Source: Odiellus spinosus (Eukaryota > Arthropoda > Arachnida > Opiliones > Phalangiidae). Taken from it: a stretch of 64,000 bases of DNA. Positions 1 through 64,000 of this stretch are shown piece by piece. Position numbers and translations under genes: made by a program. The stretch's first letter is position 1. Each line of letters opens with the position of its first letter. Below the pieces are notes generated by a model. That model had not been told where the DNA came from and searched no databases. It was given only the letters and a program-made list of their open reading frames with translations. Where the stretch lies: NCBI GenBank assembly GCA_963920705.1, contig OY987233.1:4268001-4332000 (forward strand). Direction: 5' to 3'.

Positions 1-304
1 ACTTGGCGCGAAAAATAGAAGAAGCTCTTGGAGCATCAATAACTTCGGTTGTAAAATTAATGGTGGTGCCCTTCGGGCTCACCGGCCGCGATATGTTTAC
101 ACGGTGCGTAGTAAGGTCGGAGCGCGCGAGTAACGAAAAATAATTAAACGTGCATTTCTGAATGCGCGTCGCTACGCGACAAACAATAATTAATTCGGCG
201 TGTATCATGGTGTACCCTCGCGAAGGACTCTGCAAACCTCATCAACAGTACCGTAACTATATTCGACTTTTGTTTTAAGTTAGTTGAATTGTATTCAACT
301 CTTA

Positions 305-949
305 AGTCTGGTTTTCACGAGACCGAAATTTTAAGGCTGAATGTCGCATTTCCGCCGCGAAATTCCGTCCGTTTTCGCTTACGCGACGGCGATTGGTTTT
401 CACGTAACCATTTTTGGTGAACCGAAAATGTTTGGTTTTACGATTTTTAACAATTGTCTATGTCCTGTCCTTCATAGACATGTCTATGTCTATGTCTTCT
501 CCTAATTATATCATGTATCAGGTATTTACTCGGGTATTTAAATACATGCCCTTTGTAATTGTCCGAATTTCGTCCCTATACTGGACCAACAGTTATCCTT
601 CATGGTTGAGTCTTTATACTCTTTTAAACTCCCATCATAAAGAAATCTATGTTTCCTTATTTCTTCAATAAATTCTTCGTTGTCATCAGCTTTTTTCGAT
701 ACTTTCGACATTCGAGCGTCCGCCATTTAAAATCTACTCTAGAATCTCGGAAAACCTCGCCAACGACGAGATCTCGCGTGGGAAAATCCAGGGGTATGAT
801 TGGCTGCGGAAAGTTTCGGCCGCTAAAATATAGAACTTTTCTCTAGTCGCGCGGAAAGAGACTTTTCGTTTCGGCCCGCCGAAATATTTTCAGCCGCGGC
901 AAGTTTTCGCCCGGTTTTGCCTCAATTTCCGCCCCGTGAAAACCAGCCT
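305..949. mobile_element. Harbinger/PIF-type insertion inside the LTR, with MADF remnant
   Basis: The other LTR lacks this 645-bp block, so the empty site is known. The block starts AGTCTGGTTTTCACG and ends with the complement of AGGCTGGTTTTCACG, a 15-bp terminal inverted repeat with one mismatch. It is flanked by TTA at 302-304 and 950-952, the 3-bp target duplication typical of PIF/Harbinger elements. On the minus strand at 538-726 an open frame holds FIEEIRKH, FLYDGSLKEYKD and a CWSSIG segment, which fits the first two thirds of a MADF DNA-binding domain. Harbinger elements are known to encode a MADF/Myb-like second protein besides the DDE transposase. Too short to be autonomous; no transposase was seen. 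Confidence 0.8.
538..726 (-). pseudogene. MADF-domain fragment in the Harbinger insertion
   Basis: The 62-residue frame reads through a basic N-terminus and then a pattern typical of MADF (Adf-1 Myb/SANT-like) domains: an acidic EEFIEEIRKH helix, FLYD, then SLKEYKD and a CW pair. The family normally runs about 85 residues and is followed by a helix and a BESS or linker region. Here the frame stops soon after the second helix. It lies wholly inside the 645-bp transposon, so it is transposon-derived rather than a host gene. The start chosen is the first ATG of the open frame. Confidence 0.6.
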
Positions 950-1445
950 TTAGTCAGCCAACGCGCCTTGAATAACTTTCATAACCGTAATTGCCTTATG
1001 AGCATATTTTAATATTTTAATGAATTTAAGCCTAATGAGCTGTTTTTTTGGTTTAGTATCTAAATGCCTTATGTGCTAGATCTAATAATTTTTGTTAATG
1101 TTACCAATATCCTAATGAACACTTTGTCAGTATTTGTTTATGGAAGAACTGTTAGTATCAGTTCCATTTATGCATTGTTATAATTAAATATTTTCTTGGC
1201 AACCTTCAATCCTCTCTTAGTTTTTAAATTACCCTAATCTTTAATATAAATTCCCCTAGACAACAGTTTATTATTATTATTTTTATTTCGCCACCTCCCA
1301 ATAGTGAAAAGGTAGGCGAGACCCTGACCGTATTATTTTTTTAAACCTTGTAGCGAATATTTTATTTTAATCAAACCCTTAGCTTTAATTCGTTTCCTAC
1401 TTAATTTAATCTTTATTTAAACCTAGCCAAAAATATTTCGTTACA

Positions 1446-3855
1446 ATTGGGGGCCCCGCCGGGATCGTTAGATCATTTAATTATGTCAGTTAATGTCACA
1501 AAATTTTATAGTTTACCTTGTAGTAACATGGAGTTATTTCTTACAAGGAGAGACCATAATTTTCACGTGCAATTTTTAAGAAAAGACGATGTCTTCAGGG
1601 CTACAGCAATATGGCGCTTTTGTTGCCGGCTGTTTAGCTCGTACGCCTTATGTGTACATGTCCTTTTGTTAGGTTCATCGAATTGACATTAAGTAGTCTA
1701 TTAATTTGGTTGTGCGTTAGATTTTGGGCTTCTCTGAGTTTTATAGTTACATGTGTTATTAGTTAGTTTCCTCCCAGTTAAAATTTTTTTTTTAAAGTAT
1801 AGTTGCCGCTATGATTTTCAAGTGATAGTTTTTCTAAGTACCCTTTTAGCTTTTTAGCGTTTATACTATAAAGAACCGAACTTTTGTCTCCAGGTCTGCA
1901 TGCTATGATGCCTCTGTTCAGATCAAATATTTATGTATTTGCTCCCCTTATGTGGGTTCTAAGGATTGACATTGATAGTGAAAGTTTCTAGTTTTTCGTT
2001 TTGGGTTAATTTTTCTTAGTTTGAATTTTTTTTAAAAATCGTCTTATGGCACCAGTAATTGTTCTTCAACAGTTTTTTATCAGGGTATTATGTCCCTTAA
2101 CAAATAATAATTTCTATTTAATTTCCTTTAGAGGTTAGGTTTGCCCTTTAATTTTTTTAAAGTTTTCTTTCAAAATTTTAGAATGTTCCAAAAATTTTTT
2201 TTGTAGTTTACTCTCCCTTTGTAGGATAGTCGAAGTTTTTTTTTTTCTTTTTTTTTGTTGTAGTTTTGAATGCTTGCTCATAATGGCAAGTAAATAATTG
2301 TCCCCAACAATTTTTACCGTGAAGCTTTACTTTTTGGATTGTTTCACGTGTTCTTACCGGTGTTAATATGTAAATTCTGTATATAGTCATTTAATTGCCC
2401 TTAACTGTAAATATTAAAATTTTCTCCCCTTATTTTTTTTTTGCCAACTTTATCTAAGGATAATATATTTTTTTTTTGGTATGTTTCAAATTCCTTTAGT
2501 GTTTATTTCCTCATTTAGTGTATATTTTACTTTCCCTTTTAGTGTTTGAGTTTATTTTCCCATGTAATGTTTAGTTTAGTTTTCCGTTTAATGTGTAGTA
2601 AAAATTTTTTGTTAGTGTTAGTGGTAATTTTTTTTAGTGTTCGGTTAGTGTTAGTGTATTTCCTCGTTAACTGTTTAATTTCATGTTTAGGTACTTTGTA
2701 GTACGTATTTTTTTCTTGGTGTCTTCCCCTATCTTTAAATGTCAGATTTTACAATCTAAAGACTGAAGTTATAGGTGGCCAAAGCCCTAGAATTTAGCCG
2801 AGTGATAAACAAAGCCCAGGCGTTTTGATTAGCTTTATTCTTAGTAATAAAGGAAACTTAATCGATTTTTGATCCCCTGTGAGTGGTTATGGTTAACTCA
2901 ATTTAATTTTTATGTGCGCACATGTTATTGTTAGTGTCCTCCGTACTCCGTGGGACGTATAGCTAAAATAACGTTTATTTTTACCTTCAAGTGGTGGGTT
3001 AACTTTGAATTCCCCTTAGAGTATTGGGTTAACTCTAGTTTAAGACTCTTAAGTATCGTAAATACTGGCAGTTCTTTAATTTTTTTTCCCCCTTCAAGTA
3101 TTAGGTTAACTTGTTAATTATTTTTGTCCCTCTGAGTGGTAGGTTAGCTCTGATTTTAATTAAATTTGTTTGGTACCAATATTTTTTTTTATGCTGAGCT
3201 TTCAGTGTTATTTTTGTTTACATTCTAGCTAGTATATATTTTTTTTCGTTTTTGTGGTGCACCTTTATGTTATAGTTATTCATAGGATCCATTTACATTA
3301 TCTGTTATTTTAATATTATATTCTTCGTGTTGTTAGATATTTCCCTTTAATTTTTTATGTTACCTCGGGGTATGTCTCTCGAGGACGTTCGACGCTAGGT
3401 CGGGGAGAGTTGTAACGCCTAATTATCTTCATTTAAAATTATTTTATTATTCGTAAATAAATAAGTTCAGTATCCCTTTAAAATATTTCAATTCTATTCA
3501 TTTCTTAAATATTGCACCTGGTCGCACTTGTAAGGAAAGAAGGGAAAAACCATTTTGTCAAACTTGTTTAACGCTGGACGTTGCAAGCGCGACCGGTGGC
3601 TAATCCTCGCCCCTTACCCCTTTAACAATGCGAGGGTAGCTAGAAATAGAAAGGCTTCTGCAGGGCCTCTCCTATTCATGAATACCAGCTTAACCTATAC
3701 CTACTAGAACGTGTACTCTCTCTCGCCACCTAGTCGCCATGTTTCTTTTAAAACCCCAAATATTTTCTTTAACCCCCAAAGTTGAAGGTTGCCAAGCCTT
3801 GTCTATTGTATTATGTTTCTTTGGAATGTATATTTTTAAAAGTGTTTGTATAAAC
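1446..3855 (+). mobile_element. Internal region of the LTR element, no coding domain recognised
   Basis: About 2.4 kb between the two LTRs. It is T-rich, with many runs of 8-10 T and repeated TTTAGTGTTTAG-like stretches around 2500-2660. I recognise no gag, protease, reverse transcriptase, RNase H, integrase or envelope domain in any frame. Together with near-identical LTRs this suggests a short non-autonomous derivative (LARD-like) that was moved by proteins of a related element. Treated as a fossil; no reconstruction attempted. Confidence 0.6.
1447..1465 (+). promoter_or_regulatory. Primer-binding-site-like sequence of the LTR element
   Basis: The bases right after the 5' LTR read TTGGGGGC followed by CCCGCCGGGAT. 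This resembles the tRNA-Pro-type primer-binding sequence of retroviruses and related elements (TGGGGGC then TCGTCCGGGAT), differing at a few central bases. Position and sequence together support an LTR/internal border at 1445. The exact primer tRNA cannot be fixed by eye. Confidence 0.5.
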
Positions 3856-4776
3856 TGTAAAGTGTGTTTGCCACATTTCGGACACGTGTCCGAGATGATG
3901 TCATTTTCAAGGGCGACGATTGGTTAGTGCCCAGTTGGGTAATTTTGAGAACCACGTGCGCCCGTGGTTGATAAGCGCGACTTGGCGCGAAAAATAGAAG
4001 AAGCTCTTGGAGCATCAATAACTTCGGTTGTAAAATTAATGGTGGTGCCCTTCGGGCTCACCGGCCGCGATATGTTTACACGGTGCGTAGTAAGGTCGGA
4101 GCGCGCGAGTAACGAAAAATAATTAAACGTGCATTTCTGAATGCGCGTCGCTACGCGACAAACAATAATTAATTCGGCGTGTATCATGGTGTACCCTCGC
4201 GAAGGACTCTGCAAACCTCATCAACAGTACCGTAACTATATTCGACTTTTGTTTTAAGTTAGTTGAATTGTATTCAACTCTTAGTCAGCCAACGCGCCTT
4301 GAATAACTTTCATAACCGTAATTGCCTTATGAGCATATTTTAATATTTTAATGAATTTAAGCCTAATGAGCTGTTTTTTTGGTTTAGTATCTAAATGCCT
4401 TATGTGCTAGATCTAATAATTTTTGTTAATGTTACCAATATCCTAATGAACACTTTGTCAGTATTTGTTTATGGAAGAACTGTTAGTATCAGTTCCATTT
4501 ATGCATTGTTATAATTAAATATTTTCTTGGCAACCTTCAATCCTCTCTTAGTTTTTAAATTACCCTAATCTTTAATATAAATTCCCCTAGACAACAGTTT
4601 ATTATTATTATTTTTATTTCGCCACCTCCCAATAGTGAAAAGGTAGGCGAGACCCTGACCGTATTATTTTTTTAAACCTTGTAGCGAATATTTTATTTTA
4701 ATCAAACCCTTAGCTTTAATTCGTTTCCTACTTAATTTAATCTTTATTTAAACCTAGCCAAAAATATTTCGTTACA
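3856..4776 (+). mobile_element. 3' LTR of the LTR retrotransposon
   Basis: Bases 3980-4776 match the left LTR throughout, without the Harbinger block. The inferred start at 3856 is TGTAAAG and the end is CGTTACA, giving the expected TG...CA ends with a short TGTAA/TTACA inverted repeat. The length would then be about 920 bp. The start is inferred from these ends, because the matching part of the left LTR lies outside the window. The right flank begins TAGTA, which should be repeated left of the element if it is the target duplication. Confidence 0.7.
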
Positions 4777-5598
4777 TAGTAAACTAGGGTTGTGTCCTCA
4801 CCTTTCTACCACAAAAATAATCATTTAACCATTATAGTCTGCGAATACAAATCAATTGACGTTTAGCTCGATAATGTTAAAGATAGGCCACATCGTTGGA
4901 TTCGACAATGGAGTAGACTGTCTTCCCCACCTGAAATCAGTTGAAATTTTGAATATTAGTAGACACACGATAGATAAAGATTCTGGGAAAATATCGTTTT
5001 GTAACTGCCATGGGATTTTCTCAGCAACGATTTATATTACCCAGAATTTTGACATAATTTGAGGTGCGGAAGCTCAAAATGCCTGTAAAAGTGTTCAACC
5101 TGCCGAACAACAAAGTTTTGCAGCAAAGCAAATTCAAGGAGCGAGGCACAGACTATACAGCTAACTCGTATAGTCTTTGTGTTCTGAAAAAACAAAGAGA
5201 AATAACACCGCAAAAGTATACTGTAGTGGTTTTTATTAAGAAACGCATTATGAGTAATTAGACGATCTTTTGGAAAGTTGATATCGTGGGTGTCGATCTT
5301 TTGGAAAGTTGATATCGTGGGTGTCGATCTTTTGGAAATTTTATATCGTGGCTTTCGATCACCAGAGAAATTTTCGTTATTTTGGGTAATCTGTAACGTG
5401 ACTTTATTTACGTTGATTGCTTTATAAATTTTTTATTCAATCTTTTAGGTATAGTAGTAAATTATATTACGAAATATGTTGCGATGAAGAATATGCATTG
5501 AGCTAATAGAGAAAAATTCGTCAAATTGTGTACTTAAGTCAGCTCCCTCTTTCCCTGGGGCCTTACGCCTTGGAGAAGAGTATAAAGATGGGCGAGGC
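4777..5598. other. Gene-less stretch with a short 31-bp tandem repeat
   Basis: No gene is supported here. Open frames at 4856-5062 and 5064-5261 have no recognisable domain or splice context. At about 5263-5355 a 31-bp unit (CGATCTTTTGGAAAGTTGAT and 11 more bases) is present roughly three times, the last copy diverged. Confidence 0.5.
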
Positions 5599-5602
5599 TT
5601 AA

Positions 5603-6048
5603 AGGGAGGGTGAAGAGGAAAATCGATTCTTCTACTAATTATAAGACATATCCGCGTAGTTAATCATTCGTGAAATACATCACAATGATTTTAAAAATCA
5701 AAATAGATCCTGATTTCATTGATCTCTCAATCCAACCAATCGCGTAACGCCCTGCCTTCCAGCGAACAAAATACTCGTGGCACGCTCTATGTCGCACGCC
5801 ACGTTTTGTCCCTTCGCGTGCATTTTTTATCACATCTCGCGCCATAATTGCGCTTGACATAGCGCGTGCCACGAATATTTTGATCGATGGAAGGCAGGGC
5901 GTTACGCGATTGGTTGGAGGGAGAGATTAATCAAATCTGTATCTATTTTGATTTTTATAATCATTGGGATATATTTCACGAATGATTAATTACGCTGATA
6001 TGTCAAATTATAAGCAAAACACTTGATTTTTTTCTCTTCACCCTCACT
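5603..6048. mobile_element. MITE L: 446-bp palindromic TTAA element
   Basis: The two halves are inverted copies of each other over most of the length, for example GCGTAACGCCCTGCCTTCCA near 5744 and its complement near 5885. The ends read AGGGAGGGTGAAGAGG and, inverted, AGTGAGGGTGAAGAGA. TTAA flanks both sides (5599-5602 and 6049-6052), as in piggyBac-type and other TTAA-targeting transposons. No coding capacity was seen. An open frame at 5660-5872 lies inside one arm and is not a gene. Confidence 0.75.
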
Positions 6049-6052
6049 TTAA

Positions 6053-7430
6053 AGCTCAGGCTCTCATATTTTCCGGGCCTAGATAGAAGTTTTGTTATAT
6101 CTCGTCTATAATAGATGGGGTAAGATCTAATCCCGTACGTAGCGAGAGCCGCTATCTAGGAGCGTGAAGCGAGAATAAGAAAGACTCGGGCGACGGGCCA
6201 ACTAGCTAAAGGAAGTGACAGTTATCCTGTTAGAGCATAACAGTCTGTCACCTTGGCTAACTGCTTAGCGGTGATTCCTAATTCCTTCTTTTCGCTTTGT
6301 TGCGCCTATACTCCGCCTTCCTTTCCTCCCGTAGCTCCCAAAACCTTTCCTTATAGGCTTACTTCTAAGGGACAACGTTGAAAAGACGTAACGCACGCCG
6401 AAACGGGTTTACGCCGCTTTATATAAACTCAACCCGTATATAAAGCGAGCGAAGCAATCTATATCCTTCCACGCTTCTTATTCTTCAACGACTAACGTCA
6501 CTTAGCACCGAATCCTAATGTAAACAGGGAGAATAAACCAAAGTAGAAGAATAACTTAAGAAGTTTATGAAATTTTCAATAATATACTCTTTATCCTGTT
6601 AAAAGTAATGGTTCTCAGTCACCTTAGTTCTAAATAAAACTATTTTATAGATCATTTATAATTTTATGAATATTTATCTCCGTGAGATATGTCTTTAAAA
6701 ATGCCCCTCTCCGTGAGATATGTCTTTAAAAATGCCCCTCTCCGTGAGATATGTCTTGAAAAATGCCCCTCTCCACACGTGAGATACATCTTTGAAAGTT
6801 TACAAACATATTCGACGACATTTAGTCAATATTAAGTCTGAACAAATTGGCTATGAATTTGAATATTTGCATAAGAGAATTCTACTAGTTTTCTTTATCC
6901 TCTGTGTAACAAGGAAAGAATTGCCTTTATAATGTACTGTTTTGTGTCATGTCATAAGAGGGGACGATATAGCTCAGTTTCATCTCTCACTTCTCGTATC
7001 CAATTCGTCTTCTAGACACCTCCGGCAAAGGCCACGATGCAAGATGAAATGTTCCGTGTTAGTATTAATGAAGAAAGCATTTTGGGGGGGCTTTGGGTTG
7101 AACGAATAAATGCCTAAACCCATACTTAACAACGAGGATCTTTTGGGTTGAGACTCGCGAGATCATGGAGTAGAGGATTACCTTGACTCAATCTGTAACT
7201 ATGTTACAGTCTGCTACTATTGGTTAAATATTATATCACAAGATGATTAATTGGAATCCCTTATACTGTTTATTATTGCCAATGATATTATCATTTCTGA
7301 TATTGATATACATAATCAGATTTTTCTTTTTTGTAGCAAGATAAAATATTTGGTAACGAGATTTCTCCCCTCCAAAATAAGAAGAGATCTTATATCTCGA
7401 TAAGTTACTTCAACTTTTATCAAGTAAACT
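6053..7430. other. Gene-less stretch
   Basis: No coding domain recognised. It contains the 32-bp minisatellite at 6676-6800 and an imperfect inverted pair (AGCGTGAAGCGAGAATAAGA near 6160 and its rough complement near 6470). The pair suggests another diverged palindromic element of about 350 bp, but its ends could not be set. Confidence 0.4.
6676..6800. repeat. 32-bp minisatellite, about four units
   Basis: The unit CTCCGTGAGATATGTCTTTA plus AAAATGCCCCT repeats head to tail three times and then decays (CTCCACACGTGAGATACATC). No function is evident. Confidence 0.8.
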
Positions 7431-8570
7431 GCGTTCATACTAGGCCTTAGAATCGATTTAAACCGTTTCAAAACGTTTCACACGAGTCTTGTGAACGGGA
7501 AAACGTCATTTCTCCAATCGATTTGATTCGATTTCTCGAAACTGCTTCGGAAACCAATTTCATACCTATTTGGTTTCAACAACCGATAGACGAAGCTTCA
7601 ATAAATCGATTTATAAACTTAACGCGTGAACACGTGACGCTAAGTTATTTTTATCACGAAAATTGCGTTCATACTAGGCCTTGGAATCGATTTAAACCGT
7701 TCCAAACGTTTCGCTAGAGTCTTGTGAACGGGAACACGTCATTTCTCCAATCGATTTGATTCGATTTCTCGAAACTGCTTCGGAAACCAATTTCATACCT
7801 ATTTGGTTTCAACAACCGATAGATGAAGCTACGATAAATCAATTTATAAACTTAACGCGTGAACACGTGACGCTAGGTTATTTTTATCACGTAAATTGCG
7901 TTCATATTAGGCCTTGAAATCGATTTACACCGTCCCAAACGTTTCACAGGAGTCGTGTGAACGGGAAACCGTCTTTTCTCGATCGATTTGAATTGATTTC
8001 TCGAAACTGCTTCGAGAACCAGTTTCATACCTATTGGGTTTCAACAACCGATAGATGAAGCTACGATAAATCAATTTATAAACTTAACGCGTGAACACGT
8101 GACGCTAGGTTATTTTTATCACGTAAATTGCGTTCATATTAGGCCTTGAAATCGATTTACACCGTCCCAAACGTTTCACAGGAGTCGTGTGAACGGGAAA
8201 CCGTCTTTTCTCGATCGATTTGAATTGATTTCTCGAAACTGCTTCGGGAACCAGTTTCATACCTATTTGGTTTCAACAACCGATAGATGAAGCTACGATA
8301 AATCAATTTATAAACTTAACGCGTGAACACGTGACGCTAGGTTATTTTTATCACGTAAATTGCGTTCATATTAGGCCTTGAAATCGATTTACACCGTCCC
8401 AAACGTTTCACAGGAGTCGTGTGAACGGGAAACCGTCTTTTCTCGATCGATTTGAATTGATTTCTCGAAACTGCTTCGAGAACCAGTTTCATACCTATTT
8501 GGTTTCAACAACCGATAGATGAAGCTACGATAAATCAATTTATAAACTTAACGCGTGAACACGTGACGCT
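7431..8570. repeat. 232-bp satellite, about five units
   Basis: GCGTTCATA recurs at 7431, 7665, 7898, 8130 and 8362, giving unit lengths of 234, 233, 232 and 232 bp. Units 3-5 are nearly identical, whereas units 1 and 2 are more diverged, as expected when the array grows from one side. Each unit carries ATCGATTT-rich segments and a GCGTGAACACGTGACGCT segment. An apparent reading frame inside unit 1 is not conserved as a frame and is not a gene. Confidence 0.9.
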
Positions 8571-8624
8571 TAAAACGATTCCTGGCGATTTGAATATCGG
8601 TTTGATTTTACCATTTCAAATCGA

Positions 8625-9067
8625 TTAAAGGGAGAATGCAACCTAATTACAAGTGATTTTTTTATCGATTCCTTATCGTTTAAATAGGCCTAATTTAACC
8701 GATAAAAAGTTTACAATACAAATATTAAACTAGAAATAAATTTAAAACTTACCCTGAAAATAGGCTTAGGGGGATTCATGGAGATCCTGAATTGCGTCCG
8801 TGTAAGGTCTAGCGACCAATGAGCAAAGGCCCGTCGTTCACGCGAGATCTCCACGAGACTTACGTCGCGTGCGATTGGTCGCTAGACCTTACACGCGAGG
8901 AAATCAGGAGCTCCATGAATCCCACTAAGCCTATTTTCAGGGTAAGTTTTAAATTTATTTCTAGTTTAATATTTGTTTGTAAATTTTTTAAATAGTGGAT
9001 TAGGCCTATTTAAACAATAAGGAATCGATAAAATAACACTTGTTGTTAGGTTGCATCCTCCCTTTAA
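8625..9067. mobile_element. MITE family A, copy 1 (best full-length copy)
   Basis: This ~440-bp fold-back element starts TTAAAGGGAGAATGCAACCT and ends with the inverted AGGTTGCATCCTCCCTTTAA. The arms run inward for about 200 bp, including TTATCGATTCCTTATCG-like ends, GAAATAAATTTAAAACTTAC and AATAGGCTTAG, down to a centre near 8850. TTAA at both ends fits a TTAA target duplication (piggyBac-like or another TTAA family). Other copies lie at 19,939, 21,350, 23,212, 41,097, 45,595, 51,417, 53,140 and 56,404. No coding sequence. Confidence 0.85.
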
Positions 9068-9689
9068 GAGGTTAGCATTTCACCTGGTACTAAAATCCTC
9101 GGCAATATCCTATAGATTTCCCGCCATTTTTAATTTAATTTTTTCTAAGATAATTGTGGTAAATGTTTCAGTGTTAGAAACTTTGCAGAATCGTAAATTC
9201 TGTCTTGATTTATCGTTTCAAGACATGATATTTTTTAAGGCCTATTTTCTTCACTTTTTTTTGAAGAAGTAGTTGACATTTGAAACGATCTCTTTCATCA
9301 CTCCTCTGTGTAGAAGGAACAGAAAAAAAAACTTCCATCGTAAGATAGATCAAAAGGTTGAAACGCTTGGACTGTTTTCTTGGCTCTCTGAATTATTTTT
9401 GGCTTAAACCCGAGTGAGGAAGCTTTTAGAAGAACCTTCTCTCTTGGAGGATAAATAGAGGGAGTTAACCCTACTTTAGTGTTTAGTTGGCGCGTCCATA
9501 TTCTTACTACGCGCGTGTGACGTAGTTTATTTCAGGAGCATAAATAATTAAATTAATTAATTTTAATACGAAAGATGGGAATTTCTAGATTAAGTACTTT
9601 TACGAAAACGACCGCGCGAAATCGACCTTATCACTGGTGCCAGAACAAGCGAGAACCAACTGTAGACTTCATACAATAGCGAAATCACG
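9068..9689. other. Gene-less stretch
   Basis: AT-rich, with no supported gene. An open frame at 9051-9272 overlaps the end of the MITE and shows no domain. Confidence 0.4.
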
Positions 9690-9885
9690 CGACCATAGTG
9701 AAGACGTAGTATTACGGGGAATATTTATTTTAAAAATTTCGAAAGTGGCGAGTATAAGTATTTTTACTGTCGCTGTAATTTTGTTCTATGACTTGTGTAT
9801 ATATTTTGAATCGTTTTTTAACGAGCTTTCCGAAAATGTTACTCAATTTCCATTTGGAGTTCATGAAAAATGAGAGTGTATAGTT
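9690..9885. repeat. Dispersed repeat family J, copy 1
   Basis: A block from GACGTAGTATTACGGGGA through TTTTAACGAGCTTTCCGAAA to TTCATGAAAAA is shared with 61,280-61,478. Its end is also shared with 10,328-10,412 and 57,540-57,646. It shows no clear terminal inverted repeat and no supported coding. It is probably an old transposon derivative. Confidence 0.6.
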
Positions 9886-10327
9886 TCGAAACTAAAGTTA
9901 CCCTAGCCCCATTCTACGTGATCACGGTTTTTCTACCAACATTCAGTTTGGGGATCTTGACTGACACCTTGTCTCTATTCGAGAACTGTCAGTCGGCTAC
10001 ACCTTCTAAAGTTCCTCCAAGCTCCCTCCAAAATTCGAAGGAAGGAAAGGAACCAAATTAATAGACAGTCTTCTTATCGTGACAAGGACCTTATTGCGTG
10101 ATAAATACACCGGTACTAAGCATGCAAAACGAACCTTCACTATATAACTTCCCCTATGATGAATTGCAAGGAAAAGTAATAAAAATAGGCACGATTTGGA
10201 TTATTTTCCGTCTTATTCGTTGGATACTTTTTGATACAAGGTTAGTAAAGAGACAGATTAAGCGAACTCCGCCAAGCCACGTGACTGTTTGGAATCCTGG
10301 CTTGATTTCCAGAACGCAACTGACAAA

Positions 10328-10412
10328 GATATTGAATCGTTTTTCGACGTTTTTACCCAAAATGCTACTCGATTTCCATTCTAAAATTTTATGAAAGATT
10401 TATAACAGCTTC
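10328..10412. repeat. Family J, copy 2 (right part only)
   Basis: ATTGAATCGTTTTTCGACG, CAAAATGCTACTCGATTTCC and the closing CAGCTTCACTTTA match the right part of family J. Confidence 0.5.
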
Positions 10413-10960
10413 ACTTTATAATTAGATGATAATTAGTTCAAATATTCGCTCAATTATTTTAATATCCCTGGCCAAAAAGTGTGGTCCTCAATTATTTTTT
10501 TTATTCCGTAATAAAATAATGACGAAGAAGGATTAGGTTTCGGTTGTCGTCATAGTCCGTACGGTTCGGTTTATCCAACTTGTCTCGTTTCGGTCGTCGC
10601 CTCCTAGACTTCTGAGGTTCTGGGTCGGTAATTTGTCGAGGTCGGCGTATTTCTCTTTTGTGGTCGCGTAATAGGATGGGTGCGTGCTCGCGGTGGTAAG
10701 GGGCAGGTAGGTGGCAGGGTCCCCATTTGTATCAGGGGACATTAACTTTCATTAAATTACTGGTCAGACTGCCACGTAGGATGACCACTAACGAAAAATA
10801 AAATAAAGAGTCGGAGGATATATGAACCGTCGTAGATAAGGTGCCGCCACAAGTTACAGTTGAATCGTATGGATTATATGATAAAATTCTGTAGATTTGA
10901 TGTAACAAGAGTCACACCAACTTAGAGCTGTATTGGCTGTTGACCTTTCTATTATAGATA
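10413..10960. other. Gene-less stretch with one orphan open frame
   Basis: On the minus strand 10,533-10,742 is open for 69 codons and is more GC-rich than its surroundings (YLPLTTASTHPSYY, then LDKLPTQNLRSLGG). I recognise no domain and no flanking splice pair I trust, so it is noted but not called a gene. Confidence 0.3.
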
Positions 10961-10961
10961 C

Positions 10962-12294
10962 CAAAAGTCTATCAGTTTATTCCATAAAAGTAAACAACAC
11001 CCGTAGCTTAATGCTATCAGTAAAGGACGTCTTAGCTCAGCAATTAGAAATAGCCAAAAAACATATCACCCCTGTCTGCCTCGAATGATTTGAACTCTTC
11101 CTCGATATTTTGAGGCGGAAGAGATGGACGGAATTTAGGCGGGCCGCGCTTGGCTATATGGTCTTCCCTCCCAACTCCGGAATTTCTCCAAAGAGTGGCG
11201 CTTCCTCCGTTCACTATTTACACGGCGACTGCGGCCGCTACAATGTCTCGCATAGCTGTGCGCCGAGGGTCGGGCTCAGCTCACCTCGTATTTTTTATAT
11301 ACATTGGTATCGAGCTCACCTCGGGCTCAAAAGTTTACCACGTTTTACGTGGACCTCACCTCGGGCTCGCCACTTCCAATTTTAAACGCACAGTCTCACC
11401 TCAGTCTCAGGGTTAGCACTTTATTAATTGATAGCTCAAGCTCGCATTCCAAAAAAATATATTATTTTACTACAGCTCACCTCGGGCTCGGGCTCACGCA
11501 AATCTCATGATAGGTCTAAGCTCAGGGTCAATGTACATTAACATTAGTTTCATTTTGAGTCTCTCGAATATTCTACAAAGATATCCCATGCACCATGTCA
11601 CGCCCTTCATTTTCGAGCCTCTAAATTATGTTATTTTGAAGCATGAAAGATCCTAAATGTTTAGTTTATTGAACAATATTTCCAATATAAAAATTGTATA
11701 ACGGGGGTTAAAGGTTAGAGCCCTTTCCTAGATATTAAGGTAATGCATAAAAGCCTCATCGCTTTTTCGAATATATTACCCGAATATATATAATAGCTGG
11801 TCTCGGGTCGGGATTCGTGGGAAGGGGCGACGTTGAAACGAGATAAATCTTAATAGCAATGGAAAGAGTCCAGGCTCACGTGTGAGCCCGGGCTCCTTCA
11901 CATAATTTGGAAAATGTTGGGCTCACCTTGGTCTCGAGAAATAAAAATTTATAAGCTGGGGCTCGCCTCGGGCTCACCAATTTATTCGTCCGTTTATACG
12001 CCTCACCTCTGGCTCATTTTATCATAAAAAACATTTGAGCTCGCGCTCTTGAGCTCGAGCTCAAGCTCGGGTTTTTTTTCTCAAAATTTTGCTGGGCTCA
12101 GCTCAAGCTCGTAGTTTTAGCGTTTTTTGGTCGTACCTCGCTCAAATCGAGCTCGGGCTCAACGAATTGAGGTGAGCCCGCACAGCTATGGTGTCTCGAA
12201 TCAGAATCTGCCGGTACATTTACCCGGACCTTTGCTGATAGTGTTAAGCTACGGGGCGATGTTTACTTTTAAGGAATAAAGTGATAGACTTTTG
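10962..12294 (-). mobile_element. MITE family E, copy 1, split by a hAT-like insertion
   Basis: Starts CAAAAGTCTATCAGTTTATT and ends with the inverted GGAATAAAGTGATAGACTTT plus TG. The terminal inverted repeats are about 70 bp and include CCCGTAGCTTAATGCTATCA. TAGATAC lies directly outside both ends (10,955-10,961 and 12,295-12,301), a probable target duplication. The element is interrupted at 11,251-12,190. Without that block it is about 390 bp, like the other family E copies. GC-rich middle (GGCGGGCCGCGCTTGG), no coding. Confidence 0.85.
11251..12190. mobile_element. hAT-like non-autonomous element nested in family E copy 1
   Basis: Begins CATAGCTGTGCG and ends with its exact inverse CGCACAGCTATG. 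It is flanked by ATGTCTCG (11,243-11,250) and GTGTCTCG (12,191-12,198), an 8-bp target duplication with one difference, as hAT elements make. The ends are packed with copies of GCTCACCTCGGGCTC and its inverse, the kind of subterminal repeats that hAT transposases bind. The middle has no transposase domain. Other family E copies show the uninterrupted site. Confidence 0.8.
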
Positions 12295-13796
12295 TAGATA
12301 CTGCATAATTCAGAGAATGATTTAAAAAGAAAGAGTCGCTTCTTTTTCTTCTTCACCCTCCTTTTAATTCCATTTCCGAAAGAGATCTAGAGTTAGGCGA
12401 ATCCAGCTTTTTCCAGCACTGAAAATTGAACGGATTAGGTGTGTATATAGAGGGGATATAGACCTCCCGGTACGAAATTGGTATTGATTTCCTTCCATTG
12501 CTGTTGCATCATAAGATAGAGAGAGAGAGTGGGGGTGGGGACTAGCTGCCATCAGCGTTTACGAATATCCGTGTCGAAGGAACATCGTTAAATCCAGCTC
12601 CTCATCTTCAGACTATGGTGGCCCCTCTCGAAATATTAATTCGACCGGTATACAACGGCATGGACGGATTATCCTTTATTGAGGAATCCATCATCCCTTA
12701 GGAAATCGCTGATTTTTTATGGAGAAATTATATTTTATGCTAGGTTAATAACATTGGATACTTATAGAAATTGGTGTAGTATTTGGTATAAAAAGTACCT
12801 AAACCAAAATTCACTTAAAAATATATCCTCTCGTAAAGAGGATTTGAGATTAGCCTTTTTATGCTGCTTTTCCAACGGAAATTTCAATTTCTATAAAAGA
12901 GGTGTGGCCAATTTTCGCGCGAATTATATTTCGCCCCAGAATTGTACCTTTCGAAGAAAAGCGCGCGAATTTCCTCGCGCCAAAATTTCGATTACTTATA
13001 TTTTCACAAAAAAACGCGCGAAAAATCTGTTGATATTTCTAATTTTTTCCCCCTTCGGCGGTGCCACTTGTAGGGATTTATCTGAAATAACACTCACAGA
13101 ATTTCACGGAGTTTTCGATATGCAATATTTCTTATTTGTCATTTTTCTGGTCGAAACAATGAATGTACCAAAATTATATTTTTTTGCTCTATATAACCGC
13201 AGGCGTTGCTGCAATGTATAAAGAATAAGCAGACGCTCAAATGTTTTTGTTTGGTACTTTATACTTCTTCCACTGTTTGCCGTTAGAGGACGCTTATTTT
13301 ATGGCTAGGTTTCGTTATTCATTATTATATCTTTTAAGGTATGTGTCCATATATTGTTAATAGTTCATTTTAGGAACATATTAGCATGACCATAAGACAC
13401 AGTTGGATTAATTAGAAAAATTCGGATATCGACCCACCATTTATAGTTTGTTTTACGAGTATTTTGTCCATGATTCCTCGCAGATTACGCTTTAACCCTT
13501 TACCGTACCAGGTTAGCGGGGGAGGGGCGATTGCCCAGTGTAGGGGTCCTATCGGCAGAGAGGTTGGGCGAAAACTAACTGCGTTAATTTCCAAAATTCC
13601 GCGTATTTGATAAGCGAAATGGGTATAGTGAAATTAAATGTCGATTGGTGAATATATACATATATATATGAGAATGAGTCCGATTTCTCTTCCATCACTG
13701 TATAGCTCTGATGACGTTTCTGTTTTGACTACGCAACGTCACAACTACATTCTATCTGCAAAAGGGACAATGGTGGTTATGAGACTGTGTATACTC
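12295..13796. other. Gene-less stretch with a chance 180-codon frame
   Basis: A 180-codon open frame at 12,679-13,221 (plus) has no recognisable domain and a composition (F, I, K, N, R rich) expected of AT-rich non-coding DNA. It crosses an inverted cluster of TTTCGCGCGAA-like motifs at 12,915-13,020. A GA run lies at 12,516-12,530. Confidence 0.4.
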
Positions 13797-14040
13797 AATA
13801 CTATCAGCAAAAGGTACCGGTAGATTCTGGTTCGAGACACTCTAACGGCTCAGTCGCCGTGTAAATAGTGAACGGAGGAAGCGCCACTCTGCGGAGAAAT
13901 TTCTGGTTTGGGGGATGAAAATATAGCTAAGCGCGGCCCGCCTAAATTCCGTCCCTCTCTCCAGACTCAAAATATCGAGTCCAAATCACTCGAGCCAGAC
14001 AGGGGTGATGACTCTTTTGGCTATTTTAAAGTGATGAGTT
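13797..14040 (+). mobile_element. MITE family E, copy 2 (both ends lost)
   Basis: CAATACTATCAGCAAAAGGT to AGTGATGAG matches the interior of family E, including GTAAATAGTGAACGGAGGAA and CAGACAGGGGTGATGACT. The outer terminal repeats are missing. Confidence 0.75.
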
Positions 14041-14544
14041 CAACCAAAAGTGGACAAAATTAATTTTAATATGATAGATATTTTATAAATTGATTTTAAA
14101 ATTTTAATTTTAACGGGTTGAAAATTAATTATGTGTGAAGGTAGCTTTGTGAATTTAGGTTTACCTGTTCGATCGTGGTCTCCGATCTGAATTCCAATAG
14201 TGGGCGTAAAAGAGTGTGTCGGAGGACTAGCTAGAGCGAGCGCCGAAGGGGTATTATGGGCGGCGAGTTAATTCTATTGAATTTTCAGTATCAATATGCG
14301 TGTGTTTATCAAAAATTCAACTAGGGTTAGAATAGAACGAGGGGTAAAACATTCCTACATTAAATTCATTATATTCATGATGAAATCAATCGTTTGGCAT
14401 TAAAAATAAAACTTAAATTTAGATTTAATTTAAGATTTCATTCATTTGAAATTTAAAATTACAAATTTAAAATCTCAAATGAATCTTAAAACACTTAAGA
14501 TTCTAAAAAAATCTCTTGAGAATTCTCGAATTAAATCTTTAATC
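14041..14544. other. Gene-less stretch
   Basis: AT-rich; no gene, RNA or clear element seen. Confidence 0.4.
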
Positions 14545-15415
14545 TTTTAAAAAAGTCCACGTGAAATCTACAATCTCTTAAGAAATCCCACGTGAAGTCT
14601 AAAATCACTTTAGATATCCCCCGTGAAATATAAAATATCTCAAGAAATTCCACGTGAAATCTAAAATATCTTAAGAAATTCCACGTGAAATCTAAAATAT
14701 CTTAAGAAATTCCACGTGAAATCTAAAATCACTTAAGAAATCCTACGTGAAATCTAAAATCTCTTAAGAAATCCTACGTGAAATTTAAATCACTTAAGAA
14801 ATCCTACGTGAAATCTAAAATCTCTTAAGAAATCCTACGTGAAATCTAAAATCACTTAAGAAATCCTACGTGAAATCTAAAATCACTTAAGAAATCCTAC
14901 GTGAAATCTAAAATCACTTAAATGCCAGGTGAAATCTAAAATCACTTAAATGCCAGGTGAAATCTAAAATCACTTAAATGCCAGGTGAAATCTAAAATCA
15001 CTTAAATGCCAGGTGAAATCTAAAATATCTTAAGAAATTCCACGTGAAATGTAAAATATCTTAAGAAATTCCACGTGAAATGTAAAATCAATTCAAAAAT
15101 GTCACATGAAATCTAAAACCACTCAAGAAATAGATAAAATCACTTAAGAAATCTCACGTGAAATCTACAATCACTTTAGAAACCCCACGTGAAATCTACA
15201 ATCACTTTAGAAATCCCACGTGAAATCTAAAATATCTTAAGAAATTCCACGCTAAATCTACAACCACTTAAGAAATCCCACGTGAAATCTAAAATATCTT
15301 AAGAAATTCCACATGAAATCTAAAATATCTTAAGAAATTCCACATGAAATCTAAAATATCTTAAGAAATTCCACATGAAATCTACTACCACTTAAGAAAT
15401 CCCACGTGATACACT
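14545..15415. repeat. 31-bp satellite with 28-bp variants
   Basis: The unit is CACTTAAGAAATCCTACGTG plus AAATCTAAAAT (31 bp), about 28 copies. A run of four shorter units carrying AAATGCCAGGTG lies at about 14,915-15,020. The middle letters alternate between blocks (CCTACGTG, TTCCACGTG, CCCACGTG, TTCCACATG), so neighbouring units have been copied together. The recurring CACGTG is an E-box-like palindrome, but no function can be inferred. Confidence 0.9.
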
Positions 15416-16777
15416 CTACTTTCTAACTTCTAATTTAGCCTGCACTGCCATGTTGTTTGCTCTACCTATGCCATGTTTTAATCCGAATCATTGAAAGATA
15501 CATTTACCACCACCAATTTCATCAAATTTATATACATTTTGCGTATTAATACATATATAATTTTGATTGAAATTATAGCTTGGTGAAGACGATAATGGGA
15601 GACGAAAGGTTGAAAATGGATTTGGGTGGGAGGAAACGTCGATTGTTTCGCCTCAGGATTATAGAAGCTTTGTTCCGTAAGTGGGATTTGGGCGTACAGA
15701 ATAGGACCTCCTCTTGGTTATATTAATGCCGTTGAACACCCGAGAGAGTTAACTCTCCCTTAAACGCGAATACGGGCCGTGTGAAAATATTTTCTAATAA
15801 AACGAAAACAGGGTAAACGCGTTAAAAGCAAATTAGCCTTCGCGTTTATCGCTCAAGTTTGTTAATTTAGTTCAAATCGAAATGGACAAGCCAACCTACC
15901 CACTTTCTCCATTTCTCCGATCTTACAAGGAGAACCTACATTCGGGAGTTGCAAATCATTGACCCGTGCCATGCATTGAGCACCAAATCGGATATTCATT
16001 ATCTTCCGTTATTCGTATATTTTCAGATATTTTATTTTCGGATAAATTGTTTGTAACAAAAAAATGGAATTTGTATATTCGTATAATTGTTAAATGTATA
16101 AGGTTTATCCGAAGATCAGTGTTTGGCGCTTTATCTACGAACAGAACGATGGATAAGAAAATTCACGTTTCCAGAATTAGTCCAAAATATACGAAAAAAA
16201 TTCAAATTTACTTTTAATTTGAAGAATATAAATATAAAAACAACGAAACTAAGATTTTAAATAACCTTTTTATTCGTTATTTTTCACGAAAATATATTTT
16301 GAATTTTTTTATCCGAACGTATAACGCGGATAATATTCTAAGATAAGTCCATTTTTGGATAAAAACGGATATGGATTATGTTTTTTACTTTATCTTCAAA
16401 TAAGTTAACTCGAATGAAAAATAGGCTATTTTTAATCAAACCGATAATATACATCAGAATTTAGTAGATTTTATCCAATTAATAAAAATTATTAATTCCA
16501 TGCTCTAACCATGCAACCTCTGAATAATTGACTAAAAAATGAAATTTATAAATTAAAATAATAGTCGGGTTTATCGCGAGATAAGGTCGCTTTCGCGGTT
16601 TTCTTTTCGTAAAAGTACTTCATCTAGAAAGTCAACTACCTTTCGTACGAAAATTATCGTTAATTACGCCATAAATTGTTAAAAAAATACATAAATAGTT
16701 TAGACATTTTCATTTTGAAGTTTCTTTAGAACGCGCTAACCCAGAAATATATTTTGAATATGACGTTTTATTAGTAT
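15416..16777. other. Gene-less stretch
   Basis: AT-rich. An open frame at 15,966-16,217 has no recognisable domain. No RNA gene or intact element seen. Confidence 0.4.
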
Positions 16778-17156
16778 CGAAAGTCTATCACGTTATTCCA
16801 TAAAAATAAACAACGCCATGTAGTTTAATACTATCAGGAAAGGTTCGGGTAAAAATACCGGCAGTTTCTGATTCGAGACACTCTAGCGGCCGTAGTCGCC
16901 GTGTAAATAGTGAACGGAGGAAACGCCACTCTGCGGAGAAATACAGGAGTTGGGAGTGAAGACAATATAACCTAAATTCCGCCCCTCTCCCCAGACTCAA
17001 GATGTTGAGGAAAAGTCCAAATCACTCGAACCAGACAGGGGTGATGACTTTTTGGCTCGTTTTAAGTGATGGGCTATGACGTTAACAGGCCCTATTGCTG
17101 ATAGTATGAAGCTACGGGGTATGTTTACTTTTATGGAATAAAGTAATGGACTTTTG
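16778..17156 (+). mobile_element. MITE family E, copy 3
   Basis: Both terminal repeats are present (GAAAGTCTATCACGTTATTC at the left; GGAATAAAGTAATGGACTTT plus TG at the right), with the usual interior. Several differences from copies 1 and 7 suggest an older insertion. Confidence 0.85.
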
Positions 17157-17896
17157 ATAATATGATAAAACTAAAAAATGGTAAGTCTCACTTTAAGATG
17201 ACCGTCTTTCTGGATGATGAGAGTATTCATATAACATTAGTATTAGGGTTACGACTCCGCTTGTTAATACTCTTAGTTTCACGAGCTTTCCCTTCCTTGA
17301 CTGCCAGCCAGTTTTGTCTCAATCACTTCTCCGTGTTTAATTAAAGGCGCTAGCGAGGTTTAGATACCTTTACCAGTATACTTGTACAGACTCGAAAACA
17401 AATCTAATCTTATTTCAATATCGAGAATGTCGTTGTTAATGTCGCCCACCCCTTTTCCTCGACGAACCCCCGAAACTTTCCCGACTAAAACGCGATGGTG
17501 TTTAGCTAATAATTTCCGGATTTTTGAACAAGGACGTTTGGACGATGTTAAGGAAACTTTAAAGAGGCCTATTATAGATTAATATTCTCTATTCCATCGT
17601 ACGTGTATTGTTAGGAAACACCAGAATTCACCTGCCGTGTTCGAGCTCCGTGAGAAAGTTTTCAAAATATAAATTTCATGTAGGCCTACTCCAAAATGAT
17701 TTTATTTTTAAGGGACCGTTCATAAAAGACCTAATTTTAGAGAGATTACTTTATAAGAATGCTAGAAAGATGGTAAACTGACCCACCATTTTCAACCATA
17801 ATGGATAAAATTAAGTCAATTTGGATTACATTATATTGCAATAGGTTTTAAGAGTTTAAAACTATGATGCCCTCCTCCCTATAATCATAATGTATA
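17157..17896. other. Gene-less stretch
   Basis: Open frames at 17,162-17,344 and 17,382-17,582 lack domains or splice context. Nothing else seen. Confidence 0.4.
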
Positions 17897-18114
17897 CCAA
17901 AAGTCTATCACTTTACTACATAAAAGTAAGCAATGCCCCTTAGCTTAATACTATCAGCAAAGGTCCAGTTTTACGTCATATAGCCCATCACTTAAAAATA
18001 TACAAAAAAAGTCATCACCCCTGACTGGTTCGAGTGATTTGGACTCTTTCTCGATATTTTGAGTCGGGAGAGAGGGACTAAATTCAGGCGGACCGCTCTT
18101 GGCTATATTGTCTC
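17897..18114 (-). mobile_element. MITE family E, copy 4 (right end lost)
   Basis: CCAAAAGTCTATCACTTTAC to GGCTATATTGTCTC matches the left half of a reversed family E element. The right half is missing. Confidence 0.8.
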
Positions 18115-19938
18115 ATTTTAAGTGGGTTTGAATTTAATTACATAATTATGTCTTCTTAATCTATAATTAAATATTATGATAGAGTTTAGTTGGATTACTT
18201 GTAACATGATATGTAAGACATTCGTAATACCTTGTGTGTCGATTATTAGTTATTTTCTAATTATTTTAAAAGTTAACCAATTATTTTAAAATATATACTT
18301 TATCGTGTTACTAGCTATCTTACATTTTAAATATTTTAAAATTTAGCAGGTAAAGTTTTTCTTTTTTATTTATAGCCTACATCTTATACCCTTCCTTACC
18401 TTATACTGTCGACGGAGGGAAGATTTTGGGTCAATTTACGAAAGAGAGGTTTCCTAGAGAAAGAATTAATGGGAAGAGGCGAGTTAGGTTTAAAGTGATA
18501 ATGAATCAAATCATAAAAACAAAAGCCTTATTTTTCATTCGGGTTTCATTTAAGGCCCATCCCTCTGGCATTTAAATTTTGGCCAAAAATCCACCAAATT
18601 TCGAATGGTAAGGTCTGAAAGGTCAAAGGGTTAATCGGCCTATCAAGTCCTAGTCGGAGAACAAAAAAGACAAATTAACGAGTAACCTTCGCTGAGTTTT
18701 AATGTTTTCACGCTTTTTAAAAATAGCGTACGTGTACGTCTTCATTATCTCTTTGAGAACAGAGAGCCTAGATTACTCAGGTTGAAGCCACGCGAAGACT
18801 AGGAAAGAGTTATATGGTATATAAGTCTAAGCCTAATAAGGTAGTGGCTGTAAAGGTGATTGTGTTTCACCGAGGCAAGCCCACAGTCTCAAATTATTTT
18901 CTTTTTACTTAGAACCACGCACCGAAGCTCCTCCGAGCAACGTTTCCAGTTGAAATTTCTCGGATTCAATATAATTGGGTTCTTCGGCGTACTTGCGTAG
19001 GAAGAGGAGAGATTTTCCTTGTGAAGTTTCAAAGGTACGTTTACATTGTCACTTTATTTGATTAAAACCTAACCCGAGTAGTCTGGTGCATCAGGTTGAA
19101 TAGATCGAGATCTAGTGCTGTTGGGTAACCGACAAAGAGACACCGTGGTCATATAATTAGAAAATTATGGGAGAAGGAAGACGTAGTATGATGCTAGTTC
19201 ACTTTGGCAATGTAGTTTCTTTCTGTCTGTACGATTAAACTGTTTCTTAATTAGCAAAATGTATGTTAGAAGTTGTGGGTGCGACATCTTGTTCATATGT
19301 TGCTAATTACGTCACGAAATCACGTGGTGTTTAGGTTATACAGGGCAGTTATTTCCGTTTTCATAAAACGCTAGGGGTCAGAGGGCTCAGAAGTCCCGAC
19401 CTTGAGGGCTGACACCTGATGGATATAGAAATAAGCTTAAGAAATGCTCGGTGCTCACGAGCGCTATGAACTTTACAAGATATGACGTAGCTGCATGATG
19501 ACGTCGACGGCAACGTTCCCTAAGCTCCTCCTCTTTTATGATAGCAACCATTCATTCTATATAAGCAAAGAGAATAATATATGGATGTGAAAACGCGTCT
19601 TAAGAGTGATTCGAAGCGAGAGCTTGCTACTAAGGTCTAATACAAATATCGGAAAAGCTTTCGCTAATGGCCGTGTAGGGTCCCCTAAACCTGAGAGAGT
19701 AAATAGCCGTTTTACTCCCGGTTTAAAAGTTTCACTACGATTCGTTTTCTTCCCGTTGTTTTCTCTGTAAAGTGAGATTTTTTACACTATTTTCAACCCT
19801 TTTCTATTCCCGACCATACTTTTAAAGGACATATCTAGTTTAAAATTAAGTTTTTGGTTAACAAGAGATAATTTAAAACAATGGAATTAGGTTAGGAAAC
19901 TTAGAGCTAAAAATGAAACGGCTTTTGAAAATCACCGT
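18115..19938. other. Gene-less stretch, 1.8 kb
   Basis: No gene recognised on either strand. GC content rises in 18,890-19,020 and 19,370-19,720, but no domain or convincing splice pair was found. Confidence 0.4.
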
Positions 19939-20192
19939 GGAAATAGGTTTAACTGGATTCATCGAGATCCTGAATTTTTTCAGTGACCAATGATCAAAGG
20001 CCCTTAGTTATGGAGATATCCCCATGAGACTTTTAACAACATTTGATTGGTCGATGACCCTTCAATGCGAAGACATTCAGGATATATCCATGATTCCAGC
20101 TAAGCCTATTTTCCTGGTACAGTTTGATTGATTTCTAGTTAAATATTTGTTTGTAATTTGTTTTACTGATATATTAGGCCAATTTAAGAGCT
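19939..20192. mobile_element. MITE family A, copy 2 (diverged, ends lost)
   Basis: GAAATAGGTTTAACTGGATT, GATCCTGAATTTTTTCAGTG, the inverted CCAGCTAAGCCTATTTTCC and ATATTAGGCCAATTTAA follow the family A order. Both TTAA-bearing ends have decayed. Confidence 0.7.
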
Positions 20193-20428
20193 ATCACCTT
20201 TGAATTTCTTAAAAACGTCGCTATCCAGATGGAGATACCGACGCCGCTATGAAAAATTGGAATTTCTGATCGATCCAATTATATTCTTCACTAAACTTAA
20301 TTTAATCATACGTGTTCTGGCAAGGTGATTTCAAAAATTTAAAACTTGATTTATAGATATTGCTATAGTCTATCCAATTTAAACTTATTTTATCTACTCC
20401 TAAATAATTTATGGTTCATTTTCTAACA
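20193..20428. other. Gene-less stretch
   Basis: AT-rich, nothing supported. Confidence 0.3.
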
Positions 20429-20640
20429 CTAGTCTCTAAAATAAAGTTCATTATTTTTTGTTTGGTTATTTCTTTTTCCTATAGATTCAACATTCCTCGC
20501 ACCAGTTCCGCACGTGGAGTTGGACTCTAGGGTAATATCGGCAACATTGAAGTAGTCGGTTACTCCCACACCTTTATTCCTCCCTCGACCTTCATTCATC
20601 CCAGAGGAAGCGACGAAGCAACCAATTTTCACGACAAACT
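20429..20640 (-). CDS. Possible exon with a laminin-N-like motif (doubtful)
   Basis: The minus-strand frame contains VTDYFNVADITLESNSTCGT. This resembles the start of laminin N-terminal (domain VI) and netrin-type domains, where a pattern like P-x-F/Y-x-N-x-A, a short beta strand and T-C-G is usual. The stretch is more GC-rich than its flanks. A donor-like G|GTGCGA lies right after the TCGTG residues, so the coding part would end near 20,507 and the rest of the open frame would be intron. No partner exon was found, the acceptor is uncertain, and the motif is short. It could equally be a chance frame. Confidence 0.25.
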
Positions 20641-20816
20641 TTATAGGTTGCCGTGTACGTAAAAATATTTTCTGAGAAGCGACGTGACGAATACCAATTA
20701 AGAAAATCCAGGGAAAACTATATTTTCAATTTTAAGTTACGCGAAAAATGGTTTTTTCATCACTCTAGCGAACATGCTCTTTTCTGTCAACACTAAAAAA
20801 TCTTCTGTTAACGGAC

Positions 20817-21175
20817 TGGGCCGCAGAGCCAGCTCAATCGGGCCGCAGAGCCAGCTCAATCGGGCCGCAGAGCCAGCTCAATCGGGCCGCAGAGCCAGCT
20901 CAATCGGGCCGCAGAGCCAGCTCAATCGGGCCGTTGAGTCAGCTCAATCGGGCCGCTGAGTCAGCTCAATCGGGCCGCTGAGTCAGCTCAATCGGGCCGC
21001 TGAGTCAGCTCAATCGGGCCGCTGAGTCAGCTCAATCGGGCCGCTGAGTCAGCTCAATCGGGCCGCTGAGTCAGCTCAATCGGGCCGCTGAGTCAGCTCA
21101 ATCGGGCCGCTGAGTCAGCTCAATCGGGCCGCTGAGTCAGCTCAATCGGGCCGCTGAGTCAGCTCAATCGGGCCG
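20817..21175. repeat. 22-bp minisatellite, about 16 units
   Basis: The unit is GGGCCGCTGAGTCAGCTCAA plus TC. The first five units carry GCAGAGCCAGC and the rest GCTGAGTCAGC, with one hybrid unit (GTTGAGTCAGC) at the border. GC-rich against an AT-rich background. The repeat contains TGAGTCA, an AP-1-like core, in about ten consecutive units. Confidence 0.9.
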
Positions 21176-21294
21176 TGACGAGACATAACTTAAAATTAAC
21201 TTCCCCTAAACATGTAATCGACCTTAACAAATTACCCTCCCTTTAAACTTAAGTAATCTTAATTTAATTTTATTTAATAATAAATCTCGTCTCA
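21176..21294. mobile_element. Mini-element G, copy 1, at the edge of the 22-bp array
   Basis: Starts TGACGAGACATAACTTAAAA and ends TAAATCTCGTCTCA, giving a short terminal inverted repeat of the TGA..CGAGA type. About 119 bp with internal AATCGACCTTAACAAATTAC and CCTCCCTTTAAAC. Two further copies are at 22,368 and (reversed) 62,233. The right flank CCAGCTCAACGG looks like a remnant 22-bp unit, so the element probably sits inside the array. Confidence 0.65.
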
Positions 21295-21349
21295 CCAGCT
21301 CAACGGACGGTTATATGATCCTTTAATGCTTAGAAATTCTGGATAGCAT

Positions 21350-21482
21350 ATTTTCCGGGTAAGTTTTAAATTTATTTCTAGTACAATATTTGTTTGTATT
21401 TTTCTTACTGGCGGACTAAGCTTGTTTAAACGATAAGGAATCGATATAAAGTCACTTGTTGTTAGGATGAATTCTCCCTTAA
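21350..21482. mobile_element. MITE family A, copy 3 (right arm only)
   Basis: TTTTCCGGGTAAGTTTTAAA to GAATTCTCCCTTAA matches the right arm of family A, ending in TTAA at 21,479-21,482. Confidence 0.8.
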
Positions 21483-21989
21483 ACTCGAAAAATTGGAAAA
21501 ACTTCAGCCTTTAGGTTTTTGTAGCGTTGCTTAACTGTCGTGATCCCACATCCATCTTGTTTTTTTCGTTTCCTCGAACGAACATCTCCTTCAATAACTT
21601 AGTTTCCCTAGCGCGTTTCTTCAAAGCCATGAGTTGACTCTTAGTCAGGAAAGCCAAGGAGGAAGACCTCATTTGCATAATAAGTACAGATTTGGCCTAT
21701 TTTATGTTGGGGGTGGAGGTGAAATAAATTTGGACAGCTAGGTTATAAGAGGAAGTTTGCCACGATATCTGTCTCCTTTCTTAGGCTTCCGCGACGGTTT
21801 ATTACCTTTTTGGAAGGAAGTGTTTAAGAAATATTTTTTCCTTTTCGCGCAAAGACAGTTCTGTTAGATTAACGGTCTCAATTCTACGTAGTTTCCGACT
21901 TTTTCCGTGTCTAATTTATAAGAGGTTTGGTAATCTTGACCCTTGAGTCAACTTTGAATTATTACCCTATTTCGAACGAGCTTGAACTA
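21483..21989. other. Gene-less stretch
   Basis: No gene or element recognised. Confidence 0.35.
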
Positions 21990-22256
21990 TTTCGGTGTTT
22001 GGTAAAATTTCTATAAAAGTAAATACAAAATCAGGCCAATCATATTATTTCAGACTTTAACCCTTCTTGTAATGTGTTAACATTAAAAGAATAGGCCGGC
22101 GTTTGATGGCCAAGGTCTTAGGTATGGAACACTGGCCTATTCTTTTAATGTTGGGACATTACAAGCACTGTAATTGAAAGCTGAAATAATATGATTGGTC
22201 CGATTTTATATTTACTTTTATTCCAATTTTACCAAACTTCAGAAATTAATTTAAAT
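21990..22256. mobile_element. MITE family F, copy 1 (core)
   Basis: Palindromic: AGTAAATACAAAATCAGGCC and CCAATCATATTATTTCAGAC on the left mirror CTGAAATAATATGATTGGTC on the right. The centre is near 22,110 and CATTAAAAGAATAGGCC repeats inverted around it. Related copies are at 42,455 and 55,255. The outer arms are missing here. Confidence 0.75.
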
Positions 22257-22367
22257 ACCCTTAAAAATTCCAAAAAAAAAAAAAGAAAAAAAATTAAAAC
22301 CAAAAAAAAATTTAAATTCAATTGGGACGTTGAGCTGTATTTATCTTCACTTACCTATTATTAATGA

Positions 22368-22452
22368 TGACGAGACATAGCTTAAAATTAACTTCCCTTG
22401 AACATGTAATCGACCTTAACAAATTACCCTCTCTTTTAAACTTAAGTAATCT
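22368..22452. mobile_element. Mini-element G, copy 2 (left part)
   Basis: TGACGAGACATAGCTTAAAA to CTTAAGTAATC matches element G at 21,176. The right terminus is absent, replaced by family F sequence. Confidence 0.65.
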
Positions 22453-22612
22453 TTCACATTTATAGAAATTATTACAAACTTTAGAAATTAATTTAAACAC
22501 CAAAAACGTGTCCAGAAATTCTGAAAAAATTCTGGAATACCTTTTTTGACATGGTGATTCCGAAAATAAATTCAAAAGCTGTTCCATTTTTCGCTCCAAG
22601 TTTCCCTTTGGA
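22440..22612. mobile_element. MITE family F, copy 2 (right arm)
   Basis: AGAAATTAATTTAAACACCA, AAAACGTGTCCAGAAATTCT and AGCTGTTCCATTTTTCGCTC match the right arm of family F at 55,520-55,634, ending in TTTCCCTTT. The left arm is missing. Confidence 0.7.
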
Positions 22613-23211
22613 GGAATAATTCGGATTACGAAGTTTATTACTTTATTAGGAGACGATATGAACTTCTGTTACTATGAAACTTTCTAGAGCAAACAATATA
22701 TCAAAAACAATTCAATATATACCGTATGGAGACTAGTATTATACATAAATTATGGTCCAACACCTACCAAATAATACATTTCTTAGACTCTTCTTGGAAA
22801 CTAGGGTACATTTTTCCGAATTTGAAAAAACTAAAAGAAAAAAATAAAAACTTACTTGCAATAAAACATTTTTTTCTTTTGTCTCATCTATATCTCCGGT
22901 ATCTCATAACCCATCCTTCGAAATGCAACACAAAGGAAGAAAAAAAAAAAAAAAAAAAAAAAAAAAACCAGAAAAAAAAACACAAAAAAAGGCTTAAGAA
23001 GAAAAGTTCCTACTCCTGTTGTTTCATTTCTATATTTTTCTTTTTTATATATAAACAAGTTATATATTTTCTTTGACGAGCACCCCATTATAAAAAGAGA
23101 GCGGAACTAAAGGCGTAATGAAGCTCCCAATACTTACTAAAATTTATAATTTGATATCTACGTCTGTCCGTACGGAACGCTAAAAGTACAACCAAAGTTA
23201 GATGCATTAGG
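22613..23211. other. Gene-less stretch with a long poly-A run
   Basis: A run of about 30 A lies at 22,938-22,967 followed by more A-rich sequence. Open frames here on both strands are products of the A/T runs. The A tract could be the tail of a retroposed sequence, but no body was recognised upstream. Confidence 0.4.
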
Positions 23212-23270
23212 TTAAAAGGAGAATGCAACCTAACAACAACTGATATTTTTTATCGATTCCTTATCCCGTA
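23212..23270. mobile_element. MITE family A, copy 4 (left tip)
   Basis: TTAAAAGGAGAATGCAACCT to TATCGATTCCTTATC matches the left tip of family A; the remainder is absent. Confidence 0.75.
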
Positions 23271-23570
23271 TATATTTTAATGTCATATCTAGTAGCCTTA
23301 ACGGCTCTATTTCTTCAAACTCCTTGGTGTATTATTTATAAAAGGTAAAAGAAAACTAAAATTATATTTTTAGGGAAGATATAAAATGGTTATAAGACTG
23401 ATACATTGCATCATAAAGGATAATGTTATTTGGTATATTTATAAACTCCATGCTATTCTGAATATAGGTCAGAACAATGGCGCGTAACGGATTTAGGTTA
23501 CAACGTAGTCGCGTTCTCATTAGTGACTTTAAAACCGTTTGGAAACGGCCAAGTGAGAAGTGTTCACACC
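23271..23570. other. Gene-less stretch before the satellite block
   Basis: AT-rich; nothing supported. Confidence 0.35.
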
Positions 23571-23896
23571 CCTTGTAAAAAAATCGAAATAACTAATTTA
23601 ATTTTTACAAAAGAAAATCGAAATTATTAATCTAATTTTGCAAGGGGTACCCCTTGTAAAAAAAAAATAAATAAATAAATAAATACACCCCCTGTAAAAT
23701 AAATAATAAAAAATGTTACAAGGGGTACCCCATGTAAAAAAAATCGAAATAACTAATTTAATTTTTACAAGGGGTACCCCTTGTAAAAAAATGAATACCC
23801 CCCTGTAAAATAAGTAATCAAACATTTTAGAAGGGGTACGTACCCCTTGTAAAAAAAAATAAATACACCCCCTGTAAAATAAATAATCAAAAAATT
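23571..23896 (-). repeat. Left outer box region of the mirror block
   Basis: Alternates the palindrome box (clean example ACAAGGGGTACCCCTTGT at 23,767-23,784) with AAATACACCCCCTGTAAAAT units and AATCGAAATAACTAATTTAA spacers. The same spacers, reversed (TTAAATTAGTTATTTCGATT), occur at 38,010-38,480 on the right side. Confidence 0.8.
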
Positions 23897-25018
23897 TACA
23901 AATCTCAAAAATCTCAATTTTCCAAATCTCAAAAATCTCAATTTTCCAAATCTCAAAAATCTCAATTTTCCAAATCTCAAAAATCTGAATTTTCCAAATC
24001 TCAAAAATCTCAATTTTCCAAATCTCAAAAATCTCAATTTTCCAAATCTCAAAAATCTCAATTTTTAAAATCTCAAAATCTCAATTTTCCAAATCTCAAA
24101 AATCTCAATTTTCCAAATCTCAAAAATCTCAATTTTCCAAATCTCAAAAACCTCAATTTTCCAAATCTCAAAAACCTCAATTTTCCAAATCTCAAAAACC
24201 TCAATTTTCCAAATCTCAAAAACCTCAATTTTCCAAATCTCAAAAACCTCCATTTTCCAAATCTCAAAAACCTCCATTTTCCAAATCTCAAAAACCTCAA
24301 TTTTCCAAATCTCAAAAACCTCAATTTTCCAAATCTCAAAAACCTCAATTTTCCAAATCTCAAAAACCTCAATTTTCCAAATCTCAAAAACCTCAATTTT
24401 CCAAATCTCAAAAACCTCAATTTTCCAAATCTCAAAAACCTCAATTTTCCAAATCTCAAAAACCTCAATTTTCCAAATCTCAAAAACCTCAATTTTCCAA
24501 ATCTCAAAAACCTCAATTTTCCAAATCTCAAAAACCTCAATTTTCCAAATCTCAAAAACCTCAATTTTCCAAATCTCAAAAACCTCAATTTTCCAAATCT
24601 CAAAAACCTCAATTTTCCAAATCTCAAAAACCTCAATTTTCCAAATCTCAAAAACCTCAATTTTCCAAATCTCAAAAATCTCTTTTTTCCAAATCTCAAA
24701 AACCTCAATTTTCCAAATCTCAAAAACCTCCATTTTCCAAATCTCAAAAATCTCAATTTTCCAAATCTCAAAAATCTCAATTTTCCAAATCTCAAAAATC
24801 TCAATTTTCCAAATCTCAAAAATCTCAATTTTCCAAATCTCAAAAATCTCAATTTTCCAAATCTCAAAAATCTCAATTTTCCAAATCTCAAAAATCTCCA
24901 TTTTCCAAATCTCAAAAATCTCCATTTTCCAAATCTCAAAAATCTCCATTTTTCCAAATCTCAAAAATCTCCATTTTTCCAAATCTCAAAAATCTCCATT
25001 TTTCCAAATCTCAAAAAT
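23897..25018 (-). repeat. 24-bp array, left arm (about 46 units)
   Basis: The unit is CCAAATCTCAAAAATCTCAA plus TTTT. Variants are grouped: AAATCTC units at the left, a run of about 24 AAACCTC units at 24,140-24,730, AAATCTC again, then CTCCATTTT units at the right. Because 24 is a multiple of three, frames of about 300 codons stay open on the minus strand. These are by-products of the repeat, not genes. Confidence 0.9.
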
Positions 25019-25135
25019 CTCCATTTTCCAAATCTCCATTTTCCAAATCTCCATTTTCCAAATCTCCATTTTCCAAATCTCCATTTTCCAAATCTCCATT
25101 TTCCAAATCTCCAATTTCCAAATCGCCATTTTCCA
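25019..25135 (-). repeat. 15-bp derivative of the 24-bp unit
   Basis: At the inner end the unit shortens to AAATCTCCATTTTCC (15 bp), repeated about eight times. This looks like a deletion derivative of the 24-bp unit that was then amplified. No counterpart was seen at the matching place of the right arm. Confidence 0.8.
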
Positions 25136-28100
25136 AGGGGGTATTTATTATTTTTTTTTAAAGGGGGTGTATTTATTATTTTTTTTTGCAGGGGGTGTAT
25201 TTATTATTTTTTTTTTTGCAGGGGGTGTATTTATTATTTTTTTTTTTTTGCAGGGGGTGTATTTATTATTTTTTTTTTTGCAGGGGGTGTATTTATTATT
25301 TTTTTTTTGCAGGGGGTGTATTTATTATTTTTTTTTTACAGGGGATGTATTTATTATTTTTTTTTTACAGGGGGTATGTTTACTATTTTTTTTACAAGAG
25401 GTACCCCTTGTAAAAAAAATCAATTATTTTTTTACAAGGGTGTATTTATTATTTATTTTTTTACAGGGGGTGTATTTATTATTTATTTTTTTTACAGGGG
25501 GGGTATTTATTATTTTTTTTACAGGGGGTGTATTTATTATTATTTTTTTACAGGGGGTGTATTTATTATTATTTTTTTTACAGGGGGTGTATTTATTATT
25601 ATTTTTTTTACAGGGGGTGTATTTATTATTATTTTTTTACAGGGGGTGTATTATTATTTTTTACAGGGGGTGTATTTATTATTTTTTTTACAGGGGGTGT
25701 ATTTATTATTATTTTTTTTACAGGGGGTGTATTTATTATTTTTTTACAGGGGGTGTATTTATTATTATTTTTTTACAGGGGGTGTATTTATTATTATTTT
25801 TTTACAGGGGGTGTATTTATTATTTTTTTTACAGGGGGTGTATTTATTAAAAATCAATTATTATATTTTTTACAAGGGGTACCTATTGTAAAAAAAATCA
25901 ATTATTATTTTTTACAAGGGGTACCCCTTGAAAAAAAATCAATTGTTTTACAGGGGGTGTATTTATTATTTTTTTTTTTTTGGGGTGTATTTATTATTAT
26001 TTTTTTTTACAGGGGGTGTATTTATTATTTTTTTTTTTCAGGGGGTGTATTTATTATTTATTTTTTTTACATGGGGTGTATTTATTATTTTTTTTTTACA
26101 GGGGGTATATATATATTTTTTTTACAGGGGGTATGTTTATTATTTTTTTTTACAGGTGGTGTATTTATTATTTATTATTTTTTTACGAGGGGTACCCCTT
26201 GTAAAAAAAAAATCAATTACTATTTTTTTTTACAAGAGGTACCCCTTGTAAAAAAAATCAATTATTTTTTATAAGGGTGTATTTATTTATTTTTTTTACA
26301 GGGGGTGTATTTATTATTTATTTTTTTTACAGGGGGTGTATTTATTATTATTTTTTTACAGGGGGTGTATTTATTATTTATTTTTTTACAGGGGGTGTAT
26401 TTATTATTTATTTTTTTACAGGGGGTGTATTTATTATTTTTTTTACAGGTGGTGTATTTATTATTATTTTTTTTTTACAGGGGGTGTATTTATTAAAAAT
26501 AATTATTATTTTTTACAAGGGGTACCCCTTGTAAACAAAATCAATTATTTACAGGGGGTGTATTTATTATTTGTTTTACTGGGGGTGTATTTATTATTTT
26601 TTTTTACAGGGGGTGTATTTATTATTTATTTTTTTACAAGGGGTGTATTTATTATTTATTTTTTTACGAAGGGTACCCTTGTAAAAAAAATCAATTATTT
26701 TTTTACAAGGGGTACCCTTGTAAAAAAAATCAATTTTTTTTTTACAAAAGGTATCCCTTGTAAAAAAAATCAATTATTTTTTTACAAAAGGTATCCCTTG
26801 TAAAAAAAAAATCAATTATTATTTTTTTACAAGAGGTATCCCTTGTAAAAAAAATCAATTATTATTTTTTACAAAGCTTACCCCTTGTAAAAAAAATCAA
26901 TTATTATTTTTTTACAATTGGTGTATTTATTATTCATTTTTTTTTACAGAGGGTGTATTTATTATTTTTTTTTTTACAGGGGGTGTATTTATTATTCATT
27001 TTTTTACAGAGGGTGTATTTATTATTTATTTTTTTACAGGGGGTGTATTTATTATTATTTTTTTTTTTAGTAGGGTACCCCTTGTAAAAAAAATCAATTA
27101 TTATTTTTTTACAAGTGGTACCCCTTGTAAAAAAAATCAATTATTTTAAGTGGATGTATTTATTATTTTTTTTACATTGGGTGTATTTATTATTTTTTTT
27201 ACAGGGGATGTATTTATTATTTTTTTTTTTTTTTTTTTACAAGGGGTGTATTTATTGTTTTTTTTTACAGGGGGTGTATATATTTATTTTTTTACAGGGG
27301 GTGTATTTTTTATTTATTTTTTTTACAGGGGGTGTATTTATTTATTTTTTTACAGGGGGTGTATTTATTATTTATTTTTTTACAGGGGGTGTATTTATTA
27401 TTTATTTTTTTACAGGGGGTGTATTTATTATTTATTTTTTTACAGGGGGTGTATTATTTATTTTTTTACAGGGGGTGTATTATTTATTTTTTTTACAGGG
27501 GGTGTATTATTTATTTTTTTACAGGGGGTGTATTATTTATTTTTTTACAGGGGGTGTATTATTTATTTTTTTTACAGGGGGTGTATTTATTATTTATTTT
27601 TTTTACAGGGGGTGTATTTGTTTATTTTTTTTTTACAGGGGGTGTATTTATTATTTATTTTTTTCTGGGGGTGTATTTATAATTTTTTTACAGGGGGTGT
27701 ATTTATTATTTTTTTTACAGGGGATGTATTTATTATTTTTTTTTTTTTTTTACAAGGGGTGTATTTATTGTTTTTTTTTTTACAGGGGGTGTATATATTT
27801 ATTTTTTTACAGGGGGTGTATTTTTTATTTATTTTTTTTACAGGGGGTGTATTTATTTATTTTTTTACAGGGGGTGTATTTATTATTTATTTTTTTACAG
27901 GGGGTGTATTATTTATTTTTTTACAGGGGGTGTATTATTTATTTTTTTTACAGGGGGTGTATTATTTATTTTTTTACAGGTGGTGTATTATTTATTTTTT
28001 TACAGGGGGTGTATTATTTTTTTTTTTACAGGGGGTGTATTTATTATTTATTTTTTTTACAGGGGGTGTATTTATTTATTTTTTTTTACAGGGGGTGTAT

Positions 28101-28876
28101 TTATTATTTATTTTTTTCTGGGGGTGTATTTATAATTTTTTTACAGGGGGTGTATTTATAATTTTTTTACAGGGGGTGTATTTATTATTTACTTTTTTTA
28201 CAGGGGGTGTATATATTTATTTTTTTTTAACAGGGGTGTATTTATTAATTATTTTTATACAGGGAGTGTATTTATTATTTATTTTTTTCACAGGGGTGTA
28301 TTATTTTTTTTTTTACAGGGGGTGTATTTAGTATTAATATTTTTTACAGGGGGTGTATTTATTATTATTTTTTTTTTACAGGGGTGTATTTATTATTTAT
28401 TTTTTTACAGGTTGTATTTATTATTTTTTTTACAGGGGGTGTATTTATTATTTTTTTACAGGGGGTGTATTTATTTATTTATTTTTTTTACAGAGTGTAT
28501 TTATTTTTTTTACAGGGGGTATATTTATTATTTTTTTTTTTACAGGGGGTGTATTTATTATTTATTTTTTTTAACAGGGGGTGTATTTATTATATATTTT
28601 TTTACAGGGGGTGTATTTATTATTAATTTTTTTTACAGGGGGTGCATTTATTAAAAATCAATCATTATTTTTTTACAAAAAAATCAATTATTTTTTTACA
28701 ATAGGTACCTCTTGTAAAAAAAATCAATTATTTTTTTACAAAAAAATCAATTATTTTTTTACAATAGGTACCTCTTGTAAAAAAAATCAATTATTTTTTT
28801 GTAAAAAAAAACAATTATTATTTTTTACAAGGGGTACCCCTTGTAAAAAAAAACAATTATTTACAGTGGGTGTATT

Positions 28877-28915
<39 letters not shown>

Positions 28916-31900
28916 GGGGGGTGTATTTATTATTTATTTGTTCTACAGGGGGTGTATTTATTATTTATTTTTTTTACAGGGGGTGTATTTATTATTTATT
29001 TTTTTACAGGGGGTGTATTTACTATTTATTTTTTTACAGGGGGTGTATTTATTTTTTTTACAGGGGGTGTATTTACTATTTTATTTTTACAGGGGGTGTA
29101 TTTATTATTCATTATTTTTACAGGGGTGTATTTATTATTTTTTTTACAGGGGGTGTATTTATTAATTTTTTTACAGGGAGTGTATTTATTATTTATTTTT
29201 TTACAGGGGGTGTATTATAATTATTATTTTTTTTTACAGAGGGTGTATATTTATTAAAAATCAATTATTAACTTTTTACAAGGGGTACCCCTTGTAAAAA
29301 AAATCAATTATTATTTTTTTACAAGGGGTACCCCATGTAAAAAAATTAAAAATTAATTCAGGGGTTGAATTTATTATTTTTTTTTTTTTTCAGGGGGTGT
29401 ATTATTTTTTTTTTTTTTACAGGGTGTGTATTTATTATTTATTTTTTTACAGGGGGTGTATTTATTAATTTTTTTACAGGGGGTGTATTTATTAATTATT
29501 TTTTTACAGGGGGTGTATTTATTAATTATTTTTTTACAGGGGGTGTATTTATTATTTATTTTTTTACAGGGGGTGTATTTATTATTTATTTTTTTACAGG
29601 GGGTGTATTTATTTTTTTTACAGGGGGTGTATTTACTATTTTATTTTTACAGGGGGTGTATTTATTATTCATTATTTTTACAGGGGTGTATTTATTATTT
29701 TTTTTACAGGGGGTGTATTTATTAATTTTTTTACAGGGAGTGTATTTATTATTTATTTTTTTACAGGGGGTGTATTATAATTATTATTTTTTTTTACAGA
29801 GGGTGTATATTTATTAAAAATCAATTATTAACTTTTTACAAGGGGTACCCCTTGTAAAAAAAATCAATTATTATTTTTTTACAAGGGGTACCCCATGTAA
29901 AAAAATTAAAAATTAATTCAGGGGTTGAATTTATTATTTTTTTTTTTTTTCAGGGGGTGTATTATTTTTTTTTTTTTTACAGGGTGTGTATTTATTATTT
30001 ATTTTTTTACAGGGGGTGTATTTATTAATTTTTTTACAGGGGGTGTATTTATTAATTATTTTTTTACAGGGGGTGTATTTATTAATTATTTTTTTACAGG
30101 GGGTGTATTTATTATTTATTTTTTTACAGGGGGTGTATTTATTATTTATTTTTTTACAGGGGGTGTATTTATTATTTATTTTTTTACAGGGGGTGTATTT
30201 ATTATTTATTTTTTTTACAGAGGGTGTATTTATTAAAAATCAATTATTATTTTTTTACAAGGTGTACCCGTTGTAAAAAAAATCAATTATTATTTTTTAC
30301 AAGGGGTACCCCTTGTAAAAAAAAATAATTATTTACAGGGGGGTGTATTTATTATTTTTTTTACAGGGGGTGTATTTACTATTTTATTATTACAGGGGGT
30401 GTATTTATTATTTATTTTTTTTACAGGGGTGTATTTATTATTTTTTTTTACAGGGGGTGTATTTATTATTTATTTTTTTACAGGGGGTGTATTATAATTA
30501 TTAATTTTTTTACAGGGGGTGTATTTATTAAAAATCAATTACTAACTTTTTTTATTTATTAATATTTATTGTAAAAAAAATGAAAATTATTTCAGGGGTT
30601 GAATTTATAATTTTTTTACAGGGGGTGTATTATTATTTTTTTTTTTTACAGGGGGTGTATTTATTATTTATTTTTTTACAGGGGGGGGGGGGTATTTATT
30701 ATTATTTTTTTACAGGGGGGGTATTTATTATTATTTTTTTTACAGGGGGTGTATTTATTATTTATTTTTTTACAGGGGGTGTATTTATTATTTATTTTTT
30801 TACAGGGGGGGGGTATTTATTATTATTTTTTTTACAGGGGGTGTATTTATTATTATTTTTTTACAGGGGGTGTATTATTATTTTTTACAGGGGGTGTATT
30901 TATTATTTTTTTTACAGGGGGTGTATTTATTATTATTTTTTTTACAGGGGGTGTATATATTATTTTTTTCCAGGGGTGTATTTATTATTATTTTTTTACA
31001 GGGGGTGTATTTATTATTTTTTTACAGGGGGTGTATTTATTATTATTTTTTTTACAGGGGGTGTATTTATTAAAAATCGATTATTATATTTTTTACAAGG
31101 GGTACCTATTGTAAAAAAAATCAATTATTATTTTTTACAAGGGGTACCTATTGTAAAAAAAATCAATTATTATTTTTTACAAGGGGTACCCCTTGAAAAA
31201 AATCAATTGTTTTACAGGGGGTGTATTTATTATTTTTTTTTACAGGGGGTGTATTTATTATTATTTTTTTTTTTACAGGGGGTGTATTTATTATTTTTTT
31301 TTTCAGGGGGTGTATTTATTATTTATTTTTTTTACATGGGGTGTATTTATTATTTTTTTTTTACAGGGGGTATATATATATATTTTTTTTACAGAGGGTA
31401 TGTTTATTATTTTTTTTTTACAGGGGGTGTATTTATTATTTATTATTTTTTTTACAGAGGGTATGTTTATTATTTTTTTTTTACAGGGGGTGTATTTATT
31501 ATTTATTATTTTTTTACGAGGGGTACCACTTGTAAAAAAAAATCAATTACTATTTTTTTTTACAAGAGGTACCCCTTGTAAAAAAAATCAATTATTTTTT
31601 ACAAGGGTGTATTTATTTATTTTTTTTACAGGGGGTGTATTTATTATTTATTTTTTTTACAGGGGGTGTATTTATTATAATTTTTTTTACAGGGTGTGTA
31701 TTTATTATTATTTTTTTTACAGGGGGTGTATTTATTATTATTTTTTTACAGGGGGTGTATTTATTATTTATTTTTTTACAGGGGGTGTATTTATTATTAA
31801 TTTTTTTTACAGGGGCTGTATTTATTATTATTTTTTTACAGGGGGTGTATTTATTATTATTTTTTTTACAGGGGGTGTATTTATTAAAAATCAATTATTA

Positions 31901-32066
31901 TATTTTTTACAAGGGGTACCTATTGTAAAAAAAAATCAATTATTATTTTTTTTACAGGGGGTGTATTTATTATTATTTTTTTTACAGGGGGTGTATTTAT
32001 TATTATTTTTTTACAGGGGGTGTATGTATTATTTATTTTTTTACAGGGGGTGTATTTATTATTATA
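25136..32066 (+). repeat. 30-bp-type satellite, left arm (plus orientation)
   Basis: Units follow ACAGGGGGTGTATTTATTAT and a T-rich tail, 26-32 bp long, broken at intervals by clusters of palindrome boxes with AAAAATCAATTATTATTTTT spacers. Segments are duplicated at a higher level: about 560 bp (the AATTAATTCAGGGGTTGAAT mark at 29,351 and 29,911), 516 bp (ACAGGGGATG at 27,201 and 27,717) and a larger pair with an offset near 5.2 kb (CCTATTGTAAAA near 25,880 and 31,100). The long open frames here, rich in F, I, L, Y and G, come from the repeat and are not genes. Confidence 0.9.
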
Positions 32067-32069
32067 AAT

Positions 32070-32195
32070 GCGTGTTGTCATTTTTCGTCTCAGGGTGGAT
32101 ATTGATAATTGAAATCCGCAACCGGGAATGACAGGTAGAGTCAAGGAGTTCCAAATAATTTGGAATTTCTTGACTATAATAAAAAACCATTGATA
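32070..32195 (+). mobile_element. First copy of the 126-bp SINE body
   Basis: Starts GCGTGTTGTCATTTTTCGTC and ends AAAAAACCATTGATA. It appears identical, at the same 126-bp length, to 32,365-32,490. It has no tRNA head of its own and begins right where the plus-oriented satellite stops. Confidence 0.8.
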
Positions 32196-32294
32196 CTCCA
32201 ATGCCATCCGTCAATTACGGAGGGATCACCGATTACTCTTAATCAAAGTCAGGAGCTGTATAGCTTCGATTGTGGGCTACTGTGAGGTTGTATA
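32196..32294. other. Unique spacer between SINE parts
   Basis: About 100 bp (CTCCAATGCCATCCGTCAAT to GTGAGGTTGTATA) seen only here. It may be the true 3' end of the first SINE copy or a host fragment carried along. Confidence 0.4.
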
Positions 32295-32366
32295 GCCTCG
32301 GTAGCTCAGTTGGTTGGAGCATGGGACGGTTACCCAGAGGTCGGTGGTTCGAATCCACCCTGAGGC
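32295..32366 (+). tRNA. tRNA-like SINE head (probably not a working tRNA)
   Basis: 72 nt fold as a cloverleaf: acceptor GCCTCGG pairs with CTGAGGC (one G-T), D stem GCTC with GAGC, and T arm GGTGG-TTCGAAT-CCACC pairs perfectly. Pol III boxes are intact (A box TAGCTCAGTTGG, B box GGTTCGAATCC). The anticodon arm is poor: only TGGG/CCCA pairs and the loop ACGGTTA lacks the usual T at position 33, so no anticodon can be assigned safely. The sequence runs straight into the repeated 126-bp body. A tRNA-derived SINE head is the best reading. Confidence 0.6.
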
Positions 32367-32490
32367 GTGTTGTCATTTTTCGTCTCAGGGTGGATATTGA
32401 TAATTGAAATCCGCAACCGGGAATGACAGGTAGAGTCAAGGAGTTCCAAATAATTTGGAATTTCTTGACTATAATAAAAAACCATTGATA
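32295..32490 (+). mobile_element. tRNA-derived SINE at the centre of the mirror block
   Basis: The tRNA-like head (32,295-32,366) is followed without a gap by a 126-bp body (32,365-32,490) ending AAAAAACCATTGATA. The body is also present alone at 32,070-32,195. The satellite left of 32,066 is on the plus orientation and right of 32,491 on the minus orientation, so the SINE pair sits exactly on the switch. Reverse-strand peptides such as GGFEPPTSG come from reading the tRNA head backwards and are not a gene. Confidence 0.75.
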
Positions 32491-35400
32491 ATAAATACAC
32501 CCCCTGTAAAAAAAATAAATAATAAATACACCCCCTGTAAAAAGATAATAAATACCCCCCTGTAAAAAAATAATAAATACACAACCTGTAAAAAAATAAA
32601 TAATAAATACACCCCCTGTAAAAAAATAAATAATAAGTACACCCCCTGTAAAAAATATTAATAATAAATACACCCCCTGAAAAATTAAATAATAAATACA
32701 ACCCCCTGTATAAAAAAATTATAAATACACCCCCTGTAAAAAAAAATAAATAATATATACACCCCCTGTAAAAAAAATAATAAGTACACCCCCTGTAAAA
32801 AAATAAAAAATACACCCCCTGTAAAAAAAATAATAAATGCACCCCCTGTAAAAAAATAAATAATAAATACACCCCCTGTAAAAAAAATAATTAATACACC
32901 CCCTGTAAAAAAAAATAAATAATAATTACACTCCCTGTATAAAAAATAATTAATAAATACACCCCCTGTAAAAAAATAAATAATAAATACACCCCCTGTA
33001 AATAAATAAATAATAAATACACCCCCTGTTAAAAAAATAATAAATACACCCCCTGTAAAAAATTAATAAATACACCCCCTGTAAAAAAATAAATAATAAA
33101 TACACCCCCTGTAAAAAAAAATTAATAAATACACCCCCTGTAAAAAAAAAATAATAAATACACCCCCTGTAAAAAAAAAAATAATAAATACACCCCCTGT
33201 AAAATAAATAAATAATAAATACACCCCCTGTAAAAAAAAATAAATAATAAATACACCCCCTGTAAAAAAATTAAATAATAAATACACCCCCTGTAAAAAA
33301 AAAATAGTAAATACACCCCCTGTAAAAAAATAATAAATGCTCCCCTGTAAATAATTGATTTTTTTTTATAGGAGGTACCCCTTGTAAAAAATAATAATAT
33401 ATTTTTTTATAGGAGGTACCCCTTGTAAAAAATAATAATAGATTTTTTTTACAAGGGGTAACTCTTGTAAAAAAATAATAATTGATTTTTTTACAAGGGG
33501 TACCTCTTGTAAAAAAATAATATATGATTTTTTTTACAAGGGGTACCTCTTGTAAAAAAATAACAATTGTTTTTTTTTACAAGGGGTACCCCTTGTAAAA
33601 AATAATAATTGATTTTTTTACAAGGGGTACACCTTGTAAAAAAATAATTGATTTTTAATAAATACACCCCCTGTAAAAAATAATAATAAATACACCCCTG
33701 TAAAAAAAAAAATAAATACACCCCCTGTAAAAAAAAATAATAAATACACCCCCTGTAAAAAAAAATAAATAATAAATACACCCCCTGTAAAAAAAATAAA
33801 TACACCCTCTGTAGAAAAATAAATAATAAATACACCCCCTGTAAAAAAATAAATAAATACACCCACTGTTAAAAAATAAATAATAAATACACCCCCTGTA
33901 AAAAAAATAATTACACCCCCTGTAAAAAAATAAATAATAAGTACACCCCCTGTAAAAAATATTAATAATAAATACACCCCCTGAAAAATTAAATAATAAA
34001 TACAACCCCCTGTATAAAAAAATTATAAATACACCCCCTGTAAAAAAAATAAATAATAAATACACCCCCTGTAAAAAAAATAATAAGTACACCCCCTGTA
34101 AAAAAATAACAAATACACCCCCTGTAAAAAAAATAATAAATGCACCCCCTGTAAAAAAATAAATAATAAAACCCCCTGTAAAAAAAATAATTAATACACC
34201 CCCTGTAAAAAAAATAAATAATAATTACACTCCCTGTATAAAAAATAATTAATAAATACACCCCCTGTAAAAAAATAAATAATAAATACACCCCCTGTAA
34301 ATAAATAAATAATAAATACACCCCCTGTAAAAAAATAATAAATACACCCCCTGTAAAAAAATAATAAATACACCCCCTGTAAAAAAATAAATAATAAATA
34401 CACCCTTGAAAAAAAATTAATAAATACACCCCCTGTAAAAAAAAAATAATAAATACACCCCCTGTAAAAAAAAAAATAATAAATACACCCCCTGTAAAAT
34501 AAATAAATAATAAATACACCCCCTGTAAAAAAAATAAATAATAAATACACCCCCTGTAAAAAAATTAAATAATAAATACACCCCCTGTAAAAAAAAAATA
34601 GTAAATACACCCCCTGTAAAAAAATAATAAATGCTCCCCTGTAAATAATTGATTTTTTTTATAGGAGGTACCCCTTGTAAAAAATAATAATATATTTTTT
34701 TATAGGAGGTACCCCTTGTAAAAAATAATAATAGATTTATTTTACAAGGGGTAACTCTTGTAAAAAAATAATAATTGATTTTTTTACAAGGGGTACCTCT
34801 TGTAAAAAAATAATATATGATTTTTTTTACAAGGGGTACCTCTTGTAAAAAAATAACAATTGTTTTTTTTTACAAGGGGTACCCCTTGTAAAAAATAATA
34901 ATTGATTTTTTTACAAGGGGTACACCTTGTAAAAAAATAATAATTGATTTTTAATAAATACACCCCCTGTAAAAAATAATAATAAATACACCCCTGTAAA
35001 AAAAAAAAATAAATACACCCCCTGTAAAAAAAATAATAAATACACCCCCTGTAAAAAAAAAAATAATAAATACACCCCCTGTAAAATAAATAAATAATAA
35101 ATACACCCCCTGTAAAAAAAATAAATAATAAATACACCCCCTGTAAAAAAATTAAATAATAAATACACCCCCTGTAAAAAAAAAATAGTAAATACACCCC
35201 CTGTAAAAAAATAATAAATGCTCCCCTGTAAATAATTGATTTTTTTTATAGGAGGTACCCCTTGTAAAAAATAATAATATATTTTTTTATAGGAGGTACC
35301 CCTTGTAAAAAATAATAATAGATTTTTTTTACAAGGGGTAACTCTTGTAAAAAAATAATAATTGATTTTTTTACAAGGGGTACCTCTTGTAAAAAAATAA

Positions 35401-37105
35401 TATATGATTTTTTTTACAAGGGGTACCTCTTGTAAAAAAATAACAATTGTTTTTTTTTACAAGGGGTACCCCTTGTAAAAAATAATAATTGATTTTTTTA
35501 CAAGGGGTACACCTTGTAAAAAAATAATAATTGATTTTTAATAAATACACCCCCTGTAAAAAATAATAATAAATACACCCCTGTAAAAAAAAAAAAATAA
35601 ATACACCCCCTGTAAAAAAAAATAATAAATACACCCCCTGTAAAAAAAAATAAATAATAAATACACCCCCTGTAAAAAAAATAAATACACCCTCTGTAGA
35701 AAAATAAATAATAAATACACCCCCTGTAAAAAAATAAATGATAAATACACCCCCTGTAAAAAAATAAATGATAAATACACCCCCTTTAAGAAAATAAATG
35801 ATAAATACACCCCCTGTAAAAAAATAAATGATAAATACACCCCCTGTAAAAAAATAAATGATAAATACACCCCCTGTAAAAAAATAAATGATAAATACAC
35901 CCCCTGTAAAAAAATAAATGATAAATACACCCCCTGTAAAAAAATAAATGATAAATACACCCCCTGTAAAAAAATAAATAATAAATACACCCCCTGTAAA
36001 AAAATAAATAATAAATACACCCCCTGTAAAAAAATAAATAATAAATACACCCCCTGTAAAAAAATAAATAATAAATACACCCCCTGTAAAAAAATAAATA
36101 ATAAATACACCCCCTGTAAAAAAATAAATAATAAATACACCCCCTGTAAAAAAATAAATAATAAATACACCCCCTGTAAAAAAATAAATAATAAATACAC
36201 CCCCTGTAAAAAAATAAATAATAAATACACCCCCTGTAAAAAAATAAATAATAAATACACCCCCTGTAAAAAAATAAATAATAAATACACCCCCTGTAAA
36301 AAAATAAATAATAAATACACCCCCTGTAAAAAAATAAATAATAAATACACCCCCTGTAAAAAAATAAATAATAAATACACCCCCTGTAAAAAAATAAATA
36401 ATAAATACACCCCTTGTAAAAAAATAAATAATAAATACACCCCTTGTAAAAAAATAAATAATAAATACACCCCCTGTAAAAAAATAAATAATAAATACAC
36501 CCCCTGTAAAAAAATAAATAATAAATACACCCCCTGTAAAAAAATAAATAATAAATACACCCCCTGTAAAAAAATAATAAATACACCCCCTGTAAAAAAA
36601 TAAATAATAAATACACCCCCTGTAAAAAAATAAATAATAAATACACCCCCTGTAAAAAAATAAATAATAAATACACCCCCTGTAAAAAAATAAATAATAA
36701 ATACACCCCCTGTAAAAAAATAAATAATAAATACACCCCCTGTAAAAAAATAAATAATAAATACACCCCCTGTAAAAAAATAAATAATAAATACACCCCC
36801 TGTAAAAAAATAAATAATAAATACACCCCCTGTAAAAAAATAAATAAATACACCCCCTGTAAAAAAATAAATAAATACACCCCCTGTAAAAAAATAAATA
36901 AATACACCCCCTGTAAAAAAATAAATAATAAATACACCCCCTGTAAAAAAATAAATAATAAATACACCCCCTGTAAAAAAAAATAATAAATACACCCCCT
37001 GTAAAAAATAAATAATAAATACACCACCTGTAAAAAAATAAATAATAAATACACCCCCTGTAAAAAAATAAATAATAAACACACCCCCTTTAAAAAAATA
37101 AATAA
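32491..37105 (-). repeat. 30-bp-type satellite, right arm (minus orientation)
   Basis: The unit, read on plus, is AAATACACCCCCTGTAAAAA plus AAATAAATAAT. From 32.5 to 35.6 kb it is irregular and holds three copies of a ~320-bp palindrome-box cluster (mark ATGCTCCCCTGTAAATAATT near 33,337, 34,631 and 35,218), offset 1,294 and 587 bp. From about 35,700 to 37,080 it is nearly perfect at 30 bp for about 46 units. Since 30 is a multiple of three, frames of 430 and 800 codons stay open on the minus strand; they are artefacts. Confidence 0.9.
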
Positions 37106-37910
37106 TAATTTGGAAAATTGAGATTTTTGAGATTTGGAAAATTGAGATTTTTGAGATTTGGAAAATTGAGATTTTTGAGATTTGGAAAATTGAGATTTTT
37201 GAGATTTGGAAAATTGAGATTTTTGAGATTTGGAAAATTGAGATTTTTGAGATTTGGAAAATTGAGATTTTTGAGATTTGGAAAATTGAGATTTTTGAGA
37301 TTTGGAAAATTGAGATTTTTGAGATTTGGAAAATTGAGATTTTTGAGATTTGGAAAATTGAGATTTTTGAGATTAGGAAAATTGAGATTTTTGAGATTAG
37401 GAAAATTGAGATTTTTGAGATTAGGAAAATTGAGATTTTTGAGATTAGGAAAATTGAGATTTTTGAGATTAGGAAAATTGAGATTTTTGAGATTAGGAAA
37501 ATTGAGATTTTTGAGATTAGGAAAATTGAGATTTTTGAGATTAGGAAAATTGAGATTTTTGAGATTAGGAAAATTGAGATTTTTGAGATTTGGAAAATTG
37601 AGATTTTTGAGATTTGGAAAATTGAGATTTTTGAGATTTGGAAAATTGAGATTTTTGAGATTTGGAAAATTGAGATTTTTGAGATTTGGAAAATTGAGAT
37701 TTTTGAGATTTGGAAAATTGAGATTTTTGAGATTTGGAAAATTGAGATTTTTGAGATTTGGAAAATTGAGATTTTTGAGATTTGGAAAATTGAGATTTTT
37801 GAGATTTGGAAAATTGAGATTTTTGAGATTTGGAAAATATAGATTTTTGAGATTTGGAAAATTGAGATTTTTGAGATTTGGAAAATTGAGATTTTTGAGA
37901 TTTGGAAAAA
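37106..37910 (+). repeat. 24-bp array, right arm (about 33 units)
   Basis: The unit TTTGGAAAATTGAGATTTTT plus GAGA is the reverse complement of the left-arm unit. A block of nine units with GATTAGG instead of GATTTGG lies at about 37,370-37,570. The AAACCTC block of the left arm has no match here, so the two arrays expanded separately. Confidence 0.9.
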
Positions 37911-38750
37911 TAATACACCCCTTGTAAAATAAATAAACAAAAATTTTACAATGGGTACCCCTTGTAAAATTTCTTTTACAGGGAGTGTCTTTATTTTTTT
38001 TTTTACCAGGGGTACCCGTTGTAAAAATTAAATTAATTATTTAGATTTTCTTTTACAAAGGGTACCCCTTGTAAAAATTATATTAGTTATTTCGATTATT
38101 TATTTTACAGGGGGTGTATTTATTTATTTTTTACAAGGGGTACCCCTTGTAAAATTTTTGATTTCTTATTTTACAGGGGTGTATTTGTTTTTTACATAGG
38201 GTACCCCTTGTAAAAATTAAATTAGTTATTCCAATGTTTTTTTACAAGGGGTACCCCTTGTGAAATTAAATTAGTTATTTCGATTTTCTTTTACAAAGGG
38301 TACCCCTTGTTAAAATTAAATTTAATTATTTCGATTTTTTTACAAGGGGTACCACTTGTAAAAATTAAATTGGTTATTTCGATTTTTTTTTTACAAGTGG
38401 TACCCCTTGTAAAAATTAAATTAGTTATTTCGATTTTCTTTTACAAGGGGTACCCCTTTTAAAAATTAAATTAGTTATTTCGATTATTTATTTTACAGGG
38501 GGTGTATATATTTTTTTTACAAGGGGTACCCCTAGTAAAATTTTGGATTATTTATTTTACATGAGGTGTACCCCATGTATAAAAATCTAAATATCTAATT
38601 TAATTTTTACAAGGGGTACCCATTGTAAAAAATACACCCCCTGTAAAATAATACACCCCCTGTAAAATAATAATATTTTCGATTTGTTTTACAAGGGATT
38701 TCCCTTGTAAAAAATTCAATTTATTTTTCGATTTTTGTAAAGGGTACCCC

Positions 38751-38760
<10 letters not shown>
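37911..38760 (+). repeat. Right outer box region of the mirror block
   Basis: Palindrome boxes (GGGTACCC cores) alternate with AAAATTAAATTAGTTATTTC spacers and a few ACAGGGGGTGTATTTATTTA units. It is the reverse complement in layout of 23,571-23,896 but longer. Confidence 0.8.
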
Positions 38761-38781
<21 letters not shown>

Positions 38782-39535
38782 TAGACCCCTCAAAAAAAAT
38801 TAGACCCCTCAAAAAAATAAGACCCCCTCAAAAAAATAAGACCCCTCAAAAAAATAAGACCCCTCAAAAAAATAAGACCCCTCAAAAAAATAAGACCCCT
38901 CAAAAAAATAAGACCCCTCAAAAAAATAAGATCCCTCAAAAAAATAAGACCCCTCAAAAAAATAAGACCCCTCAAAAAAATAAGACCCCTCAAAAAAATA
39001 AGACCCCTCAAAAAAATAAGACCCCTCAAAAAAATAAGACCCCTCAAAAAAATAAGACCCCTCAAAAAAATAAGACCCCTCAAAAAAATAAGACCCCTCA
39101 AAAAAATAAGACCCCTCAAAAAAATAAGACCCCTCAAAAAAATAAGACCCCTCAAAAAAATAAGACCCCTCAAAAAAATAAGACCCCTCAAAAAAAATAA
39201 GACCCCTCAAAAAAAATAAGACCCCTCAAAAAAATAAGACCCCTCAAAAAAAATAAGACCCCTCAAAAAAATAAGACCCCTCAAAAAAATAAGACCCCTC
39301 AAAAAAATAAGACCCCTCAAAAAAATAAGACCCCTCAAAAAAATAAGACCCCTCAAAAAAATAAGACCCCTCAAAAAAATAAGACCCCTCAAAAAAATAA
39401 GACGCCTCAAAAAAATAGACCCCCTCAAAAAAATGGACCCCTCAAAAAAATAGACCCCTCAAAAAAATAGACCCCTCAAAAAAATAGACCCCTCAAAAAA
39501 ATAGACCCCCCCTGAAAACATAGATCTGAAAAAAT
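38761..39535. repeat. 18-bp array, about 40 units
   Basis: The unit is ACCCCTCAAAAAAATAAG (18 bp), starting after a run of about 27 A and decaying to ATAGACCCCTCAAAAA near 39,420. It lies outside the mirror and has no partner on the left. Frames of about 130 codons on the minus strand are repeat by-products. Confidence 0.9.
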
Positions 39536-40114
39536 AAACCCCCTGAAAAAACAGCCCCGAGCGAAGACTTTACCACGCGCTCATGCAGGCTGGTAACTTT
39601 GGAGTCTATCCGTTGTTCCTTGAGTTGATTTTCATTAACGAAAACGGTACTTGAATTGAAACTTGACATTCGAACTCTGGATCCGACGCTTTAGCACGAA
39701 CACGGGCCTGCGCTGGTCTTCTTTAACGATACTTGAATTTAAACTTGACATTTTATAATAAAACTAAACTTGGTCACTTGGAACCTTTCCACAGGAGATG
39801 GGGTTAAGGTTGAACCATTTTGGTTTTAATTTTTATTTTTACTCATATTGTTTCTTCTTTGCTTGGTAATTAAATATTATTCTTTTAAAATTTCTCGACA
39901 ACTTGTCAGATTGTTTAAATAGTATGTTTTATATTACTATCAGTTAAATGATGTAAATTACCTTTTTTTTCGATTTTTTTACCAGTGGAAAATGTTAGAT
40001 TTTCTACAAGGGGTACCTCTTCGAAAATGTTAAATTTTTCTTTACATTTTGTGGAAACCTGCAATTACAAAAGAAAAATAGGAAAATATAAGTAAAAAGT
40101 CGATATTATAATAA
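39536..40114. other. Gene-less stretch
   Basis: Unique AT-rich sequence. One diverged half-box (ACAAGGGGTACCTCTTCG) at about 40,006 shows that the satellite motif spread a little beyond the block. Confidence 0.4.
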
Positions 40115-40690
40115 ACTAAAGTCTATCACTTTATTCCATAAAAGTAAACAATGCCCCGTAGCTTAAAACTATCAGCAAAGGTCCGGGTAAATGTACCGAC
40201 AGATTCTGATTCGAGACACTCTAGCGGCCGCAGTCGCCGTGTAAATAGTGAACGGAGGAAGCTCAACTCTGCGGAGAAATTCCGGAGTTTGGAGGGAAGA
40301 CAATATAGCCCGCCTAAATTCCGTCCCTCTTTCCCGACCAAAAATATCGAGGAAGAGTCCAAATTACACGCGCCAGACAGGGGTGATGACTTTTTGTCTA
40401 TATTTAAGTGATGGGCTATGACGTAAAACTGAACCTTTGCTGATAGTATTAAGCTCAACTCTGCGGAGAAATTCCGGAGTTTGGAGGGAAGACAATATAG
40501 CCCGCCTAAATTCCGTCCCTCTTTCCCGACCAAAAATATCGAGGAAGAGTCCAAATTACACGCGCCAGACAGGGGTGATGACTTTTTGTCTATATTTAAG
40601 TGATGGGCTATGACGTAAAACTGAACCTTTGCTGATAGTATTAAGCTATGGGGCGTTGCTTACTTTTATGGAATAAAGTGATAGTTTTTT
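40115..40690 (+). mobile_element. MITE family E, copy 5, with an internal 192-bp tandem duplication
   Basis: Both terminal repeats are present. Inside, GCTCAACTCTGCGGAGAAAT recurs at 40,261 and 40,453, and the 192 bp between are repeated almost exactly, so the element is about 575 bp instead of 390. The duplication joins the right terminal repeat (AGTATTAAGC) to the interior, probably through short shared AAGCTC. Confidence 0.85.
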
Positions 40691-41096
40691 TAAACCCATA
40701 GTCTGAATTAGAAATTATTTAATGAATATTTTTAATTATAATTTATATTTTCGTATATACATATACTTACATTTTGTATAAAATATTACAAGGATTATAT
40801 ATTATAGGCGTCGAAGATATGTCGGTTTTTTTGTTTTTCTTTGTTTTAAGTAATTAATATTAATTACACATGAAAACGGTTACATTTTTTGAAGGGTTAG
40901 AGTTCATTCGATATTTTTCGTATTTTTTTTTTTTTTTTAATTTCGAAAGAATGTTAATGTTATTTTTTTAAGAAGTGTTTTTTATTTAATTATTCTAGAA
41001 GACTTTTAAGAATTTCTCGAGTTAGAAAAGATGGGCGAGTATTTTTATACTTAAAATTAATTTTCTCGCTGTAACCAAATTCAGGTTTAACTATAT
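40691..41096. other. Gene-less stretch
   Basis: AT-rich, with T runs. Nothing supported. Confidence 0.35.
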
Positions 41097-41237
41097 TTAA
41101 AGACATAATGCAACCTAACATGATTTTAAATCGATTCCTTATCGTTTAAATAGGCCTAAACCACTAGCAAACAAAAAAAAAGTATTAACTAGAAATAAAT
41201 GAAAAACTTACCCAGAAAATAGGCTTAGCTAGATTAA

Positions 41238-42068
41238 AGGAATGGTTCACCCATAAAGTTTTTTTGCCTCTAAGGGTCAATAGCACTCTTGGCAACAGAA
41301 ATTTATAACTCAAAATTAATTTTTAATAATAATAATAATTTTATAGTTAAAAATAAATTTAGTATGGACGTGGCCCTTTTGCCCCTAATTCTAAACTTCA
41401 CTGTCGTGCTTGGCCAGGCTAGCAATCTGATAGGCCAATAGAAATAACTTATAAACCAATGAAATGAGACTCCGAGGGGAGAGAGTCTGAGACAGTAAAG
41501 TCTAGAATCCTTCGTTTTTTAATCGGTGTTGTTTTAAAGAAAGTTCAAAATGCCAAGTTGTATTATAAAAGAATGCAAAAATTTTAGTTCTCGGTTTGGA
41601 CTAAGTTTTTATACGGTACACTGGTTCAACTTCAAACGGATCTATTCGCGGCATGACGATACTCTCCGAGAGTCCGAATCGCCGACGAAGTTAGGCCTAG
41701 GCTACGGCTTACCGGGGTTCCTTCAGTCGGCGTCCCGTTCGTTAGACTGACGAGCACTGCCGTTATAACCTGTCGTCGATTTAACGTTCAAGCGCGTAGT
41801 AGTCAACTTTACCATTGAGCAAAAGCTGAGCCAAGTTACTTTGGCCAATCAGATTATTGCCGAAATAAAAACCTTGAAGTGACGTATCGAATGCCCTCTT
41901 GCTTTACAGGAAAGCTTCATACGGGCGCCTATGTGCCCTCAATGTAATTTGTTTTAATTGTTTATTTAAAAATATACTTAATTTTAAATTTTTTTAACAC
42001 TTGAAAAATTGGTTTTGAGTTTAACTAAAGGGTTTGCAGCAAAAATATTTTAACACCGCACCATTCCT
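41238..42068 (+). mobile_element. TTAA element B nested in family A, with a THAP-like fragment
   Basis: 831 bp, starting AGGAATGGTTCACCC and ending with the inverse of AGGAATGGTGC. TTAA is present at both borders (41,234-41,237; 42,069-42,072), so a TTAA-specific transposase inserted it. At 41,550-41,750 a plus-strand frame starts MPSCIIKECKN, matching the start of THAP zinc-finger domains (M-P-x-C-x4-C). The later Cys and His could not be found in frame. CCAATAGA/CCAATGA boxes lie about 100 bp upstream. It could be the 5' remnant of a larger transposon or a captured gene start. Confidence 0.7.
41550..41750 (+). pseudogene. THAP-type zinc-finger N-terminus (fragment, doubtful)
   Basis: 66 codons beginning MPSCIIKECKNFSSRFGLSF. 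THAP domains begin with M-x-x-C, a second Cys 3-5 residues on, and an aromatic-rich strand; this start fits. After about residue 28 the match fades. It lies inside transposon B, so it is likely transposon-derived. Confidence 0.35.
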
Positions 42069-42336
42069 TTAATGGATATCCTGATTTTCTTCGCTTTGAT
42101 TGGTCAGGGACCAATGAGAAAAGTGCCGTCGTTAAGTAATAATCTAAATGAGAGTCGCAATAACATTCGACTGATCGCTTACCCATCAATGAGAGAAAAA
42201 ATTCAGGATCTTCATGAATTCGAATTTTAGGTAAGTTTAATATTTGTTTTTAAATTATTTTAATGGTGGATTAGGCCTATTTAAACGATAAGGAATTGAT
42301 AAATAATCACTTGTAAGGTTTCAATCTCCCCTTAAG

Positions 42337-42407
42337 ATCATTTTCTCCATTAATTTGATGATAAAACCACCTCGGTTTAAATAGAAAATGCCCAATTAAA
42401 GTTTGGA

Positions 42408-42449
<42 letters not shown>

Positions 42450-42454
42450 GGATT
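42337..42454. repeat. Poly-T run
   Basis: About 36 consecutive T at 42,413-42,448, directly outside family F copy 3. Confidence 0.7.
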
Positions 42455-42862
42455 AATATTATTTATTTTCGGAATCACTATGCTAAAAAACGTATTCTAT
42501 AATTTTTTCGGAATTTTTAGACACGTTTTTCTGTTTAAATTAATTTGTAAAGTTTGGTTAAAATGTTAAAAAAGTAAATATAAAATCCGACCAATCATAT
42601 TATTTCAACCTTCAACAGCGCTTGTAATGTGTTAACATTTAGAGAATTGGCCGGCGTTTGAGGCCTAAGACCTCGGACATCAAACATGGGCTTTTTCTTT
42701 CGATGTTAAGACATTACAAGCGCTGTTGAAGGCTGAAATATTATGATTGGTCGGATTTTATATTTACTTTTTTTTTTCATATTTTACCAAACTTTCGAAA
42801 TTAAATCAAGCACCAAAAACGTGTCTAAAAATACTGTTCCATCTACTTTCGGTTTATTTTTA
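42455..42862. mobile_element. MITE family F, copy 3
   Basis: Left arm TTTATTTTCGGAATCACTAT and TTTTTAGACACG; centre with CAACAGCGCTTGTAATGTGT and its inverse ACATTACAAGCGCTGTTG; right arm to AAAAACGTGTCTAAAAATAC and CTGTTCCAT. The right arm has lost about 60 bp relative to copy 4. Confidence 0.8.
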
Positions 42863-43329
42863 ATTCTAAATTCGTGGTTTTTAAAATCCAACTAATGGAG
42901 AAAAATGACGGATCAATTTAAGTTAATTAAATTAGTTAATTTGGGTATTAATAAATTTGGTAATCGTCGCCTCTTATTCCTGAGCAATTTAAAATTAATT
43001 TTAAGCCAAAATTAAATTTTACGAGCCAAAATAAATATGGCAACTTTACTTCGTTGTAAAAAGGTTTTGCCAAAACATTAGGATTTCTTTTATCATTTAA
43101 TTTTAACACCATCAAGACCGTATTTAAATCTATCTTCGAGAGAATGAATATATTTGAATATCTGCATCTAAGTTTACACTCGTTCTACTTAAATCATAAG
43201 GGGGTCCTATTTTTTCTTGGCCATTTCTGCAATGTTTTAAGTCTATAAAAACGATCCTCCTATAGATAACCTTTGTCATTTTCTTTAGAGGCGCGTCATT
43301 ATGACGTATTTATTTGAGGATAGCCAAAC
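42863..43329. other. Gene-less stretch
   Basis: AT-rich; nothing supported. Confidence 0.35.
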
Positions 43330-44270
43330 ATTTTTAGAATCTAAAATTCATAATTTTAATTTATTTATGGTATGTAGGGCTAAATTTATCATCTTTTATG
43401 TCGAAAAACGTCCAAAATTACGTAAATTTTGAATTTTAATCTAATTTAATTCATAATTAATAAACTATATTTTTAAGCCTTGGCTTAACATAATTATTTA
43501 GTATCTAAAATCCATATTTTAAATATTTATGGTATGTAGGGTTAAATTTATCATTTGTGTCGAAGAAAGCCCAAAATTACGTAAATTTTGGATGTTAATC
43601 TAATTTAATTCATAATTAATATCTTTCTAAGCCTTGGCTTAACATAATTATTTAGTATCTAAAATCCATATTGTAACCATATGGTACGGAGGCGTAGATA
43701 ATCTTCATTTGTGTCAAAAAACGTCCAAAATTACGTAAATTTTGGATGTTAATATAATTTAATTCATAATTAACAAATTATCTTTCTAAGCCTTGGCTTA
43801 ACATAATTATTTAGTATCTAAAATCCATATTGTAACTATATTTACGGTACGGAGGTGTAAATATATCTTCATTTGTGTCAAAAAACGTCCAAAATTACGT
43901 AAATTTTGGATGTTAATCTAATTTAATTCATAATTAATAAATTATCTTTCCAAGCCTTGGCTTAACATAATTATTTAGTATCTAAAATCCATATTGTAAC
44001 TATATTTATGGTACGGAGGTGTAGATATATCTTCATTTGTGTCAAAAAGCGTCCAAAATTACGTAAATTTTGGATGTTAATCTAATTTAATTCATAATTA
44101 ATAAATTATCTTTCTAAGCCTTGGCTTAACACAATTATTTAGTATTTAAAATCCATATTTTAAATTTATTTCCGATATGTGGGGTTAAATTTATCATCAT
44201 TTGTGTCAAAGAACTTCCAAAATTTCGTAAATTTTGACGAATTTGTTAATTTCAATTTTTAAGCCTTGGC
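43330..44270. repeat. ~160-bp satellite, about six units
   Basis: CCAAAATTACGTAAATTTTG recurs near 43,412, 43,571, 43,725, 43,889, 44,053 and (diverged) 44,216, giving 154-164-bp units. Each unit also holds AAGCCTTGGCTTAACATAAT, which contains the 12-bp palindrome AAGCCTTGGCTT... (AAGCC/GGCTT core), and ATTACGTAAT-like palindromes. The middle units are most alike and the outer ones more diverged. Confidence 0.9.
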
Positions 44271-44993
44271 TTCATATTTTTAATATATTCATCCTCTCGT
44301 AGTTAGATATAAACCAATTCTTATCGTCATTAAATTTTCGGAAGGGTTACTTTTTATTTTAATTTTAGTTTAAATAGTTTTTATATATATTTATTTTTGT
44401 TTTATTTTTTATTCGAGTCCATTTTTTTAACTTTTTTTTGAAAATGATTTTGTGGCACATTTGATAGTACTTTTTTTAAAAAAATCCTTATTATATATAT
44501 TTGAATAAATATATATTTGTTTTTACGGATTATCCAATCGCGGGGCGGTCGAGATTTCGTGTTCCTCCGTTAGTTTTTTATACAAATCGAAGTTACTTAC
44601 CGTATGGACATTGGGGGATAGGTTTAGTTACTTGATTTTAAATTAACTTTAAACTCCATTCCCCCAGTGTCCCCACCTACTTTTCACGCTTTCCTAGTCA
44701 TTCCTAGTAATATATACAGTTTGTTTCCACGTTTCTTCGTTAAAAAACACCATCTGTATCGGAGATTACACGAGTATTCGCACTAGCTTGTCCACGTTGA
44801 TCGCCTGAAGAAGGTTATGATCGCCAAGAAAGCTAATAGTACCTCAACACTGATACCAGACACTTTAGAACATCCGTTTGGATTTGAGCCTAACGTGAAA
44901 AAGATTTAAATAAAATTTCAAACATTGAAATTAAAGGGAAACTAAAACGTCAGTACTTTCTTAGAAATTTTGAAAAACAATCAAAATTCCTGG
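44271..44993. other. Gene-less stretch
   Basis: No gene. At 44,802-44,840 CGCCTGAAGAAGGTTATGAT followed by CGCCAAGAAAGC recalls a motif common near the ends of Penelope-like and other retroelements, but it is too short to call. Confidence 0.35.
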
Positions 44994-45032
44994 CAATACT
45001 ACGTCATTATTATCGTCGCGTGTCTAGTGAAG

Positions 45033-45458
45033 CTAGGAATATAATACTTCGTCTCCTGGAACGGAAAAGGGGAAGCCGAATGTACGGCAACCTGAGCGGC
45101 GTGGACCTAATACAATATAGACATCTAGCGGAATTTCTTAGCACACTTTCGTCCGCTCTCTGGTCTTTTCATTAGAAATTTCGATTATTTAGGATTATTT
45201 AGGTACGACAAGACGTTTTTCGAGCGTTTTCTTTCTTTTAACTGTTTCTTTTAACTCTTTTTCATCGTTTCTATTTCGTTTTTAAATAGTAATGAATGGC
45301 CAACTCGAAAAACATTGATAAATCCGCTTATAATATGATGGCGCCACTGTACTAGGTCCACGATTGTATATAATTTTGCGCTGCCGTAGATACAACGGGG
45401 AGCCCGTGTTAGGGGAGTACAATTTTCTGTTCCAGGAGACGAAGTATTATATTCCTAG
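45033..45458. mobile_element. Inverted-repeat element K with long flanking direct repeats
   Basis: Starts CTAGGAATATAATACTTCGT and ends with the inverse ACGAAGTATTATATTCCTAG; the repeat runs on through CTCCTGGAAC. Outside lie direct repeats of 39 bp (44,994-45,032 and 45,460-45,498) differing at two positions and beginning CAATACTACGTCATTATTAT. Duplications of 39 bp are far longer than any transposon target duplication, so the structure is more likely a dimer or a rearranged palindrome than a simple insertion. A weaker inverted pair inside (GGACCTAATACAATATAGAC and GTACTAGGTCCACGATTGTA) supports a fold-back. Confidence 0.65.
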
Positions 45459-45594
45459 GCAATACTACGTCATTATTATGGTCGCGTGTCTATTGAAGAG
45501 CCTACAGTTAAGTCTCACGCGTTCTGCTACGCAAAAAGATCGCTTTTGGTTGAAGTATCTTCTAGAAAGTTCTACCTTCATTCGAAACTTATCC

Positions 45595-45977
45595 TTAAAG
45601 GAGGAATTCAACCGAAAGTTATTTTTTATCGATTCCTTATCGTTTAAATAGGCCTAATCGACCAGTAATTAAACTAGAAATCAATTTAAACTTACCCGGA
45701 AAATAGGCTTAGCTGGATTCGTGAAGATTCTGAATTTCTTCGCATTGAAGGGTCAGCGACCAATCAAATGTTATTGGAAGTATCACGGAGATCGCGCCTT
45801 GACGACGGGACTTTGGTCATTGGTCGCTGACTTTTCAATGCGAAGAAATTAAAATCTCAGTGAATCTAGCTAAGCCTATTTTCGGATAAGTTTTAAATTG
45901 GTTTGTTATTTAACATTGGGCCAATTTAAACGATAAGTGATAGATTAAATATCACTGGTTGCATTCACCCTTTAGTT
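45595..45977. mobile_element. MITE family A, copy 6
   Basis: TTAAAGGAGGAATTCAACCG at the left, ATAGGCTTAGCTGGATTCGT and its inverse around the centre, and GGTTGCATTCACCCTTTAG at the right. Near full length; the right TTAA has decayed. Confidence 0.8.
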
Positions 45978-46817
45978 AAAAAAATTAAATCTAAACTTTA
46001 TAGTTCTTCAAATCTCGTTAATTTAGGGGTACACAATTTTGAATATAGGTCTTTAATTATTAGTATATATATATATTAGTAAATGACAAACTGGGTATCT
46101 AATCATTTGAGTTAAATGTTTGTTAATTAGTAATAACCTTTAACGAGACCTTTCTTTTTCTTGGTGTTTGGACCAGGTGAGTAACGAACATCTTCCAACT
46201 CTTCGGGTCGAACAATTTCGTGTTGACGAACTTTTTCTAAAGCTAGTGGGGGTAAATATACGAATATTAGATATTTATATATGGTATCAAAAAGAGGTAA
46301 TAAGAGAAGTAAGACACTGGCCCACTGCTCCGTTGAGCCAGGGTTTGTAAATACCATGTCTTCCTTCTCTAATATCTACTTCTGATGATACATTTTTATT
46401 ATTAATTACCATTCTTTCTCTGCAAGGAAGTCTCTGATACGGTAGCGTCGGCTGGTTGATCTGTATTCTGCGACGGTACATTTAGTTCTGTAACGTGTCC
46501 CGTTATGGAAAAAAAATATATAATTATTATTAGAATTTAACCAATGGCGTAAATTTAACGATTAAACGGAATTGAACGGTTAATGTTCAAATTTAGACTT
46601 TAGTCTGTTCTACACATAAATCATGCTTCAAGTTTACAACAAGTCATATTACGATTGGTATGTGGTTCTTAAAGTTTTGTCGTCAGAGCTTTCGCCCGAG
46701 GAGAGAGGAAAAAAAATCCAAAAACTCTAAAAGGTCGAGATTGCGGAATTCGAAATTGCCCTCTCTAGCGGTTGAGATTGGAACTAAGTAGGCGGTGCTA
46801 ATACCGCGCCGAACTAT
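45978..46817. other. Stretch downstream of the DIP-like exons
   Basis: No exon is proven. On the minus strand 46,127-46,357 is open and encodes a hydrophobic run (WASVLLLLLPLF, then YLIFVYLPPLAL) followed by a charged tail (EKVRQHEIVRPEELEDVRYS). It could be a C-terminal membrane or anchor exon of the DIP-like gene, but the phase at the available CAG acceptor does not fit the phase-1 donor at 47,280. On plus, CAG|GTGAGTAA at 46,178 is a strong donor-like match without a matching exon. Confidence 0.3.
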
Positions 46818-47008
46818 CTAGACGTATACAGGGTGAAAATGTATCGACGGAAAACGACTCTCCCCTCGCTCTCTCTCTCTATCGCGAAACGAAGGAGCGT
46901 GTCTCGCCCGGCCGTCGCAATTTCGAGTCTGATTTACTCTAGAAAGAATATACCGGGCCTGGTCTCCTTTCTGTACAAATTTCGGAATACTTCGGGTGAA
47001 ACCGTGGA
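46818..47008 (-). CDS. Possible 3' exon of the DIP/lachesin-like gene
   Basis: A good acceptor (GATTTTTTTCAG) precedes 47,008 on the minus strand, and the exon would enter in the same phase (two bases completing a codon) as the donor at 47,281/47,280 leaves. The frame then stays open for 62 codons (HGFTRSIPKFVQKGDQ to SIHFHPVYV) and stops. It is hydrophilic, R-rich, and contains a GA microsatellite read as RERERE. DIP tails after Ig3 vary widely and many end in a GPI signal, which is absent here. Phase agreement alone has a one-in-three chance. Confidence 0.3.
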
Positions 47009-47280
47009 CTGAAAAAAATCGACCTAGCTTCATCGTCACCCGCATGTATGTCGTCTTATAAACTTGAAGGATGATTTACTTGTGTCAGTTCTTATATGAA
47101 AAGAAATAGCTGGCTACCAAATTATAAACAACTCCAATTAGAGATGCTCCCCCTATCAACGAACTGAGATACTAAACTTTAGGAGCTCGTTACCAGCCTC
47201 GGTTCATGGACTGAAGTTGTCCATTGAAAATGATTGAATACGACACACGAGTTACTTAAAAATATACACTTATGACTCAC

Positions 47281-47568
47281 TGTATAATTCGACGGTTCCA
47301 GCCGTTTCGCTGAGTACATTTCGGGCGATACATTTGTATTGGCCGTAATCGGAGCCCTGAAGTTGGGCGATTTTGAGTTTCATATGAACTTTATAAAGAT
47401 TTCTCCACTCGTTAATCTCGTAGCGTGGATGATTGGACGAGATGATGTTGTCTCGATAGGACCAATGGTTCAAGGAAGGAGGGTGCGCTTCAGTGTGACA
47501 CTCCAACGTCACGTTTGATTTAGGAGGAGCTCCGACCACTTGGTTTGGAATCCATATCATCGGAGGAA
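47281..47568 (-). CDS. DIP/lachesin-like gene, exon for Ig domain 3
   Basis: Host gene on the minus strand. TTTTCAG|TTCCTCCG opens the exon and TATACA|GTGAGT closes it, both strong splice sites; 288 bp, phase 1 to phase 1. The product reads FPPMIWIPNQVVGAP, an almost exact match to the Ig2-Ig3 linker of arthropod DIP/lachesin proteins. Then come VTLECHTEAHP (first Ig Cys), NHW (core Trp about 12 residues later), MKLKIAQL, DYGQYKCIARN (the D-x-G-x-Y-x-C signature) and ETAGTVELY. This is a complete Ig fold. DIPs are cell-surface proteins that bind Dpr proteins and specify neuronal contacts. The family is clear; the exact orthologue is not. Exons before 48,527 and the certain 3' end were not found. 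Confidence 0.9.
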
Positions 47569-48398
47569 CTGAAAAGATTTAAAACTTAATTAGAATAAAT
47601 TTAAATAAATTAAAAATCATAACCTTCTAGATGATTTAGAGCCTCTAATTAAGTTCGTGGACGGATTACCCTACGACCCGAGTCGAAATTAATCCAATTA
47701 CTGATCTTTGATTTGAAACTTTTTTTAACAAATTAAATATTTATTTCAAAGATCTACTTTGATTTGATCCTCACCGAGTTTAAGCGTGTTATTTTTTTAA
47801 ACTTAAGTTGTCTATTTATGGATTTTACTTTTACGTTTCTTAAAAATAAGAATTATACGCGTATTAAAACAATAGGTGAAATTTATTTTTCTGAACCTGA
47901 AAGATTCAGATTTTGGCATTCAATTAAAATGAGACCTTCAGACTAATCAAATTTGGCTTCACGCACTAAATTGCGCGCGTGAAGATATTCAAGATTGAGA
48001 ATTGGCGTGATTCAAAGAGCATGCCGCAGCACGTGTCGCGGGGATTTTATTAAACCAAATAGATTCTCCTTTATATTGAATTCAGAGAGACTTCGTAAAT
48101 ATTTTTTTAACTAATAGTGCCTATTAATTAATCCAAGCATTCACAACTCGCGGCGCTGCTTGCTAGCATAGCCAGGTCGAAACAAAATCCATATATCGAC
48201 CAACTGGTTTTTGGAGCCATCTTGGATTTTGTGATATTTGAAACTATGTATTTAATAATATTGGATCATTGAATAATAATTTACAATCATGTATGTTTAA
48301 TTGTGTATATCTATTTAAATTAAAATGTTGTGTTTTTTGCTATAATCGTCTAGCGGCCGATGAAAAGTGGAAAAAATCGATTGTTCCTAAATACTGAC
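47569..48398 (-). other. Intron between the Ig2 and Ig3 exons
   Basis: 830 bp with GT (48,398-48,397) and AG (47,570-47,569) ends. AT-rich, no element recognised. It splits a codon after the first base, restoring TTT (F) in the LNVN-F-PP linker. Confidence 0.8.
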
Positions 48399-48527
48399 AG
48401 TTCACATTGAGACGAATCCGACGACTAGTCGCTGGTGGAACGCCGTTGGTCGCTTTGCACAGGTAAACTCCCATGTGTAGCCTGGACACGCCGTTAAGAT
48501 TGAGCTCTTCTCCTTCGTAGGTTGTAG
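48399..48527 (-). CDS. DIP/lachesin-like gene, exon for the end of Ig domain 2
   Basis: 129 bp on the minus strand between TATTTTGCAG and AACT|GTCAGT. It encodes TTYEGEELNLNGVSRLHMG followed by VYLCKATNGVPPATSRRI and RLNVN. GEELNL-x-x-VSRLHMG-x-Y-LC-x-A-NGVPP is the hallmark of the second Ig domain in DIP and lachesin proteins, and the Cys here is the second of that domain. Phase 1 in and phase 1 out. It joins 47,568 to give LNVNFPPMIWIPNQ, continuous with the family. The donor GTCAGT is slightly weak. The preceding exon, with the first half of Ig2, must lie further right but was not recognised. Confidence 0.88.
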
Positions 48528-49925
48528 CTGCAAAATAAAGTATTGTTATAAATAATTCGAAGAAAACAACTAAAATATTGAATTCATAAAAATTTTAATA
48601 TTAAGGAACCAAATCCATTTAACAGAAGAGACATCTCTCGTGGGAATCTTCGAGACGAATGTATTTCTCGTAGGGGGGAACTTCGAGACAATCGAAATCT
48701 TTGCGGGAGGAGGGAATCTTCGAGACGAATGTATTTCTCGGAGGGGGAACTTCGAGACAAACGCATCTCTCGGAGGAGGGGGGAACTTCGAGACAAACGT
48801 ATCTCTCGGAGGAGGGGGGAACTTCGAGACAAACGTATCTCTCGGAGGAGGGGGAGCTTCGAGACAAACGTATCTCTCGGAGGAGGGGGAGCTTCGAGAC
48901 AAACGTATCTCTCGGAGGAGGGGGAGCTTCGAGACAAACGTATCTCTCGGAGGGGGGCTTCGAGACAAACGTATCTCTCGGAGAAGGTGGAACTTCGAGA
49001 CAAAAGTATATTGGCGGGCGGGGGGGGGGGGAACTTCGAGACAAACGTATCTCTGCGGGCGGGTGGGAACTTTGAGACAAACGTATCTCTCCTCAAATTC
49101 AAGACAAATATCTTAATAGACAAGTAAACCTTTTTAATCTGGTTCATCAAGGGTACGTCGGTTTACGGTTATTTCCTAAAATAACTCACAGTTGTTGAAA
49201 TCAAAGATAAATTATCAAATCAATCGATTGTAACCTCCAGCCTTCCCCCATTTTCAATAATTAACTAACTTTAAACAATTATAATCTACCAAACAGGTAA
49301 ACAAATAATAATAAGACAAACATTTGATAATTTAAGTATTTGATAACAGTACCCGACCTCTCAAACTAGATGGAGATAGGGAGTCATATTGGATACAAAT
49401 TCAAAATCAATCGAGACACGTGCATGCGAGATCGCGAAAAATCCGCGAAAATTTGAAAACAAAGGCTTAGAAAGAGTAGATTACTTCCAGATTTATGGGT
49501 GCACCGAATAGTCTAATGGTTCCCTAAAGATTAATAATGATAAATTTTAATAAAATGATATAAGATGGTTGGCAAAAATGAAACACAATGTACGATTTTT
49601 CGCCCGGGTCTTAGTTCGGTCTTAAATATATACCCGTTAAAATTAAACAAGGTCTTGAGACGTGTTACTCGAAATTCCAGACGTACTCCGCGAGAGGGCT
49701 ATTAATTAGGAATAAAGCTGGATACAGAAAGACGAGGGGAAATAGCCTGAATAATTTGGCCAAGGGAGAAAACAGAGAGAATAAAGAAAACGGAAGAAAG
49801 GAACAATCAAGATTTAATGTTCATTATCTTCGCGTCAACGACTAAGAATACCTCACGGGGGTTTAAAAGAGAGGGAGAGAAACGCTACACGTAGTTAAGC
49901 CTTGTTCACACTACAAGAAAATATT
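48528..49925 (-). other. Upstream intron of the DIP-like gene
   Basis: Begins (reading minus) somewhere right of the window part seen and ends at the AG before 48,527. It contains the 35-36-bp GA-rich array at 48,640-49,095. Frames on both strands through the array are repeat-driven. No further Ig exon recognised. Confidence 0.6.
48640..49095. repeat. 35-36-bp GA-rich minisatellite in an intron
   Basis: The unit is AACTTCGAGACAAACGTATC plus TCTCGGAGGAGGGGGG, about 12 copies; units at 48,784 and 48,820 are 36 bp apart and the next 35. Plus-strand G runs reach 12 in a row near 49,020. It contains the half-palindromes CTTCGAGAC and ATCTCTCGGAG. It lies about 110 bp from the Ig2 exon. Confidence 0.9.
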
Positions 49926-49928
49926 ACA

Positions 49929-50301
49929 CCAAAAGTCTATCACTTTATTCCATAAAAGTAAACAACGCAAGGGTCCAGTTTTACGCCATAGCTCATCACT
50001 TAAAATTAACCAAAAAAGTAATCACCCCTGTCTGCATCGAGTGATTTGGACTCTTCCTCGATATTTTGAGTCGGGAGAGAGGGACGGAATTTAGGCAGAC
50101 CGCGCTTGGCTATATTGTCTTCCCTCCGAACTCCGTTATTTCTCCGCAGAGTGGCGCTTCCTCCGTTCACTATTTACACCGACTACGGCTCCTAGAGTGT
50201 CTCGAATCAGAATCTGCCGGTATATTTACAGGGCAATTTGCTGATAGTGTTAAGCTACGGGGCGTTGTTTACTTTTATGGAATAATGTGAGTTTTTTGAT
50301 A
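49929..50301 (-). mobile_element. MITE family E, copy 6
   Basis: CCAAAAGTCTATCACTTTAT at the left and TTTACTTTTATGGAATAATG at the right; the interior is in the reversed orientation. The left terminal repeat has lost about 35 bp (CAACGCAAGGGTCC instead of the usual run), so the two terminal repeats no longer match fully. Confidence 0.85.
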
Positions 50302-51416
50302 GAACTAAAAGTCTTAAAATACTGTCTAACTAATTTAACTAACCTTAATTCCCAATTTCAACTGGGCTAATTTTGAGCGTTTTGCCAATTCTTATTAAAT
50401 TGCGTAATTCGACTTTTTCGACGTCGATGGTTCTATTTCAATTATTTTAATTTTGCAGAGCGATTTTTTTTTCCCCTAACCACTCACGGACCATCTTAAT
50501 CATTTCCTCTGACATTTTAGCGACGGAAACAATTAAGGTGCATGCACACTTTGATTTGAAGTTGAATCAATATTCAAAAATAATGTTAAATAATTACGAG
50601 CTCAATTATATAATTAAATATGCGAATAGTAAATAATTCTTTAGGTACGTCTATATCTGTGTCTGTCTGCTAAAACATTCACGCAATTAAAGTTGACTTT
50701 CATTAAAAACTTGTTTTTATTTCAAAGGTAAATTAGATTTGATATGACATAAATTTGTTCATGAAGCGCTGTTATAAGAATTTTTACCCCCAGGGCTCAA
50801 GAGATGATTCATAGAGCTTCTAGCGAATTTTACGAGAAAATCATACCAAAACGTCTTTCTTAAAACATATTCGTAGTATGAACGGGCCTTTAAAGAGAGA
50901 CGCCTGCTGAAATCCAAGCAAGCTATCTGTAAATAGGAGTGGGCCTCGTGGCCGTTTTCGTTTTGCCTTGTTGTGTTTTTTTTCTCCTCCTTTAATTAAG
51001 GTGATTAATCTGCAAATCACTATATCGGAGCGTTCGTTGGTAGTCGAGCCGAGATACAAACTAAAGCCCGGAAAGAAAGGCCCAAAATCTCCAGGGAGTC
51101 CCAGCCATTAACTCAGCCAACGACTTCCAACGAGTCTAAATGGGATGGGGCAACGTATTAAGGCATTTCGCTTACAGGGCGTGAGGCCCAATCTCGCCTA
51201 AAGTTGGAAATATTCACTCCACAGGGTCTAAAGTCTCCGCCTTGCGTGTTTGCGTATTAAGTGTATTAAATACAAACCGTAGGGAAGCCTGGCTTGTAAA
51301 TTTTTAAACGGTATTAATGACTTCCTTAAGACGACATTATACCAAGTAACCCAACTTTATATCTCTTTTCTTGACTAAATAACTCTCACCAATTGCGTTA
51401 GACATTGTATTGAAAA
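50302..51416. other. Gene-less stretch, 1.1 kb
   Basis: No exon or element recognised. An open frame at 50,841-51,059 (minus) lacks domain and splice context. Confidence 0.35.
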
Positions 51417-52153
51417 TACAAGTGATTTTTTTATCGATTCCTTATCGTTTAAACGGGCCTAATCCAACAGGAATTTTGTTAGAAATATATCAGGGTTGCC
51501 ACATGTCAGGGAATTTGAAATTGAAGCCAAAAAGTCAGGGAATTTGAAAATTAACCAAAAAAAAGTCAGGGAAAAGTCAGGGAATTTGAAAATGAACCAA
51601 AAAAAGTCAGGGAAAAGTCGGGGAATTTAAAGATCTTTCAAGAACCAGGAAATTCCAATATTATCTGCAGATTTGAAGCTGACCGTGTCTTTAGAACAAA
51701 GATACGCGTGCAAAAGGTTTGGCGAACGCCATTATGTAAGAAATAATAGGTCAGGTGAAATCTTTGAAAAGGTCAGGGAAAAACCTGGAAAATGCAGGGA
51801 ATTTGAATCTGAAAAAACTGTGGCCACCCTGATATATATTTAAAACTTAGGGGGAAAATAGGCTTAGCTGGATTAATGGAGATCACTTGAACTCCTCATA
51901 TAAGGACTAGCGACCAATGACATTGATTGTAGGCTCTTTTATTGGCAATGCAAGATCTCCATGATCAATGTCATTGGTACGGGGAGTTCAGGATATCTCC
52001 ATGAATCCAGCTAAGTCTATTTTCCGGGTAAGTTTTAAATTGCTTTCTAGTTTAATATTGGTTTGAATTTTTTTTAAATAGTGGATTAGGCCTATTTAAA
52101 CGATAAGGAATCGAAAATAAATCACTTGTTGTTAGGTTGCATTCTCCCTTTAA
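51417..52153. mobile_element. MITE family A, copy 7, split by hAT-like element C
   Basis: Left part from AATACAAGTGATTTTTTTAT, right part ending GGTTGCATTCTCCCTTTAA (TTAA at 52,150-52,153). The leftmost tip has decayed. The insertion at 51,491-51,831 lies in AGAAATAAATTTAAAAC of the left arm; other copies show the empty site. Confidence 0.85.
51491..51831. mobile_element. hAT-like element C nested in family A
   Basis: 341 bp starting CAGGGTTGCCACA and ending with the inverse of CAGGGTGGCCACA (one mismatch in 13). AAATATAT precedes it and ATATATAT follows, an 8-bp target duplication with one difference; the empty site in other copies is AAATAAAT. The CAGGG start and 8-bp duplication fit hAT transposons. 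The interior is a run of AAAGTCAGGGAATTTGAAA repeats. No coding. Confidence 0.8.
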
Positions 52154-52470
52154 CAAATTTTAAAAAAGAAAAAATCTTGGATAGTTTTCCTTTAAAATTC
52201 AAAAGTAAGTCTCCTAGAGCGGTTGTTGCAATGCCACGATTTTACACTAGCCTAAATCTTCGTATTATCACAATACGCAAAACTTTTATAATGAGGTTAA
52301 AAAAGTTTGAACCACTATACGTTTGGTAGGAAAGAATTGTAAAGATTTCCGATCAGCAGTGTTGGACTAGATGTCACTAGACACACGATGGATATACATA
52401 GTTTCACTTAAGTGGGATATTGCCGCTCCCTCCATATCCACATAACATAAAGGTGTTGCTATTATAGTAC
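52154..52470. other. Gene-less stretch
   Basis: An open frame at 52,126-52,329 starts inside the MITE end; no domain. Nothing else. Confidence 0.35.
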
Positions 52471-52857
52471 CAAAAGTATGTCACTTTATTCCATAAAACT
52501 AAACAACGCCCCGTAGCTTAATACTATCAGCAAAGGTCCGGGTAAATGTACCGGCAGATTCTGATTCGAGACACTCTAGCGGCCGCAGTCGCCGTGTAAA
52601 TAGTGAACGGAAGAAGCGACACTCTGCGGAGAAATTCCGGAGTTGGGAGGGAAGACAATATAGTCAAGCGCGGCCCGCCTAAATTCCGTCCCTCTCTCCC
52701 GACTCAAAATATCGAAGAAGAATCCAAATCACTCGAGCTAGACAGGGGTGATGACTGTTTTTGTCTATTTTAAATGATGGGCTATGATGTAAAACTGAAC
52801 CTTTGCTGATAGTATTAAGCGTTGTTTACTTTTATGGAATAAAGGGATAGACTTTTG
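52471..52857 (+). mobile_element. MITE family E, copy 7
   Basis: CAAAAGTATGTCACTTTATT at the left, GGAATAAAGGGATAGACTTT plus TG at the right. TAGTAC flanks both ends, allowing for one ambiguous base. The full interior includes GCGGCCGCAGTCGCCGTG. The right terminal repeat lacks the CTACGGG part. Confidence 0.88.
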
Positions 52858-53139
52858 GTAGTACCTTTGTGAGTCAAGCACGAAGCAGAAAGAAAGTTTG
52901 CAGCTTTAAACAAGATTGACCCGAACAGAACTCGACTCACAGAGGGTTTGACAACAAATGCTTCAATCAAAGTTGAGAAAGATGGGGACAAAATCTCTCT
53001 AGCCTCTTTAGTAAAAAATATTTGAAAGACGAGCTGCCTTGGTTGATTGTTTTGAGGAAAGGGTGATTCTGATACTAAAAATAAGACTGTTCGCGAAGGA
53101 AGATATATACAAAATATCCAAAAACCTTTGGCATAGAAT

Positions 53140-53466
53140 TTAAAGGGAGATTGCAACCTATCGATTCATTAAAGTTCAAATAGACCTAATCCAACAGTAA
53201 AAAATTATTAAACTAGAAATAAATTTAAAACTCACCATCAAATTAGGCTTAGCTGGTGGATTCATTAAGATCCTGAACTACTCATATAAGGACTAAGGAT
53301 TACATGATCTCCATGAATCCAGCTAAGCCTATTTTGATGTTAAGTTTTAAATTTATTTCTAGTTTAACATTTGTTTTTAAATATTTTTACTGGTGGATTA
53401 TGCCTATTTAAACTGTTAAATAATCGAAAAAACAACAGTTGTTGTTAGGTTGTATTCTCCCTTTAA
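53140..53466. mobile_element. MITE family A, copy 8 (short form)
   Basis: TTAAAGGGAGATTGCAACCT to TTGTATTCTCCCTTTAA with TTAA at both ends. At 327 bp it is shorter than copy 1, because the central arms around TGAACTACTCATATAAGGAC are cut back. Confidence 0.85.
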
Positions 53467-55254
53467 AGGAGAACTTCCGATTAACTGAAAGCCTGATCTT
53501 TGTACACCTTTTGTTCAATAAAATCCCAGAGACACGTGCACTGGCACACCCTAGCCGCGTTCACACTAGAAACTTTGAAACCTTTTTTAACCGTTTTGGA
53601 AAGGTCAGATTGTAAAATTTTGGGGTCAACTGTAAAGATTATTTGTAGTTATTAGCTAAAAAAGTCAATTTCAATATTCAAAACGATTCAAAAACCATTT
53701 CGAAGTCTCTAGTGCGAATGTAGCTTTCGTTGAATCGGGTTAAATCGCATTTTTAATTGTTTTTCACGAGCTCAATCGTGTCCGAGGAGTATGACACTCT
53801 CGAATTCGCTGTACACCTGAATTCACTGAGCTCAGCTTTGACAGTGCATTGAGTACGAACTTTTATGAACTTTAATGAGTTCAGATTTGATAGAGCAAGG
53901 AGTTAAAAAATTTGTACACCTGATTAAAAATCACTTCATTTCATTTTCATCCTCCCTTTAAACCCAAAATAAATTGGTGGATAGCGACTTTACATGAGAA
54001 AGTAACTTCTTGGAAAGTTTTGACGAAGTCAGGACCAGAATCATTTTACAAATTTGAAAAAAAGATTCAACATATTTTCATCCTCGTTATTTCAAATTGA
54101 ACAAAACTTTTGAAACCTTAAACAATTTTTATATAAAAGGTTATTTGTATAAAAATATTGTTTTGAGAAGTTTATTTTTAGGAATTTATCTATCTGTGGC
54201 TGTCACTATTTGTTTCTTCGATTGCATATGGATTATATTTTTTGTTTTTTATCATATTATTAAAACGACATTAAAATTTTATACCCCTGGATTGATACTA
54301 GAGCTACACATATCCATTTCTTATTCGAGTTAACGTATACCCGAATGTAACGGCAAACTTTTTATTCGTACTCCTTGCTATAGGAAATTGATACGTTATA
54401 CGAGTTATTCATTCGCCGATAAGAAACATTTGAAACTCGAGTTTCTTCGCGGATTTTAACCCAAATTGAGATCTCGAATCTAGAATGTAGTGATTTAGTC
54501 GCTGTTCCTTTCAATTTAGATTAAAATATAATTATTATATTTCATTCTACACGGATTTCGAGAAACATCATATTTTTATCTTCGCATTATCCTTTTGAAT
54601 AAACGCGTAATTTGATTATTAATCGAGCTTAAAATTTTATCTCCGTTTGATACGCGTCGGTTTACATAATTTGTGGTTTTATGTGAATTTATCCGAGAAT
54701 AAAATATGAAAAAAGTCTAGTTATTAATGAATATCCCAAGTTATTCATTATCCGATTTCGAGCTCTAGTAATTGATAAGAAATTTGAAAATGAAAATGTC
54801 ATAAATATATTGGTTATTTTTCCACGTAATTTCTGGAACTTAATTTACGATAATTAATAATCAAAACTTGCATAATAATAATAATAATAAGAATAATAAT
54901 AACCATGTATTTATGTCAAATAAGACATATAGACAGTGTATTATAGTAAACTTATATTTTAATAGTGATATTTAATACTCTAGAGATTTGATAGTAATAT
55001 CTTAACCAGAAGAAATGTATTTCCATTAACCTTCAGCATCGTATATTTCAAACTGAATAAATTATTTATAAAATAACCAATCGATATTATAGGATTACTT
55101 TGGAAAGATATAAGCCACGCTAAAACACTTTTGAATATATTAAAATTGAAAAAGTAATTCTAAATTTACTAGAAATATTCCCCATCTTAATTAAAAATTA
55201 AAATTACTTTTAAATTATAAATTTAAATACGAGAATTTTCAAACAATTTTTAGA
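53467..55254. other. Gene-less stretch, 1.8 kb
   Basis: AT-rich. An open frame at 54,097-54,333 is F/I/Y-rich without a domain. A short ATAATAATA run lies at 54,874-54,902. No RNA gene seen. Confidence 0.35.
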
Positions 55255-55634
55255 CGGCTTTTTGGTGATTAAATTAATTTCTAAAGTTTGTTAAAATTTG
55301 AAAAAAAAAAAAAAAAGGAAATATAAATTCGGACCAATCATTATTTCCGCCTTCAGCAGCGCTTGTAATGTCCTAATATTAAAAGAATATGCCGATTTTT
55401 GATGCCCAAGATCTTGGACATCAAACGACGGTCTACTCTTTTAATGTTAGGACATTACAAGCGCTGTTGAAAGTTGCAATAATATGATTGGTCCACTTTT
55501 ATAGAAATTTTACCAAACTTTAGAAATTAATTTAAACACCAAAAACGTGTCTAAAAATTGTGAAATACGTTTTTTGGCACGGTGATCCGAAAATAGAAAT
55601 AAAATCAAAAGCTGTTCCATTTTTAGCTCCAAGT
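55255..55634. mobile_element. MITE family F, copy 4 (best copy)
   Basis: Palindrome centred near 55,410 (CAGCAGCGCTTGTAATGTCC and the inverse GGACATTACAAGCGCTGTTG). The right arm runs through ACACCAAAAACGTGTCTAAA to CAAGTTTCCCTTTAA. The right end TTTAA again fits a TTAA target. Confidence 0.8.
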
Positions 55635-56017
55635 TTCCCTTTAAGAAAATATTTGGTTTTGGTTTCTGTACATTACAGAGTTTGGATATTTATTTGATGG
55701 GATATATGCAGATCAAATTACTGGAGAGATAATTGAATTTAACGACAGTGTGTTATTATGTAGTTCATTTAAGATGATATGATCTAGTATTTATTTCATA
55801 AAAGAATCACGTTCAACTTTACAACTCAATTTTATTTCTATATCCCCTACATTACTCATTAGGGTCAAGTTTTAGGGTCTTAATTTGTACCGCCAATCAT
55901 CAAAACTCATTCATTATGTATATTAAATCAAATTTAATACACTGTGGCTAATGGCGTGCTTTTCGTGATCCGTTTACGATTCTAGAATTAGCTAAATTTA
56001 AACCTCTTCTATTTATG
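55635..56017. other. Gene-less stretch
   Basis: Nothing supported. Confidence 0.35.
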
Positions 56018-56343
56018 CAGAAGCCGATGAAACCCTCCTTAGAATTCTATTACTCCCGGGTCTTGTCTACCCCTCTTTGTATGGGTTAGTTTCAAAAAGA
56101 GCGATTCGTACGCCTCCTAACGGTAGATATTTTTGGAGCGGGAGTTCGTCGAGCAGCCTTGGAGTTCGTCAAAAAACGTCGTCGTTTGTGGAGAGAGAGA
56201 ATTTTCAATTTTCCGTTAAGAGAGGGGGTATGAAGTAGGACCCCTCCGATCTCGTAAAAATTGTGAATTTTACCCATACAGAGAGGAGCGCTATATGGAA
56301 CATTAGAGTAGTAGACTTCAAAGGAGGGTTTCATCGGCTTCTG
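56018..56343. mobile_element. Inverted-repeat element D, 326 bp
   Basis: Starts CAGAAGCCGATGAAACCCTC and ends with the exact inverse; the arms continue with CCCCTCTTTGTATGGGT against ACCCATACAGAGAGGAGCG. ATTTATG (56,011-56,017 and 56,344-56,350) flanks it, a 7-bp match that could be a 7- or 8-bp target duplication (hAT-like). Single copy in the window. A frame inside it (56,092-56,334 minus) is not a gene. Confidence 0.8.
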
Positions 56344-56403
56344 ATTTATGGGATCAGATACGGACCTTCATTTGTGTTAAAGTGAGGCTCTTATTATTGT
56401 TTT

Positions 56404-56554
56404 CAGTATCTCCATGCATGAATCCAGCTAAGCCTATTAAATTTATTTCTAATTTAATATTTGTCTGTAAATTAATTTACCGTTATATTAGGCCTATTTA
56501 AACGATAAGGAATCGATAAAAAATCTTTTGTTGTTAGGTTACATTCTCCCTTTA
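56404..56554. mobile_element. MITE family A, copy 9 (right arm only)
   Basis: CAGTATCTCCATGCATGAAT to CATTCTCCCTTTAA, ending in TTAA at 56,551-56,554. The left arm is absent. Confidence 0.8.
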
Positions 56555-57195
56555 AGGGAAATAGACGAAACAATATAACAAATTATGATTTTTTAGGTTT
56601 TCTGGATCTTTTAATACATTCATATATATATATATAAAATATAATAAAATGTTTTTCAGACTCTCCATCTTTCCCAGGGACTTAAGGGAATACGGTGTAG
56701 GTCTAATAGGGAATGGAAGAAAGAGTTAGAATGTGAAAGAAAGAATGAATGAATTCTAGTGGGAATGCTTCCTTCTCTTTTAACCTTTGACCTCGGCGGT
56801 CTTTGGTTGGGTGCGCCAAGAATAATAACTTCTATAAGCTTCTCCTTTTATGGCCAAGAAGAAGGAGAAGAAGAAGATTGAAAAAGAGGAAAAGCCAGGT
56901 TTCCCTTTCTCTTCAGCTTCGGTGTCTATTGGGAAATGAATATTAAAGAGAAGAAACAGCACCTATATATGAAACCCTACGTAACGAAATCAAGGAAAAG
57001 AAAGAAATGAAAGAAACCAAGACGAGGCCGCCTAATAATATTCTGCCTTCCAATTCTCTCTATTTCTACCTTTTCATATATATAAAACATAACCAGCTAC
57101 ATTCGAAAGGTCCCGTTCAGACCACGAATAGGAAAACTAGAATCAAAGCGACGTTAACAACGATTTTACATCAGTTTAAAATAGAATTTGAGCAG
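56555..57195. other. Gene-less stretch
   Basis: A- and G-rich (GAAGAAGGAGAAGAAG near 56,855). An open frame at 57,007-57,213 overlaps the next MITE. Nothing supported. Confidence 0.35.
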
Positions 57196-57531
57196 TTAAA
57201 CAACGCCCCGTAGCTTAAAACTATCAGAAAAGGTCCAGTTTTACGTCATAGCTAATCACTTAAAAATAGACCAAATAAGTCATCACCCCTGTCTGGCTTT
57301 AGTGATTTGGACTCTTCTTCGATATTTTGGGTCGGGAGAGAGTGACGGAATTTAGGCGGGCCGCGCTTGGCTATATTGTCTTCCCTCCCAACTCCGGAAT
57401 TTCTCCGAAGAGTGGCGCTTCCTCCGTTCACTATTTACAACTGCGGCCTCTAGAGTGTCTCGAATCCTGCAGAATCTGATGTTACAATTACCCGGACCTT
57501 TCCTGATGGTATTAAGATACGGGGCGTTATG
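57196..57531 (-). mobile_element. MITE family E, copy 8 (both tips lost)
   Basis: TAAACAACGCCCCGTAGCTT to GATACGGGGCGTTATGTAAT, reversed interior. The outermost 25 bp are missing at both ends. Confidence 0.8.
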
Positions 57532-57539
57532 TAATGTCG

Positions 57540-57646
57540 CGGAATTTCATCTATGAAACGTAAAATCATTTTTTAACAATCTTGCCGAAAATGATACTTA
57601 ATTTCGATTGAAGTTGATGAAAAAACCGTGATAGCCTCACTTTAAT
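57540..57646. repeat. Family J, copy 3
   Basis: AAATCATTTTTTAACAATCT, GCCGAAAATGATACTTAATT and GTGATAGCCTCACTTTAA match family J. It abuts MITE E copy 8. Confidence 0.55.
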
Positions 57647-58312
57647 CCCCTAAATATCGCGCCCATATTAAGAGTATTTTGAATAATTTTAAATGAAAAC
57701 CATTTGTTAATCTAAATTAAGGTTCGAATACGCGAAAATTAACTTTGTTCATTAGAACACATTAGTCGCTCTCATTATTTTGGAAACAATATAGGGGCTT
57801 TAGTAGCGTCTAGTATTTCGTGGAATTATTAGTTAATCAAATGAGGTTAAGCGTTAAACATAGTAATACTAGCTGTATAAGTATTAATACAAGATACCCA
57901 AAGTAAATTAGCAACATTTATACGAGGGAATTTCCAGTCTTAGTGAATTAAACGTCATTTTCCAATGGCTGTAGCCCTATTTTAAGCACCACCATGGGAA
58001 TTTTACGTCGTTATGTTATTTAATATCGTGATAGATGCTCGATTTACACTTGGATTTTACAGCGCCAACTAAGTTAAGCTACAAGTTATATCTGTTGTTT
58101 CATTAATTATAGATAAAGGGTAAACAACTTCGTATGTGCTAGCAAATCAATATGAAATAAATGATTTGTATAAAGTATACAACTGATGAAGATCTTCGCC
58201 CAATTGATTAGATAAGTCTAATTGCTTCGAAAAATGATCTAGACGACCTTCAAAATAATACAGTCTTGGACGATGTTAGGAGCAGAAACTAATAATAGAC
58301 AAGATAAGATTT
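57647..58312. other. Gene-less stretch
   Basis: Nothing supported. Confidence 0.35.
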
Positions 58313-60390
58313 TCCAACCGCTTTTTGACCTATTTTCCAACCGCTTTTTGACCTATTTTCCAACCGCTTTTTGACCTATTTTCCAACCGCTTTTTGACCT
58401 ATTTTCCAACCGCTTTTTGACCTATTTTCCAACCGCTTTTTGACCTATTTTCCAACCGCTTTTTGACCTATTTTCCAACCGCTTTTTGACCTATTTTCCA
58501 ACCGCTTTTTGACCTATTTTCCAACCGCTTTTTGACCTATTTTCCAACCGCTTTTTGACCTATTTTCCAACCGCTTTTTGACCTATTTTCCAACCGCTTT
58601 TTGACCTATTTTCCAACCGCTTTTTGACCTATTTTCCAACCGCTTTTTGACCTATTTTCCAACCGCTTTTTGACCTATTTTCCAACCGCTTTTTGACCTA
58701 TTTTCCAACCGCTTTTTGACCTATTTTCCAACCGCTTTTTGACCTATTTTCCAACCGCTTTTTGACCTATTTTCCAACCGCTTTTAGACCTATTTTCCAA
58801 CCGCTTTTAGACCTATTTTCCAACCGCTTTTAGACCTATTTTCCAACCGCTTTTAGACCTATTTTCCAACCGCTTTTTGACCTATTTTCCAACCTCTTTT
58901 TGACCTATTTTCCAACCTCTTTTTGACCTATTTTCCAACCTCTTTTTGACCTATTTTCCAACCTCTTTTTGAGCTATTTTCCAACCTCTTTTTGAGCTAT
59001 TTTCCAACCTCTTTTTGAGCTATTTTCCAACCTCTTTTTGAGTTATTTTCCAACCTCTTTTTGAGCTATTTTCCAACCTCTTTTTGAGCTATTTTCCAAC
59101 CTCTTTTTGAGCTATTTTCCAACCTCTTTTTGAGCTATTTTCCAACCTCTTTTTGAGCTATTTTCCAGCCTCTTTTTGAGCTATTTTCCAGCCTCTTTTT
59201 GAGCTATTTTCCAACCTCTTTTTGAGCTATTTTCCAACCTCTTTTTGAGCTATTTTCCAACCTCTTTTTGAGCTATTTTCCAACCTCTTTTTGAGCTATT
59301 TTCCAACCTCTTTTTGAGCTATTTTCCAACCTCTTTTTGAGCTATTTTCCAACCTCTTTTTGAGCTATTTTCCAACCTCTTTTTGAGCTATTTTCCAACC
59401 TCTTTTTGAGCTATTTTCCAACCTCTTTTTGAGCTATTTTCCAACCTCTTTTTGAGCTATTTTCCAACCTCTTTTTGAGCTATTTTCCAACCGCTTTTTG
59501 AGCTATTTTCCAACCGCTTTTTGAGCTATTTTCCAACCGCTTTTTGAGCTATTTTCCAACCGCTTTTTGACCTATTTTCCAACCGCTTTTTGACCTATTT
59601 TCCAACCGCTTTTTGACCTATTTTCCAACCGCTTTTTGAGCTATTTTCCAACCGCTTTTTGAGCTATTTTCCAACCGCTTTTTGAGCTATTTTCCAACCG
59701 CTTTTTGAGCTATTTTCCAACCGCTTTTTGAGCTATTTTCCAACCGCTTTTTGTGCTATTTTCCAACCTCTTTTTGTGCTATTTTCCAACCTCTTTTTGA
59801 GCTATTTTCCAACCTCTTTTTGAGCTATTTTCCAACCTCTTTTTGAGCTATTTTCCAACCTCTTTTTGAGCTATTTTCCAACCTCTTTTTGAGCTATTTT
59901 CCAACCTCTTTTTGAGCTATTTTCCAACCTCTTTTTGAGCTATTTTCCAACCTCTTTTTGAGCTATTTTCCAACCTCTTTTTGAGCTATTTTCCAACCTC
60001 TTTTTGAGCTATTTTCCAACCGCTTTTTGAGCTATTTTCCAACCGCTTTTTGAGCTATTTTCCAACCGCTTTTTGAGCTATTTTCCAACCGCTTTTTGAG
60101 CTATTTTCCAACCGCTTTTTGAGCTATTTTCCAACCGCTTTTTGAGCTATTTTCCAACCGCTTTTTGAGCTATTTTCCAACCGCTTTTTGACCTATTTTC
60201 CAACCGCTTTTTGAGCTATTTTCCAACCGCTTTTTGAGCTATTTTCCAACCGCTTTTTGAGCTATTTTCCAACCGCTTTTTGAGCTATTTTCCAACCGCT
60301 TTTTGAGCTATTTTCCAACCGCTTTTTGTGCTATTTTCCAACCGCTTTTTGTGCTATTTTCCAACCGCTTTTTGAGCTATTTTCCAACCG
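58313..60390. repeat. 23-bp minisatellite, about 90 units
   Basis: The unit is TTTTCCAACCGCTTTTTGAC plus CTA, strictly 23 bp, with almost no length change over 2 kb. Two sites vary in blocks: CCGC or CCTC, and GACC, GAGC or GTGC. The order is CCGC-GACC, a four-unit TTTTAGACC block, CCTC-GACC, CCTC-GAGC, CCGC-GAGC, CCGC-GACC, CCGC-GAGC, two GTGC units, CCTC-GAGC, then CCGC-GAGC with one GACC unit and two GTGC units. The recurring blocks point to amplification of groups of units. There are no unique spacers, so this is not a CRISPR array. Confidence 0.95.
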
Positions 60391-60894
60391 TTGTTTAATT
60401 AGTACTGTTAACCTTATATGGGAGAGCTAGTAATTAGCTTATGATGTCCTTTCTCTAGAGAGTCCAGATAGAAAAACTTTTTTCTTGCGAAAATAAGAGT
60501 GCAGAAATTTCAACACGACATTGTTTCGGACGCTGCATGCGTATTACAAGACTTTAATTATTTCTCTTATTGGATTCTTTCATGGCTCGAATGATCGATT
60601 AGGAGTCGGACTTATCGCGAGGAAAATTAAATATTCGAGTCTTTCAAGAGGTTACAGCTTGACGCCTCATTTTCAATTCCTCGAGGTCAATCAGCGGGAA
60701 GCTAAGGAAGCTCTTACCACAGCCGACAAAACTAACCTATACACCTCTTCCGCCCGAAACCGTCACTGTAAAAACCTCTTCATTAAGTCCAATAAACCTA
60801 TATATTAACCCACTTTAAAAAAGTAACTTCTCTCCTATATTAAAGTAAGGTTGTCACCTCTTTTTGTTTTTTTCCGTATTCTTATGGATTATAT
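60391..60894. other. Gene-less stretch
   Basis: A 95-codon plus-strand frame at 60,521-60,808 shows no domain. Nothing else supported. Confidence 0.35.
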
Positions 60895-61236
60895 CAAAAG
60901 TCTATCACTTAATTCCATATTTAAAGTAAACAACGCCCCGTAGCTAAAAACTATCAGCAAAGGTCCGGGTAAATATACCGGCAGATTCTAATTCAAGACA
61001 CTAGCGACCGCAGTCGCCGTGTAAATAGTGAACGGAGGAAGCGACACTCTGCGGAGGAATTCCAGAGTTGGGAGGGAAGATAATATAGCTAAGCGCGGCC
61101 CCTCTCTTCCGACTCAAATTATCGAGGAAGAGTCCAAATCACTCTAGCCAGACAGGGGTGATGACATTTTGGCTATTTTAAGTGATGGACTATGATGTAA
61201 AACTGGACCTTTGCTGATAGTACTAAGCTACGGGGT
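60895..61236 (+). mobile_element. MITE family E, copy 9 (right tip lost)
   Basis: CAAAAGTCTATCACTTAATT through the standard interior to TAAGCTACGGGGTGC. The last ~40 bp of the right terminal repeat are absent. Confidence 0.82.
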
Positions 61237-61279
61237 GCTACGCGCGAGAATTAACTGTAAACTCTATAAAATATCCAGG

Positions 61280-61478
61280 CAATCATATTGATGACGTAGT
61301 ATTGCGGGAAATTTTCATTTTAAAAATTTCAAAAATGGTGATTATAAAACATGTATTTTTAGTGTCGCGGTAGTTTTGTTTCTATGACATATGTATATAT
61401 TTTAAATCGTTTTTTAACGATCTTTCCGAAAATGATACTCAATTTGATGAAAACCCGTGACAGCATCACTTTAAATAA
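61280..61478. repeat. Family J, copy 4
   Basis: GACGTAGTATTGCGGGAAAT, TTTTAAAAATTTCAAAAATG, TTTAACGATCTTTCCGAAAA and GTGACAGCATCACTTTAA match family J copy 1 along its whole length. Confidence 0.6.
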
Positions 61479-61916
61479 CATCCACGGAAGAAACCTTTTG
61501 CGCAAATTGGATAAAATAAAAAAAATTGTTTTTAGGCCTATATGGATTTTTCAGTTCCTTCTAAGACAGAAACGTGTATAAAAGAAACCCGATCGAAAAT
61601 TGGACGATTATTTCGTCATCGCTAAAGTCAAAACCCTTCCACCTTTTCCATCCACCCGAAATTCTTTCCTCTTTTGTCTTACAAAATTGATTAATAACGC
61701 TAAAGAAATACGGTTAAGGGCCAACAAGATGATACAGGCATATTAGATCCCATCTTTTTCGTTATAATTACGGTCTTAAAGAGGTAATTTACATTTATAA
61801 TACATACTTGTAGGTTTGAATCCCACCTCAGTCGACATTAAAGTGACTTGCAAAGTTTATTTTCCGTAAACAAATTATAGATAATTTGTGTGAAAGTAAG
61901 AATTATGGGTTATTAC
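61479..61916. other. Gene-less stretch
   Basis: Nothing supported. Confidence 0.35.
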
Positions 61917-62233
61917 AAAAGTATCACTTTATTCCATAAAAGTAAACAACGACCCGTAGCTCATTTCACTTAAAAATAGCCAAAAAAGACATCACCCCTG
62001 TCTAGTTCGAGTGATTTGGACTATTCAGCTCAATATTTTGAGTCGGGAGAGAGGGACGGAATTTAGGCGGGCCGCGCTTGGCTATATTGTATTCAATCCC
62101 AACTCCTGAATTTCTCCGCAGAGTGTCGCTTCCTCCCTTCACTATTTACACGGCTATTGCGGCCGCTAGAGTGTCTCGAATCAAAATAAGACGGTACATC
62201 TAGCTGGACCTTTGCTGATAGTATTAAGCTACT
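61917..62233 (-). mobile_element. MITE family E, copy 10
   Basis: CAAAAGTATCACTTTATTCC to GATAGTATTAAGCTACTGA, reversed interior. The right tip is replaced by mini-element G copy 3. Confidence 0.82.
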
Positions 62234-62355
62234 GAGACGAGATTTATATTAATTAAATATAAGTTAAGATTATTTAAGTTAAGTTTAAAAGGGAGGGTGA
62301 AACGTTAAGGTCGGTTTAAGGGAAATAATTAAAGTTAAAGGAATATCTCTCGTCA
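62233..62355. mobile_element. Mini-element G, copy 3 (reversed)
   Basis: TGAGACGAGATTTATATTAA to AATATCTCTCGTCATC is the reverse of 21,176-21,294, including AAGGGAGGGTGAAACGTTAA. It begins exactly where family E copy 10 breaks off. Confidence 0.65.
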
Positions 62356-62449
62356 TCATTAAATAATTAATATAAAATGGAAATAACGGTTTTGTTAGTT
62401 AATATGTAATTTTAATAAAGTCCTAACAAAATAATATTAATAATACACT

Positions 62450-62828
62450 AAAAGTTTAATAACCCTGGCTGGTATATTTAAAATGTTTGTTTCTTACGAT
62501 ACTGTCCTTGGCATGGTAATGATGAAACGCGCACAACACACACACATATAATTAAACCCGGCGTAGAGATTCTAAGTCCGGGTCTTAGAGTACGCGAAAA
62601 AGCGCGGGACCCCGAAGGGCCACGCGGCCGAAGAGACCAACTCAGGAAAAACTTGGTCAGCGACCAGCCAGGAACGGAGAGTAAGGGTAAGAGAGTTTTT
62701 GCCACACGTGGCACGAGCTATTTAAGCGTGGCCACGTGTGATGTCATTCGAAATATTCCGTACCAGCCAGGTGCAAAATAAAGGGTTAGCCCCAATAATA
62801 TAAAGTTAGGGGAGTGTTCATAAAATAC
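62450..62828. mobile_element. LTR-like sequence, possibly a solo LTR
   Basis: A GC-rich island (CGCGGGACCCCGAAGGGCCA, GGCCACGTGTGATGTCATTC) with a TATA-like CTATTTAAG at 62,719 and AATAAA at 62,777. The composition and the CCCTTCGGG-type hairpin resemble the LTR at 3980-4776, but the sequence is different. No pair was found and ends are not defined. Fossil if real. Confidence 0.3.
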
Positions 62829-62832
62829 TGTT

Positions 62833-62882
62833 ACACTACGGGGCGTTGTTTACTTTCACAGAATAAAGTGATAGACTTTTGG
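62833..62882. mobile_element. MITE family E, copy 11 (one terminal repeat)
   Basis: ACACTACGGGGCGTTGTTTA to AATAAAGTGATAGACTTTTG is a single terminal repeat without interior. Confidence 0.75.
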
Positions 62883-63477
62883 TTATTTCCAATAGATCGA
62901 ATCGCTTTTTGTTTCCAACTGATCAATTTTCGAATGGTTAGGTTACTTAATTATTTAATAAATTCATTTCATTTGAAAAACGTTCCTGAGAATCTAAAGC
63001 ATCCGACCAGCCGATTGAAGCATATAAATAATATATTGGTAATCCTTTAAAATGCCGTAATGGGTATATAAATTGAGTGGCTATGGTTTCCAACCTATTT
63101 GAAGACCTCATTCATAATATATTAATAATAGTATGAAAGGACCACTACATTACTACTCACGGTCGAACAAGAATATGGCGACAAGAGGAAGCCACGCCTA
63201 TTTCCGTTTCCTTTCACCCCATTATTAATATAGGAACTTATTTAAGAACTATGAAAAAACACTCGAAGTTGACCAAACTCTCAATATATTTTATCAGAAG
63301 TAAATAATATTACCAGAAGTAAGTTAGCTTTGACCATAATGGGGCGATCCTATTTTAAATTTACTGATATGGAGATCGGACTTTTGGCCGGCAATGGAGG
63401 AGTGGTTTTACCCCAGACCCATGTCCACGACACATGATAGCTGATAGATTTGACGTCAGGATAAGTAATCTAATGGT
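62883..63477. other. Gene-less stretch
   Basis: Nothing supported. Confidence 0.35.
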
Positions 63478-63799
63478 CTACAGCCCGTCACTTAAAAATA
63501 GCAAAAAAAGTCATCACCCCTGTCTGGCTCAAGTGATTTGGACTCTTCCTCGATATTTTGAGTCTGGAGAGAGATACGAAATTTAAGCGGGCCGCGCTTG
63601 GCTATATTGTCTTCCCTCCCAACTCCGGAATATCTCCGCAGAGTGTCGCTTCCTCCGTTCACTATTTATACGGCGACTGCGACCGCTAGAGAGTCAGTGT
63701 CTCTAATCAAAATCTGCTGGTACATTTACCTTGACCTTTGCTGATAGTATTAAGATCCGGGGCGTTGTTTACTTCTATGGAATAAAATGATAGACTTTA
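63478..63799 (-). mobile_element. MITE family E, copy 12 (left tip lost)
   Basis: CAGCCCGTCACTTAAAAATA to TGGAATAAAATGATAGACTT. The left terminal repeat is missing; the interior is intact in the reversed orientation. Confidence 0.82.
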
Positions 63800-64000
63800 T
63801 TATAGAGATCGAAGTAAATTTATTCTGAATACAATTCGGTTATATAAGCGATGTCAAACTTTTGATTTTTACGTTACTTACGACACTCTACAATTATTTC
63901 TATGTCAAGTATATAGTTCTAATGCTATTATGGTCTACTAATGAGAGTTATGACCACTGCCGTCAGCTGTATACCCAAGAGAATTGAAAAATAACGACCA
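63800..64000. other. Window end, nothing recognised
   Basis: AT-rich unique sequence. Confidence 0.3.

Follow-up and report, generated by a model that had tools for sequence, protein, structure and literature searches.

A layered mirror-image satellite block, one among many two-armed loci of mostly shared strand polarity in one genome

The stretch of DNA analysed here (the window) comprises 64 000 nucleotides (contig C11:4268001-4332000) of a genome of 443 Mb in 286 contigs. It contains a block of short tandem arrays whose length is far beyond chance. The block opens on the left with an outer box region (23569-23895; no strand assigned), which begins at the half-box CA-CCCCTTGTAAAA (the hyphen marking the edge) and consists of palindromic boxes, ACAAGGGGTACCCCTTGT, together with two units resembling the 30-bp repeat on the minus strand. 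This is followed on the plus strand by a 24-bp array of the TTTCCAAATCTCAAAAACCTCAAT type (23895-25036; 47.5 copies; TRF and strand counts), by a 15-bp variant, AAATCTCCATTTTCC, lying between the 24-bp and 30-bp layers (25015-25136; TRF and reading), and by a 30-bp array of the TTTTTTTACAGGGGGTGTATTTATTATTTA type with internal box clusters (25129-32063; TRF and strand counts). The mirror axis is placed at a 4-bp loop, TATT (32060-32063; no strand). Next to it, a tRNA-like insertion of 421 bp, equal to 1.4 copies of a 296-bp unit (32070-32490; plus strand), is enclosed by a target duplication, ATAAAT (left copy 32064-32069, plus strand; right copy 32491-32496). The right arm lies on the minus strand and consists of a 30-bp array (32488-37108; TRF, reading and strand counts) containing three related box clusters (33350-33648, 34644-34952 and 35231-35539), a 24-bp array (37108-37909; 33.4 copies; TRF and strand counts) and an outer box region (37910-38755; no strand assigned) with three 30-like units on the plus strand and three on the minus strand. 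Beyond the right box region lies an 18-bp array, AAAAAAATAAGACCCCTC (38775-39509; plus strand; TRF), with no partner on the left.

Strand counts with one mismatch allowed gave 46 copies of the 24-bp core on the plus strand of the window and 33 on the minus strand, with a single switch between 25006 and 37120. The 30-bp core (159 plus, 118 minus) switches strand at the centre (32043 to 32494) and at three further points within the box regions or at their edges. The box is a palindrome, ACAAGGGG-TA-CCCCTTGT, and thus has no strand of its own; 30-like motifs lying among the boxes are on the minus strand in both left instances and on either strand on the right (3 plus, 3 minus). A previous sequence-only reading of the window had proposed that every layer is mirrored around 32.07-32.49 kb, in the order box, 24-bp array and 30-bp array from each side. 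The strands of the 24- and 30-bp arrays agree with this and the boxes do not clearly do so, being palindromic with mixed 30-like units on the right; the three layers were placed by TRF and reading in the order proposed, to which the unpaired 18-bp array on the right is an exception. For four blocks in mirrored order with random strands, the observed strand pattern or its complement is expected in two of 16 cases, so that the mirror in the window alone is weak evidence and the case is carried by the genome-wide polarity described below.

Several other repeats were observed in the window. A 22-bp array, GGGCCGCTGAGTCAGCTCAATC (20818-21175), has 16 copies at 98%, and every copy contains a GCTGAGTCAGC palindrome resembling a binding site of the Maf/AP-1 type. 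The 23-bp array ATTTTCCAACCGCTTTTTGAGCT (58309-60390), with 90 copies at 99%, is probably a young expansion. An interspersed repeat (AATGCCCCGTAGCTTAAAACTATCAGCAAAGG ...) is found at 40126-40660. Related copies lie at about 50, 52, 57 and 61-63 kb, inverted matches occur at other points of the window, and an exact 192-bp tandem duplication is present in one copy. Two pairs of 300-bp segments (1-300 and 3980-4279; 950-1249 and 4281-4580) are 100% identical and may belong to a recent insertion or duplication. A Pfam search with four of the 63 listed reading frames of the window gave 0 matches.

The tRNA part of the central element (32295-32367) was called tRNA-Thr(ggt) by ARAGORN and scored 45.8 bits against the Rfam tRNA model. 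The 6-bp duplication ATAAAT on both sides identifies the element as a later insertion beside the axis. On removal of the insertion in silico the axis persists as perfect hairpin arms of 24 bp around a 4-bp loop. The SINE that had been taken as the centrepiece is thus an element inserted beside the axis, and it was ruled out as the cause of the strand switch in the window. When the two arrays were joined at random 400 times, 13 joins gave a hairpin matching the quality of the window axis, and for this reason the axis hairpin is regarded as modest evidence only.

The 296-bp element has at least 91 matches in the genome. It shares a tRNA-related part with tRNA-derived SINEs, but the single unit with one 3' end expected of a SINE was not found: many of the fetched loci are runs of the 296-bp unit flipping head to head, with two outward ends. 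Such runs (L009, L012, L014-L021 and L024) reach about 14 copies and flip at variable points; many outward ends adjoin the motif ATTGATA, and target duplications are visible at L016, L021 and L024. The runs look less like a plain SINE than like products of reverse transcription primed on either side of the target and templated by a circular or multimeric RNA. Runs of 24- or 30-bp motifs were absent from 20 fetched stretches around copies of the element, which also speaks against the element as the cause of the strand switch.

The two arms were compared in length, in variants and unit by unit. They are unequal in length (30-bp arrays, 25129-32063 versus 32488-37108; 24-bp arrays, 47.5 versus 33.4 copies), and the private variants named in the sequence-only reading were recovered, with 24 copies of AAACCTC in the left 24-bp array (24148-24724) and 0 on either strand of the right one, and nine copies of GATTAGG in the right 24-bp array (37371-37563) and 0 in the left one. 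Higher-order repeats are also private to each arm, with the three box clusters described above in the right arm and, in the left, TRF units that are identical between 29256-29345 and 29816-29905. The junctions between the 24- and 30-bp layers (24>30 junctions) of the two arms differ in sequence. The best alignments between the arms are about 82-90% identical; the corresponding values are about 94-96% within the right arm and, for the left arm, about 94% (24-bp layer) and about 82-86% (30-bp layer). A unit comparison of neighbours gave 0.667 for the left arm, 0.768 for the right arm and 0.666 between the arms, so that homogenization separate from the other arm is visible in the right arm only. 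Pairing of units outward from the axis was no better than pairing in other registers, either in the window or at L037, L039 and L041, and a weak excess was seen at L038, with 9% of registers matching as well as lag 0. The mirror is therefore true of layers and strand, not of single units. A recent fold-back copy of a whole arm was ruled out for the window, the units not being collinear and the internal identity of the right arm being higher than that between the arms. The expectation that a transcript across the block would form a long hairpin is consistent with RNA folding, in which two pairs of arm pieces of 300-360 nt gave long predicted duplexes (-376 and -403 kcal/mol).

Misassembly is an unlikely source of the block. 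The block was judged from the assembly, and such arrays are difficult to assemble, so that chimeric or folded-back reads joined at repeats have to be considered; we regard this as highly improbable. The arms differ in length, in variants and in higher-order repeats, axes of differing sequence are present on at least 12 contigs, and the insertion adjoining the axis carries its own target duplication. The earlier view that the block is not one folded-back read is upheld by the same differences between the arms, by their unit order and by comparable junctions on many contigs.

The genome was searched for the 24-bp pattern with up to three mismatches, which gave 7116 matches (4002 forward, 3114 reverse) and 0 for the control. 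Arrays of short units in tandem are thus present at many loci, as in a satellite, and the block, which had been taken as a singular object, belongs to a genome-wide set of mirrored satellite loci. Both strands were found in five of the first seven 24-bp neighbourhoods (C1:24.98/24.99, C1:27.63/27.66, C2:0.21, C2:3.89 and C2:9.44 Mb), with the plus strand on the left and the minus strand on the right in all five within the DNA read. The arms at C1:27.63/27.66 Mb were read as separate stretches 21 kb apart, and the minus arm at C1:24.99 Mb was reached through the search for 30-bp junctions described below. At C1:30.90 and C1:34.06 Mb the plus arm alone lies within the DNA read. The window block is a genuine layered mirror-image satellite, one among many.

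The layers vary among the loci (numbers give the unit length and signs the strand; a solidus marks the change of strand). The order is 30+ 24+ / 30- box 24- 17-bp at L031, 24+ 30+ 24+ 30+ 24+ (with a short 30+ run within) / 30- 18-bp 24- at L036, 30+ 24+ 17-bp form of 30+ / 30- 24- at L037 and 23+ 30+ / 30- 23- at L041. An outer box ahead of the 24-bp array, like that of the left arm of the window, is also present at L034 and L035, where the box unit of 64-65 bp consists of TA and a unit with 12-bp inverted ends. At L039 (around C1:29542425) the arms that meet at the axis are made of different 30-bp subtypes, with 32-bp units of the CGATCGGTCG type broken by CCCCT runs on the left and 33-bp units of the AAATACGAAACG type at 99% on the right.

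Some observations were made in passing. At C7:5432700-5480021 (about 47 kb) an identical 24>30 junction recurs on the minus strand every 1-4 kb, forming a long higher-order array. Contig C286 contains a full-length COX1 match with an in-frame TGA, and several further matches resembling COX1, likewise with in-frame TGA, lie on contig C17, as transfer of mitochondrial DNA to the nucleus would lead one to expect. A search with one box pattern gave 0 exact matches in viral_contigs and one with a 30-bp dimer pattern gave 0 matches in genome_contigs. Literature searches made without the species name yielded no paper that we recognized as treating this repeat.

Polarity was examined at tight strand switches. 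Plus-to-minus junctions of the 30-bp repeat number 54 in the genome (control 0); 50 of these were listed and, when merged within 60 kb, correspond to 42 loci on 12 contigs. The reverse order, minus to plus, was found 16 times; nine of these junctions are of the box type, as judged from reading of the spacers, and one of the seven non-box junctions, at L041, is a hairpin of two units within an arm. Two-sided binomial tests gave 5.9e-6 for 54:16 and 4.3e-10 for 54:7, values that are approximate because the places were taken as independent, which neighbours are not, and the fixed length and gap of the two search patterns are not quite equal. Tight switches in the 24-bp layer were found at one locus in the plus-to-minus order and at none in the reverse order, and a search of the 23-bp layer in the plus-to-minus order gave 0; tight axes thus lie almost always within the 30-bp layer. 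The 24>30 junctions number 118, 100 of which were listed; overlapping duplicates and the inner members of runs on one strand were left out by hand, which reduced the list to 62 rows, forming 31 clusters; for pairing of clusters with axes, 49 of the 50 listed axes were used, one overlapping axis being omitted. Among these listed junctions, ten of the 11 cluster-axis pairs within 30 kb have the plus strand on the left and the minus strand on the right, the sole exception being at C5:11.73 Mb, and neighbouring 24>30 clusters within 100 kb run from plus to minus in 4/4 cases. For 21 of the 31 clusters, with all 50 listed axes entered, the list gives no tight axis within 30 kb, so that mirroring is shown for part of the arrays only. 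The axes of these clusters may exceed 40 bp in width, may be filled by an insertion, as is the window axis, or may not exist.

These counts bear on simpler explanations of the mirror. Random inversion within arrays would yield both orders of junction equally and is rejected as the main cause. An origin of the polarity in base composition is unsupported, since by reading the layers of opposite composition obey the same arm rule. Two independent satellite arrays might also adjoin in opposite orientation by chance and look mirrored through frequent adjacency of the two families, an explanation with which the lack of collinearity between the arms, their differing junctions and the different subtypes of the L039 arms agree. 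We consider chance adjacency improbable, because it predicts equal polarities, against the 54 versus seven non-box tight junctions and the ten of 11 cluster-axis pairs observed.

Evidence on the origin of the second arm comes from L038 (C1:24.99 Mb). An identical 61-bp junction from the 30-bp to the 24-bp layer is present in both arms of this locus, at +717 and -2495, and a 24>30 junction is also common to both. The 61-bp junction was found exactly in no other locus examined and in near-identical form at L029, which lies in the same neighbourhood. A private junction held by both arms indicates a local inverted duplication at L038. In the window, a common origin of the arms is not shown by sequence, because the 24>30 junctions differ and the units are not collinear; these differing junctions, together with the differing subtypes of L039, indicate that arms can diverge through turnover or through exchange between loci.

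We tentatively favour, at a little short of an even chance, a set of dispersed loci of two-armed foldback shape in which the second arm arose by inverted duplication at a short hairpin-like axis, was followed by separate turnover of the arms and, in the window, by a later tRNA-like insertion. Each locus would follow a plan with 24- and 30-bp repeats on the plus strand in the left arm, the same kinds on the minus strand in the right arm and a hairpin-like axis nearly always within the 30-bp repeat. The second arm would most likely have been copied from the first by inverted duplication about the axis, for which we infer fold-back or template-switch replication as the source, the window included. 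Each arm would then grow, shrink and change separately by slippage and unequal exchange, which could account for arms of unequal length with variants and higher-order repeats of their own, and a tRNA-like retroelement would later have inserted beside the axis of the window copy. A more specific proposal, possible but doubtful, is that the layered arrays are locked in polarity, having been recurrently inverted and duplicated at independent axes that lie nearly always in a single 30-bp repeat and share a strand direction; this repeat would then be a hotspot for directional fold-back replication.

The main competitor of inverted duplication, which we judge rather unlikely, is that the block is a foldback-type (FB) DNA transposon or a decayed derivative of one, with long composite terminal inverted repeats (TIRs) of box, 24-bp and 30-bp domains moved by a transposase and inner repeats swollen into satellite. 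TIRs of FB type have several domains, tandem repeats and ends of unequal length, according to the portions consulted of PMC3169594, PMC3573991 and PMC4079207, and the block has both the long multi-domain inverted repeats with internal tandem repeats and the unequal repeat number between arms. The order box, 24-bp, 30-bp from the outside is common to the window, L034 and L035 (the last with further layers between the 24- and 30-bp repeats), and the left edges of all three, as judged by eye, start at the same box base, (T/C)A-CCCCTTG. The arm rule, which by reading extends to layers of opposite base composition, is in line with this, as is L040, where a small block of boxes alone, with two units in one direction and about 15 in the other, lies in non-satellite DNA. 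Against this, inspection by eye revealed no target duplication at the edges of the window block or at L040, and the end points of L040 differ from the shared box edge. The box units of the window have polarity on the left (2/2) and none on the right (3 and 3), the exact box>24 junction of the window type occurs at just three places with up to two mismatches, the axes vary among loci, and one locus (L038) carries a local inverted duplication. One of two reading frames tested at L040 gave a weak RRM match, below the cut-off.

Inversions, hairpin breakage and silencing by small RNAs are commonly attributed to large inverted satellites. The origin of their paired arms is rarely observable, and a genome with dozens of axes and strong polarity opens it to study. 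It is the strength of the polarity, with an axis almost confined to one repeat, that we find of most interest. With dozens of axes, a polarity and a shared private junction at hand, transposon ends and fold-back replication are distinguishable largely by sequence comparison.

In architecture the block resembles a foldback arm pair and may be said to work like one on a larger scale. FB elements, including Tm1 of root-knot nematodes, are described in the part of PMC3169594 that was seen as transposons with composite multi-domain TIRs holding tandem repeats, the TIR ends of Tm1 being unequal. Inverted arms of several domains, short tandem repeats and unequal repeat number are shared with the present loci, whereas here the arms are about 6-8.5 kb, consist of three or more unrelated repeat layers and have no 8-10-bp target duplication evident by eye. 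In Tetris of Drosophila virilis (PMC4079207, in extract) the internal tandem repeats of a foldback element swell into satellite arrays. Foldback architecture, expansion of internal repeats into satellite and a variable middle are common to both systems; the comparison is one of architecture, Tetris having in the extract repeats of about 220 bp, 8-10-bp target duplications and TIRs that reach 1,735 bp, and the present loci 24- and 30-bp repeats. Galileo likewise has long, internally repetitive TIRs with independent expansion of each arm, and some copies combine arms from two subfamilies, to which L039 may be compared (PMC3573991, sections seen). Galileo carries a P-type transposase, and the present loci are likened to it in arm structure. 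Satellites derived from MITEs and Helitrons are reviewed in PMC12628747, of which a part was available; short units with inverted ends in tandem are a feature that the MITE-derived satellites share with the 64-65-bp box unit of L034 and L035. In that part MITE satellites are described as tandem arrays, whereas mirrored, layered arrays of a single polarity are the feature of the present loci.
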